This document shows positions 1 to 64,000 of a stretch of 64,000 nucleotides of DNA, in pieces. The stretch is taken from NCBI RefSeq assembly GCF_016906535.1, contig NC_057384.1, positions 806,001 through 870,000 of the forward strand, given 5' to 3'. A program made the position numbers and the translations under genes. Source of the DNA: Rhizoctonia solani (lineage: Eukaryota; Basidiomycota; Agaricomycetes; Cantharellales; Ceratobasidiaceae). The notes below the pieces were generated by a model, which was not told the origin of the DNA, made no database searches, and saw nothing but the letters and a program-made list of their open reading frames with translations. Every line of letters starts with the position of its first letter. Within the stretch, counting starts at the first letter, position 1.

Positions 1-2
1 AC

Positions 3-1439
3 CTCAATGATCTTATCAGAGATGCACTGCCTGATGACAAAACTGTTGCCAAAATCCTGAAGTCCTTGGAGGAAAACATTCCTGTTAAAGGCTGGTCTCT
101 GGATAATGGGTTGCTCTACTACCACCAGTGCATTTATGTACCCAATGAGCCAGAAATCAGGCGCCTTGTTCTTGAAAGCAGGCATGATAATCCTTCCACA
201 GGCCATCCAGGACAGTGGAGAACCATGGAGTTGCTGTCTCGCCATTATTATTGGTCTGGGATGAAGCAATCTGTGGCCAAATACATTCAGGCATGTGATT
301 CATGCATCAGAAGTAAACATTCCAACCAGGCCAAGATGGGGTTACTCCAACCTATTGATCTACCCAGAAAGCCTTGGGAGGAAATTACATATGACCTGAT
401 TGTTGGCCTTCCTATTTCAGAGGGATATGATGCAATACTCACAGTGGTGGATAGACTATCCAAGATGGTCCATTTCATTCCTACCACCTCTAAAGCCACT
501 GCTGTTGATGTTGCAAATCTCTTTGTGAACTTCATATGGAAACTCCATGGGCTGCCCAGAAAAACCATCTCAGATTGTGGGCCTCAATTCAATGCCAAAT
601 TCCTGCGCCAAGTATACAAGCGTTTGGGGATAGAACCACACTTCTCAACAGCCTACAGACCCCAAGTGGATGGGCAAAGTGAGAGGTTAAACCAGTTTGT
701 TGAAATCTTCCTAAGGCACTATCTTAGCCATAGGCAAGATGACTGGGTTGCTCTCCTTCCCTTGGCAGAATTTGCATATAACAATGGGGTTCATGCTGGG
801 TCCAAACACTCTCCTTTTTACCTCTGTTATGGGTACAATCCAGATTTCACTGTTGGGGATATTACTGTTACCCAAGTCCCTCAAGCAGATGAACTGGCTG
901 AGTTCTTGAAGAGAAACCTGGAGGAAGCCAAAGCTGCATTAACCATGGCCCAGAATAAGCAAGCCTTCTACTACAATAATAAGCACAAGGCAGCAATCAA
1001 GCTTGAACCTGGTGATAGGGTCTTCTTAGACAGCAGCAATATCAAAACTTCAAGGCCTTCCCACAAACTTGAACACAAGAGGTTGGGACCATACAAAGTC
1101 TTGGAGAAGATTGGCAAAGAGAGCTACAAATTGGAACTTCCAAAATCTATGAAGATCCATCCAGTATTCCACATAGCTCTACTCCACAAGGAACCCTTTG
1201 ATGAATTCCAGTGCAAACCCAAACCTTTGCCTCCTGTAATTACCCAAACAGGAGAAGAAGAATATGTGGTGGAGAAGATTTTGGATTCCAGGAAGCAAGG
1301 AAGGAACCTGTGGTACTATGTCAAGTGGAAAGGGTATGGACCAGAAGAGAACACCTGGGAACCCAAAAGTCACTTGGCCAATGCACCAAAACAGGTTGCC
1401 AAATTCCACCAGCTCCACCCAGATGCACCTGGGCCTTGA
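3..1439 (+). CDS. Gypsy-1 pol, 3' part: integrase plus chromodomain (5' end outside window)
   Basis: The frame is open from the window edge, so the true start lies upstream. Domains in order: H2C2 zinc finger (H..H about residues 60-65, CDSC about 97-100 of the open frame), then the rve integrase core with all three acidic residues visible (ITYDL, ISDCGPQF, and the Glu in GQSERLNQ), an SH3-like C-terminal domain, and a chromodomain (EEYVVEKI...WKGYGPEENTWEP). It inserts cDNA into chromatin; in chromoviruses the chromodomain directs targeting. There is no internal stop, so this end of the element looks intact. It is followed by a polypurine tract and LTR. Confidence 0.93.
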   Translation, partial: LNDLIRDALPDDKTVAKILKSLEENIPVKGWSLDNGLLYYHQCIYVPNEPEIRRLVLESRHDNPSTGHPGQWRTMELLSRHYYWSGMKQSVAKYIQACDSCIRSKHSNQAKMGLLQPIDLPRKPWEEITYDLIVGLPISEGYDAILTVVDRLSKMVHFIPTTSKATAVDVANLFVNFIWKLHGLPRKTISDCGPQFNAKFLRQVYKRLGIEPHFSTAYRPQVDGQSERLNQFVEIFLRHYLSHRQDDWVALLPLAEFAYNNGVHAGSKHSPFYLCYGYNPDFTVGDITVTQVPQADELAEFLKRNLEEAKAALTMAQNKQAFYYNNKHKAAIKLEPGDRVFLDSSNIKTSRPSHKLEHKRLGPYKVLEKIGKESYKLELPKSMKIHPVFHIALLHKEPFDEFQCKPKPLPPVITQTGEEEYVVEKILDSRKQGRNLWYYVKWKGYGPEENTWEPKSHLANAPKQVAKFHQLHPDAPGP

Positions 1440-1450
1440 AGGGGGGGAAG
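1438..1450 (+). other. Polypurine tract of Gypsy-1
   Basis: A purine-only run (GAAGGGGGGGAAG) starts within the pol stop codon and abuts the 3' LTR. This is the expected plus-strand primer site in reverse transcription and fixes the LTR start. Confidence 0.85.
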
Positions 1451-1983
1451 TGTCATGACCCAAGAGGCATGAACACAGATACCCTAATATTCTATTATCT
1501 TTTTATCTAAATTTTACGAATTATATGGACCAGGGGATGTTCCCAACATGACCACAGGCCATGAAGGACTCCCCTGGCAGAGCAATCAACATGGAATGTG
1601 AATGGTCCCTTTGTTTAGCCTGTTAGCTTTGTCCTCTGGTTACTTAGTTACCATATGTCCTTAGTTGCATTGTTCTATTGTTCTCTTAGTTACCCATACC
1701 TTTGTAGTATGTCTTCCATTGTTCTCCTTTGTACTTTACAGTTCCCTTGTTCTGTATGATGTATATAATGAAGGGAGAGTTCTGGCATTCAGACCAGAAC
1801 TTGACCTCCTGTCAATCTACTGACTACCCTCCCCACTCTCCTGCTCTACTCTAAGGGGTCTTGTGCCATATTTGGCAAGTAAACTCTCTCTCTAAAGTGT
1901 TGGTTGCAGTCTTCTGCTTATCCCCAAAGCCAGCACTGCCTCTTTAGGCATCTATCCCATTCTTCATTAGTCAGACTCTGACA
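1451..1983 (+). repeat. 3' LTR of Gypsy-1 (LTR-A, 533 bp)
   Basis: It begins TGTCATGACC and ends GACTCTGACA, with TG...CA termini directly after the polypurine tract. A TATA-like motif (GTATATAATG) lies near 1760. It interrupts an LTR-E copy that resumes at 1984. Confidence 0.88.
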
Positions 1984-2846
1984 AGTGAGCTTAAGAGGCT
2001 AAGAAAGCAAAATAAGACACTCTAAACTAAGTAAAGAAGATCTATTAGATCTTCAAGTTCACACAAGGGGTAAGAATGGGATGAAAAGAAGATGTATTCA
2101 AAGGGTCTCCCTCAAGGGCTTTATATACCCCAGAGAGAGAACAAATAACTATATACATGATGTACAAAAGAGGAAGATACAGGAGAGGTACAGTCTGAGC
2201 TATTTGATACATAAAGACCAATTAGTCCCAATAGGTCCTAGTGAGATAGACCCAAGGCTATTTATAGAATGTTCTAGAGCATACATGACTAAATTACATT
2301 AGTGTGAATGCTAAAAATAACCTTGAGGCAAGGTAGGATCTCATAGAAAAAGCTAGAAACTTAAATGGTTAGTATCTCCATCAATTTGGCTCAGAATCAG
2401 GCAATTCCTTTTTGAGAAGTGGGATGCCAGAGCCTCCAACCTATTGGTATTTGTTTGCATAGTAATATGCCTATTTCCCGCCAAGATATTGGCGTCAGCA
2501 TGCCCTGCCGACCTTTGGCGCTTATTTGCAATTACAAAGCGCCGGCGCTTGCATGCTTACTTGCACTTGTTTATGGTCTGTAAGTACTGTTCCTACATAT
2601 AAATGTATGATACAAAAAATGCTATAAATCATAGAAATAATAGTATGACCACTTTGCATAATCAGACGTGTATATATGCAAGCGCAATGAGGAAATAAAC
2701 TATAAAAGGTCTTGTAGCACCGCCAGTTTCCAAATATAGTAATATTCATGCCCATATTTGGATAGAGCAAGTATGATTACTCCAGTTTGCACTATTCACT
2801 ATTGGCAATTAGGGGCGCATATGTCTAAATTAGTCATTCCATATCA
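1984..2846 (-). repeat. LTR-E, reverse copy, cut by Gypsy-1
   Basis: This is the reverse complement of the first ~870 bp of the LTR-E copy beginning at 2854. Only 7 bp (2847-2853) separate the two heads. The rest of this copy should lie left of the Gypsy-1 5' LTR outside the window. ORFs inside are family-conserved LTR sequence, not genes. Confidence 0.8.
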
Positions 2847-2853
2847 TGTGCAT

Positions 2854-4166
2854 TGTTATGGAATGGATAATTTAGACATATGCGCCCTTAATTGCCAATA
2901 GTGAATAATGCGCACTAGGGTAATCATCCTTGCTCTATGCAAATATGGGTATGGACATAACTATATTTGGAAACTGGCAGTGCTACAAGACATTTTATTC
3001 TTTATTTCCTCATTGTGCTTGCATATATCCACATTTGGTCATCTGAAATGGTCATACTATTATTTCTATAATTTATAATATTCTTTGTATCATACATTTA
3101 TATGCAGGAACAGCACTTCCAGAGCATGGAACAAGTGCAAGTAAGCATGGAAGTGCCAGCACTTAGTAATTGCAAATAAGCGCCAAAGATTGGCAGGGCA
3201 TGCCAATGCCAATATCTTGGTGGGAAATAGACATATAACACTGCAGACAAATACTAATAGGTTGGAGGCACCTGTATCTCACTTCTCAAAAAGGAATTGT
3301 CTGATTCTGAGCCATATTGATGGAGAAACTAACCATTTAACTTTCCAGCTCTTTCTATGAAATCCTACTTTGCCTCAAGGCTATTCTTAGCATTCAAACT
3401 AATGTGATTTAGCCATATATGCTCTAGAACATTCTGTTATTAGCTCTGGGTCTATCTCACTAGGACTTGTCAGGCTTAATTGGTATTCATGTATCAAATA
3501 GCTCAGGCTGTACCTCTCATCTAACTTCCTGTTTTGCACATCATGTATATAGTTATTTGTTCTCCCTCTGGGGTATATAATGCCTTGGAGGGAGACCCTT
3601 CAAATGCATCATTCACATCCCCATTTTCATCCCTTTTTACCTCTTTGGTGAACTTGAAGATCTAATAAATCTGCTTACCCAGTTTGGAGTGTTTTATTTT
3701 GCTTTTTTGGCCTCTCAAGCTTGCTGAGCTTAACCTGCAAGTTATCTTGCCGCATATAGCCTTTAGCAAGGTTCCAATAGACACTGGGTAGCTTGGAAAG
3801 GCTCTAGGGCAACCCTGATCCTCTCGGATAAGTCAGTTGGGAGAGTTCAAGGCCTTGAAAGCGGCATATACACTTCAATTAAGTGCAATCTCAGTCAAAT
3901 AAATTATTAACAAATCCAGATAAAGCATAGTAAGTAACTAAGGCTTAGTAATAACTTTCATACTATAGGTATAAGCATAACCAACCACCTGCATCTGCAG
4001 TAATTGCTTGATTACTTGTTAAGTATAGGGATCACCCTGGTTACTAACCTGATTTACCCTTATATAGCTAGTCCATTGCCTTTTGTGTCCATATATAATT
4101 GATCTATTAATTAGTTAAGTATATTCTGTATATAATTACATAGTCCCAATACCCCACTCTATAACA
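2854..4166 (+). repeat. LTR-E, forward copy (1313 bp)
   Basis: It begins TGTTATGG and ends CTCTATAACA, matching the TSD-bounded copy at 21364-22642. It lies head-to-head with the reverse copy on its left. Its flanks (TGCAT and CACGC) are not a TSD, so a later rearrangement is likely. Confidence 0.82.
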
Positions 4167-4230
4167 CACGCTGGTATCTCATGCTGGCATTCTACAACTT
4201 TGTCATTGCATACTGGCCTGGGGAACAATC
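4167..4230 (+). pseudogene. Gypsy RNase H remnant (64 bp)
   Basis: Translation gives RWYLMLAFYNFVIAYWPGEQ, the end of a Ty3/Gypsy RNase H domain just before the integrase linker. It is close to the same region of Gypsy-2 (6420-6500) but on the opposite strand, so it comes from another copy. LTRs bound it on both sides. Confidence 0.75.
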
Positions 4231-4685
4231 TGTTGTGAGCCTCACCTCCTGACATGACTATGTATTACCTGTCACTTCCTTCCCCCCCCCCCCCCAGTGC
4301 ATTTGTCTGGGGAACTCATGTATCCATCCAATTTTGTTTGTATAGTTCCTACCTTCCTTGTTTATGCTCTTCCCACTTCCTTGTTCTCTTCTTGCACTTA
4401 GTCCGGACTTATTCTGCTCTAAGTGCTTCTATCTTGCTTATCTTGCTGCACACCAGCCCGGTTCACTGTGTAGAGCTTCTGAGCCATATGCTCTATCTTG
4501 CTTCCAAGTTGTGCGGCCCAGACACCTCTTCTCTTTGTATTCACCCCCTTTCACTTTGTTATAAAAGAAGACTGTGAATTGGCTTGGAAACAACAAGAAC
4601 AATTCACCTTGTCAATTTCCCACTCTCTCATCTGTGTGAATCATCTCAATATCTCACAGCGGTCATCTCTTTCTTGGTTGTGACA
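4231..4685 (+). repeat. LTR-B copy 1 (455 bp)
   Basis: It begins TGTTGTGAGCC and ends TTGTGACA and matches 9462-9915 and 10876-11338. A poly-C tract lies near 4280. Its flanks (CAATC and TGAAG) differ, so this copy is probably recombinant. Confidence 0.82.
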
Positions 4686-6377
4686 TGAAGAGGGGCATGC
4701 TGAGATAATAGGGAGCACAAGAAGAGCTTGGCAGGGCAAGTTTTGGTGGTAAGAGCTTGTAAAGTAACAAAGAAGGCAGTTTTGGACTTGTTGGGTTGTT
4801 TGAGTACCTTTCTTCTTTGAGCTGTGCACACATTTGTAGGAATGGGTTTGTTGGCAGCCAGGCCAAATGGATAATTAGCAAAGAAGTCGCGCAATTTGTC
4901 CTTGCAATGTTGCAGATCCTTGGCTGGTTCCCATGTGTCCTCATGGGGCGCATATCCCTTCCATCTGACCATGTACTTCCAGATTCTGTCTTCTGCTGCC
5001 CAATCTACGAATTTGTCTACTTCATACTCTTTTTCTCCTTCTGCTGTGATCACAGACAGAGGAGGAGTGAATGAGCAATCAAACTCCGTGTCTTGTTTGA
5101 AAGCAGACAACAAGCTGACATGGAACACATCATGGACCTTCATGGTCTCAGGGAGAGCCAGGCAATAAGTGTGAGAGCCCAATCTTCCTATGAGAGGGAG
5201 AATGCCATACTGTTCATGGTTCAGCTTTTTTTTTGGGATGCTGTAACATGATATTGAAAGCCAGAAGCCAGACTTTGTCTCCTGGTTGAAACTCAGGAGG
5301 TAGTTTACCTGTGTTTTCCTGTTTGTAGCGCTCCTGAGCTCATTTAATTGATACCTGTACCTCCTAAATAGTCTCAGCCAGTTGCTTGGCTCTATCATCA
5401 GCAATGGGCAATCTAGTGGCTTCCAAGAGCGGTGAAATGACAGGAGAGCAGCCTTGCACAATCTCAAAAGACAATTTGCCTATTGCTTGACTTCTGGCAT
5501 TGTTATGAGCATATTCTGCCAGTGGGAGCGAATCAACCCAATCAGGCTGTCTGTGCTTGATGAAAGGGCGCAAATATGCCTCCAGCCATTGATTCTTGAT
5601 TTATGTTTGCCCATCACATTGTGGGTGATAAGCAGTAGAGAAGTTGGGTTCAATTTGCAGAAATTTGTAGAGCACCTTGAGAAACTTGGAGTTGAATGTA
5701 GTCCCTCTGTCAGACACAGTGCGCTTGGGAGTTCCATGTAGCTTCCAGACATGCTCCAGGAGCATCTGAGCTACACCCTCAGCAGTGGCAGTTTCCTTGC
5801 AGGGAATCAGGTGCATCATCTTTGAGAAGCTGTGTACAACCACCAGAATGCTGTCATACCCCTTACACATGGGAAACTTGACAATGAAATCATATGAGAT
5901 GTCTTCCCAGGGACCTGCAAGGACAGAAAGCAGGTTGAAAGCATAGTTGTGTACATGTCCCTTGCTTCTTTGGCAGATTTCACAAGACTCCACATAGCAA
6001 TTGACTTGGAATTTCATTGCTGGCCAGCAATAATGACTACTGATCAACTCTAGAGTTTGTGCTCTTCCTTGGTGACCAGAAGCAGGGGAATCATGGAAGT
6101 GAGATAAGAGCTGCTCTTTGATCTCAGGTTCATCTGGCACAACTATTCTTCCTTGATACAAAAGTGGACCCTCCTGAATTGTATAGTCCTTGAACTTCTG
6201 TGCAACACTGTGGGGCAAGAATTTACGGTCTGATACAGCTAGCAAGATTGTGTCAAGACTAATGTCTTCCTGAGTAGCTTCCTTGATTTGATCCAGCAAG
6301 GATGAGTCCATGTGTGCTGAGAATGCCTCAAAATGAGATTCTGGAATCATAACTTGTGGAGATGGTTCTAAGTCCAT
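4686..6377 (-). pseudogene. Gypsy-2 integrase and chromodomain, decayed
   Basis: The minus-strand reading from 6377 to 5601 carries the H2C2 zinc finger (HFHDSPASGHQG...CEICQRSK) and the integrase core (ISYDFI, TVSDRGTTFN, HPQCDGQT). After frame breaks near 5600 and 5470 the reading resumes at 5467 with the C-terminal domain and a chromodomain (EEYVVDK-like, WKGYAPHEDTWEP) down to the LTR-B boundary. At least two frameshifts make it non-functional. It is the 3' end of the Gypsy-2 pol gene. Confidence 0.85.
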
Positions 6378-6428
6378 GTGATCTGGTTGTCTTGACAGGG
6401 TATCAGGTTTCTGTGACTGTTTCCCAGG

Positions 6429-7715
6429 TCAATAAGCAATGACAAAGTTGTAGGACGCCAGCATGAGATTCCAGCATGCATGACGCCTGTTGAAGGTTCT
6501 AGCTGATTTCCAGTACTCCGGATTCTTGTGGTCAGTAAACACAGTGATTGGCTGCTCAGCTCCTTCCAGGAAGATTCTCTGGTGCTCAAATGCACAAACA
6601 ATGGCACGTAGCTTTTTGTCATGTGTGTCATAGTTCAGCTCAGCAGGTGAAAAGCTGGCTGACATGAATGCAACAAGATGTAGACAACCATCTTCCTATC
6701 TCTGAGATAACACAGCACCCATGGCTGCTTCAAAAGCATCTGTTTCCAAGGTGTAAGGTGCAGATTCATCAGGGTGAGCTAGAACAGGCTCCTTGCAATT
6801 CAGCCTTGATTGCATCAAATGCAGCCTTTTGTTCTTCTTGCCAGATCCATGGTTGCTCCTTCTGAGTAAGGTTGTTCAGAGGGTGTGCTAAGCAAGAGAA
6901 GTTGGGAACAAAGCAACGGTAGAAGTTTGCAAAACCTAGGAATGATTGCACCTGTTTCACATTTTGGGGTTCAGGCCAGTCCACAATTGCTTGCACCTTG
7001 TCTTTCTCCATGGGGATGCCATCAGGAGAAATCACAAGGCCAATGTAGGTAACTTCTGTGACAAAGAACTAGCATTTGGCAGGGTTGCAGAATAGATTAT
7101 GCTTTAGCAAGTGAGATAAGACTTCCTTGACATGTTTCACATGCTCTTCTCTTGAGTTTGAGAAGATCAAGGTGTCATCCAAATACACAACCACAGAGAT
7201 GTCAAGTAAATCACGGAATATGTTGTTCATGAAGCACATAAACACAGCCAGGGCATTGCTAAAGCCAAATTGCATGACTGTGGGAGCAAAATGACCAAGG
7301 GCAGTGCAAAATGCAGCCTTCCATTTGTCTCCTTTCTTGATCCTGATGTTGTGATATCCATTTCTCAAGTCTAGCTTTGTGAAGATCTTAGCATGGCACA
7401 ATTTCTCAATTAGCTTGTCCTGTCTGGGTAGCGCATATCTGTCTATGATTGTGATGGCATTTAACTGGCAATAGTCCACCACTAAGCAAAGCTTGCCATC
7501 AGCCCTTTTTACAAACATCACTGGAGCTCCTGCTGGTGAGGTGGCTGGCACAATCTTTCCAGCTGCAAGTTCTGAGTCAATTCCCTGAGTGATTCTCTTT
7601 CTGCAGGGGTCATTGAATAGATAGGGCCATAGGTAGGCTGTTTGTCTACTTCCAGGAATGTTGTGAGAACAGGCAAATTAGGGGCCAATGAAGTTAGCAG
7701 AAGAACCAGAATCAA
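6429..7715 (-). pseudogene. Gypsy-2 reverse transcriptase and RNase H, decayed
   Basis: The segment 7551-7069 encodes the RT fingers and palm (VDYCQLNAITI, KIFTKLDLRNGYHNIRI, and the active-site YLDDTLIFS). The segment 7035-6769 continues with the thumb and connection (FLGFANFYRCFVPNFS). The segment 6665-6429 is RNase H (VFTDHKNPEYW). Stops and frameshifts separate the pieces, so no single reading frame survives although the YLDD catalytic box is intact. Confidence 0.87.
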
Positions 7716-7856
7716 TTAGAGCGGTTTGAGTGTCTGTGATTCCCTCTATGTCTATAGTGAGCAGTGGTGATTTATTGGTTTGCAGGGCTGCACAAAACAA
7801 GGGTTCTATAGACATTGGGGGAGATTCAGGAAGCCTAGACATAGAGCAAGACTTCC

Positions 7857-9461
7857 TTAGACTTTTCCCGCTTGGGGAAGCAATTCCAGCTCTTCTACTT
7901 CTGCAGCCCTTCCTGATTCAGGCTTAGAGTGTTTTATTGTTTTGAGGCGCCATCCATTCTTGCAGTCCTCCCCATTTGTGAGATTTCTCCCCACACTTGG
8001 AACATTCTCCAGCGTCTCTTCTTGCTTCCTAAACCTGCTTGGAAGCAAAATTGCTTGAGTGCCCTTGAGCAGGGCGTTGTGGTGAGCTGGTGCTGCTGTT
8101 GCTATCATTTCTTAGCTCCTTGCATGCTTCAAACAGTGTGTCATCAATTAGGCAGGCAGTAGAGATAAACTTGTCCAGTGCAGTGATGTTCTTGTGCAGG
8201 GTGTATTCAATTAGCTTGCTTCTGACTTCTGTCTTGAGTCCTTGGCAGGAGGAGGCAATGAGGGCAGGGTCTGACCATTCTAGTTTGCTGGCTATGATTC
8301 TAAACTCTGTGGCATAACCACTTGCTGATTTAAGCTGCTTGAGCTTGCGCAAACATTGTTGTGCAATCTGTGCTGCTGCTGGATTGCTCCAGTTGCACAA
8401 GAATGCTGCTTCAAATGTATTCTAGGATTCCAAGGTTGGCTTATCATCCCCATTCAGCAGCTTTTCCAAATAGATCTGTCCCCACTTCTTGGGTTGTCCA
8501 TCTTTTAGGTTCATGAGGACAAAGGGAATTCAACTGTGATCAGAAGGAAATGAGGAAGCATTGCTAAGGAAGTAGGTTTTGCAATCCAGGATAAATGATT
8601 TGGCTGCAGGGCCCTTCTTGCCATCATACTTCTCAGGAGCAGGGATTTTTGACTTTGCTTGAACTGGGCCAGGAGTTTGGGACAGTCCCCTGAAGCTCTG
8701 AAGTGGGACAGATAAGGCTCTGCCCATGATGGTAGCAATGTTGTGTAGCGTTCTTGCCTCCTTCTCTTCATCTGTTTCTCCTTGTTGCGCTGATAGATAT
8801 CCTTTGCTTAGGGGATTACTTGTTGCTGCTTGAGATGTGCTTGGGAGATCTACAGGTGTTGGCCTGATGAAGGGCTGCTCTGGGTTGTGGTCAAGGTGCT
8901 CCTGGGTGTGTGGAATTGCCCAGGAGGTGTTTGGGGTCGCTTTAGGTGGTTCTGGTGACTCCAGTTTGACCCTTTTTCCCTTTGGGTCAGGCTCATCCTT
9001 GATAGGGACTAAGAAGTCCTTGTTGCCTGAGCTGCTGGAGCCAGAAGGGGCCTTGAGGGTGTTGTCTATGACTGTGAAGACTCTTCTGGGAGGTGTGTGT
9101 GGGTCTGTGCTGCTGGGGGCAGTCAGAAGGCACTTAGTTATGCTCTCTACTGCTTGTGTAACATCCTACAACATGGTTTGTTTCCAAGCGTCTAGATGGC
9201 TGATAAGATGTCCTGTGTTCTTCTCCAGTAGTCTGTGGAGCGCTAGGGGTTGAGATCTGCTGCTGGCATTGTTGCCTATGAGATATCTGTGCAGGTGATT
9301 GAGTTTTGTAGCATTCTCTTGCTGCCAGAGGATTTCTGGACAGAGGTTGACCCTTGCGCAACTTGTAGGTGCGTTGGAAGGTCCTTCTAGTGTGGCTGGA
9401 GCAATAAGAGGAGATGCCTCCCTTGATGCAAGTGAGGCCATTGACAATTTGCAAGATCTGG
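7857..9461 (-). pseudogene. Gypsy-2 gag and protease region, decayed
   Basis: Minus-strand fragments in several frames: 9447-9166 and 8771-8511 (N-terminal gag), 8400-8029 (capsid-like retrotransposon gag domain with ASGYATEFRIIASKLEW), and the nucleocapsid/protease remainder to 7857. Frame breaks are frequent. Gag would form the particle that packages element RNA. The 5' end is interrupted by a solo LTR-B at 9462. Confidence 0.75.
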
Positions 9462-9915
9462 TGTCATGAGCCTCACCTCCTGATATGACTATGTGTTGCC
9501 TGTCACTCCTTTCTCTCCCCAGTGCATTTGTTTGGGGAAGTCATCTTGATCCATCTTATCTGTTTGTATAGTTCCTATCTTCCTTGTTTATGTCCTTCCC
9601 ACTTCTTTGTCCCTTCCTTGCACTTAGTCCGGACTTATTCTGTTTTAAGTGCTTCTATCTTGCTTATCTTGCTGCGCACCAGCCCGGTTCACTGTGTAGA
9701 GCTTCTGAGCCATATGCTCTATCTTGCTTCCAAGTTGTGCGGCCCAGACACTGTCTCTTCTCTTTGTATTCACCCCCTTTCACTTTGCTATAAAAAGAAG
9801 ACTGTGAATTGGGTTGGAAACCACAAGAACAATTCACCTTGTCAATTTCCCACTCTCTCATCTGTGTGAATCATCTCAATATCTCTCAGCAGTCATTTCA
9901 TCCTTGGTTGTGACA
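9462..9915 (+). repeat. Solo LTR-B copy 2 (454 bp), TSD TCTGG
   Basis: It begins TGTCATGAGCC and ends TTGTGACA. The five bases before (9457-9461) and after (9916-9920) are both TCTGG, so this is an independent solo-LTR insertion and not the terminal LTR of Gypsy-2. Confidence 0.92.
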
Positions 9916-10151
9916 TCTGGCATTTGTCATAGCATCTCATGCAAACTACACGTAATCTGAGGGGTGTATTGAGGTAAAAGAGTTCAGGTCTTTCTGAATC
10001 AATGTGAGGATAGCCTAGTTGGCAGTGTGCAATAACCAAGCATGCTCTGTGGCAAAGAAAAAGAGAACTGTAAGGAGTAAAGGTGGGGATGAGAACCTGA
10101 GTGATGTCCCAGTTGATTGATTGGCTACAGCCAGGATAGAACAATCCACAA
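9916..10151. other. Probable 5' leader of Gypsy-2, not recognised further
   Basis: With the solo LTR-B removed this stretch joins the Gypsy-2 gag region directly. An 83-residue minus-strand frame ends here, but I recognise no domain in it. Confidence 0.35.
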
Positions 10152-10595
10152 TGTCACAACCAAGAAAGAAACGACTGCTGTGAGATATTGAGATGATTCA
10201 CACAGATGAGAGAGTGGGAAATCAACCAGGTGAATTGTTCTTGGGGTTTCCAACCCAATTCACAGTCTTCTTTTATAACAAAGTGAAAGGGGGTAAGTAA
10301 ATACAAGGAGAAGGGATGGTGTCTGGGCCGCACAACTGGGAAGCAAGATAGAGCATATGGCTCAGAAGCTCTACACAGTGAACTAGGCTGGTGCGCAGCA
10401 AGATAAGCAAGATAGAAGCACTTAGAACAAAATAAGTCCAGACCAGGTGCAAGAAGGAAACATAAACAGGGAAGATAGGAACCATACAAACAGATAAGAT
10501 GGATACAGATGAGTTCCCTAGACAAATGCACTGGGGGGGAAGGGAAAGAAGTGACAAGCAATACAAAGTTATGTCAGGAGGTGAGGCTCATGACA
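10152..10595 (-). repeat. LTR-B copy 3, reverse (444 bp)
   Basis: On the plus strand it runs TGTCACAACC...GCTCATGACA, the reverse complement of the other LTR-B copies. Its flanks (CACAA and CAGAG) are not a TSD. Confidence 0.82.
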
Positions 10596-10875
10596 CAGAG
10601 GCGCACATATCAGCACCCCTACTGTTCCCCCTGTACTCCAGCACACCAGACACTTGCCAAACTCCAGAATACTTGTCTCCAGTCAGGGAACACAATGGGA
10701 GCCCCAGGGCTACCTAGGATGGAACAATTAGAAGATTAGAAGGAATGCAGAAACTTTTGAAAGCAGTGAGAATGAGGCACTGTTTAGTTTTGAGGAGTTA
10801 CTTGCCATTGATTGTTCTTGACTGATGTAACCAGCCCTTAGGCAGCAACAAAGGGCTTTTTTTTAGTGGGGGCAA
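10596..10875 (+). other. Internal 3' remnant of an LTR-B element with polypurine tract
   Basis: The last bases (AGTGGGGGCAA) are a purine-rich tract abutting the LTR-B at 10876, as expected upstream of a 3' LTR. A short plus-strand frame (10499-10717) has no domain I recognise. This is the only visible internal sequence of the LTR-B family. Confidence 0.5.
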
Positions 10876-11338
10876 TGTCATGAGCCTTACCTCCTGACAT
10901 GGCTATATATTACCTGTTGCGTTTGCCTTCCCCCAGTGCGTGTGTCTGGGAACTCATGTACATCCTATCTGCATCCATCTAATCTGTTTGTGCAGTTCCT
11001 ATCTTCCTTGTTTATGTTTTTCCCGCTTCTTTGTTCCCTTCTTGCACTTAGTCCGGACTTACTCTGTCCTAAGTGCTTCTATCTTGCTTATCTTGCTGCG
11101 CACCAGCCTGGTTCACTGTGTAGAGCTTCTGAGCCATATGCCCTATCTTGATTCCCAGTTATGCAGCCCAGACACTGTCCCTTTTTATGTGTTTACTCCG
11201 TTTTACTTTTGTTATAAGAGAAGACTGTGAATTGGGTTGGAAACCCCAAGAACAATTCACCTTGTTGATTTCCCACTTTCTCATCTGTGTAAATTGTCTT
11301 ATTATCTCACAGTAATCATTTCAATCTTGGTTGTGACA
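10876..11338 (+). repeat. LTR-B copy 4 (463 bp), likely a 3' LTR
   Basis: It begins TGTCATGAGCC and ends GGTTGTGACA, directly after a purine tract. It lies against one arm of the foldback element that starts near 11341. Confidence 0.82.
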
Positions 11339-11340
11339 AG

Positions 11341-12009
11341 AGTTAGAACATGTTCAATTTGGGACCCCACCTGTTGGCTGCAATTTTCTGTACACATTGC
11401 TGCTGCCCTAGATAATAAGTCACATGTCATCTGGCTTGGATTCCAGCTTATTAGTGGCATTTCAATTTTCAGCTCACACAGCCTAACCCACTGCAATCTC
11501 TTGTATTGCCAGTCCCAGGTATGGGATGGCCATGAGAAACTGTTTCACTGGGTACCAGCAGTCACCTGAAATACCCCAAAGCATTTTCATCCCACACAGT
11601 ACCTTGAGTTCAAAGTAACTGCAATTTTGAGTTTCTTTTATTAGCCCTGAGAAGACAGTTGTGTTACAGTCCCTAATGGGCAGAACAAGCTGATACTTTG
11701 TCCAGCAATGGCCCATATAACTGAGAATGTGTGTGCAACAAACCAGAGCTTATACTGAACTGCCTAATCAATTATGTGCAGATTGGTAAGATGCTCAACA
11801 CAATTGGCAAAAGTTTTGCAGGTTGCATGACAGCAAAAGTGGGGCTGTGAGCTTAGTTCTTGATGAATTTGTAAGATTTTGTGCTAACACATAGTGTTAC
11901 AATGGCCCCATGTGTCAGTATAATCTGGATGGGATTCACTGATTGGCTGCTCAGCAATGAAGGTAAATTTTTGACCTCTCCTAGCCTGCAATACTTTTGC
12001 TGCTCAGTG
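11341..12009. mobile_element. Single arm of the TA-flanked foldback element
   Basis: It matches the right arm of the palindromic element at 27152-28720 almost base for base, ending in the same terminus (GCTCAGTG followed by TA). The opposite arm is absent here, presumably lost when LTR-B recombined at 11338. Confidence 0.72.
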
Positions 12010-12013
12010 TAGG

Positions 12014-12604
12014 TCACAACAATTTCTGATTTTTCTGCTTGTTAAGCCAGTTATATTGAAATTGTGAAGAGGGGGCAACTTCAGATTTGGTGGATATATT
12101 ATAAATTTCAAAATATTCCAAGCCATTGTCCTTGGGATCCTTGTGTGCAGCAGCAGGTACCCTTATTTTTTTCCTAAAGCAGGTCCAGACTCTTGGCAAC
12201 TTTGGCAGTTTCCCTGGCCTTCCATCTGGTGCAGCCTGCAAACTTGTGACCAGTCTTCTCACACTTGATGCATAATGCCTTTGATTGGCAACAGTTATGT
12301 TCTTCCTCCAATACAAAGTTGGGGTCAGAGGAGAGAGGACTTTGTCTGGTGGCTTGTTGGCCTGCACCCACCCCCCATTTGGGGGTAGTAGTGGAAGAGC
12401 TGCTAGACTTGATACTCTTGGGTGGGTGGCTGGCATGCTCCTCTTGGAGGGTGTTATCAATGACAAGGGCTGCATTCTGCAGCTCAAGGAGTGGGGTGGG
12501 ACAGTGTTCCTGGGTGGCAATTAGTGTACTGACCTCCCAGTGGAGGCCTTGTGCAAATTGCCCACAGAGGGTGGTGTGACTCCAGTTGTCATTGTCCTAA
12601 ATGT
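12014..12604 (-). pseudogene. Gypsy gag fragment with zinc knuckle
   Basis: The minus strand encodes a gag C-terminal part. It includes NDNWSHTTLCGQFAQGLHWE, an ALVIDNTLQEEH stretch, and a CCHC zinc knuckle (CIKCEKTGHKFAGC, spacing C-X2-C-X4-H-X4-C) that would bind RNA. It has stops and no intact start. In element orientation gag lies downstream of an integrase fragment, so two Gypsy copies are joined here through a recombinant LTR-C. Confidence 0.78.
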
Positions 12605-12979
12605 TGTCTGGGATGCCAAGGGGGTTGGTGCTTGTGGCCAGCTAAGTACAAGGAGAAAACTGCATAAGGTGGTAAGGACTACCCTACAGCATCTAACTAC
12701 CTAACTACAATGACCAAGGCCTTAAGGGCGTTGGCAGGCTATCTAAGTACAGCAGAGAGACTGCTTAAGGCAGTATGAACAGTGTGGACTAAGTAATCTA
12801 ACCCAGGCAGTAAGGCCCTGTGTACAAGTAGTGATGCAACAAGAGGTAATTGACATGGCAAAGTGCTTAGGGTATGACATAAGCATCAAAGTCATGTGAT
12901 TGAAAAACTGGTCTGTTTGTGTTTATTTAAAGTTGAGAAAATGGGAATAAATTCCCTGGTATCAAGTGTGTCTACAACA
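12605..12979 (-). repeat. LTR-C, reverse, internally deleted (375 bp)
   Basis: The plus strand runs TGTCTGGGATG...GTCTACAACA, the reverse of LTR-C, lacking about 200 bp of the centre. Flanks AATGT and CTCCC are unrelated and lie in gag and integrase respectively, so this is a recombinant LTR. Confidence 0.78.
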
Positions 12980-13047
12980 CTCCCAAATGTGCTGTAAGAA
13001 CAGATCTGCTAAGTCTGGTGCCTTCAACTTCTTGGAGCATTTGACAT
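12980..13047 (-). pseudogene. Gypsy-3 integrase fragment (68 bp)
   Basis: The minus-strand reading gives KCSKKLKAPDLADLFLQHIW, the integrase segment after the first catalytic region. It continues the frame of 13620-13637 across the LTR-C at 13048-13619. Confidence 0.75.
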
Positions 13048-13619
13048 TGTTGTAGACACACATGATACCAGGGATTTATTGCCAATTTCTCTAATTGAAA
13101 CAAACACAAATGGACAAGATTTTAAATTGCAGGACTTTGGCACTTATGTTATACCCTAAGCACCTTGTCATGTCCACTCAACCACTTACTCAGCCACATA
13201 GCCACCTCCACCTATTAGATCACAGGTGACACACATGCATCATTAAGGCCAGCAATGAAGCAGGCTTTCTATTTGATACAGTATTTGATATCCAATTGTA
13301 AATAGCACAGCCTATATAGAGTATATAAGAAGGGTAATGAACTGTGGTAATCCCCAGGTCAATTACCTCTTGTCACCACTCCTGTAAACGGGCCTTACAG
13401 CCCAGTCACTAGGCTTACTCAGTGGACAGTCACCACACTGCCTAAAGTGGTCTCTTTGCTGTACTTAGATAATTTGACAATAGCCTGATTGTCTTGGACA
13501 ATGTAGTATAGTTTGTCAACTCCATAGTATAGGTTTTTACCAACATATGTGGTTTACAATTGTAGTTATATGGCCTCAAGCACTAGTGCCCCACCTTGTC
13601 CCAGACCATGTCCAGGACA
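13048..13619 (+). repeat. Solo LTR-C (572 bp), TSD GACAT/GACAA
   Basis: It begins TGTTGTAGACAC and ends CAGGACA. The flanks match at four of five positions. It interrupts the Gypsy-3 integrase. Confidence 0.85.
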
Positions 13620-13637
13620 GACAAAGATGGTGTACTT
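13620..13637 (-). pseudogene. Gypsy-3 integrase fragment (18 bp)
   Basis: On the minus strand this reads TIFV after the Lys-Tyr encoded by the inverted segment at 15147-15313, the normal continuation of the VDSFTKY motif. It includes one half (TACTT) of an exchanged TSD. Confidence 0.6.
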
Positions 13638-15146
13638 TGTTATGGATATGACAATTTCTCCACTAATCTGTACTTATTTTACCATTTACACAAGTAACAC
13701 AATGGTATATAAAATGAGATAATGATGCAAACTAAGGTTTTAAAGGCCCCTCTTTCCAATTGCAACCTTTGCACAACCCCTAAGTCTAAGGAATACCCTG
13801 AATATGCAATATCTTCTGCATGTACACTGTTTTCTCACTCATTAAAATATGCATAAATTCAGCTGAGTGGATAAACAGTAACTACCAATATTCTCCTTGT
13901 TTGTAGTATTTATCATACAAGATTCCATCTTGCAGCTACACACAGAATTGTTCAGGGCCCCCCCTGTTGCATAGGCAAGTGTTCTGGTGCTTAATCAGCA
14001 CTTAAGTGCCAATGCACTATATGTGCCTTCCCTCCATCACCCAGGCATCCCACACTGCCACATTGCTTGTGCTTAGGTGCACCTGCTTGTGCGCTCCATA
14101 ACAACAGCTCAAACACTCAGAACAGCTAACATTTGGCAGAGTTATGCCCTATTTACTGTAAGTACCCAATTCAGAGGTATCATACCTTTGGGACTGTTTA
14201 CTCCAGGGATGAAACACTTAGCCTTGGGACATCCAAGGACCCACATAGGTAAATACTGCCTTGGGGCAAATATCAGGGACTGATGTTATCTACCATGTAC
14301 CAGAGTATTGGCTCCCTCAAGTGTTTCAGTTGCCACCTGTACCTCCTGTACCCCTCTTGATATCAATCATGTATATACATGTTTGTGTGCCTTCTCAGGG
14401 TATAAAAGTACCCTGTGAAGATGCTTCTAATACATCCTACTTTTACTTTTACTCTTATATACTGACATATACAAAAGCCTTTGACAGCTAATCTGTGCAT
14501 TTACTTTAGTGATTGACTCACTGTAAATAGCATAGGAGATTATTCAGTGCACTAAGACCATAGGCCAGTCCCAACAGACACAGGGTAACCTATCAGTGTA
14601 CTTACTGTGGCCCTGTGCCCCTTGACTGTCACAGTTGTTGAGCTCAACATTGAGTATAGTGCACCAATACTGTAAGGATTGTTGTGATTGAGTGATAGTG
14701 TTTCACCCATCCCTACTCCTACATTGTAGGTAGCTTTATCTACAATATCTCATAAGTCCTAGGTCCACTTTAGGTGAACCCCATAAGTCTTAAGTTTTAC
14801 TTAAGCATCTATAAGTCCTATACTTAATAGGCAAATCCTATAAATTCTGTACATTAGTCAGGCAACCCCCTTACTCAAGGTACTTTCCCAGAGACCTTAA
14901 GTATACATACCCTTAGTCACTTAGGCTTAAGTAACTCTAGTCTAAGGTACTATACATAACCAACCACCTGCACTTCATAGTTGGCAGGGTACTTGTTAGA
15001 AGTTCTTTATTCCTGATAACACTAGCATGTATTGTGCATGTATTCTGTGCATATGTTCTAATACTTAATATGAGTTTTTGGTTATTCCCATATACATTTG
15101 TATATAGTAATTCTTTCTTACTCCTGTACTTACACAACTCTTAACA
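13638..15146 (+). repeat. LTR-D, left copy of an inverted pair (1509 bp)
   Basis: It begins TGTTATGGATATGAC and ends CTCTTAACA. It is near-identical to the reverse copy at 15314-17000 and to solo LTR-D 43526-45039. Left flank TACTT and right flank GAAAT do not match each other but match the flanks of the other copy in inverted orientation. Confidence 0.9.
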
Positions 15147-15313
15147 GAAATTTGTCAAGAAATTTGCAAACCCAAGTATGCATCAATTCTGGCTCAACCA
15201 CTGAAACTCTTGACATGTCCTTGGCATGATGTGTCCTACAACATGATCACTAACCTGCCAAAAGAAACAGGGAATGACTGCATCTTGGTAATTGTGGATA
15301 GCTTCACTAAGTA
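15147..15313 (+). pseudogene. Inverted Gypsy-3 integrase segment between the LTR-D pair
   Basis: The plus strand encodes CQEICKPK...PWHDVSYNMITNLP...CILVIVDSFTKY, from the end of the H2C2 zinc finger into the rve core. The surrounding integrase pieces (17001-17494 and 13620-13637) are on the minus strand and break off exactly where this segment would fit. The segment was therefore flipped by recombination between the two LTR-D copies. Confidence 0.88.
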
Positions 15314-17000
15314 TGTTAAGAGTTGTGTAAGTACAGGAGTAAGAAAGAATTACTATATACAAATGTATATGGGAATAACCAAAAACTCATATTAAGTATT
15401 AGAACATATGCACAGAATACATGCACAATACATGCTAGTGTTATCAGGAATAAAGAACTTCTAACAAGTACCCTGCCAACTATGAAGTGCAGGTGGTTGG
15501 TTATGTATAGTACCTTAGACTAGAGTTACTTAAGCCTAAGTGACTAAGGGTATGTATACTTAAGGTCTCTGGGAAAGTACCTTGAGTAAGGGGGTTGCCT
15601 GACTAATGTACAGAATTTATAGGATTTGCCTATTAAGTATAGGACTTATAGATGCTTAAGTAAAACTTAAGACTTATGGGGTTCACCTAAAGTGGACCTA
15701 GGACTTATGAGATATTGTAGATAAAGCTACCTACAATGTAGGAGTAGGGATGGGTGAAACACTATCACTCAATCACAACAATCCTTACAGTATTGGTGCA
15801 CTATACTCAATGTTGAGCTCAACAACTGTGACAGTCAAGGGGCACAGGGCCACAGTAAGTACACTGATAGGTTACCCTGTGTCTGTTGGGACTGGCCTAT
15901 GGTCTTAGTGCACTGAATAATCTCCTATGCTATTTACAGTGAGTCAATCACTAAAGTAAATGCACAGATTAGCTGTCAAAGGCTTTTGTATATGTCAGTA
16001 TATAAGAGTAAAAGTAAAAGTAGGATGTATTAGAAGCATCTTCACAGGGTACTTTTATACCCTGAGAAGGCACACAAACATGTATATACATGATTGATAT
16101 CAAGAGGGGTACAGGAGGTACAGGTGGCAACTGAAACACTTGAGGGAGCCAATACTCTGGTACATGGTAGATAACATCAGTCCCTGATATTTGCCCCAAG
16201 GCAGTATTTACCTATGTGGGTCCTTGGATGTCCCAAGGCTAAGTGTTTCATCCCTGGAGTAAACAGTCCCAAAGGTATGATACCTCTGAATTGGGTACTT
16301 ACAGTAAATAGGGCATAACTCTGCCAAATGTTAGCTGTTCTGAGTGTTTGAGCTGTTGTTATGGAGCGCACAAGCAGGTGCACCTAAGCACAAGCAATGT
16401 GGCAGTGTGGGATGCCTGGGTGATGGAGGGAAGGCACATATAGTGCATTGGCACTTAAGTGCTGATTAAGCACCAGAACACTTGCCTATGCAACAGGGGG
16501 GGCCCTGAACAATTCTGTGTGTAGCTGCAAGATGGAATCTTGTATGATAAATACTACAAACAAGGAGAATATTGGTAGTTACTGTTTATCCACTCAGCTG
16601 AATTTATGCATATTTTAATGAGTGAGAAAACAGTGTACATGCAGAAGATATTGCATATTCAGGGTATTCCTTAGACTTAGGGGTTGTGCAAAGGTTGCAA
16701 TTGGAAAGAGGGGCCTTTAAAACCTTAGTTTGCATCATTATCTCATTTTATATACCATTGTGTTACTTGTGTAAATGGTAAAATAAGTACAGATTAGTGG
16801 AGAAATTGTCATAAACAGAGGAAAATAGAACTAGCTGGAATTGAACCAGCTTGACCACTAAGCCATAGAGCCCTATTATCCCTCTGCTGACAACCCATGA
16901 TCACACCTGCTACCTCCCAAATTTGGGCTTGGGCCAGCATGCAACCACTTGTACTGGTCTGTTTGACTGTATCCAGGACAGAAATGTCATATCCATAACA
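15314..17000 (-). repeat. LTR-D, right reverse copy, hosting a solo TRIM LTR
   Basis: On the plus strand it runs TGTTAAGAGTTG...GTCATATCCATAACA. Without the 16807-16980 insertion and its TSD it is about 1508 bp, the same as the left copy. The left flank AAGTA and right flank ATTTC are the reverse complements of the left copy's outer and inner flanks. Confidence 0.9.
16807..16980 (-). repeat. Solo TRIM LTR (174 bp), TSD GAAAT
   Basis: Reverse copy of the 173-bp LTR of the miniature element at 57788-58222. Both flanks are GAAAT (16802-16806 and 16981-16985). It carries the same tRNA-like segment and lies inside LTR-D. Confidence 0.92.
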
Positions 17001-17494
17001 ATTTCACAGCTGTCCACATGCCAATATGTATCTGCTTGGATGCCAGGCCAATAGTAAAGTTGCAATAGGAGTTCAAGGGTGTGCTGTCTTCCTGGGTGTC
17101 CTGCCAATGGGCTATTGTGGAACATCTGTAGGAGATCCATGCACAGGGTCTTCACATCAGGGACTTCAATTTGCCCTTGATAGAATAGCAAGCTGGCATC
17201 AATTTCATGGTCCTTGAAGGTGCATTTGATTGTCATTGGAGCCTTGGATTTGTTTTGTAGGAAGGATAGGATCTCTTCCAAGGACTTGTCCTGACCTAGG
17301 CTTGCATCTATCTGGCACTGGAGCTCCTTTTTGGGGTAAACAAGTGCAATCTTGGCAAAGATAGGTTCAGGTAACATAGCTTGGCTGCTGGGGGTACATT
17401 TGTGTGATCTGGCCTGTGCAAAAGGGCTTCTGACTTTCCAGATTGCTTCCCTAGTTGGTACATGATTTAGAAGCTGTAGTTAGCCCATAGGAGG
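17001..17494 (-). pseudogene. Gypsy-3 RNase H end and integrase zinc finger
   Basis: From 17494 to 17001 the minus strand reads the RNase H-integrase linker, then the H2C2 finger (FHNSPLAGHPGRQHTLELL...YYWPGIQADTYWHVDSCEI), and stops at the LTR-D boundary just before the last finger cysteine. The missing residues are encoded in the inverted segment at 15147. Confidence 0.85.
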
Positions 17495-18078
17495 TGCTGT
17501 AGACTCACACATATACCTGGAATATCTTCCAATTTTTTCAGTTTTAAATGAAGCCTAACAGACTCAATTTTCAATCACACAACTTTGGTTCTTATGTCAT
17601 ACCCTAAGCACCTTGCCACATCCCCTTCTCCACTTAATCAGCAATGTAGCCACCTCCAGCTTGATGACATCATAGGTGACATATATGTATGAGTAAGGCC
17701 ACTGATGGAGCAGGGTTCTCATTGGTCATAATATTTGTGTTTAACACTGCCTTAGAACAGTTTATAAGGAGGCCAATTGACAATGGTAATCCCTACATTG
17801 ATTACCTCTTTTTGCTCCCCACATTGTGCACAGGGCCTTGAGCCTGGGTTCACTTAGTACAGTGCTGTTCAAAACTGTTCACAGGATTGGAACTTTTGTA
17901 CTGTACCAGTTGTTACTCAATCAATTGTCACATGATAAATTTGAAACTCATCCAGTAAATTTGATAGTGTCTTCTCTGTCTAACACAGTTTATCTTGTTC
18001 AGCTTGAATGAGATTTGATGAAGATACATTCAAAACAATGGAACAATCTCTGTGAACAGTTTTGAACAATGGACTACA

Positions 18079-19311
18079 TGTTGTAAATTGGGGGAAAAGA
18101 GGTTGAGACTCTGGTGCTGAGCAGAGTCTGTGTTGGAAGATTTCCCAATTTCCAAGCTAAGTAAAGAAGTAGCTTCTTTAGGGTTCTCTGGGTCTAGCTA
18201 TCTTGAATACAATCAACTACAGATATATCTTTTCTCAGTGTAAAGTGTCTTAGTAAGTATTTCTCTAAGAGCAAGAGTACTGGCTCAGGTTCCCTTTGGC
18301 AGAGATAGTTATGTAAGTTTCACTCCTAGTTGCAGGAACTAACTGGTTACTTAGTATATATCCTTCTTTAAGGATGATTGCCTTCTGTTCACTTAACCTA
18401 AGAACTCTGTATCAGGTCTACAACCTTTCCACACTATGGGTACTTGGGAGATCCACTTATACAAGTTTAAGTTATTTGAAATCTTGAGGCACAATATATC
18501 ACACAATTGAGGGGGGCAAGCCCAAACCCAAGAGTGACAGTCAACAGTAACAGTGAGGTGGAGTAAAGTAAGGTGGTGCCCTCCAAGGGTATGCAAGAGT
18601 CCCCTTTTATACCCTAGAGTGGCAAGGTTACTGAGTCATTCACCTAGTCAGAGTATGAATATGACTTGCTTAGGACTGTGCTTCCTAAGACTTTGATTGG
18701 TGGGTGGGAAGGCACAGATATGACTAGGATGGAATGTGACTGCTCTTGGGTTGAACTGCAATTAGTTAAAAAATAGAAACATCTAAATACATGACTCAGT
18801 CTATCAAGAAATGCTTGGCAGCCAATGAGCACTTAGAGTGAGTCATTAGTGTGAGTCATTCTGGTGGCAAGCAGAATGACTCATAAGCAGGATTTGCAGT
18901 GCCACTAGAAATTACTAGATAAGGAGAACCTTAGTAATCTCATGAGAGGTATGACTCAACTAAGCTAGGAATAAGGTTCATTTCCCAAGTTAGAGCTAGT
19001 CATGTGATGAGCTAGATGTAAAGATACAAATATAATGATTAGTAAGGTACTTGAGCCACATAGATAGAATCTTGTGAAGCTAATATCTCCATGAGATCTT
19101 ATCGTATGAGCACGTGACAGGCAGCGTTAGAACGAGCGGAAGGAGCTCTATTGAACGATATGTAACACATACAGTCAATATGAGCGTTACATAGAGTAAT
19201 GACAGGAATAATGGAAAATAGGAGTCAAATGGCCATTAAATCAGAAAGTCAGATATATACAGATTATTGTGGATGGTGAGCTGTGAATGCAAAATTGTGT
19301 GATACATAACA
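18079..19311 (+). repeat. Solo LTR-H copy 1 (1233 bp), TSD CTACA
   Basis: It begins TGTTGTAAATTGG and ends GATACATAACA, with CTACA on both sides. It is nearly identical to 37081-38313, so both are recent insertions. This one lies inside the Tc1 element. Confidence 0.92.
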
Positions 19312-19316
19312 CTACA

Positions 19317-20370
19317 GGATATACAAGTCAAGCATATATCAATACTTGGTTGGGCCACTTTTGGCTTTGATCCAAGCCTGAATCCTCCTAGGCATAATCT
19401 CTATCAAATCCTGGCACTTCTGGGCACTACATTTGTCCCAAATCTCCTGCACCCTCTCCCATGATTCCAACATCCCACTTGCAGGGGTTTCACAGCTATA
19501 AAGTTCCCTCTTGATTTGATCTCAAAGGTTTTCAATTGGATTGAGGTCTGGGGAGTTAGCAGGCCACTCACAGACCTCTAAGCCATTCTCTTGGAACCAG
19601 TCCTGTACAATATGGGCCTTGTGGGAGCTTGCATTGTCTTGCTTAAATATGACCTTCTCCATGTCCAACTGTCCTGGACACAGTCACATGACCAGTACAA
19701 GTGGTTGCATGCTGGCCCAAGCCCAAATTTGGGGGACAGCAGTGAGAGACCCATCTATCTTGCACATAAGACCAGAGCCTTCCCACCCCATGCATGCCCC
19801 AATCATGATATGGCCTCCTCCATGCTTGTGGTGTTTTGATGATCTGGTGGGGCTGAGGTGCCTAGCCAACCCTTTATAGGCATAGTGGTGCCCATCTGAC
19901 CCAAATCTGTTGATCTTGGTCTCATCTGACCATTGGATCCTCTTCCAGTCATCAATTGTCCAGTGCTGGTGTGCCATAACAAATTCAAAGCATGCCTTGA
20001 TATGTTCCTTTGTCATAGCTGGCTTTTTGGGCTTGACAAAAGGTACCACACCAGCTTTCTGCACTGCCCAATGCACATTAAGGCTTGAGACAGGGACCCC
20101 ATTTGTGCTAGAGAGCTCTTGAGCAACTAGGTGTGGGGTTGTGGGGGCAGGGCCAGTCAACAAGTGGGTGGCATGGCAGATATTGGTTGGTGAGAGCTTA
20201 GAAGGGTGGCCACCAGAGTGCTTGGGGAGCTCAGGACAGTGCATTGCCCTTATCCTGCTAATAATTCCAGCACTGACACCAGTTTGAGAGTGAATTTCTG
20301 AAAAGTGAAGGCCTTTTTTGAGCTTATCAACAACATTCTGGACATCAGAGGGAGGCAAAGCTTTAGGCAT
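19317..20370 (-). pseudogene. Tc1-like transposase, broken
   Basis: Minus strand from the Met at 20370: an N-terminal helix-turn-helix region (MPKALPPSDVQNVVDKL), then the first catalytic Asp in IQWSDETKINRFGSDG and GGHIMIGACMGWEG. The reading then runs into a 65-bp fragment of the TRIM LTR at 19670-19734, which replaces roughly 30 residues. Beyond it are the second Asp (FKQDNASSHKAH) and the DLNPIENL motif with the catalytic Glu. A TGA replaces the usual Trp after NL. The DDE residues are present but the gene is dead. Confidence 0.9.
19670..19734 (+). repeat. TRIM LTR fragment inside the Tc1 transposase
   Basis: It matches the first 65 bp of the TRIM LTR (TGTCCTGGACACAGTCACAT onward), ending in the CAAATTTGGGGG region. 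There is no TSD and about 90 bp of host coding sequence is missing, so it looks like filler DNA at a repaired deletion rather than transposition. Confidence 0.72.
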
Positions 20371-20876
20371 GGTAAGCAGGGGACAGCAGAGGGTTGAGGC
20401 AGACTCAGAGCAATTGGGAGGGATTAAATAACCTGCCAGTAGAGTATGACATCATTGAATGACATCATATGACATCACAGCTGATGTCACCATGAAATCA
20501 TTGGGGGGCTAGACCCCATTGTTCAAAACTGTTCATGGACATACCCTGACAGTTTTGTTTGTTACTCAGTCAATTCTCAACCAAGTCAGACCAAACAAGC
20601 TACACCATATAGAAGAGGTAGCAGTGCTTGTCTGAGTGAAGTTTCAAACTGATCTGCCCACTAGTGGTGAAATAATGGCTTGTTCATGAAGAAAACAGCA
20701 TCTCTGTGAACAGTTTTGAACAGCACTGGAGCTGCATTGTTTCCACCACCTGAAGTGGCTTGCTCATCATATTTAGTTGGCTTGCCAATACCTGTAGGGC
20801 TTTGGTTGTTGCAATTAGGTAGTCAGTTGTCATAGGGTCCTCACTTACTGCCTTAAGTAGTTTCATTGGTACTTAG

Positions 20877-22732
20877 TGTTACACCTTCTCAACATATACC
20901 ATTGGATTTGGACAATTTTTCTAATATTTCTGCCATTTTTTACAAACTTAATATCTTTTGTATTTCAATCACATGACCTTGGCGCTTATTATGCCAAGAT
21001 GCCTGCACTGAGATGCCATGCCAAGGGCACTTAGGAGAAATCCACACTTCTGCACAGCCTGCAGCACACTTCTTATATCACATGTAGTTTTCTATTCACA
21101 CGTGCACAGACCACATGTAGATAGTTCTCCTTGTTATTTAAACAGCAGGAAATTTGCTTGGAGACCCCAAGTCAATTTTACCTTGTCTTTCATTACAGAC
21201 AGGTACCCAGTAGCTAAGTCCCTCAGGCCCCCATAGGCCCCTTACTTGTTGACCACACTAGCAGTTATCCCATCCTCATCAGCCTAAGGCCCTCCATTGT
21301 TGTCAGTAGTAGTTAGTAGATAGTTAACAGTTGCCTTAAGTGGCTTAGGCAGCAGTAGATAGCTGTTATGGAATGACTATTTTAGACATATGCACCCCTA
21401 ATTGCCAATAGTGAATAGTGCAAACTAGAGTAATCATACTTGCTCTATCCAAATATGGGCATGAGCATTGCTATATTTGGAAACTGGCAGTGCTATAAGA
21501 CCTTTTATACTTTATTTTCTCATTGCGCTTGCATATATACACATTTGATCAAGCAAAATGGTTATAATATTAATTCTGTGATTTATAGCTTTTTTTGTAT
21601 CATACATTTATATGTAGGAATGGTACTTACAGACCACAGAACAAGTGCAAGTAAGCATGCAAGTGCCAAAGGTTGGCGGGGCATGCCAACACCAATATCT
21701 TGGCGGGAAATAGGCATATTACTATGCGGACAAATACCAATAGGTCGGAGGCTCCGGCATCTCACTTCTCAAAAAGGAATTGTCTGATTCTGAGCCAAAT
21801 TGATGGAGATACTAACCATTTAAGTTTCTAGCTTTTTCTATGAGATCCTACCTTGCCTCAAGGTTATTTTTAGCATTCACACTAATGTAATTTAGTCATG
21901 TATGCTCTAGAACATTCTATAAAAAGCATTGTGTCTACCTCACTAGGACCTATTGGGACTAATTGGTCTTTATGTATCAAATAGCTCAGACTGTACCTCT
22001 CATGTAACTTCCTCTTTTGTACATCATGTATATAGTTATTTGTTCTCTCTCTGGGGTATATAAAGCCCTTGAGGGAGACCCTTTGAAATCCTCCTCCTTT
22101 TACCCATCTTTTCATCCCTTGTGTGAACTTGAAGATCTAATAGATCTTCTTTACTTAGTTTAGAGTGTTATATTTCGCTTTCTTAGCCTCTTAAGCTCAC
22201 TGAACTTAACCTGTAAGGTTTCTTGGCGCATATAGCCTTTAGCAAGGTTCCAACAGATACTGGGTAGCTAGCAAAGGCCCTAGGTCAACCCTGAACCTCT
22301 TGAGTAAGTCAGTTGGGAGAGTTTAAGGCCTTGAGAGCAGCATATACACTTTAATTAAGTGCAATCTCTGTCAAATAAATTGATATAACTCTAGATAAAT
22401 TACAGCAAGTAAATAAGACTCAGTACTAACTTTCATACTATAGGTATAAGCATAACCAACCACCTGCATCTACAGTAATTGCTTGATTACTTGTTAAGTG
22501 TAGGGATCACCCTGATTACTAACCTAATTTACCCTTATATAGCTAGTCTATTGCCTTTTATATCCATATATAATTGATCCATTAATAACTTTATCATCTT
22601 CTGTACTTAATTACATAGTCCCTAAAACCCTACTCTATATCAATAGCCTTAGATAGTTGACTTGCATGTCTAGTACAGCCTTAAGCACCCACCCCACCAG
22701 CATGTAGCCCACCTTACAGTGTGGTTGCAACA
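20877..22732 (+). repeat. Solo LTR-F interrupted by LTR-E, TSD CTTAG
   Basis: It begins TGTTACACCTT and ends GGTTGCAACA, flanked by CTTAG at 20872-20876 and 22733-22737. The LTR-E at 21364-22642 splits it. The conserved CCCCAAGTCAATTTTACC box is at about 21167. Confidence 0.9.
21364..22642 (+). repeat. Solo LTR-E (1279 bp), TSD ATAGC
   Basis: It begins TGTTATGGAATG and ends CTCTATATCA. ATAGC flanks it on both sides (21359-21363 and 22643-22647). This copy defines the LTR-E termini. Confidence 0.92.
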
Positions 22733-22786
22733 CTTAGTCAGCCACAAGTGCCACCCCCCATGCTGCCCCAGACCAAGTCTAGGACA

Positions 22787-22945
22787 GAAGGTGCCATTGC
22801 ACATAGTGGCAGTTGATTGTGCAAAACTCCTTCCAATATTCAAGGTTGCAATGGTCTGCAAATACTGTGACTGGGTTCAAGGTCACTTCCAAGAATATTT
22901 ACCATTACCAAAATGACCAGATGATTGCCAAGAGTTCCTTATTTT
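22787..22945 (-). pseudogene. Gypsy-3 RNase H fragment
   Basis: The minus strand reads NKELLAIIW, then VTVFADHCNLEYWKEFCTI, the central RNase H region. It continues the Gypsy-3 fragment at 17001-17494 across the LTR-C nest. In-frame stops are present. Confidence 0.78.
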
Positions 22946-22954
22946 CCTGGACTT

Positions 22955-23115
22955 TGTCCAGGTGTGTGTGGGGGTTGGTGCTTGAGACCAGGTACTACAA
23001 GCAGTAAGTTGTATAAGGCAACAGGGACCTATACTATGGTATCTAGCAACTATACTAGAATGACTAAGTTGCTTAAGGCAGCACCTAGCTATCTAAGTAC
23101 AACAAGAGAACAGCT
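22955..23115 (-). repeat. LTR-C end fragment, reverse
   Basis: It resembles the start of the reverse LTR-C at 12605 (GGGGGTTGGTGCTTG followed by short CTAACTA repeats) but is truncated. The boundaries are uncertain. Confidence 0.45.
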
Positions 23116-23164
23116 TTGCTCATACCCATTATTCAGCTGATGACTGTGCATTAATACCATGACA

Positions 23165-25540
23165 TATCTTTAGGGTGTTTTTATGTTTTGGTTTTCTTTT
23201 GATGGGAACTTCTGGAACATGTGCAAGGCCAAGAAGGTTGATAAGGATTACATGTGTCTCATGGATGGGCTAATTTATTTTGTTTCTCATGGCCTATATC
23301 AAGAATTGTTGAAAAGCAAATCTAATAAAGAACCCAGTACAGTATGCCTGAGGATCCATGTGCTTAATAATGGTTTTAAATTGTATATAAGGACAAAAAT
23401 TGTCCAGAATTTGATAATCACAGGGCAGCATTGGATAGATTTGTTCAATGGGCAGGGCTCAATGTGACTGGGGTAGGTGCATGTACCTATGCCTGCCATA
23501 GTTCATTCATGCCTCAAGGAGTTGTCAGTTTCTTCAAGGGGGAACAGTCTGTTATTCAACTACTGCATAATGACTAGTTGCTAATGTATCATGAATTACA
23601 CATATATTTACTGATGGCAACTATGCTATTGCATCAACTATTGCATGGTTACTCAAGCTTGGGCTGCTTGAGTTTGGAATGACCTACAATATCTGGTGTC
23701 ATTGGTTGCCTAAGTTTCAGGGGCAGGCCACTAAATTTATGGCATATCTGGCCCTCCCCAGTGACCTGAAACTCATTGGAGGGGTCCCAAAGTTTCACAT
23801 TCAAGGACACACAAAGAAGTGTTGTGTCTTACACTCCCTAAAGTACAAATCATTTGTGGGGAGGCTAGAGGGGGAAGGTTGCAAATGCATGTGGGCCTTT
23901 CTACACAAGACCACAGGAAGTACATCCAAAAAAAGTCCTGGTGCCTGGTTGGATTCAATTAGTTATATAATTCTGGACTGGAATTTTGAAAAGAATATAG
24001 CCATAAGTAAGTGGCAAATATATTCCATCAGCTTTATGCTTATCACAGTTATCATAGTGGTGTTCTTGATTGGGAAGTTTTATGGCACATTCAAGTCTTA
24101 TCATGCACAGAAGGGTGTTTTTATGGAACTTGACCAATCTTTACCTAGCCAGTTGACCATTCAGGGGAGAAAAGAGTCAATTGAGCTGTATAAAGATACA
24201 AACAGGCAGCGGACCAGCCCTTTTTTTGGTTTATATGATTGGGGTGAGTTCATCAGTTTCAAATGATACAGGAATAGTATGTTATGGATGAGACTACTTA
24301 AACATAGGCCAGAGCTTACAAGATGTCCTTAAGCAAGAAAGAGAGCAAGAGGCAATGGAAGAACAGCTGGCCAAGACTGAAACAACAAATCAAGGAATGA
24401 CCAAGTGGATAAATAAGGGTATTGATCTGGAGGATGCATTGTGAGTGCATCCAAGCAATGGTCCTAATTCTATCCACTTTATATTGATTCCTAGGGATAA
24501 GTTATGGCATGATGCATTGAATACAAAGAAAGAAGGCACACCCTGTAAGCCAAACATTCTCAATGAACACTGCAAACAACTTTTGTCTTGCATCAATGCC
24601 CACCACCAGGAGCAAGAGCAATACCTTTGATCATTGGGAGACCCCAATCACCAAGAGCAAGAACAGAGTAATAGCTCACACCCAGAGGAATCTGAGCTAG
24701 GCTTGCTGTTGTTCTATTTAAGCTCATCTCTCATTGACAGGGGGTGTCTCCAGGTGCCAAAAGTGGAGGCTTGACTCCAACAAGCTGTATGCAAGGACGC
24801 ACTTTGCACAATCAAGAACTTGTTAGGAGCAAAGAGCTTTGCACTTTCACAAAAATGCAAGAGCACTTTGGGAGAGAAAGCTTCAACACATATGGAGGTA
24901 GCAATGCAGGAATTACAGTCAAAAGTTCAAAGAGCTCATTGCTGGTATAATTGCTCTCATGGGGCCCTCCTTTGTGTCAACCTTGCCTCTGCTTACCAAG
25001 AAACATATAAACTGCTCAAGTCAAACCAATTGCATATGCTGAGTGATCACTTAGAGAATGTGTCAACTGGCTTAGGACAGGGAGGCCATGCCATCCTGTG
25101 GTTTTGGTGCATGCAGGCAGCAATGAATGATGAGCAATGGCAGATAGATGGTATGTTTATTTGATTACCCCCTACAACTTCTGAATAATCTCACAGTTTA
25201 TAAATGAGCACAGTCCTCAAAGTCAAGTGGTTTAGAGCACAACAGCAGTACATTCAATGGGAGGAAGAGTTGAAAATTCTCAAAAGGGAGATGGTAATGG
25301 CACTAAACAGATTTCAGTACAAACAGTGGGAGTGGGAGTCTAGGTCTTTGCAGCCAGGCCTTGCCCCAGGAATGGCCAAATATGCACATCAAAAAGCCAA
25401 CTTTCATGACCAACTATCAGTTGACCTGTATAACCAATGCAACAAACATGTCAAGGTAAGGATTGTCTTTGGTCCATTGTACTACACTGTTGAATTTATC
25501 TCAACTGTAGAATCCCATTGTGCAACTTATTTGGGCTGAA
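23165..25540 (+). pseudogene. KDZ (Kyakuja-Dileera-Zisupton) transposase, decayed
   Basis: Plus-strand fragments in changing frames follow the KDZ order: FDGNFWNMCKAKKVDKDY (23183), VTGVGA and VVSFFKGEQ (about 23460-23560), then FGMTYNIWCHW and VPKFHIQGHTKKC with VGRLEGEGCKCMW and LDWNFEKN (23679-24266), and a helical C-terminal part (VKWFRAQQQYIQWEEELKIL, 25204-25539). KDZ proteins are DNA transposases of large fungal elements. Frameshifts and stops near 24270, 24430 and 24770 disable it. I could not identify terminal repeats. Confidence 0.82.
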
Positions 25541-27149
25541 AAGCACTGGCCCAACCACATGCCAACATTCAGCACATAATTGGTTCTGGGTTGGTTGTGA
25601 GTAGACAGGGGTGACTTTTTCATTTCATTAATTTTTATTGTTCACTGTACTGATTTCTTTGCAGTTGACATTTGCTTCTTGTTGTGTAGTGTCTTTCAAT
25701 GTGTATTATGTTGTAGGAAGGTCACTTACATGACCTTCTGTGTATGCACTGATGGTGCTTAGCACCTGCTTGGGAGTTAGGGCCATCCTCTTGTATATAG
25801 GGCGCACTCTGTTGTATTTGATCCTCAGCTTGTGTCTACACTTGCTGAAGTATGTTTCTTTTGTGACTTGTATATTTGGTTTGTTTATCTCATGTCAATA
25901 TATATATATATATATATATATATATTTCATTGTTTCTTTCTGTTAACATCCCCCAGTACCCTCTCTTGATTCTTCTCTACATATCATACCAACAGAGTGG
26001 CTTAGTCAACATGTTATGGTAGCTCAAAACATGTATGAGTGTTTGGACAAACACATGTTGACAGGAAGGTTTGGCAGCAATGATTTATTGAGTTTATTAC
26101 ATCTGGTCTCACTTCAACCATTCACAAATGCCCATTCAAGCATCAAATACAGAACAGGGGGTGGGGGTGGGACTATTGGCTAGGAAATGCACTCCTGTGT
26201 TGGAAGGGCTAGAACAGTTGGTTTTTGGCAGTCTAGGCAAGAAGGAAGGTTTCAAGGAATATGGCTCAGACGTTCTAAGTATATATGTACAATTTGATGT
26301 TTTTCTAAAAGGATATTGGTATTAGGAGCCAGCACACGTAGTTACATGGCATTTTTGCAAACAAAAAAGCAATAAAGTCCTACTACAAGGTGGAGAACAC
26401 AACAATAAAGAAAGTGAGTTGGAATGGGATGCAATATCATTAAGCAAGTAACATTGTGACTCACTGGTGAGAAATTCTTATCATTATCATTGAATACCCA
26501 AAGATAACATGAGTCCAGCTGAGTACAATGGACCAGGCCATTTTGCAAGGCACTAATAACACAAAGAGAGCAGCACAACAGCCACCAGTCTTGCTGGGAG
26601 GTGCAGAAAGTACAAGTTTCATGTTCAAAATGTTAGTTCTAACTCTGAATGTATGGTACATCTAGGATTAACTACTCCAGTGGGGAGCCTGTTACACACC
26701 TGGTGTGTGCACTTCTCACCACTGCAAATGGAGGTTGCCAATGAAATTACAAGAAGCCCACAGCAAGCATCTGGTGACACTGTACCCATTGCCCAAACAG
26801 CCAAATTTATTGCCAACATGTCAGAAACATGGGCTTGAGTCACCCATACAACTCAACAGTAGTGACAAATAAACACATGACAATCAGGATGGGAGTGGTG
26901 CATTGTTGGTGACATTACTACATACACCTTGGAATTGAGATGCATCAATTGGGTAAATGCAACATGCACAAGCAAGAATAGAGCAGAAACACAAGATATA
27001 ATTAGGTAAGGGTATAATAAGAAATGAAATTAGCTGGGGATGGTAGTAGAAAAGAAGATTTGATGTTTGTGAATGTTAGGGAATGTTATGGAATATGAGT
27101 GAATGTTAGTGAGTGAACATGGATGTTGGCAGATGGGAGGGAATGTTGG
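25541..27149. other. Unassigned AT-rich stretch
   Basis: It holds an (AT)n microsatellite (25898-25926), a G-rich run near 26160 and only short open frames without recognisable domains. It may include the 3' end of the KDZ element. Confidence 0.4.
25898..25926. repeat. AT dinucleotide microsatellite
   Basis: About 14 uninterrupted AT units. Confidence 0.95.
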
Positions 27150-27151
27150 TA

Positions 27152-28720
27152 CACTGAACAGCAAAAGTATTGCAGGCCAGGAAAGGTCAAAGGTTTACCT
27201 CCATTTCTGAGCAGCCACTCAGTGAATCTCATCCAAATTTCACTGACACATGTGGCCATTGTAACACTATGTGTTAGCACAATATCTTACAAATCCATCA
27301 GCAACTAAGCTCACAGCCCCACTTTTGCTGTAATGTAACCTGCAAAACTTTTGCCAATTGTGTTGAGCATCTTAAAGATCTGCACATAACTGATTATGCA
27401 GCTCAGTACAAGCTCTGGTTTGTTGCACACACATCCTCAGTTATATGGGCCATTACTGGACAGAGTCTTAGCTTGTTTCACCCATTAGGGACTGTGTAAT
27501 GGAACTGTCTTCTCAGGACCAGCAAAATATACTCAAAATTGCAGTTGCATTGAACTCAATGCACTGTGTGGGCTGGAAATGCTTTGGGGTATCCCAGGTG
27601 ACTACTGGTACCCAGGGAAACAGTTTCCACAACCATCCCATACCTGGGACTGGCAATATAAGAGATTGCAGTGGGTTAGACTATATGAGCTGAAAATTGA
27701 AATGCCACTCATAAGCTGGAATCCAAGCCAAATGACATATGACTTCTAGCAGTAGTAGAAACAAGTGAAGGGTATGCTGAGATCAGTTATCTAGGGCAGC
27801 AGTGATGTGTACAGAAAGATAGCATGCAGTATACACAGAGATTGCAGTCAATGGGTGGGGTCTCAAATTGAACATGCTCTAACTCTGTGATTGTGAATTG
27901 GAGGAGGTTGAAACTCATACAGTAGAAGGTTCCTCTAAGACAGACCTTATGATAGAAGATTGGTTGATTCCTGATTGACAATCACAGATTAAGAACATGT
28001 TCAATTTGGGACCCCACCCATTGACTGCAATCTCTGTGTATACTGCATGCTATCTTTCTGTACACATCACTGCTGCCCTAGATAACTGATCTCAGCATAC
28101 CCTTCACTTGTTTCTACTACTGCTAGAAGTCATATGTCATTTGGCTTGGATTCCAGCTTATGAGTGGCATTTCAATTTTCAGCTCATATAGTCTAACCCA
28201 CTGCAATCTCTTATATTGCCAGTCCCAGGTATGGGATGGTTGTGGAAACTGTTTCCCTGGGTACCAGTAGTCACCTGGGATACCCCAAAGCATTTCCAGC
28301 CCACACAGTGCATTGAGTTCAATGCAACTGCAATTTTGAGTATATTTTGCTGATCCTGAGAAGACAGTTCCATTACACAGTCCCTAATGGGTGAAACAAG
28401 CTAAGACTCTGTCCAGTAATGGCCCATATAACTGAGGATGTGTGTGCAACAAACCAGAGCTTGTACTGAGCTGCATAATCAGTTATGTGCAGATCTTTAA
28501 GATGCTCAACACAATTGGCAAAAGTTTTGCAGGTTACATTACAGCAAAAGTGGGGCTGTGAGCTTAGTTGCTGATGGATTTGTGAGATTTGGTGCTAACA
28601 CATAGTGTTACAATGGCCACATGAGCCAGTATAATCTGGATGGGATTCAATGATTGGCTGCTCAGCAATGGAGATAAAGTTTTGACCTCTCCTGACCTGC
28701 AATATCTTTGCTGCTCAGTG
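27152..28720. mobile_element. Palindromic foldback element with TA target duplication
   Basis: Two arms of about 730 bp (27152-27884 and 27990-28720) are inverted copies; a 64-codon frame is identical in both arms on opposite strands. The termini read CACTGAACAGC and GCTCAGTG with TA outside on each side, as in Tc1/mariner-type elements. The ~105-bp centre contains a further short inverted pair (CTGTGATTGT/ACAATCACAG). No transposase is encoded, so it would need one supplied in trans. Confidence 0.82.
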
Positions 28721-28722
28721 TA

Positions 28723-28921
28723 GGTGAGAAGTTACTGCAAGCCCATACTGTCCAACTGATACTATTAAATATTGGCAGCTACTCAGACCCATCCCCCATT
28801 TGTCAATCTCCCCAACTAACATTGTCTGTTGTTCTATCAAACTCATGTGTGTTAAGCCTGTGTTGATCCACATCCACAGCTAACATACCCAAACTTAGTG
28901 GCTTGCATAAGGGAGAACTCT
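28723..28921. other. Unassigned spacer
   Basis: I see no gene or repeat family in these ~200 bp beyond the TSD of the LTR-C that follows. Confidence 0.4.
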
Positions 28922-29515
28922 TGTTGTAGACACATTTCATACCTCAGAATTTATTCTGTTCTTCTCAAATTTGAACAAAGTAGAACAGACAACTTTTTCA
29001 GTCATGTAACTTTGGTGCTTAGATCATACCCTAAGCACCTTACCACATCCCCCCCCCCATGCTTAGTCAGCAATTTAGCCACCTCCACCTCAATGACATC
29101 ATAATGACACATAGGTGACATGTAGGCATGAGTAAGGCCACAGCAGGAGCAGGGTTCTTATTGGTTATGGTTTTACACATCCATATTTGTAATTAGTCAA
29201 ACTCCTTGTAGTATATAAGGAGGCCAAATGACCATGGTAATCCCCAGGTTGACTGCCTCTTGTTGCACTCTACTTGTACACAGGGCCTCACTGCCTGGGT
29301 TCACTAAGTCCATACATATTTACATTGTTTATACTGCATTAAGCAACTTCCCCACTGTACCTACTTGGCTTGTCAATTGCCCTTATGGCCATTGACACTG
29401 TAGATTAGTAGTTAGTTGTTGTAGGTAGCACCCCACTGCCTTAAGCAGTTTTACCTTTACTCCAACCAGCCACAAGCACCTGCTGCCTTGACACCCCTCA
29501 AGGATGTCTAGGACA
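28922..29515 (+). repeat. Solo LTR-C (594 bp), TSD ACTCT
   Basis: It begins TGTTGTAGACAC and ends GTCTAGGACA. ACTCT occurs at 28917-28921 and again at 29516-29520. Confidence 0.93.
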
Positions 29516-29949
29516 ACTCTACAAAATCTGCAAGGGTTTACGTGTGCTAGCTAGCATCATATGGTGCTTTGTAGGCTCAGGGGGGCTCCCATATGCCACA
29601 TACCACTTAATCAGCTGGCATAATAAGTAGGCTAACTAAGTGGCATGTGCAGCTAAGGAGTCCCCTTGAGTGTATGGAGCAGTGTATGGCACTACCTAGT
29701 GCTTGGAAACCCTGGTAGATTACTTGTAGCTATTTACAAAATAGTCCTCCTAACAAATGTCATCACTTATCCTGTACTAACTTACTCCCCTGAACCAACA
29801 TTATCCCCTATCCCATCTAATACATGTCCATACCACCCCCACCCTGTAATAACATATTCTGTTAACTAATATTATCCCCTATCCAAATTGAATTTACTGC
29901 ACCTCAATAACATTATCCAGTATCTTGACTGACCTGTGTGTGTACCACC

Positions 29950-30169
29950 CACTGTATAAGGTTAAAATACTGAAAATAAGAATGCGTATTAAAGTAGGAA
30001 TCAAACTGAAATCAAGATCAATATATGCTAACTTTAAGTATCAATTCTCCCTTGGTCTGATTTGTACTGAGGAAAGCATACTGATGTTGTAGTTTTCAGG
30101 CCAAATTATACTGAAAAAAGATGTCTTTTACTGATATACTGATTTTTGAGACTTTATCATGCCATAGTG
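29950..30169. mobile_element. MITE-J copy 1 (220 bp)
   Basis: It starts CACTGTATAAGG and ends GCCATAGTG. The same sequence recurs at 47971-48190. The ends form a short CACT...AGTG inverted repeat; no TSD is clear. Confidence 0.65.
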
Positions 30170-30547
30170 ACCCTTATCCATTGATAACATACTGCTCCTG
30201 ACTGACATTAGTACTATTCTCCCTAACATACTTCCCCTAACTAAAATTATCCCTTATGACCTGAAACATACTGCCTGATGACTAACATTATACCCCACCA
30301 TGACCTATCTGTGTGCATACCACCCCTACCCCTTGCAAAGACACTCTCCTGCAATAACATTACACCTGTGTCTTCTAACATACTGTCCCTTGACTAACAT
30401 GATCCCCTACCCCCCTAACATACTCCCCCTTGCCTAACATTATCCTGCACCCCCACCTACCTGTGTGGGTGCCACCCATATCCACTGCTAACATACTCCC
30501 CTTCACTAACAATGCCCCTATGTCTCCCAAAAGACTCCCCCCTGACT

Positions 30548-31030
30548 AACATCAAGATGTCCATCTGATGCTTGGGCTGTCTACCAAGGCATACCTATCA
30601 TTGCTCATTTGAGCAAGGATCCATTGAACTTGATAGATAAGCCACCATCTTGACAGATGAGATAAGGCAATCAGTAGCCTAAGAGGCTGATTAGCTAATG
30701 ATGACATAAGCTTCCAAAAATGTAAATTGTGATAAAAATTTTAGACCATAATTTCCCCTTTTGGTACATCTGGAATATGTGAGCATGAACAATATACCAA
30801 GAATGGAAAGTATGGCATGACACATTCATCATAATTTCTGTTTTTGGAAGCTTGTCATCATTAGCTAATTAGCCTCTCAGGCTGCTTGGTGCCTCATCTC
30901 ATCTTTCAAGATGTGATGCCTGCTGGCAAGATGGTGGCTGAATTACCAAGTTCAATGTATCCTTCCTCAAATGAGCAAGGCTAGTTATGCCTTTATAGAC
31001 AGCCCAGGCATCAGACAGAAAGTTTGATGG
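30548..31030. mobile_element. Foldback MITE with ~190-bp terminal inverted repeats
   Basis: The left arm (GATGTCCATCTGATGCTTGG... to about 30720) and the right arm (from about 30840 to ...GATGGATATC) are imperfect reverse complements around a ~110-bp AT-rich loop. There is no ORF. It sits in the minisatellite. Confidence 0.78.
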
Positions 31031-31255
31031 ATATCAACCTGCATGTGCACCACCCCTATCACCTGTTAACATATTGACTTTGACTAATATTATTAGCAAT
31101 CCCCACCAATCCCCTCCTAACATACCCCTTGACTAAAATTACCCCTATCTGCCCCTGAAATGCTGCACTGTAACCAAGATTGCCCTACACCCTCCTAACA
31201 TACCCTCCATGACTAATATTACCCCTATCCCCCACCCACCTGTGTGTGCACCACC

Positions 31256-31896
31256 TGTCACAACCCACTCCATTCTTTTCCACAAGTCCTGACCTAGTGA
31301 AGCCTCTAACACACTCATGTTGCACGTCAACATGACCGCAAGCACGCATATACTTGTGCTTAGGCACTCAGAACCTCTGGGTTCCCACAGATAAGAGACT
31401 TATGGTCAACATGGCTGGACTTAGTGATATTCTCTAAGTCCAGGTCACATGACCTCCCCCCCTCCAGTCCTTTATCAAATACTATACTGAACTACTACAG
31501 ATTTGAGGTGGGGGGGATGACATAATCTCTTCTATAATAATATATTTGTCCTGGACACAGTCACATGACCAGTACAAGTGGTTGCATGCTGGTCCAAGCC
31601 CAAATTTGGGGGTAGCAGGTGTAATCATGGGTTGTCAGCAGAGGAATAATAGGGCTCTATGGCTTAGTGGTCAAGCTGGTTCAATTCCAGCTAGTTCTAT
31701 TTTCCTCTGTTTATGACAATATCATTCAGATCTTGCTGCAGACTACCTTAACATTGGCCCATGGCAAGGGGGGGGGGGAGTGCAACATCCCCCAGCAACA
31801 TATATTAATCATATATCACTGTGCATCATATATACTATATATATCTTTGACAGTGGATATATATGGTAATAACCCTTCCAAATATGGGTTATGACA
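31256..31896 (+). repeat. Solo LTR-G hosting a TRIM LTR, TSD CCACC/CTACC
   Basis: It begins TGTCACAACCC and ends GGGTTATGACA, matching the LTRs at 49820 and 55399. Without the TRIM LTR it is about 464 bp. The uninterrupted copies show the empty site of the TRIM insertion. Confidence 0.88.
31547..31718 (+). repeat. Solo TRIM LTR (172 bp), TSD ATATT/ATATC
   Basis: It runs TGTCCTGGACA...TTTATGACA. It lies in LTR-G; the other LTR-G copies give the empty site (AATATAATATTCAG). Confidence 0.88.
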
Positions 31897-32205
31897 CTAC
31901 CCCTATTTGCACCTAACATACTCCATCCCTTCCAGTGTTATGCCCCATCACCCCTGACATACCTCCCCCCTCCTAACATTACCCTATCCTCCCTAAAATC
32001 TTCTCCCCAACTAACATCATCCCCCATCCCCTCCCAACATACTTCCCCCAGGTAACATTACCCCTATCTCCCCTAACATGCTCCATGCTGACTAACATTA
32101 CCCAAAACCCCCTAACATACTTCTCTCCTCTGAACATTACCCCCATTCCTGCCTAACATACCCCCCCAAATAACATTATCCCCTATTCCCTTCTAACATG
32201 CTCCC

Positions 32206-32657
32206 TGTCACAACTCAGCTTGGACCTATGGTACAAGGGGGTTTAAAGTCCATGGCCTATCACCAATGGACTATGAGAACAAGGGTAGAGGGGCAGCTAG
32301 GGCCCAGGGGGTGTGTGATAAGGGTAGAGGGCAACAAAGGCCTGGATATGATTCTTAAGTAAGGTGCACTAATGGCCAACTAAGGGCCTGGGCAAGGGGT
32401 GAGGTGTAAGCTGGGGATGAATTGACAAAGAGGTCAAGTCTTGCTGTCTCAGCTACAACTTGACCTGGTTTATATACAAGAGAAAAGCCACATCAAAAAC
32501 AACAGTACTAAATAGTGAGTCATTTACAATTTCACATCATATATCAAATATGGCATGTGATCCTGATGAGTCATAAAATATACCAAAAAAGGAAATTGTC
32601 TCAGAAAAAAGGTAGAAAATAGTAGAAAATTATGTTGTGCCAATGAAGGTCATGACA
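32206..32657 (+). repeat. Solo LTR-K (452 bp), TSD CTCCC
   Basis: It begins TGTCACAACTCAGC and ends GGTCATGACA. CTCCC flanks it on both sides. A second copy is at 35617. Confidence 0.92.
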
Positions 32658-33065
32658 CTCCCCCCTCCTAACACTACCACTATCCCCTCTAACATACTCC
32701 CCCCTGACTAACATTACTCCCCATCCCCACCTGCCTGCATGCACACCACCCCTACTCCCTCCTAACATACTCCCCTTTGATTAACATTACCCCCCACCTC
32801 CCCTGACACACTCCCCCTGCCTAACCTGCCATACTACCCCTTACATTAACATTACCCTTAGATGTGATCACCCCCTGTAACATATATTAACATGTACCCC
32901 TACTATACATCATATCCATTCCCCTACAGCACCCCTATCCCCTCTCTACCATTCCCCCTACCATTATATTATCTCCCACCCCCTTCCCAGCCATCCCTGT
33001 CCCCCCATGCTGGGGCCCCATGTTAGTCATATGCTAGGACCTGCAAGCTCTGCAAACTAGCATAG

Positions 33066-33507
33066 TCAGCAATGCAATACTATGAGCACTGAGAGGCCAG
33101 TTTGACATAATTTTAATGTTAGTCTACTGAAGCAACTCCTCAGCCAATCCTTGAGTGTAGCAGATTTGGCACCCATCATGTTGTATAGAGGACTATTCAA
33201 CAGGCCTTCTTTAGTGAGTATGATGCCAATATTGTAATGCTGGCAAGGTGGAAGTTTGTTGAATTCTTCCTCACCAAATACCTTTGCATATTGGTGGTAT
33301 CTGACAGGTACTCCTTCAAGCAGGTTGGGGTCTGCTTCTTCCTCCTGGGCAATGGTTATCTGCTCTGGTGGTAAGTGAGGGAATGCAAGGGTATGTTGGC
33401 TCCAGTTGATTTTGGGGTTGTGGGTGTTCAGCCATTTGATTCCCAAGATGGCATCATTCAATCTGGTGTTATGGATGAGGAAGGTTTCTGTCATTTGTTT
33501 GCCATTC
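33066..33507 (-). pseudogene. Gypsy protease end and RT start, fragment
   Basis: The minus strand encodes the end of a retropepsin (AILGIKWLNTHNPKINW) and the lead into RT (YHQYAKVFGEEEFNKLPP). The downstream RT is truncated and out of frame near 33190. The upstream half is at 34037-34231 beyond LTR-I, and the frame is continuous when the LTR is ignored. Confidence 0.82.
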
Positions 33508-34036
33508 TGTCAGAGCCAACAACTACCACAGGGTAAGCCCAACAAGCTATTGCCTAATATAGGACTTATCAGCAAGTGGGATCTAACAATGCTCAAGGCA
33601 ATTGCCAGATAAAGGGTGGACAAGACCAATTTAAGTAAAATGCACTATGCTATTAAGATAGCAGGGCTAGAACCAAGGCAGGGACTATTACACTCAAGGT
33701 GCACCTGATTGTATGCCAAGGGTAGGTAGTGTGGAAGGGATAAGAGGTCAAGTTCTGAGGCTTAAGGCTCTCAGAACCCTCCTTATATATTCAACAAGTA
33801 GAGGGAATAGTACATACATGAGCAAACACAATAACAAAGATAAGGTCACATGACCAAAGATAAGAAAAACGTGATCACATGACTGAAGGTCATGTGATAG
33901 GATTACATAATATGCGCTCAGCGCTTAAATAGCATAAATCTGCATATATCCATAAATCTTCATGAAAATAGCGCATATATTCACTATTTCTTTGACTTAG
34001 TGGATTCTAAGGTGGTCACGCCTCTAGGGCATGACA
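33508..34036 (-). repeat. Solo LTR-I, reverse (529 bp), 4-bp TSD ATTC
   Basis: The plus strand runs TGTCAGAGCC...GGGCATGACA. ATTC is duplicated at the junctions; the protease reading frame confirms the insertion point. Confidence 0.88.
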
Positions 34037-34231
34037 ATTCAGTTTAAAAGTGAGCTGGGCCTTTTTCTGGATTTTGGCTGTTTTGGAACTGGAGCCATCT
34101 AGCATAGTAACAGTACTAGCAGGGAGAAAAAGTTTGGAAATGCTGTCACATGATGGCCCAGAATTTGTACAATACATCTTACCATGTCTTGCAAATGCAG
34201 TTGAGAGCTCCCTGTGACTCATCAAGCTCAT
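34037..34231 (-). pseudogene. Gypsy protease fragment, upstream half
   Basis: The minus strand reads STVTMLDGSSSKTAKIQKKA then QLTFKL, the region after the retropepsin active site. The active-site DSG itself is not visible. Confidence 0.65.
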
Positions 34232-34269
34232 ATAATTACACTACACAATGAGGGCAATTCATACCCCAA

Positions 34270-35616
34270 AATATATGCAAAAACCAGTGTTCCCCCATCT
34301 GTGGCATGCAAAACTGTTAAACATTGGGAAACATATGGCACCCTTGCCTCCTTGCCTTGATCTGGCTGCCCACACAAATTCTCACCTCAATTGTGCCATC
34401 TAGTCATTTGTACCCTTCTTTGCCATTGTTTCAAGCCATATTCATCTATTGCTACTAGAGTTGGTAATGGCCTTACTGCTGTGCAAGTCAGGTACATTGC
34501 CCAGAGCTGGTGCTACTGCCAATAAGTTGCATGCTAAAAGCCATTCTTAGATAAGCAAAAGGTCCTAAAGCATCTAGAATGGGCTTGCGTGAACCAGTTT
34601 AGGAACTGGGATGAAGCCATTTGGACTTACAAGCTCCAGTTGGGGACTGGCAATCACTCAGTTCACCCAATGGTCACCCAGAAACCCAGAGAGGCATATC
34701 TCCTGGAATGCCTAGCCCCAACCTTTCAAAGTGGCTGTGAGGCATTAATGGTATGGGGGTGTATCTCCCATGTATATAAGGGGCCACTTCTCCAGCTGGA
34801 GATGTGTTACACCCCTACAAATTATACCACCAGACTCCCCTATTTTTTCCATTTTTTTAGTGTTTTTTACGGTCTCAATATCTTTACTTTTTAAATCACA
34901 TGATCTTGGTGCCTATCATGCTGAGATGCTGTGCCAAGATGCTGTGCCAAGGGTGCTTAGAAGAAATTCATGCTTCTGCACAGCCTGCAGCACACTTCTT
35001 ATATCACATGTAGTTTTCTATTCACACATGCCCAGACCACATGTACATAGTTCACCTTATTATATAAACAGCAGGAAAATTGCTTGGAGACCCCAAGTTG
35101 ATTTTTCCTTGTCTCACATTCCAGAACAGGCCCCCCAGTAGCCAGCTAAGTAGCTGGGCCCTCAGACATTTATTGCACTCACCAGTAGCTCAGTAGCCAC
35201 CACACCTCTAGGCCTAAGGCCCCTCATCACCATAGTTAGTCCAGTAGTTGCTGCCTTACATGCTTCATCCAGTAGTTAGCCTAGTTCAGTTAGATTGCAG
35301 TGTAGTAGTACAGCCTTAAGCACCCAATCACCAGCAAGTACCCAACCTTACAGTTGGCATACAACAAGATGGCTCCCCAGCTGCAATTACATAATGGGAG
35401 GTGGAGGGGGGGAGGGCTCAACTTGGAAGGATATGTTATGCAGGTCCTAAATGGTCCACTTAAGGACTTCATTGCACAGATGGAGAAAGTCAAGGGACAC
35501 AGGATGCTGGTGGTTGAAGATGGGGCCCTGGCACACCAAGGAAAGCTAGCCAAACAGGCTTGGGAAGAACTTGGTATTAAACAGATTGCACACCCTCCAA
35601 GTTCACCAGACCTAAA
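34270..35616 (+). pseudogene. DDE-type (Tc1/mariner superfamily, DDE_3) transposase, split by LTR-F
   Basis: The plus strand from about 34270 gives a decayed helix-turn-helix part, then KPFLDKQKVLKHLEWACVNQ and WDEAIWTYK (the first catalytic Asp position reads Tyr here), then VTQKPREAYLLECLAPTF and LMVWGCIS. LTR-F interrupts at 34805. After 35367 the frame continues to RMLVVEDGALAHQ (second Asp) and HPPSSPDLN, where LTR-K truncates it just before the catalytic Glu. Non-functional. Confidence 0.82.
34805..35366 (+). repeat. Solo LTR-F (562 bp), TSD AGATG
   Basis: It begins TGTTACACCCC and ends GCATACAACA, flanked by AGATG on both sides. It interrupts the DDE transposase in frame. Confidence 0.93.
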
Positions 35617-36067
35617 TGTCACAACTCAGCTTGGACCTATGGTACAAGGGGGCTTAAAGTCTGTGGCCCTATCACCAATGGACTATCAGACAAGGAAGAA
35701 GGGCAACAAAGGCCCAAAAGGTATGGTTAGGGTAGCAGGCTATGAAGGCCTGGGTTATGATTTATAAGTGATGTGCACTAATGGCCAACTAAGGGCCTGG
35801 GTAAAGGGGATAGGTGAGAGTGAGGATGAATTGACAAAGAGGTCAAGTCTTGCTGTTCTAGTAGCAACTTGACCTGGTTTAAATACATGAAGCAAGCCAC
35901 ATCAAAAACAACAGTAACAAATAGTGAGTCATTTACAATTTCACATCATATATCAAGCATGTCACATGATCTTGATGAGTCATAAGTATATACCAAAAAA
36001 GGAAACCGTTCCAGAAAAAAGATAGAAAATAGTAAAAAATGATGTCATGCCAATGAAGGTCATGACA
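35617..36067 (+). repeat. LTR-K copy 2 (451 bp), no TSD
   Basis: It begins TGTCACAACTC and ends GGTCATGACA. Flanks CTAAA and CTGCC differ and the transposase does not resume on the right, so this is a recombinant or truncated insertion. Confidence 0.85.
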
Positions 36068-36137
36068 CTGCCAAGATCAGGTAATGTGTGGTCCTGGCTG
36101 TAGATTTGCACATGTAAGAAAATGGCAACTTGGGTTC

Positions 36138-36310
36138 TGTCCTGGACATGGTCATATGACCAGTACAAGTGGTTGCATGCTGGCCCCAGCCAAAATTTGG
36201 GGGGTAGCAGGTGTAATCATGGGTTGTCAGCAGAGGAATAATAGAGCTCTATGGCTTAGTGGTCAAGCTGGTTCAATTCCAGCTAGTTCTATTTTCCTCT
36301 GTTTATGACA
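36138..36310 (+). repeat. Solo TRIM LTR (173 bp), TSD GGTTC
   Basis: It runs TGTCCTGGACATGG...TTTATGACA, with GGTTC at 36133-36137 and 36311-36315. The acceptor stem of its tRNA-like segment is the best paired of all copies (TAGAGCT with AGTTCTA). Confidence 0.94.
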
Positions 36311-36897
36311 GGTTCCTGACCCTACTTTGGAGGGTTGTACCTAGAAGATACAGAGCCTTTAAGGCAGCAGCAATATGTAGTTGTTGCCTGCAACAAATTA
36401 AAGGGGCATCTTCATTGTCTAGTATAAGTGAGTACATGGAATTGAGGTAATTGTTGTATACCAACTGTAAGGTTGAGTACACACCAGTGGCAGGTGCTTA
36501 TGGCCATACTGATACAGTAGAATGCTGACTACTCTAAGGCTGACTACTGGGGATACTGCTTCAGGTGGGGGTAATGTATCTACTGGCAACAATGGGGGGC
36601 CTTAGGCCTGGAGGTGTGTGGATCTGGGTGACTACTGTGTGAGTGCAATACTTCTGAAGGTCCAGCTACTTAGCTGGCTACTGGAACCTCTCCAGATGAG
36701 AGACAAGGTAAAATTGACTTGGGGCTCCCAAGCAATTTTCCTGCTGTATATATAAGAACAGAACAATTTACAAGTTGGTCTGTGCTTGTGAGAATATAAG
36801 AGTCTGTGTGAAAAGAGAAGCATGCTGCAGGCTGCACAGAAGCTTGGATTTGCAGTAGGTGCCCTTGGCACAACATCTCAGTGCAGCATCTTGGCAT

Positions 36898-38675
36898 TGT
36901 CATGCCCTAGAGGCGTGACCACCTTAAAATCCACTAAGTCAAAGAAATAGTGAATATATGCGCTATTTTTATGAAGATTTATGGATATATGCAGATTTAT
37001 GCTATTTAGGCGCTGAGCGCTTATTATGTAATCTCATCACATGACCTTTAGTCATGTGATCTTGTTTTCTTATCTCTGGTTGTTGTAAATTGGGGGAAAA
37101 GAGGTTGAGACTCTGGTGCTGAGCAGAGTCTGTGTTGGAAGATTTCCCAATTTCCAAGCTAAGTAAAGAAGTAGCTTCTTTAGGGTTCTCTGGGTCTAGC
37201 TATCTTGAATACAATCAACTACAGATATATCTTTTCTCAGTGTAAAGTGTCTTAGTAAGTATTTCTCTAAGAGCAAGAGTACTGGCTCAGGTTCCCTTTG
37301 GCAGAGATAGTTATGTAAGTTTCACTCCTAGTTGCAGGAACTAACTGGTTACTTAGTATATATCCTTCTTTAAGGATGATTGCCTTCTGTTCACTTAACC
37401 TAAGAACTCTGTATCAGGTCTACAACCTTTCCACACTATGGGTACTTGGGAGATCCACTTATACAAGTTTAAGTTATTTGAAATCTTGAGGCACAATATA
37501 TCACACAATTGAGGGGGGCAAGCCCAAACCCAAGAGTGACAGTCAACAGTAACAGTGAGGTGGAGTAAAGTAAGGTGGTGCCCTCCAAGGGTATGCAAGA
37601 GTCCCCTTTTATACCCTAGAGTGGCAAGGTTACTGAGTCATTCACCTAGTCAGAGTATGAATATGACTTGCTTAGGACTGTGCTTCCTAAGACTTTGATT
37701 GGTGGGTGGGAAGGCACAGATATGACTAGGATGGAATGTGACTGCTCTTGGGTTGAACTGCAATTAGTTAAAAAATAGAAACATCTAAATACATGACTCA
37801 GTCTATCAAGAAATGCTTGGCAGCCAATGAGCACTTAGAGTGAGTCATTAGTGTGAGTCATTCTGGTGGCAAGCAGAATGACTCATAAGCAGGATTTGCA
37901 GTGCCACTAGAAATTACTAGATAAGGAGAACCTTAGTAATCTCATGAGAGGTATGACTCAACTAAGCTAGGAATAAGGTTCATTTCCCAAGTTAGAGCTA
38001 GTCATGTGATGAGCTAGATGTAAAGATACAAATATAATGATTAGTAAGGTACTTGAGCCACATAGATAGAATCTTGTGAAGCTAATATCTCCATGAGATC
38101 TTATCGTATGAGCACGTGACAGGCAGCGTTAGAACGAGCGAAAGGAGCTCTATTGAACGATATGTAATACATACAGTCAATATGAGCATTACATAGAGTA
38201 ATGACAGGAATAATGGAAAATAGGAGTCAAATGGCCATTAAATCAGAAAGTCAGATATATACAGATTATTGTGGATGGTGAGCTGTGAATGCAAAATTGT
38301 GTGATACATAACACTGGTCATGTGACCTTATCTTTGTTGTTATGTTTGTACATGTAATTACTCTTCCCCTTCTCTGTTGAATATATAAGGAGGGTTCTGA
38401 GAGCCTTAAGCCTCAGAACTTGACCTCTTATCCCCTTCCACCACTACCTACCCTAAGACATACAATTAAGAGTATTGCCTGAGAGCATACCAGTCCCTGT
38501 CAAAGGTTCCTTGCCCTGCTATCTTTATAGCATTAGTGCACTTTACTTTATATAGGTCTTGTCCTACCCTTATCTGGTAATTGCCTTGAGCATTGTTGGA
38601 TCCCACTTGCTGATAAGTCCTATATTAGGCAATAGCTTGTTGGGCTTTACCTTCTGGTAGTTGTTGGCTCTGACA
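36898..38675 (+). repeat. Solo LTR-I hosting LTR-H, TSD GGCAT
   Basis: It begins TGTCATGCCCTAGAGG and ends GTTGGCTCTGACA, with GGCAT at 36893-36897 and 38676-38680. LTR-H splits it. Confidence 0.92.
37081..38313 (+). repeat. Solo LTR-H copy 2 (1233 bp), TSD CTGGT
   Basis: Same length as copy 1 (18079-19311) with only a few differences, which I see as transitions near 38139, 38168 and 38188. CTGGT flanks it on both sides. It is among the youngest insertions in the window. Confidence 0.94.
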
Positions 38676-38682
38676 GGCATGA

Positions 38683-39241
38683 TGTCATGACCCAACTGTA
38701 AGGTTGGTCACTTGCTAGTGTTGGGCACTTAAGGCTGTACTAAACAATGCAAACAGCTATCTAAGGCTATACTACTCCTAACTACTATATCTACATTGCA
38801 TAAGGCAACAACTAACTATCTACTGTTGATGCAAAGGGGCCTTAGGCCTGGAGGTGTGATAGGTCAATTTTAATTGGGTAAGTGTGGGAACTACTGGCAG
38901 CCAACTACTCAGCTGGCTTCTGATAACCTGTCTTGTGATTGAGAGACAAGGTAAAATTGACTTGGGGTCTCCAAGCAATTTCCCTGCTGTATATATAGAC
39001 AAAAAGGAAACTATGTACATGGTCTGTGCTTGTGTGAATAGAAGAGTCCATGTGAAATGAGAAGTGTGCTGCAGGCTGCACAGAAGCGTGGATTTCTCCT
39101 AAGCACCCTTGGCATGGCACCTTGGCATAATAAGCACTGAGATCACATGATTGAAAAACATAAGATATAAAGTCCGTAAAAATGCTAAAAATATCAGAAA
39201 AATAATGTGAATCCAATGGTATATGTTAAGAGGGTGTAACA
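38683..39241 (-). repeat. Gypsy-F 3' LTR (LTR-F, 559 bp)
   Basis: On the minus strand it runs TGTTACACCC...GGTCATGACA. It holds a TATA-like CTATATATACAGC and, just downstream, the box CCCCAAGTCAATTTTACC, which is complementary to the element's primer site. Confidence 0.9.
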
Positions 39242-39256
39242 TTGCCCCCCCTTAAA
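39242..39256 (-). other. Gypsy-F polypurine tract
   Basis: The minus strand reads TTTAAGGGGGGGGCAA just before the 3' LTR. Confidence 0.85.
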
Positions 39257-41645
39257 GGCTCTTGGTGGCATCACAAGCCTTTTTGAGTCTAGCTTGGTTA
39301 TAATGCTTGATCTCTTCTTGGCTGTGTTCCAAGAGTTCTTCTGGCTCCCATGAGTTGTCTTTGGGGCCATAACCCTTCCATTTAACCAGGTAGAACCATT
39401 TCCCTTGTTGCCTTTTGGAGTTGATGATCTGATCCACTTTGTATTCTTCTTCCCCTTCAATGGTTTCTGGTGGGGGCATATCTGGAAAAGGCTGGCTTGG
39501 GGATTTGTTGACTTTTGACAGAAGACCCACATAGAGGATGTTGTGGATTTTCAGGGTTTCTGGTAACCTCAGGTGGTAAGCATGGGAAGACACTTTTTCT
39601 ATGACCTTGAAGGGTCCAAGGCATTTGGGGTCCAATTTATTTGAATTTGACTGGATTTGGACATTCCTTCCATCTAACCACACCCTTTTGCCTATTGCAT
39701 ATTCCAGGATCTTTCCACCCTTATTTGCCATTCTTTCCTTTGACAGTCTCAGGGCTGCTTCTGCCTCCTTCCATTCTTGGGCCAGAGTATCTGCTACTGG
39801 GTCTGCTTCTGGGGTGTTGGCTGGAATGTTTGAAGGGTTCATCACTGGTGGTCTTCCAAAAACCAATTCAAAGGGAGATTTCCCAGTAGCTGCATGTTTA
39901 GCATTATTGTAAGCAAATTCTGCTAGTGGTAACCAGTGGACTTGATCTGAATGGTCTGAAGCCACATAGGATCTGAGGTAGAATTTGATGAACTGATTTA
40001 CCCTTTTGGTCTGGCTGTCTGACTCTGGATGGTAGGCTGATGAGAATTAGGGGGAAATTCCCAAACATTGGTAGAGGGATCTCAGGAATTTACCCATGAA
40101 TGTGGTGCCTTGGTCTGAAATTGTCTTGACTGGGAACCCATGTAGCTTCCAGATATGGTTTGTGAATATGTTGGCCAGGCCCTTTGCAGAGATCTTCTTG
40201 GATACTGGGACAAAGTGACCCATTTTAGAAAACAAGTCAATCACTTCCAATATTGCATCCATCCCTTGAGATTTGGGAAATCCTGTGATAAAATCATAGG
40301 AGATTGTGTGAAAAGGGTAAGGGGGAACTTCCAGTGGTTTCAGGGCTATTACTGGTGCATGGGGGCACCTATTGGTTTGGCAAACTGGGCAACACTCAAC
40401 CCATTCCTTGGCTGATGACTTCATTCTGGGCCACCAAAGATTTCTTCCCAGGAGCTCCAGGGTCCTCTGTTGTCCAGGGTGACCTGCCAGGGGGGAGTCA
40501 TGAAATTCCTTGAGGAAATGCTCTTTTAGGGTTTCTATGTCTGGAACTACTAGCTTTCCCTGGTACCAAAGGAGATCTTCTTCCCAATTGTGATCCCTGT
40601 ATGCCTTTCTGATCAACAGGGGCGCATTATCAGCATCTCCTGTTAGGAAACAGATAATTGGCTCTAGCAATGGGTCTTCCTCAATCAGGGTGCAGATTTC
40701 CTCTGTGATGACAAGTTCTTCCTCCAAAGTGCCTGTATTGGCAAAGAACTCTGGTGGCAGCATGACCTCAGGTTCTTGGGGTGTGTCAGTATAATCCAAT
40801 CTTCTGGACAGTGCATCTGGTTTCCCTGACTGTTTTCCTGGGCAGTAGTGGATTTCAAAGTTGAAGTTGCTCATGAATATTTGCCAGCAAGCATGCCTTT
40901 GATTGAATGTCTGTGCTTGCATCCAGTATTCCAGGTTTCTATGGTCTGTGAAAACCTGGATTGGCTTGTCCATGGCCTTGGGGAAAATCTGCCATTCTTC
41001 CAGAGCTTTGATGATGGCCAAGAGCTCTTTGTTATGGGTATTGTAGTTGGCTTTGGCTCCTGAGAAGGATTTAGACATATATGCAATTGGGTGTAATTGG
41101 TTATCCAAGCCTTGTTGACTTAGTATGGCCCCCATAGCAACTCCCAATGCATCCATTTCCAGGTAATAAGGCAACTCAGGGTTGGAGTGAATTAGTACAG
41201 GCCCCTTGGTGACTAGCAACTTCAGTTCCTGGAATGCTTCTTCTTCTGGGGCTCCCCATGCCCAAGGGGTTTTCTTCCTGGTAAGGTTGTGGAGTGGGTG
41301 CGCAACAGAACTAAAGTTGGGGATGAATTGGCAGAGGTAATTGACAAACCCTAGGAAGGCCTGGACCTGTTTAGTTGTCTTGGGAGTGGGCCAGGAGGTA
41401 ACTGCTTTGATCTTCTTCTGATCCATGGAGAAGCCTGTTGGGGAAATCACAATACCCAGGTAATCTACTGTTGTGACATGGAAATGGCACTTGGATATTT
41501 TACAGAACAGTTGGTTGGCCATTAATTGCAATAGAACTTCTTGTACATGCTCAGGTTGTTCTTCTAGTTTCTCTGAGAAGATCAGGATGTTGTCCAAGTA
41601 AATGACCACAGTCATGTTAATGAGGTCCCAGAAGAGGTCATTCAT
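39252..41645 (-). pseudogene. Gypsy-F pol: RT palm to chromodomain, one in-frame stop
   Basis: Minus strand from 41645: RT active site region (VVIYLDNILIFS), thumb, RNase H (VFTDHRNLEYWMQ, PGKQSGKPDALSRR), H2C2 finger (FHDSPLAGHPGQQRT...CCPVCQTNR) and integrase core (ISYDFITGFP, ISDQGTTF). A TAA at 40047 follows GISP; the same frame resumes (SSAYHPESDSQTKRVNQ) through the C-terminal domain and chromodomain (EEYKVDQI, WKGYGPKDNSWEPEE). Two catalytic changes stand out: YLDD is YLDN, and the integrase catalytic Glu (usually TERVNQ) is Lys. Decayed but nearly complete. Confidence 0.9.
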
Positions 41646-42739
41646 GAAATGTTGGAATGCAGCTGGGGCATTAGTGAGACCAAAGGCATCACAAGGTATT
41701 CAAATAGCCTGTATTTAGTCCTAAAAGCCATCTTCCATTTATCTTCTTCTCTAATCCACACATTGTTGTACCCCCATTGTAGATCCAACTTGGTGAAAAT
41801 CTTGGCATGCCTCAATTTAGCCATGAGGTCATCCTGTCTTGGTAATGGGTAAACATTCTTGTGGGTGACATCATTTAGCTTCCTGTAGTCAACCACTAGC
41901 TGCAAAGAACTGTCTGCCTTTTTTACAAACATAACCAGAGCTCCAGCTGAAGATGTACTGGGATGGATCTTGCCTGTTGCTAGTTCTTCATCTATGTGTT
42001 GCTTTAGAGCCCTTGATTCTGCATCAGTCATGCCATAGATAGGGCCAGGGGAAAGTTTGGCATCAGGTAGTAGGTTAATGGCAATGTTGTATTCCCAGTG
42101 CGGTGGCAGGACCTTGAATTCTTCTTTGCCAAATACTTTAGCAAATTTGTGATACTGTGGGGGTAGGTCTGCCAAGGGATTTGGGTCTGCTTCTTCCTTG
42201 GAGGCAATTTGAACCTGTTCAGGGAATGTGACTAGTCCTTGTTGCCAGTTGATGAGAGGTGCTTCTGCTGTTAACCAAGTCATGCCTAGGATAGTCAAGG
42301 TATTTCCAATGGGGCAAACTAAAAATGGGACAGAATGGATGTGGCCATTGGCCAAGACTGTGAGATGGACCTGGTGCCAAATGCAACCAGTCTGTAATAT
42401 GGTACTGTCTAGCATTCTCACTACTTGTGGATTTTCAAGTAGGGTTTTTGGGATTTTTAATTTTTCTACTAGAGTCAGAGATATGAAGTTTGAGGTGGCT
42501 CCAGAGTCAATCAGGGTTTTTATGGGTTCTGTTGGAGAGTCACATAGTATCAGATCTAAGAAGAGGAGGGGTTTCTTGTTTGAATCCATAGCAATATATA
42601 CAATTTCAGAGACCAAGACATGTGTTTCTATTTTTGAGACCAAAGGTTCAATGGTAACCCTTGGCCTTACTCTTTTTCCAACTCTTCTTGGCCAATTTTG
42701 GCAGTTTCCTTGATTGTGGCTTTCCAGCCATTGGGACAC
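41642..42739 (-). pseudogene. Gypsy-F pol: protease and RT N-terminal half
   Basis: Minus strand: retropepsin with the active site intact (TLIDSGATSNFIS) and its end (ILGMTWL...PLINW), then RT fingers (VDYRKLNDVTHKNVYPLPRQ, KIFTKLDLQWGYNNV). A frameshift near YLVMP at about 41690 separates it from the rest of pol at 41645. Confidence 0.9.
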
Positions 42740-43427
42740 TGCTTAATTCCATGCCCTTTCTGCCCACATTTGATGCAGAGTCCTGCTGTGCATCAACAAT
42801 CTTGTTTCTCTGGGGTCATGTAATTGGGATCTTCTGATAGCTGGACCCTGTGGGTGGTAGTGGTGGAGGTAGAAGTGGTTGCAGCAGCCAGGGCTTTGAG
42901 TGCCTTCTTGGGGTGGTTCTCCTTGTTTTCCCAACAGGTATTGTCTATTTTGATTGAGGCAGCAAAGATTGCTTCAAGGTTGTTGGGAATATTATCCTTT
43001 GTGGACAGGAGCTCCTTTACCTTCCAGTCAAGGCCACACATGAATTGAGCTATGTAAGCTTCCTTGTTCCAATTGAGCTCTGGTATGAGGTTGCAGAACT
43101 CTGTGACATATTCTGCCATGGAGGTGGTCTGGGTGAGGGTAGCTATCTTGTGCACAGCAGCCTGTTTGGCGTCTGGGTCCACAAAAGCTTCCTTGAATTG
43201 GGCCCCTAGGGCCTTCATGGTAGTGGGGGCACTCCCTTTGCCCTTGATTATGTTGTTAATTAGAGAGAGGGCCCAGTCTGCAGCCTTATCCCCCATGTGG
43301 TACAAAATCTACACCACCATTTGCTCTTCCTTGTCACATTGGTTGTGGTGGAGTGCAACCCATAGCAGCATCTGGTCAAGCCACTGTGTAGCTTTGCACC
43401 CCTGGGTATCCCCCTTGTAAGGGTTGG

Positions 43428-45507
43428 TGTTACAACCCCCTAACATATACCACTAGAATTGCCTGATTTTTCTGATATTTTCACTATTTTTTACGGACTC
43501 AGTATCTTTTGTTTTTTGATCACATTGTTATGGATATGACATTCCTTTTATAATCTGTACTTATTTGATTAATTACACAAGTAATCTTACAGTAAATAAA
43601 TGAGATTAAGATGCAAACTAAGGTTTTCAAGGTCCCTCTATCCAATTGCAACCTTTGCAAAACCTATAAACCTCAGGAATACCCTTAATATGCAATATCC
43701 TTTGCATATATGCTGTTTTCTCACTCATTTACATATATATAAATTCAGCTGAGTAGATAAACAGTAACAAGTAATATTTCTCTTGCTTGTAGTATTTATT
43801 ATTCAAGATCTCATCTTGTGGCTACACACAGAAATATTCAGGGTCCCCCCTGTTGCATAGGCAAGTGCTCCAGTGCTTAATCAGCCCTTAAGCGCCAACA
43901 CACTAAATGCGCCTTTTCTCCATCACTCGGGCATCCCACACCGCCGAATCGCTTGCGCTTAGGTGCGCCTGTTTGTGCGCTCTAGAACGCTGGGTCAAAC
44001 TCCCAAAACGGACAGCATTTGGCGGAGTTATGCCCTATTTCCTGTAAGTACTCAGTACAGTGGTTTCCTACCTTTGGGACTGTTTACTCCAAGGATGAAA
44101 CACTTAGCCTTGGGACATCCAAGGACCCATACAGGTAAATACTGTCTTGGGGCAAATATTAGGAACTGTTATTTGTTTACTATGTACCAAAGTATTGGCT
44201 CCCTCAAGTGTTTCAGTTGCCACATGTACCCCCTGTACCCCCTCTTGGTATCAATCATGTATATACTTGTTTCTGCACCTTCTCAGGGTATAAAAGGACC
44301 CTGTGAAGACGCTTCTAATGCATCCACTTATCCATTTATCCACTCTTATATATTGACATATACACACAAGCCTTTAACAGCTTATCTGCACATTTACTTT
44401 AGTGATTGACTCACTGTAAATAGCATAGGAGGTTATTTGGCACACTAACCCATAGGCCAGTCCCAACAGACACAGGGTAATCTATTAGTGTACTTACTGC
44501 AACCCTGTGCCCCTTGACTGTCACAGTTGTTGAGTTCAAGACTGAGTATAGTGCAACAATACTGTAAGGATTGTTGTGATTGAGTGATAGTGTTTCAATC
44601 CACCATACCCCCCATATTGTAGATAGCTTTATCTACAGCATCTCAAAGTCCTAGATTTGCTTCAGGTAAACCCCATAAGTCTTAAGTCTTACTTAAGCAT
44701 CCATAAGTCCTATACATATCAGACAAATCCTATAAATCCTGTACATTAGTCAGGTGACCCCCTTACCTAAGGTACTATCCCAGAGACCTTAAGTATACAT
44801 ACCCTTAGTCACTTAGGCTTAAGTAACCTTAGTCTAAGGTACTATACATTACCAACCACCTGCACTTGATAGTTGGTAGAGTATTTGTTAGGAGTTGTTT
44901 ATTCCTGATAAACCTAGTATATATTGTGCATATATTTGGTGCATATATTCTGATACTTAATTCTAGTTACTGGCTATTCCCATATACATTTTGTATATAG
45001 TAATTCTTTCTTACTCCTGTACTTACACAACTCTTAACACACATGATCTTGGTGCTTATCATGCCAAGATGCCACACCAAGATGCTGTGCCAAGGGCACT
45101 TAGGAGAAATCCATGCTTCTGTGCAGCCTGCAGCATGCTTCTCTTTTCACATGTAGTCTTCTATTCACACATGCACAGACCACATGTACTTAGAAGTATT
45201 GCCTATATATACAGCAGGGAAATTGCTTGGAGACCCCAAGTTGATTTTACCTTGTCTCATATTCATTGGGGAGGATATCAGAAGCCAGCTAAGTAGACTG
45301 GCTGCCAGTAGTATCATTGCTACCCCTTACCTAACTCATCACACCTCCCAGGCCTAAGGCCCCATTGTCAACAGTAGATAATAGTAGGACACCTTAAGCA
45401 CCAGTAGTGTAGCCTTCATATTAGATTACATAAGCAGTGTCTGTAGTAGTATGGCCACAAGCGCCCACCCACTAGCAAGTACCCAACCTTACAGTTGGCA
45501 TACAATA
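43428..45507 (+). repeat. Solo LTR-F hosting LTR-D, TSD GTTGG
   Basis: It begins TGTTACAACCCC and ends GGCATACAATA. GTTGG lies at 43423-43427 and 45508-45512. Its orientation is opposite to Gypsy-F, so it is a separate insertion in gag. Confidence 0.92.
43526..45039 (+). repeat. Solo LTR-D (1514 bp), TSD CACAT
   Basis: It begins TGTTATGGATATGAC and ends CTCTTAACA. CACAT flanks both sides. This copy defines the LTR-D ends and supports the reading of the inverted pair at 13638-17000. Confidence 0.94.
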
Positions 45508-45848
45508 GTTGGGGGGTTCCATCTTGGGACATTTGGTATTACCCCCTTCATCAAATGGGGTGAGTGATGCTAGACCCTGAGGCGCTGTGCAAGGCTCCCC
45601 CTTGATCTCTCTGCAGGGTTCTTCCTCCACTGAGTTGTAACCAACCATGCTTCTGGTGGGGCAAAAAGGGTCCCCAAGTCCTTGTCTGCCAGGCCTAGCC
45701 ATTCTTGGAGTGTGAGACAGTCCTCCCTCCTGATCTGGTGGGGTGGTTGGACTATGCGCTGGTACAGGCTTTGGTGCTCCTTGGTCCTTGTCTCCTGCAA
45801 GGTCATTGGTTTCCTTGCATATGACAAGGAGTTGGGTGATTTGTTCCC

Positions 45849-46020
45849 TGTCCTGGACAGGGTCACATGACTGGTACAAGTGGTTGCATGCTGGCCCAGC
45901 CCAATTTTGGGGGGTTGCAGGTGTAATCATGGGTTGTCAGCAGAGGAATAATGGGGCCCTATAGCTTAGTGGTCAAGCTGGTTCAATTCCAGCTAGTTCT
46001 ATTTTCCTCTACTTATGACA
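45849..46020 (+). repeat. Solo TRIM LTR (172 bp), TSD TTCCC
   Basis: It runs TGTCCTGGACAGGG...CTTATGACA, with TTCCC at 45844-45848 and 46021-46025. It is inserted in Gypsy-F gag. Confidence 0.94.
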
Positions 46021-46440
46021 TTCCCCCTGGGTTTTGACTTGGTCCTGGAGGGACCCAACTTGGGTGGTGAGGGCTTGTATAGCCTTGAGGAGAGCAAGAG
46101 TGGTTGGCTAAGGTTCCATTTGTGGCAAGTCTTGCAAAGTGGGTGATGTGCTGCAAGAGGGTGGTTTGGAGTGGATTTCCATGGAATGTTGAGAGGAGCA
46201 GCTGGCAGGATGGGAGTAGGGGTGTGGGGTGCCAAAGTGTGTGGATGGAATGTTTGGAACAGCATGGGGAAAGGTTTGCCTGGTACAGGACTTAAGAGCA
46301 GTTTCTGTGTACTGTGTTACCTGCCAAACCTTTGTGTCTAGCACCTGGCATTGAACTATCCCTACAACAAATCAACAGACCTGGCAGTTGTGATATGAGC
46401 AGGCTTTTAGCAAGCAGGTGTGTCAGCTGTCTAAGGTTGC

Positions 46441-46981
46441 TGTCATGCCCTAGAGGCGTGACCACCTTAGAATCCACTAAGTCAAAGAAGTAGTGAATAT
46501 ATGCGCTATTTTCATGAAGATTTATGGATATATGCATCTTTATGCTATTAAGGTGCTGAGCACTTATTATGTAATCAAATCACATGATCTTTAGTCATGT
46601 GATCCTGTCTTTCTTATCTTTGGTCATGTGACCTTATCTTTGTTATTGTGTTTGTCATTGTATATACTCTTCCCCTTTACTGTTGAATATATAAGGAGGG
46701 TTCTGAGAGCCTTAAGCCTCAGAACTTGACCTCTTATCCCCATCCACACCTACTACACTAAGACATACACCTAAGAGTATTGCCTGAGAGCATACCAGTC
46801 CCTGTCAAAGGTCCCTTGCCCAGCTGTCTTAACAGCATAGTGCACTCTTACTACATTGGTCTTGTCCAACCCCTTATCTGGCAGTTGCCTTGAGCTCTGT
46901 TAGATCCTACTAGCCCATACTTAAGTCCCTCTGGGCTGTTAGCTAGTTAGGTTTACCCTGTGGTAGTTGTTGGCTCTGACA
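46441..46981 (+). repeat. Solo LTR-I (541 bp), TSD GTTGC
   Basis: It runs TGTCATGCCCTAGAGG...GGCTCTGACA; GTTGC occurs at 46436-46440 and 46982-46986. It lies in the Gypsy-F leader. Confidence 0.93.
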
Positions 46982-47165
46982 GTTGCTAAGTACTGTGTTC
47001 CAGCAAAACACATGGTATGCAGACAATAAACACCTTCTGCCTTAAATCAATTTGGTACTACCTGGGACCAATGTCTGTTTGATTATTAAAGACAAAAGGG
47101 GAGTCCAATCAGGTTATTTCCCTTGTGCTAGTACAGGGGTGTGTCTTGTTTGTTGAACAAGCCTA

Positions 47166-47184
47166 CAAGAAGTCAATTTTACAA
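47166..47184 (-). other. Gypsy-F primer-binding site, self-priming type
   Basis: Directly inside the 5' LTR the minus strand reads TTGTAAAATTGACTTC. There is no TGG start for a tRNA primer. Thirteen bases (GTAAAATTGACTT) are complementary to AAGTCAATTTTAC in the LTR, located about 30 nt after its TATA-like box. Confidence 0.7.
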
Positions 47185-47756
47185 TGTTGTGACCCAACTG
47201 TCAGGTTGGTCACTTGCTAGTGTTGAGCACTTAAGGCTGTACTAAACAATGCAAACAGCTATCTAAGGCTATACTACTCCTAACTACTGTATCTACATTG
47301 CATAAGGCAACAACTAACTATCTACTGTTGATGCAAAGGGGCCTTAGGCCTGGAGGTGTGATAGGTCAATTTTAATTGGGTAAGTGTGGGAACTACTGGC
47401 AGCCAACTACTCAGCTGGCTTCTGATAACCTGTCTTGTGATTGAGAGACAAGGTAAAATTGACTTGGGGTCTCCAAGCAATTTCCCTGCTGTATATATAG
47501 ACAAAAAGGAAACTATGTACATGGTCTGTGCTTGTGTGAATAGAAGAGTCCATGTGAAATGAGAAGTGTGCTGCAGGCTGTGCAGAAGTGTGAATTTCTC
47601 CTAAACACCCTTGGCATGGCATCTTGGCATGGCACCTTGGCATAATAAGTGCCAAGATCACATGATTGAAAAACATAAGATATAAAGTCCATCAAAATGC
47701 TAAATATATCAGAAACCTAATGTGAATCCAATGGTATATGTTAAGAGGATGTAGCA
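47185..47756 (-). repeat. Gypsy-F 5' LTR (LTR-F, 572 bp)
   Basis: The plus strand runs TGTTGTGACCC...GGATGTAGCA, followed by CATAA, which pairs with CATGA at the far end as TSD. Confidence 0.88.
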
Positions 47757-47970
47757 CATAATAAGCGCTGAGATAATGTGATTGAAAAGTAAAGGATATA
47801 GAGTCTGTAAAAAATACTAAAAATATTAGAAAAATTGTGCAATTCCTATGGCATATGTTGCAAGGGTGTAACAGTGATCTTGAAGTACTTCTATGACTTT
47901 TGGGGTGTCTGCCTCACCCCTGCCCTGTTTAAATACAGCATATGGAGGATTTGTATCCATTTCCACAGCT

Positions 47971-48190
47971 CACTGTATAAGGTTAAAATACTGTGAATGA
48001 GAATGTGAATTTAAGTAAGAATTGAACTGAGATCAACACTAATATATGCTAACTTTAAATATCAATTCTCCCGTAATTTAATTGATGCTGTGGAAGAGAT
48101 ATTGACATTGTAGTTTCCAGGCCAAATTATACTGAAAAATAGTGTCTTTTACTGATATACAGATTTTCAAGATACTATCATGTCATAGTG
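47971..48190. mobile_element. MITE-J copy 2 (220 bp)
   Basis: It matches 29950-30169 over its full length, starting CACTGTATAAGG and ending TCATAGTG. It is non-coding. Confidence 0.65.
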
Positions 48191-48577
48191 ACTGTATGTA
48201 CAGGTCTTTTTCAATTAATTTCTATTTTAGAACCTCTTATATCTGGGTGCTTGAACTTTCATAACTTTAGAAACTAATTGCAGAATTGCACAATCATTGG
48301 CCTTATGGGAAGGACATAGCCATGGGGTCCTCCTTGGCTGTTGGCATGGAGTCATTCTGTATCCAACAGACCAATGATCAAGCAATTTAGAAATTCTAAA
48401 TTGTGCTCTTGCTTACAGGAGGTCACCCAATGAGTGGGTGGAATTACATAAGGACTTTAGAATATTTCAAACATTCTAAAGTTTAGTTTGAACTCATAGA
48501 CCACCTTGCATGCATTGTGCACTATGGGATTGTGTATGAAATTGCTTTGGAAACATAATTGGAAGGTGCAGAGGGGG
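48191..48577. other. Unassigned AT-rich stretch
   Basis: It contains small palindromes (AATTTAGAAATTCTAAATT at about 48388; ACTTTAGAATATTTC paired with ATTCTAAAGT near 48455-48485). No gene seen. Confidence 0.4.
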
Positions 48578-49178
48578 TGTTGTAGACACACTTATACCAA
48601 GGGAATTTATTCCCATTTTCTTGATTTTAAACAAAGGCAATTGGACAATATTTTCAATCACATGACATCAGTGCTTATATCATATGCTAAGCGCAGAGCC
48701 ACGCCCCCTTCTGTGCTTATTCAGCACACATAGCCACCTCCACCCATGACATCATCAATGACATGTCAGTGACACATATGCATGAGTAAAGCTGACTGCA
48801 GAGCAGGGTTCTCATTTCATATGGAATGCTTCTTTTCTCACATGCATGTATTTGTAATTAGAGTAGCCCTGTAATATATAAGGAGGCCAACCAACCATGG
48901 TAACACCCAGGTCAATTACCTCTTGTTGCATCCACTCAGTGTACAAGGGCCATATGGCCCAGTAAATACTTAGTTAGCTCACTAGAAAGTTCACACCACC
49001 TTAAGCAGCTTCCCTGCTGTACTTAGATAGCTTGCCACCGCCTTAGGCGGTCTTGTTGTTGTAGGATAGCTGTTTGTTGCCCTAGCTAGACCTGCTGTTG
49101 CCTTAAGCAACTTTCTCATACTTGTATCCTGCAGCCACAAGCGCCATCCCCTCAACATCCTAACAGACATCTAGGACA
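48578..49178 (+). repeat. Solo LTR-C (601 bp), TSD GGGGG
   Basis: It runs TGTTGTAGACAC...CATCTAGGACA with GGGGG immediately on both sides. Confidence 0.88.
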
Positions 49179-49188
49179 GGGGGTGCCT

Positions 49189-49819
49189 GTTATGGATATG
49201 ACATTTCTTCCATAATCTGTACTTATTTTATTAGTTACACAAGTAATCCTACAGTAAATGAAATGAGATAAAGATGCAAACTAAGGTTTTCAAGGTCCCT
49301 CTATCCTATTGCAACCTTCACAAAACCTATAAGCCTCAGGAATACCCTCAATATGCAATATCTTTTGCATATATGCTGTTTTCTCACTCATTTAAATATA
49401 TATAAATTCAGTTGAGTAGATAAGCAGTAACAAGTAATATTTCTCCTGTTTGTAGTATTTATTACTTGAGATTCTATCTTGTGGCTATAAAAGAGATATT
49501 CAGGGTCCCCCTATTGCATAGGCAAAGTGCTCTGGCACTTAATCAGCACTTAAGCGCCAACACACTAAATGGGCCTTTTCTCCATCACCCAAGCATCCCA
49601 CACTGCCAAATTGCTTGCGCTTAGGTGCGCCTGTTTGTGCGCTCTAGAACGCTGGGTCAAACTCCCAAAACGGACAACATTTGGCAGAGTTGTGCCCCAT
49701 TTACTGTAAGTACCCAATGCAGCAGTATCCTACGTTTGGGATTGTTTACTCCAAGGATGAAACACTAGTCCTTGGGACATCCAAGAACCCACACAGGTAA
49801 ATACTGCCTTGGGGCAAAT
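49189..49819 (+). repeat. LTR-D, 3'-truncated
   Basis: It matches the first ~630 bp of LTR-D and stops where the LTR-G at 49820 begins. The rest is not found on the far side of the LTR-G element. Confidence 0.85.
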
Positions 49820-50286
49820 TGTCACAACCCACTCCATTCTTTCCATGAGTCCTGACCTTGTCAAGCCTCCAACACACTCATGTTGCACACCAACATGACT
49901 GCAAGCACGCATATACTTGCACATATGCACTCAGAACCTCCAGGTTCTCACATATAAGAGACTCATGGTAAACATGGCTGGACTAAGTGATATTCTCTAA
50001 GTCTAGGTCACATGACCTCCCCCCCTCCAGTCCTTTATCAAATACTATACTAAACTACTATGGATTTGAGGTGGGGGGGGATGACATAATCTCTTCTATA
50101 ATAATATAATATTCAGACCTCACCCATGGGCTCCCTTAACATTGACCTGCAGCTAGGGGGGCAGGGGGAGTGCAATGTCCCCCAGCAACTTATATTATTA
50201 ATATATCACTATGCATCACATATACTATATATATCTTTGACAGTGGATATATATGGTAATAACCCCTCCAGATATAGGTTATGACA
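49820..50286 (+). repeat. 5' LTR-G (467 bp)
   Basis: It runs TGTCACAACCC...GGTTATGACA and aligns along its whole length with the 3' copy at 55399. Confidence 0.88.
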
Positions 50287-51444
50287 TTGAAAACAAGCTG
50301 CTTACCTATACCCAGTATATATATACATATATATGTGTATATGTATTGCCTATAGGGGATGTAGGGATGACTAATGCCCCTACATCAATGATGCACAACA
50401 TATTGTCCCAACAACACAACTTCAGATTACCATTTATGGTAACCCACCTTCCTAATTAGGAAAGAGACATAACATGAAGAAGACTTTCAAGACAATTAGA
50501 GACTAAGCAACCTAGACTTACCAAAAATGGCAATCCCCTTTCCAAATTAGGAAAGAAGATGAAATGGATGGATGACTAAGCTTAGTCAGCTGAACTTTGA
50601 TGAATCAGCAGACAAATCACATGATCAACTCATTGATGACAAATCAACTATGACCAAGCATTATGACAAGTGCTTAGTCAGCAAGTATTCAACTCAGCCA
50701 CAAGTCACATGACTGTGGTTATGGATGATTAGTCACCAAGTACTACCTGCACTGCCACAATCACATGATGATGGCTGTGCTCAATCTCTGGGTAAAACCA
50801 GGCTGCATTGGGGAATAAGACTACCATATAAGGAAATTGGATGAGTCATACTTATATTGTGGCTCTGCATGCCAAGAGTATGAGTCATACTTAAGCGGTG
50901 TTCCACATGATCATGTGCTAAAAATAGAACCAACTCCGCCAAGGCCTCACCTCACTGGTGTATTTCTTGGCAACTGATTGGCTAATCAAGCACTGCCACA
51001 TGGTTTGTTGATTCATACTGCTTCTTGAGGCTGTGTTATGGGTCCAAGAGGCTGTGCTCCTATTTGAAATATGTATATAGACCCAAGTGAAGCCCAGGTA
51101 TACATAGGGGCAGAACAAGCTGCTTAGAAAGCCAGCTTGTTTTCCCTGGTCTTACAACCTATACACCTCAAAAAGGGCAACTGCGTGATTTATTTGAAAT
51201 TCAACTATCAACAACTGTCAACAAAGGATCTCCACTGATCCTTCTATCTGATTTGTGATAAGAAGTACTGTCAGAGTCTTCTCATCACTAGGACCCTAGG
51301 TGTCCACTGCTTTACTTGCAAATAGCTAAAGACTTCCTTAGTGGGTTGCACTATTTTGCCTTTTACTAACTAAGATAGGTATATCTTGGAACTTGCAATT
51401 AATAGAGACTATTGTAGTGCTCTATCTGGCCTTCTTGCAACAAC
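50287..51444. other. Leader of the LTR-G element
   Basis: No ORF of note. It holds a 9-bp stem-loop (50358-50386), and the segment ACAAGCTGCTTA just after the LTR (50294-50304 region) is repeated at 51116-51127, where it forms the left half of another hairpin (AACAAGCTG with CAGCTTGTT). Confidence 0.5.
50358..50386 (+). other. Stem-loop, candidate Rep recognition site
   Basis: A perfect 9-bp stem (GATGTAGGG with CCCTACATC) carries an 11-nt loop (ATGACTAATGC). The size is like CRESS-virus origins, but the loop is not the canonical TAATATTAC-type nonamer. Confidence 0.3.
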
Positions 51445-53113
51445 ATGGGATTCCACAAGATGCAACCTAGGCATGTATTTGGGACTTTGCCCCAATTGGA
51501 TAACTCTGAACATGATCATGTCATGGAGCTGACATCTCCTATGCAAGGCATGGAACAGGGACATCAGGAAGGAGTAGGAATTACCCCTTCTGAACAGGCT
51601 GACCAACCAGATATGGAACCATTTCAACTTGCTACTGCTAGGATCCTAGACCCTAGGCATGAGAATCCAGGGAATAACACACCCTTGGAGGACCCTGTTG
51701 CTAGGGAAAAGGAAACCCCTTTGGTAGATGAGGCAACCAGGAATAAGACAGTGAAGGATTTATTGAAGACTTCTTTGCCAAATTCCCTGAGGAGACTCAA
51801 CCACCAAAAACTGAGGCAAACAAGAAATGGATTCCTAATGACCACCTTACAAGTACCCAAAAGGTCTATGGATTCTTAATGGAACTAGTAATGGGAGTCA
51901 AAAGGTTGGAGAAACATATTGACAACCATCTAAAGATGGAACAGGAAATGCTGGATCATGGTATTTCTCAGGAAGTAATTGACCAATTGGATAAAGTACT
52001 TCCCTTGTCTGCCCTCTGGGAGGCCAAGAACAACAGTGAATCCAATTCCAACAAATCAGGATCTACTGAAATCCAATGTGAGGTGTGTGGGAGAACTAAC
52101 CACTCTACTGAAGAACATAGGAAATCACATGATCCTAGGGCAAAGGGCAATAAAGGGTCTGATAAGAGGAAAGATAAGGGTCCTGGCAACCCAGGGTATA
52201 AAGGAAGGCATCCCATGCCTGGGAAGTCATCACAAACCACCACTGGCACCACTACCTTCTTATCCTTTCCCATTACTGAGACATCATGCCTGCCATCAGA
52301 ACAGAGACCAGGATCTCCAAGGCAACTGGGGATGCCACCTCTTACCACCTTGACAGATCCAGTGAGCACAGGACCAAGTTCCCTTGGTCCCAGGACAACC
52401 TGGATCAATGGGCACCCCCAGATCCATCCATGGGCTGGGACATGGGGAATGATCAACCCCCTATCACCAACATCTATGACTGGCATAAGGTCATCACAAG
52501 ATGTGACTCCTTCCAACAATCCAAGGCTTATGCCAAACTACTTGATCCCTCAGCAACCCTTGATTACATACCAATGGGCCAGCAATGGAAGTGCTACTGG
52601 ATTGGAAGAACCCTGCACTGTCCAATCAGGGGATATCTCCACTGGGTTGGCAGTGAGCCACCAAAACAACCCAAACTAATGCAAAGCACCAAGTTCTTTG
52701 TGTGTAGAGGTAATGTGGGTGCCTCTGTGGAGGATGTAGTGAGGGCCCCAGTGCTAAAGCACACAAGGAAGTTGGCAGAGTGGCATCTAGACATTGAGGA
52801 AATTGATCCTGAATGGTGGATACCAATCTCAACAGTAAGGGAATGGCTGGCTGCAGAAATTGAAAACTGGAAAAACAAATTACCATCAGGCTTAGGTGGC
52901 TATGTAGACAACCTCACCCTTGAAGATGTCTATTACATGATCCTGGAATGCAAAATGAGCATAGAGGATCTACATGACTGGCTCAAACAATGGGCCATGC
53001 AAGCAGCTCAGAATGACCTGAGCAGAAGTATATCCAACTTAGCAATCCATGAACTAAGTGATGAAGGAGGACATGAATCTGACCTTGAAAGTAACAAGGC
53101 CATGAACAAATAG
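51445..53113 (+). CDS. Gag-like protein with CCHH zinc-knuckle motif, in three frames
   Basis: Starts at the ATG 51445. A polar N-terminal part is followed by a helical region (ELVMGVKRLEKHIDNHLKME), then a knuckle with spacing C-X2-C-X4-H-X4-H (CEVCGRTNHSTEEH, about 52075-52117) where retroviral knuckles have a final Cys, then a basic Gly/Lys/Pro-rich stretch and an acidic, Trp-rich C-terminal domain (DPEWWIPISTVREWLAAEI) ending at 53113. The frame changes twice. Near 51756 a GGATTTA heptamer in slippery phase would allow a -1 shift. At 52196-52299 a GTATAA...CAG intron restores the frame. No database family recognised; nucleic-acid binding is inferred from the knuckle. Confidence 0.55.
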
Positions 53114-53275
53114 AATCCCTTGGATTATGCTGATGGAATGTGATGAAATATGTTTACATCCTTCTCTTCTTCCTTTTCTTCCAATTTTTGCTTCTTCTTA
53201 GTAACCATCTGTCTTATCTGATCTTTTAAGAATCATTTTATCTCTAAGTGCCAAATGGAGGAAAGGAAAAGACAC

Positions 53276-53281
53276 TTTTAT
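53276..53281 (-). promoter_or_regulatory. AATAAA polyadenylation-type signal for the Rep gene
   Basis: The minus strand reads CTTAATAAAAG about 55 nt after the Rep stop codon. Confidence 0.45.
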
Positions 53282-53336
53282 TAAGACAGAAGCCAGAACA
53301 GACAAGACAAGGAAAGACAGAACAAAGAGGAACTAT

Positions 53337-55004
53337 CTAATACAACTTATCACCAATATACACAAAGGTACAATTGGTGTCAATCCAACTCTTGCCATCA
53401 ACTGTGGCATAACTACAATCAGCAAATACAGAAGGCTTGGAATTGGAACAAATAACAGTAGAGCACCCCCATTGGCAATGGCGCTCTGACCTGTAACTAG
53501 TGCAGAAGTTAAAATCTTCCTGCACCCACATATTCAGAGGAACCTTGGACCAATCCATATCATCCAGCACTGCATACTGAACCATAGGATGGCCACTAAA
53601 CTCATCAAAGTTGAGGTTCTGCCTGAACCTAATGTGGTGACCCCAAGAACAAGCAAGGGCTGACTTCCCTGTCTCTGAGAAACCCCACAGAATAAGGATG
53701 TTACCATGATCAGATTCAGGGTCATGCTCCAATATATTGGAGGTAACCCACTCCTGAACACCAGGTGGCAAATTGACTGTAGCCCTGGTAACAACATGTC
53801 AATACTCCCTCCTACCATAGAAAAGAAGGATACTTACTTCTTAAGGGCCTTGGGTTCACATACTCCTTGAGGAAGGGCGCCCTTATCCCTGTAGAAGTAA
53901 CCAGTAAAGGCCTTGAGGTTGTTATACCCTATGGCCATATTGCAAGGTTGATGCTCCTTTAAGCAACCAAAGAAACCTTCTGCATCCTCTGCCTCCATTG
54001 CATAGGCAAAGTCTTCATTGCGCTGTAAAAAGGAAGACCACTAGCAATTAAATTCACTTCATATCTTGGAACTTACATTGGTCTTGGCCTTCAACCCTGC
54101 AGGGCACTGACCCAATAGGAGTTCTTCTGTAAGGGTTCCATATTGTGCCTCCTTTTTGAGGTACTCATAAGCTGATAGAGGGGCAAACATCCCCTTATCA
54201 TCTCTAAATAAACAAAGGCGCTCATGGGGGCATACTCCTTTATACTTCCACAGGTTCAGGGCCTCTGATGAGATGAGGGTCCTGGCCCAAACTATGACAT
54301 GGCAATGCCAATCAGGCTGCCATTCACCTTCCCTCAGGTCATGGGACTCAGTGACTCCCATGACACACTCCAAGAGGGAATTACCCCAACTCCTCAGAGT
54401 AAGAAGATGATCTACAAGACTGGGATAAACTTCAGTAAAAGTAAAAACATCCTTGATATAACTACTTACTCTTTTATAACCTCATGACAAGAGGTTTCCC
54501 TTGTCTCTTCACTCTTGACATAACAAGCATAAGTGAGAAGATAACACTTCCCCTTACAACAGAAGTGCCTTCCTTCTTGGGGAAGAACCCCAATGTCCTC
54601 CTCCCCTTCAGGGGCTGCAGGAACAGTAGATCCCCTTGACTCCAATGGAGCCATGGATGGGACAATGGAGTTTCCTCCATCTTTCTGAGCCTTCCCTGTT
54701 GCTGGATGCTGCTAACCAATGCCTGGACAAGGGGGGAAGCACACAGGATATCTGTGACTATACAGTTATCTTTTAGTAAAAGGATCTTTTGCTACCAAAC
54801 AAGACCACTTACTCCTTCTTCTTGTGAGTCCAGATCCAACCTTCTTTTGAGAGCCCTGGGAGTGAGCTGTGACAGAGGCAGCTCTTGACTCTGCCACACA
54901 GTAGATGCAATCTGGGAGACATAGGGGGTGGCATCCAACAGCCCTGAAGGCTGTGAATCCAAGACTGTGGAGGGAGTGGCACTGGCAGTTGGGTGTTGAG
55001 ACAT
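53337..55004 (-). CDS. CRESS-type Rep: HUH endonuclease plus SF3 helicase, five exons, apparently intact
   Basis: Predicted exons (minus): 55004-54813, 54711-54470, 54419-54077, 54022-53838, 53784-53337; introns 50-101 nt, all GT-AG with GTAAGT donors, and phases agree. Total 1410 nt, about 469 residues, no internal stop. Rep proteins nick and rejoin single-stranded DNA and drive rolling-circle replication. Visible motifs: I (YLLTYA, exon 2), II with the HUH histidines (WHCHVIVW, exon 3), III with the nicking Tyr and Lys (EYLKKE, exon 3), Walker A (GFSETGKSA), Walker B (AVLDDMDW) and motif C with Asn (VICSNSK), all in exon 5. It is longer than typical viral Rep (~300-360 aa), with about 110 extra N-terminal residues before motif I. 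The closest look is to geminivirus/genomovirus-like Rep. It is antisense to the gag-like gene. Confidence 0.85.
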
Positions 55005-55039
55005 GGCAATGACTTATCCCACCTCCCACTGCCCTCTTC

Positions 55040-55045
55040 TTTATA
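55040..55045 (-). promoter_or_regulatory. TATA box of the Rep gene
   Basis: The minus strand reads GGTATAAAGAAG, about 36 nt upstream of the exon 1 ATG at 55004. Confidence 0.5.
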
Positions 55046-55381
55046 CCATGGGGGTCAAGAAGACTGAGTCAGAGGAAAATGACTTGCTCTACCTATTTCT
55101 CTGAATAATAAAATGGCACCATGCAGTAACCAAGCAACCATGAAATATGTTGCTAACCAGGAACTTCCAGAAGACTTGAGAAGCTACCTTACAAGACAGT
55201 AGTGTGGGAACTTTCCCACAGGAAGAAAACAACATTCCAACAAGGATCACATGACCCAGAACAGGTCAGGTGACCTCAAAACAACTCATTATACAATCTT
55301 ACCTAGGAGGACTTGACACCTAATAAGATATCTATCCAGACATCATTTCTAATGGAACAAGTTCATGTCCCCTAAACTATG

Positions 55382-55398
55382 TGCAAAAGGGGGGGCAA
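55382..55398 (+). other. Polypurine tract of the LTR-G element
   Basis: GCAAAAGGGGGGGCAA abuts the right LTR-G, matching the tracts before LTR-A and LTR-F. Confidence 0.8.
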
Positions 55399-55863
55399 TG
55401 TCATGACCCTTTCCATTCTTTCCATGAGTCCTGACCTTGTCAAGCCTCCAACACACTCATGTTGCACACCAACATGACTGCAAGCACGCATATACTCGCA
55501 CATATGCACTCAGAACCTCCAGGTTCCTACATATAAGAGACTTATGGTTGGCATGGTTGGACTAAGTGATATTCTCTAAGTCTAGGTCACATGACCTCCC
55601 CCCCTCCAGTCCTTTATCATATACTATACTAAACTACTACAGATTTGAGGTGGGGGGGATGACATAATCTCTTCTATAATAATATAATATTCAGACCTTG
55701 CCTGCAGGCTCCATTAACATTGGCACACAGCTAGGGGGGTGGGGGAGTGCAATGTCCCCCAGCAACTTATATTATGAATATATCACTGTGCATCATATAT
55801 ACTATATCTATCTTTGACAGTGGATATGTATGGTAATAACCCCTCCAGATATGGGTTATGACA
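55399..55863 (+). repeat. 3' LTR-G (465 bp)
   Basis: It runs TGTCATGACCC...GGGTTATGACA and aligns end to end with 49820-50286. Confidence 0.88.
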
Positions 55864-56408
55864 GGCTAGCACTTGTTACCTCTCTGGACTCTCTCTTTGT
55901 TTGCTCACATTCTTTGTCAGTCCCTTGAATCCAAGCACCCAACTTCAGCAGGACTTTGATCTTCTGTGCCCTGCCAGTTCCAAGTTTAGGGAATACACTG
56001 TTGGTTAACAGAAAGAAGCCATTTGGTGTATTGTCCCTCAAGCAAGCAAGCAACAGTGCAACTTGCTCTGGCTTCATTTGTGTTGGTTTGCTTGATGGGT
56101 CAGCTGTCCTAAGCTTTGAAAAAGCCCAAGGCCAAGAGGTAATTGAAGGTTGCCACATCTATGCCTAGAACATGAATAAATGCACAGCCCTTGCAGCTGG
56201 TGTAAATAGATTGCCATCCCAAAATAAGTCTGGGACTAGGTAGTAGCTCTGGCTGTGTAAGATAATGCTTAGGCCTTTGGCAGGGACAATTCTTGGACCT
56301 CAGTAGATAAAGACATATCAATTCAAAGAGGATCAAGTCCTCATTGTTGTTGTCCATCAACATGTCAAGGACTAAATTGTCCAAGTCCAAGTCCAAGTCC
56401 AAGTCCAA
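55864..56408 (-). pseudogene. PIF/Harbinger-like transposase N-terminal fragment
   Basis: The minus strand from 56408 starts with a DLDLDL tract encoded by a hexamer repeat, then YTSCKGCAFIHVLGIDVATF, which resembles the N-terminal region of fungal Harbinger (DDE_Tnp_4) transposases. The frame breaks near 56110 and the catalytic domain is absent, truncated at LTR-G. Confidence 0.5.
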
Positions 56409-56410
56409 GT
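56378..56410. repeat. AAGTCC hexamer repeat (about 5 units)
   Basis: Consecutive copies of CAAGTC/AAGTCC are read directly, encoding alternating Asp-Leu on the minus strand. Confidence 0.9.
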
Positions 56411-56549
56411 CTCAGTCCTGTGCATGATACCAATAATTTAACTGATACATAAAGTTGGCAAGCCAAAGGTAGAAGTGTTATGCAGTCACATGTCATATTT
56501 TATACAATCCCAAGCACACACTCCAGGCAGGAAGGAATACAAATTTATT

Positions 56550-57495
56550 CACACAATCATTTCTAGAAAAGGTCTATTAAGCAACATGACCATGGCTTAC
56601 AGAAAGCAACTTTAGAATGGTCCAGTGCTGGTCCAAGCTAGCACAGCCTCCCATCCTTGGCCCAAATCTGTCCCATCCCAACAGACCAATTTAAAACATG
56701 CCAACTGTTCTAAATTTCTTACCAAATTCCACCCAGTACTGTTACAACCCTTTAACATATACCATTAGAATTGCATGTTTTTCTGATATTTTTACTATTT
56801 TTTCCGAACTGTTTGTCTTATGTTTTTCGATCACGTGATCTCGGCGCTTATTATGCCGAGATGCCGCGCCGATATGCCGTGCCAAGGGCGCTTAGGAGAA
56901 ATCCATGCTTCTGCGCAGCCCACAGTATGCTTCTCTTTTCATATAGACTCTTCCTTTCTCACACGCATTGACCATGTACATACTTCTCTTTTGTCTATAT
57001 AAACAGCAGGAAAATTGCTTGGAGACCCCAAGTCAATTTTACCTTGTCTCATATCCATTGAGGAGGATCAGTCAGCCAGCTAAGTAGCCGGCCCCCCAGT
57101 AGTTAGAATGCACTCACCCCTTACTTGACCTACCACACCTCCAGGCCTAAGGCCCCCTTGCATTAGAACACAGTAGAAGTCCGCCTTACAGCGGCATTAG
57201 TTAGCCTTAGATTAGTAGTTAGTTTTACCTTGTTTGTAGTAGTACGGCCGTAAGCGCCCAACCCACTAGCAAGTACCCACATTACCGTGGTGTACAACAA
57301 GTACTGGGTATGTTTCTATAGGGATTTCTTCTAAATATGATGTCCTAAATTGGTCTGTTGGGACAGGACAGACTTGGCCTGCATGGCAGAGGCTGTGCTA
57401 GTGCTTGGACCTCATATATTGCCTTTCCATAAGGAACGGTCCATGTAAAATAGACTTTATTTCTAAAATCATAATTGAAATATTGATTCTATGTG
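56550..57495. mobile_element. Palindromic MITE split at its centre by LTR-F
   Basis: Sequence left of LTR-F (about 56550-56739) is the imperfect reverse complement of that on the right (57300-57495), including CCAACAGACCAATTT and its mirror. With LTR-F removed the centre is CCCAGTACTGGG. No ORF. Confidence 0.7.
56740..57299 (+). repeat. Solo LTR-F (560 bp), TSD AGTAC
   Basis: It runs TGTTACAACCC...GTACAACA with AGTAC on both sides. The target is the exact centre of a palindrome. This copy retains many CpG sites, so it is probably young. Confidence 0.94.
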
Positions 57496-57787
57496 TGAGA
57501 CCTAATACAAGCACCTCTTGGGCCATTGAAGTTGTATATATATGTAGTACATCCACCTTGCTTGGTGCAGAAGTCAAGGGCAGCTTAGATGGAGTAGAGG
57601 CACAAGCTTTGCCTTTCCAGCCACAAGTTGTGTTAGAGATAGACAAAGGATTTGTGCTAGACATTGCAGCTAAGTGTACATGATATTTGGTTGGAGACAG
57701 CTGCAATAGGGGCGCTTGCTATCTGTTGACAATGGCCCCTATCCTGTGTCTTAGACAATAAATAATGATTACTTGATGAATATATGC
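57496..57787. other. Unassigned stretch before the TRIM
   Basis: No gene or repeat recognised. Ends in the TATGC target site of the TRIM. Confidence 0.4.
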
Positions 57788-57891
57788 TGTCCTGGACACG
57801 GTCACATGACCAGTACAAGTGGTTGCATGCTGGCCCAAGCCCAAATTTGGGGGGTAGCAGGTGTAATCATGGGTTGTCAGCAGAGGAATAA

Positions 57892-57941
57892 TAGGGCTCT
57901 ATGGCTTAGTGGTCAAGCTGGTTCAATTCCGGCTAGTTCTA
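57892..57941 (+). ncRNA. tRNA-like segment in the TRIM LTR, lacking an anticodon arm
   Basis: Acceptor stem TAGGGCT (57892-57898) pairs with AGTTCTA (57935-57941) over 7 bp with two G-T pairs. The D-arm GCTT/AAGC (57904-57918) contains an A box (TGGCTTAGTGG). The T-arm GCTGG/CCGGC with loop TTCAATT (57917-57933) contains a B box (GGTTCAATTCC). D- and T-arms overlap by two bases and no anticodon or variable arm exists. The same segment recurs in every TRIM LTR, so it is not an ordinary tRNA gene. Confidence 0.75.
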
Positions 57942-57962
57942 TTTTCCTCTGTTTATGACACT

Positions 57963-57972
57963 TGGTAGAACT
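57963..57972 (+). other. TRIM primer-binding site
   Basis: TGGTAGAACT is the exact complement of AGTTCTA plus CCA, the 3' acceptor strand of the LTR's own tRNA-like segment with a CCA end. Confidence 0.8.
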
Positions 57973-58222
57973 TGGAAGGACACCAGTTCTATTCCCACCA
58001 TGGGAAAAACTTTTCACAGGGGCGCTGCCCACCCAAAAAAGGGGGGCAGTGTCCTGGACACGGTCACATGACCAGTACAAGTGGTTGCATGCTGGCCCAA
58101 GCCCAAATTTGGGGGGTAGCAGGTGTAATCATGGGTTGTCAGCAGAGGAATAATAGGGCTCTATGGCTTAGTGGTCAAGCTGGTTCAATTCCGGCTAGTT
58201 CTATTTTCCTCTGTTTATGACA

Positions 58223-58823
58223 TATGCAATTGCCTTAAGTCAGCAACACCCCAATAAGGTAAGAGATTGGCAGGATGTTATCTTATCAGTGCAATCAAGT
58301 GTCATTTCATAGCTAAATACATCCTTAATAAATAGCAGGGGGGGAGGTCAACTCCCCCCTGCTAGATAGGTGATCCAGATATTTAGAACACCCCTCCTTC
58401 AGCACCTAGATCTATATCCAATGCATTTCACATTGAGTTCCACGGTGCACACTGCATCCGGGCTGGGCCTCACCTCTAAATGAGCACTTTAGAAAGGCTC
58501 GACCGTTCTAAATCCCTTACGGAAACGTACCCACTCACAAGCATGTCACATGACCCACGAGACGTAAGGATGGGAAGAGGGCCATATTCCCTGCGCTCCC
58601 GTTCTTGTGAGTCCTTGGGGGAGACCTGGAGGATTCTAGGCCCTGTGAATTACAGAGTGCCTGGCAGTTGATCAGATTTAAATTGGACTGAGTAGTAGAT
58701 ATTCCAGCAATGCAGAAAATACGGTTTACATTTGTTCTTGTACACTACAGGCAATCCAAGCATTCAAGGTAATACACATCTCGAAAACTGCATTTCTTAT
58801 GCTTGCCTATAATCGCTGGTTGA
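58223..58823. other. Unassigned transition zone
   Basis: CpG becomes frequent from about 58430. It includes a G/C-rich hairpin at 58334-58363 (AGCAGGGGGG-type stem, loop GTCAA). No gene recognised. Confidence 0.4.
58334..58363. other. Strong 12-bp hairpin
   Basis: AGCAGGGGGGGAG pairs with CTCCCCCCTGCT with one bulged G and a five-base loop. Confidence 0.75.
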
Positions 58824-61735
58824 TTAACCTCGAGGATCTTCGATAACTGCAATCGATTCTTCCTGCCATTTGGCCTTTGGGGTGTAGGCCTTTGCTGATT
58901 TCTGGTGATGCGCAGAGGAATGAAGGCGAATGGAGTCACCCGGAAAATTGTGAATCCATCTTCCAGCCCCAATATTTGGTCTAATAGTCGGATCATTTAG
59001 TTGCACAAGCCAGTACTAAAAATTCTTTTGACAGGACCACCAACGCACCGATAAGTAGTCCCTATTTCTGAGCGGTTCTTGTTCCGTTGAGATAACTTGG
59101 GCACGGGTAGTATCTCTAGCAACCACCACCATGGCGAGCCCTCAGTGGCCTCGTACGGATCTTTCTGGGCATCAAAGTCATCGAGTGAATGTCTTTTGGA
59201 AGTCACATCCTGTTCAGCTTTCTCTTGATCTCCTTCAGCAGGGCGGTCTAGAATCTGTGCTCGACGGTAGCAATTGAGAGAATAAGGATCGAAAATTATG
59301 AAGAGCTCAGGAATCGAGACTATCTGATGAACCATCCAGCGCAGTGATATGTAGCTCATATCCGGGAGACGAGCTGGAGTATCGTCGTTTGGTGGTTCAT
59401 TCTCCGGGATTGGGTCACCGTTTTGTCTACCTGAGTCCTTTACCCATTGAAGCCGCTTGATAAGACTGTTAAACCTTTGGCGAATCATGTTGAACCCCTT
59501 GCTAATAGCTCTTGATGCTATATTTCTGCGTGTGACATCTGTCAAGGGAGATCCTCCACCTACATCAGTATGGCTCCCTTTAAACCAGACTTCGACTGCG
59601 GTTTGCCCGTGTTCATGTCTGGTCCGCGCATGATCCCAGACACTAGGTATGAAGTGCCCTCGAGTTTCATCCAGTGCCAGTGCCTGTCTTTATAAGGAAT
59701 CAGTACTCAAAAGCCGTACAAATCAAACCAAGACGCGCCTAAACTCTTTAACACTAGGATTGAATTCTACCCAAGGGAGGGATTTTCTACTTAGAGCGCC
59801 TGCTGGAAGTTTGAACCATCTTCTGCATGGAGCGTTATCAGATTTACGTACCAACACTTCCAACAGTGTCCCTATTTAAATCGATTTGGCATACCGTAAG
59901 TGGACCAATCACATAGCAAGGTACAAAAGCGCCTACCAAACGCCTAAGAATGATATCTCCACAGGGGTGCAAAACGTCATCATAAAATGTTTTGGGTCGA
60001 CTTTGTTTGCTGGAAGGCTCCCGTCGGCTACACGGGGTGTAACATCTTAGTAGGGTGGCTATCACGAAATGCATACCTTACCATTTTCAGAATCCTTTTC
60101 GGTCTTTTCAATATCTACTGCGCCCACAAGGTACCTGCCGATGTTTGATACTGTTGGTTTTGCATTTGATTGGGGTTCCTCCCATTCAACGCTTTGTCTT
60201 CGAGAAATTGTTCCTGCATATACCCGATAAGCAAAAGGAACTTGTTCTGGTGCGCAACACAGTTAGATGCTGGGTACCCAGAGGCGCAATAGATTACTTG
60301 CCTACGTTGTGCTTAGGGAGCAATCCAACCTTTAACATTTGGCAATCAATAAAACACCCAATCGCAATGTCTCTACGGGAGCCCCAGAACCTCTGGAGCG
60401 CTCTGGAGTGCTCCGGTTTCGGGAGCTCCTCGTTAGGATCCGACGGATCTGGATTGCTCGGCGAGCACTTCCGAGCGTCATACCAGACACTCAGGAGCGC
60501 TCGCCGACAATAGCGAGTTCCGGAGCGCCCCCGAGATTTTTAGGGCCCCGTAGAGGTACTGGTCGTAGACCGAAAGAGTAAACTCACTGCATGCAACATT
60601 CCCGCAAGTGCCCGTGCAGTATAGGCGCCTCGAGAGAATCCAAAAATACTGATCTGGTCCCCCTCTAAATGTTATAATTAGCCGCGCAATTAAAAAGTAA
60701 GAATGGCATAGTCGTAGCAAACCTTGATATGTGTCCATCAAATATCTGTATCCATCAATCACCTTGGCATAGAACTATTAGTAAATGTATGAGTTAATGT
60801 AGCGAGGAGGTTTCTATTACATGCTGATACAGGTACCTGGTATTGAGGAAAAACTATTAATGTCATTTGTAGATATCACTAGGGTGTTCATGCCTACCAG
60901 GCAACCGCTTGGTCAGCTGTTTTGGCTATCTTTGCACCCAAGCTAGTCCAAAAGCCTGGATGCGAGTAAGTGCCTACTCCTGCCTGTGCATGCCTTGTCA
61001 GATATTCTGATTTATTTAACTTTTGTGTACTACCTGATAGTATACCTAGATATGAATGGCAGGTTCATGTCTCCACTGGTTAATGTGTTCCACACAACGC
61101 ACCACTTGTTCAGATGGATTGCTTTTCTTCAAAAGCTCCATCATCTTGACAATATTTGTATTCTTCGATTCAGTTCGTTAATACGAAAGCCATTCCGAAA
61201 ACGTGGATGCTTACTTGTTTGCTGAAGTGATTAGCGGTCCCGTCAAAACATAATACGATCGAGCGCTGGCTCATTCATCAGATTGAAAGGATCAGGAAAA
61301 CATGGAGCTATTCCATACCTTGGATCGTTTGGGCTTCAAACCAAGACGAAGGAAGGATAGTTTCGAGACTGGGTCGTAATATGGGACGACATCAAGACGA
61401 TTGTCAAGACGGAGAAAATGCGTCCTCGAGTCATCAAATTCTACCTCCAAAGTTTGCCGTTCATGACTCTTTTCGACCCACACCTTTTGGAAGCCTTTAT
61501 ACTGGCGATTCTGACCCCCAGTGTCGTCCCAGAATAGCATACTGTTGCGGACCCCTACGTAAGGAGTGAGGTCGAATGTGCTATGCCCTTTACAAGCAAA
61601 GGCGTGAATGTCATAAGATGAGTCCAGAGTGGCAGTTACTTGGATTTGATTGGAGCCCGGCTGCAAGTCAGCGTGGAGCTCACACAGGTTATAGCATTTT
61701 ATGAGTACTGTCCGGAACTCGAGATGTTGGGTCAT
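58824..61735 (-). CDS. DUF2235 (Tle1-like alpha/beta hydrolase) gene, many exons, with N-terminal extension
   Basis: First exons (minus): 61735-61319, 61265-61215, 61162-61103, 61045-61034 (12 nt), 60983-60898, 60836-60821 (16 nt), 60762-60723, 60664-60588, 60329-60302, 60246-60135; later ones about 60000-59945, 59878-59860, 59760-59725, 59700-59045 (with an intron near 59640) and 58973-58824, stop TAA. The phases of the listed exons agree. Core motifs: SIVLCFDGTANHFS, VIDGYRYLMDTYQ, nucleophile elbow IFGFSRGAYTAR, VEQVPFAYRVY, a WDTVGSVG exon pair, and HTDVGGGS near the C-terminus. DUF2235 proteins are predicted lipase-like hydrolases related to T6SS Tle1 catalytic domains. One intron after 60302 fits only a GC-AG donor (GCAAGT). 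The N-terminal 139 residues (exon 1) resemble a cyanovirin-N-like pattern weakly. An ATG at 61274 offers a shorter form. Confidence 0.82.
60371..60556. mobile_element. GC-rich MITE-L copy 1 in a DUF2235 intron (186 bp)
   Basis: The ends are inverted repeats (CTCTACGGGAGCCCC and GGGCCCCGTAGAG). It is related in reverse orientation to 62080-62283. It lies between the exons ending at 60588 and starting at 60329. Confidence 0.8.
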
Positions 61736-61803
61736 TTGGTAGGCTACGTTAGGAGAGAATATTCTTGGTGGATAGCAATATCTTTTGCTATTCAGGTTCG
61801 ACC

Positions 61804-61812
61804 TCCTTTATA
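61804..61812 (-). promoter_or_regulatory. TATA-like box upstream of the DUF2235 gene
   Basis: The minus strand reads GGTATAAAGG about 70 nt before the ATG at 61735. Confidence 0.35.
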
Positions 61813-62079
61813 CCCTGATCCTCCTTTGTTATTTCTAAACGTCCAACCATTTGATATTAATAACTTCTCCCACTTAGTAGTGTGGGACTACGTTGATTGC
61901 TTAGGACACTCTTTTAGCTAAAATGTCTCATATACTACCCTTCTATACTAATTCATTCGGCATCATTCGGCTGATCTGCCCAGCGATTACGGAATAAGCA
62001 CCTGTCACCTTTCACCTTTATCCCTCATCGACTACAATAACTTTGCCCTTCACAGCTCACTGCTATGTAGAGTAAATTC

Positions 62080-62283
62080 CTCTACGGGACCCCAAAAGTC
62101 TCGGTAGCTCTCCGAGAGTCGCTATTGTCGGTGAGCACTCCGGTGCGTTCAGTATGACGCTCGGAAGCACTTGTGGAGTACTCCCAAATGCTTTCTGAGT
62201 AACTTGGATCGATGAGATCCTAACGAAGAGGTTCCCCAAACTGGATCACTGCAGAGCGCTCCAGGATTTTTGGGTCTCGCGCA
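62080..62283. mobile_element. GC-rich MITE-L copy 2 (about 204 bp)
   Basis: It starts CTCTACGGGACCCC and ends in the GGGTCTCGCGCAG region. The interior (CTATTGTCGG, GACGCTCGGAAG) matches copy 1 in reverse. No ORF. Confidence 0.72.
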
Positions 62284-63444
62284 GTCAGTCGGAACATGCA
62301 GCTAATATTTAGACCAGTAAATTGATCAATTGAGTCGATCTCTTCTCCATAGCCTCCCAGTGGGATCGAGGGTATCTTCATAGGAGATTCATGTAGGGGA
62401 TTCCATCTCTTTGCGAGTCTTGGAAGAGCCCTAGTTCGATAAAGAGCAAAGACATGCCTTGGAGAAGATCACGGTCTTTACGTACAGAGATCACTACCGG
62501 GAACCTCCGTAGATTGACAACTTCTGAACAGCCTCAAGCATTTGATGAGGCAATGACAGTGAGCGAATGAACGTTACTGTGCACCCTGCTACAAGGCAAA
62601 TGATAGTTCCCGCCGTTATAGACAGTAAGATTGAGTCAAAGCGTGATAGGTTTTGCTTTCACCCGATGCCTACAAGCCTTCTAATTGGAACAGAACTTAA
62701 AATTAGCCCCAAAGAGTCGTGAATGAATTATCTGCTTACATGGAACGTGTGAAATGCAGCTAGGATGATCGATTATTCGTGTGCAATATCTATCTGCGAT
62801 TGAAACCCTCATGCACTTTGGGGGCAATATGGAGAACCGCTAGTTACCAGATGATTGCGCCCCAAAAAAAGCTCGGGCTCTTACATCCTCATATGTGTGT
62901 TCTGACAGCATAGCACCTTAAGATGTACGGGTCCACTGATTGAATGGAATGTACGGCTAAGCATCCAGTTTGTAATCTGCTACACTAGAATTCGACGTGA
63001 CATCTCGGATTCGTCGACTCGGTCTAGAGCGTGCCAGAGGCAGGTATCATGGCTGGAGACTTCTAAGGTGTTCATCGCAAAGAGCCGTCGCGTTTGAGGG
63101 TACTTACATGTTGATTAAGAATCTTCGAGCGTTGAATAAGGGTGTGTCATGAGCCCACCCATCTTTTCCTAGTTGGCGGCTAATCTCTGGGGCTCTCCAA
63201 TGCGTCCGAGGGGCCATCGCAGATGACTGCAGGACTCAATTCCAGACTCCCCCAGATTGACCCAGGGCGTTTCAGGGTAGGCCCCCCCATGGGAGATCGC
63301 CGGAGACCTTTAGACAAAGAGTCCATCTAGCTCGTTGGTTACCTTTATGCGTACTATAAAATGGTACCGTTCGTCTAAGTATAGATAACATTACTACACA
63401 ATACCTCTTGGGTTGGTGCAGGACAAGTGAATCACTTTCCATAG
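62284..63444. other. Unassigned intergenic DNA with normal CpG content
   Basis: Only short open frames; no domain, tRNA or repeat family recognised on either strand. Confidence 0.4.
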
Positions 63445-63708
63445 GTGATGACCTCAGACGACAGTAAAGCATCCTATTCGATGAAATTGAGTGGCGAGAT
63501 TATTCACTTCATGACTGTAGATGAAAAGCTTATGCTGGGCTATCAGCTATTCATGGATCGTTGTGCGAAGTGCCACACAGTGGATACCGCCATTTCGGAA
63601 AATGGGTGTGGGCAATCAGAGAAGGACAAAGTGAAGCAAGGCCCGTCCCTGAAACAGCTGCACGGTCAGTTTAGCGTGAACTTGTTTGGCATGAATACTA
63701 AATCTTAA
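63445..63708 (+). CDS. Cytochrome c-like protein, first exon(s)
   Basis: From the ATG at 63445 the frame contains MLGYQLFMDRCAKCH then TVD, matching the cytochrome c haem-attachment region (GxxLFxxRCxxCHTV) with CAKCH as the CXXCH motif, followed by KQGPSLKQLHG, the usual GP.L.GL/HG region with an insertion. Cytochrome c carries electrons in the mitochondrial intermembrane space. After LHG the frame ends quickly; a donor (GGTCAGT) near 63664 suggests an intron and a continuation to the right. The methionine ligand domain was not identified, so it could also be a divergent or broken paralogue. Confidence 0.5.
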   Translation: MMTSDDSKASYSMKLSGEIIHFMTVDEKLMLGYQLFMDRCAKCHTVDTAISENGCGQSEKDKVKQGPSLKQLHGQFSVNLFGMNTKS

Positions 63709-64000
63709 CGTATAATTTATAGAGAGATTCAATGGTCCTCTTCAAAGATATTTTCGAAAAGTCGAACCAACAACCAGAATACTCGAGGTCCGTTGGAACC
63801 AAGATAGCCTACATCAGCACCTCCAGCACAATTCAGTTCTGGACGAAAGCTGTTGTAACCCTTCAAATAAGGGTGCGCTGTACAGATTTCAAAGAGAAGC
63901 AATCATCGCGTTCATTCAGTGCGGTATGGCGCTCTTTCAGAGCAAAAAGGATCAACTCTCAAATCGAACCACGGAGAATTGAGAAATGTGTTTCTTGCAT
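63709..64000. other. Possible continuation of the cytochrome c-like gene, unresolved
   Basis: Several short open frames, but I could not place the conserved C-terminal cytochrome c motifs with confidence. Confidence 0.3.

What the first reader, a model, noticed from the sequence alone, without database searches (positions are those of the whole stretch)
57788..58222. TRIM whose LTR holds a tRNA-like fold that matches its own primer-binding site
Seen: a complete 435-bp miniature LTR element with TSD TATGC, PBS TGGTAGAACT and a purine tract. Each LTR has a 7-bp acceptor stem, a D-arm with A box and a T-arm with B box but no anticodon arm. The PBS is the exact complement of the acceptor 3' strand AGTTCTA plus CCA. 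Known: plant Cassandra TRIMs carry 5S rRNA promoter sequence in their LTRs. Inference: this is a fungal analogue that captured a tRNA from the same lineage as its primer, perhaps giving Pol III transcription or supplying its own primer-like RNA. I know of no described element of this design.
Basis: partly seen in the sequence, partly recalled or inferred. Interest (0 to 1): 0.92.

Follow-up and report, generated by a model that had tools for sequence, protein, structure and literature searches.

The report
Miniature retrotransposon with tRNA-like ends
A 435-letter mobile element in the fungus Rhizoctonia solani carries a shrunken tRNA-like piece in its end repeats; elements of this kind were named Helenus in 2024, but here the site where copying starts matches the tail of that tRNA-like piece, which may or may not mean the element supplies its own primer.

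Summary
The element is real: two identical 173-bp LTRs around 89 bp, TSD TATGC, PBS TGGTAGAACT, purine tract. The genome, Rhizoctonia solani by named proteins on contigs of equal length, holds at least 22 full copies plus single LTRs (42 rows). The LTR segment with box A and box B is no chance motif: 6 in the window, 0 in 60 simulated windows. Alone it folds as acceptor, D and T arms. The design is not new: Kojima 2024 (PMC10886601) named TRIMs with tRNA-like LTRs 'Helenus'. What departs from that paper is the PBS: Kojima reports no complementarity between tRNA-like sequence and PBS; here AGTTCTA + CCA pairs exactly. Best match among 49 tRNA genes examined is 6 nt, and pattern scans gave no better tRNA, but the tRNA set is incomplete. 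Only 7 nt are encoded, a 7-nt match anywhere in the LTR is ordinary (p 0.16), and the boxes lie 7 nt apart, close for Pol III. A seeming 7.3-kb autonomous partner is an unrelated self-priming Gypsy nested in one copy. Verdict: a Helenus-type TRIM; self-encoded primer open.

The parts
57783..57787 (.). left target-site duplication TATGC
   Evidence: same 5 bp at 58223-58227
57788..57960 (+). 5' LTR, 173 bp, TG...CA
   Evidence: (0 mismatches to the 3' LTR)
57891..57945 (+). tRNA-like segment of the 5' LTR with TTTT at 57942-57945; acceptor + D hairpin + T arm, no anticodon arm
   Evidence: fold of 57891-57944; motif count
57902..57912 (+). box A-like TGGCTTAGTGG
   Evidence: 286 exact matches of the extended 17-nt form TGGCTTAGTGGTNAAGC in the genome
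57920..57930 (+). box B-like GGTTCAATTCC, 7 nt after box A
   Evidence: 194 exact matches of GGTTCNANNCCNNNTAGTTCTA in the genome
57935..57941 (+). AGTTCTA, 3' end of the tRNA-like segment, reverse complement of PBS nt 4-10
57961..58049 (+). internal region, 89 bp, too short to code for a retrotransposon protein
57963..57972 (+). primer-binding site TGGTAGAACT (TGGTAGAACTTGG to 57975)
   Evidence: 27 exact 13-nt hits in the genome, 23 in copies of this element, 4 elsewhere without LTR similarity
57985..57991 (+). second AGTTCTA; can hide the PBS in a hairpin
   Evidence: fold of 57961-58049, z -2.40
58035..58046 (+). purine tract AAAAAAGGGGGG before CAG and the 3' LTR
58050..58222 (+). 3' LTR, identical to the 5' LTR
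58153..58207 (+). tRNA-like segment of the 3' LTR
58223..58227 (.). right target-site duplication TATGC
31547..31718 (+). solo LTR of the same family, TSD 4 of 5 (ATATT/ATATC)
36138..36310 (+). solo LTR of the same family, TSD GGTTC
45849..46020 (+). older solo LTR of the same family, TSD TTCCC
16807..16980 (-). single LTR of the same family (inner end extrapolated from LTR length)
19670..19742 (+). first 73 bp of an LTR, truncated before the tRNA-like segment

Best explanation
It is a recently amplified Helenus-type TRIM: a non-autonomous LTR retrotransposon whose LTR holds a tRNA-derived segment that has lost its anticodon arm. Shown: it has moved as an LTR element (identical LTRs, 5-bp TSDs, PBS, purine tract, at least 22 near-identical full copies, many solo LTRs). 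Inferred: an unidentified autonomous LTR retrotransposon supplies the proteins; the tRNA-derived segment is, or descends from, a promoter; first-strand synthesis starts from an RNA ending in CCA that pairs with TGGTAGAACT. Most likely that RNA is a cellular tRNA not found here (about one in two); the rivals below concern this step.
For: Structure. Copies: 22 rows cover at least 433 of 435 bases, of 42 rows; 40 of 330 candidates scored, so a lower bound. TSDs: exact in 10 of 11 distinct full copies assessed (the window copy among them), 4 of 5 bases in the other; L004 and L006 share TSD and left flank, so are perhaps one insertion; one further copy, L014, is partial and was not assessed. Solo LTRs: 51 of 79 full-length LTR hits in 80 fetched loci have an exact 5-bp repeat on both sides. 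Boxes A and B beyond chance and three-arm fold. [quoted passage not shown]
Against: No Rfam tRNA match. Boxes A and B are 7 nt apart, against 31-93 nt in yeast tRNA genes (PMC4937561 passage), so Pol III use is doubtful. No autonomous partner sharing LTR or interior was found, with 40 of 330 candidates scored. Kojima links fungal Helenus with Copia; no Copia link was tested here.
Confidence: 0.75

Rival explanations
1. Self-encoded primer: the LTR makes a ~50-nt tRNA-like RNA that ends at TTTT, is trimmed after AGTTCTA and given CCA; this RNA primes reverse transcription of the element.
For: The isolated RNA folds with acceptor and T arm. Among tRNA ends examined none matches more than 6 nt, and pattern scans gave none.
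Against: Box spacing (7 nt) and a minimal TTTT (for yeast values); only 7 nt are encoded; a 7-nt complement anywhere in the LTR has shuffle p 0.16; the heptamer occurs again at 57985. In longer RNA the tRNA-like fold gives way. Kojima found no such complementarity in Helenus. LTR variants with changed AGTTCTA that were fetched carry no PBS, so covariation could not be tested.
Confidence: 0.15
2. Tf1/sushi-type self-priming: the 5' end of the element's own transcript (AGUUCUAUU) folds onto the PBS and primes.
For: A Gypsy nested in one copy has a PBS that is the exact 13-nt reverse complement of a stretch of its own LTR (0 of 1000 shuffles), so self-priming elements seem to be present. The TRIM shares the TGTC...GACA ends and CT spacer. 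AGUUCUAUU/GGUAGAACU forms a 9-bp stem with two G-U pairs.
Against: Only 7 Watson-Crick pairs; the PBS starts TGG, as for a CCA end, in all 23 copies found by exact PBS (a search that finds only exact matches), while a copied self-primer would give AATAGAACT (inference from how PBS sequences are inherited, recalled). The transcript start is unknown. The LTR-PBS fold is no better than shuffles (z 0.13).
Confidence: 0.2
3. An ordinary cellular tRNA primes, with a partial match or from a gene not found here; the resemblance of the PBS to the LTR segment is coincidence or a U5-PBS RNA stem.
For: Usual for LTR elements; 49 distinct ARAGORN tRNA genes in the fetched loci are not the full set; best match tRNA-Leu(taa), 6 nt. 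94 of the 194 hits were not listed, one search covers only GGTTC T-arms, and all scans assume a TTCRANNC T-loop or a TRGYNNARY box.
Against: Genome scans for tRNA 3' ends with AGTTCTA, GTTCTA or TTCTA, and for matching 5' acceptors, give 5 against 8, 7 against 7, 8 against 41, 43 against 31 and 50 against 47 in the reversed-pattern control; of 37 non-LTR hits, 20 loci standing for 24 were checked with ARAGORN, 0 tRNA genes; 7 loci likewise, 0.
Confidence: 0.5

Closest known systems
Helenus (Kojima 2024, PMC10886601; TRIMp3)
   Same: TRIM under 1 kb, tRNA-like segment with boxes A and B in both LTRs, PBS and PPT, 5-bp TSD, solo LTRs, fungal hosts including Agaricomycetes.
   Different: Rhizoctonia is not in Kojima's Table 1. 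No anticodon arm, boxes 7 nt apart; PBS matches the 3' end of the LTR's own tRNA-like segment, which Kojima states was not seen; partner not known to be Copia.
Cassandra
   Same: TRIM with a small-RNA gene piece in the LTR.
   Different: Cassandra carries 5S rRNA; no 5S match here.
Tf1/sushi self-priming Gypsy elements
   Same: PBS complementary to a stretch of the element's own LTR.
   Different: Match of 7 nt against 11 in Tf1 (PMC7175516 passage) and 13 in the nested Gypsy; PBS begins TGG.
tRNA-derived SINEs (SINE2)
   Same: tRNA-derived head with boxes A and B.
   Different: This has LTRs, PBS, PPT and 5-bp TSDs.

Membership tests
Helenus | TRIM shorter than 1 kb with two LTRs and no room for coding | tested here: met
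   435 bp, 173-bp LTRs, 89-bp interior
Helenus | tRNA-derived sequence in both LTRs (box A TRGCY/YGG, box B GGTTC) | tested here: met
   motifs present in both LTRs, 0 pairs in 60 simulated windows; but no Rfam tRNA match, and Kojima's own Censor search was not repeated
Helenus | PBS and PPT between the LTRs | tested here: met
Helenus | 5-bp TSD in fungi | tested here: met
   10 of 11 distinct assessed full copies exact, 1 with 4 of 5
Helenus | no complementarity between LTR tRNA-like sequence and PBS (reported, not part of the definition) | tested here: not met
   AGTTCTA + CCA pairs with TGGTAGAACT
Helenus | fungal members linked to Copia (reported, not part of the definition) | not tested
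   no autonomous partner found
Helenus | working Pol III promoter (TRIMp3 proposal) | not testable with these tools
   box spacing 7 nt argues against (for the yeast range)
Cassandra | 5S rRNA sequence in the LTR | tested here: not met
   no 5S match at E<=10
Tf1/sushi self-priming | PBS complementary to the 5' end of the element's mRNA | tested here: inconclusive
   7 nt + 2 G-U; transcript start unknown
deletion derivative of an autonomous element with the same LTR | autonomous copy with the same LTRs in the genome | tested here: inconclusive
   only candidate, L009, is a nested unrelated Gypsy; one search scored 40 of 330 candidates

The most novel reading that the evidence does not exclude
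The LTR encodes the element's own reverse-transcription primer: a minimal tRNA without anticodon arm, ended at TTTT, given CCA, and paired over 10 nt with the PBS. I know of no LTR retrotransposon that carries a tRNA-like primer gene in its LTR; Kojima reports no complementarity of this sort in Helenus.
Probability: 0.15. Interest if true: 0.88.

Novelty: new member of a known kind. Interest (0 to 1): 0.42.

Why it matters
If the primer link held, a retrotransposon would be free of host tRNA for priming, and the question Kojima raised and answered in the negative for Helenus would reopen with a concrete, testable case. As it stands the element adds Rhizoctonia to the hosts of tRNA-bearing TRIMs and gives a young, high-copy family in which transcript, primer and Pol III use could be measured directly.

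Tried and rejected
Autonomous partner: one search gave two rows 7.26 kb apart that looked like a Gypsy sharing the LTR and PBS (L009). Rejected: of 35 other rows that begin at its first base I fetched 20, and 20 of 20 begin at TGTCATGACC with no match to the TRIM's LTR or interior before it (L172 and L173 have the same upstream DNA; in L159, L169 and L177 the upstream DNA matches this Gypsy's own coding region). It has its own LTRs and a GGGGG duplication inside the TRIM's purine tract.

Same PBS in other elements: 4 of 27 exact 13-nt hits lie outside copies of this element and show no LTR similarity. 32 hits of GACA-N(0-5)-TGGTAGAAC: 23 are GACACTTGGTAGAAC of this element, 9 are other places, against 11 in the control; the 9 were not looked at further.

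Host tRNA with the PBS complement. Hits that are this family's LTRs: 2 of 5, 3 of 7, 2 of 8 (one fetched), 6 of 43 (five fetched). Not examined: 13 hits, 6, most. Covariation between LTR end and PBS: six loci with AATTCTA or GGTTCTA have no interior.

Conservation of the tRNA-like core, CpG sites left out: four full LTRs in the window located by their first 104 bp, 1 of 168 core sites changed against 21 of 508 outside (Fisher p 0.014); with the left LTR of L009 added p 0.054; box A in 28 LTRs located by box B, 3 of 476 against 49 of 2856 (p 0.048); box B side in 26 LTRs located by box A, 5 of 520 against 27 of 2652 (p 0.57), a set biased to changed B sides. 25 LTRs located by the whole LTR vary too little to tell. 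Dropped before the first count: the 73-bp fragment at 19670, the unchanged LTRs of full copies, the right LTR of L009. A first count over 79 LTRs without this care showed no conservation (1.37 variants per core site, 1.23 in the first 104).

Relatives elsewhere: tRNA-like core, no hit in viral contigs or genome contigs, collections that are not meant to hold fungi. One search's BLAST part failed and is not used; the box A + B pattern was written too strictly, found nothing, and was replaced.

Full report
What is there. The window copy is a complete TRIM at 57788-58222: 173-bp LTRs without a mismatch, an 89-bp interior, TSD TATGC, PBS TGGTAGAACT at 57963 after CT, purine tract at 58035-58046. 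The genome has 40.7 Mb in 16 contigs. One search scored 40 of 330 candidates and listed 42 rows: 22 full copies, 1 partial copy, 1 copy split by an insertion (2 rows), 15 single LTRs, and 2 pieces of an LTR into which another copy had jumped. The full copies are 98-100% identical to the window copy, so the family moved recently. Exact pattern counts give 286 box A segments and 194 box B-acceptor segments. Of 80 loci examined, the interior occurs in 6 (L009-L014) and in none of the 60 loci located by box patterns: most copies seen are single LTRs, 51 of 79 full LTR hits having exact 5-bp repeats on both sides.

The tRNA-like segment. Box A TGGCTTAGTGG and box B GGTTCAATTCC occur together 6 times in the window, in LTRs of this family, and never in 60 simulated windows. 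The same letters in a longer RNA prefer to pair with the PBS. Rfam's tRNA model does not recognise it. Boxes A and B lie 7 nt apart; yeast tRNA genes have 31-93 nt, and yeast terminators are said to need five or six T (PMC4937561, passages seen). I therefore read it as a tRNA-derived remnant whose Pol III activity is doubtful.

Known or not. The design is known. Kojima 2024 (PMC10886601; outline, parts 1-4 of 6 of the text, and legends and tables seen; supplements not seen) defines Helenus as TRIMs with tRNA-derived sequence in their LTRs, in fungi, animals and plants, with PBS, PPT and, in fungi, 5-bp TSDs; Agaricomycetes are included, Rhizoctonia is not in Table 1. A search for 'Helenus', 'TRIMp3' and 'retrotransposon' found 3 papers: Kojima's, a meeting report that cites it (passages), and a butterfly genome paper seen only in the listing. 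Two further searches that named Rhizoctonia (10 of 33 and 10 of 11 papers listed, listings only) showed no title on such an element there.

The PBS match. Kojima writes that no complementarity was found between the LTR tRNA-like sequence and the PBS, and concludes that it does not prime. Here AGTTCTA, at the place where the T arm and the TTTT put the 3' end of the tRNA-like RNA, plus the CCA that is added to tRNAs, is the exact complement of TGGTAGAACT. For a place fixed beforehand the chance is 4^-7; for a 7-nt match anywhere in the LTR it is common (shuffle p 0.16). The place was not chosen blind, so I treat it as a real but modest signal.

Which RNA primes? Genome scans for tRNA 3' ends with AGTTCTA gave no excess over the reversed-pattern control: 5 against 8, 7 against 7, three being LTR variants; for the 5' acceptor, 50 against 47, 7 loci of it checked with ARAGORN and none a tRNA. 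Looser ends: 8 against 41, 43 against 31, six being LTR variants by sequence and 20 loci standing for 24 of the other 37 holding no tRNA gene by ARAGORN. Among 49 distinct tRNA genes in fetched loci the best 3' match is 6 nt, tRNA-Leu(taa). The set is incomplete, and 94 of the 194 hits were not shown, so a host tRNA is not excluded and remains my first guess.

A false partner and a useful one. L009 looked like a 7.3-kb Gypsy between the same LTRs. It is a nested insertion: the Gypsy has its own LTRs; 20 of 20 fetched relatives, of 35 possible, begin at the same TGTCATGACC with no trace of the TRIM before it; and it sits in the purine tract with a GGGGG duplication. Pfam finds protease, RNase H, integrase and chromodomain in its open frames, and nothing in the frame I took for reverse transcriptase (5 frames). 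Its PBS is the exact 13-nt reverse complement of a stretch in its own LTR (0 of 1000 shuffles), the sign of Tf1-type self-priming (Tf1: first 11 bases of the RNA pair with the PBS; PMC7175516, passages). So an LTR-PBS match that fits self-priming exists in this genome, and it is the sober rival for the TRIM; the TRIM's match is much shorter and its PBS keeps TGG.

Conservation. Copies are young. Four LTRs in the window located without use of the tRNA-like part show 1 change in 168 core sites against 21 in 508 elsewhere (p 0.014); other sets give p 0.054, 0.048 and 0.57, and a cruder count over 79 LTRs shows none. Suggestive, not decisive. CpG sites carry much of the variation.

Judgement. A new member, in a host not listed by Kojima, of a kind described in 2024. 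The self-encoded primer is the one part that would be new; I give it about 0.15.

Noticed in passing
L009:752-7576 (G000:C10): Gypsy with chromodomain nested in a TRIM copy; its PBS AGGTCAAGTCTTG is the exact complement of CAAGACTTGACCT in its own LTR, pointing to Tf1-type self-priming. Seen in this one copy only.
   Followed up: partly
L008 (G000:C10:418809-419242) and L009 (G000:C10:794881-802137): Two copies share the same imperfect duplication (CCGAT left, CCAAT right) although their further flanks are unrelated. Unexplained.
   Followed up: no
L011 (G000:C7:1585300-1586300): A full TRIM inserted into a single LTR of its own family, with TSD GCCAG.
   Followed up: partly
L009:501-667: Left LTR of the interrupted copy has several 1-2 base deletions that the right LTR lacks; old decay or assembly errors.
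   Followed up: no
G000:C12, about 66000-90600: Paired hits on opposite strands (66096/90499, 66362/90228, 72959/83618) suggest a large inverted duplication on this contig.
   Followed up: no
L053, L055-L058: tRNA-Lys(ctt) genes carry differing 8-9 nt introns; several other tRNA genes are predicted with introns too.
   Followed up: no
L009:1268-1384 and 1426-1542: Perfect 117-bp direct repeat just inside the nested Gypsy's 5' LTR.
   Followed up: no
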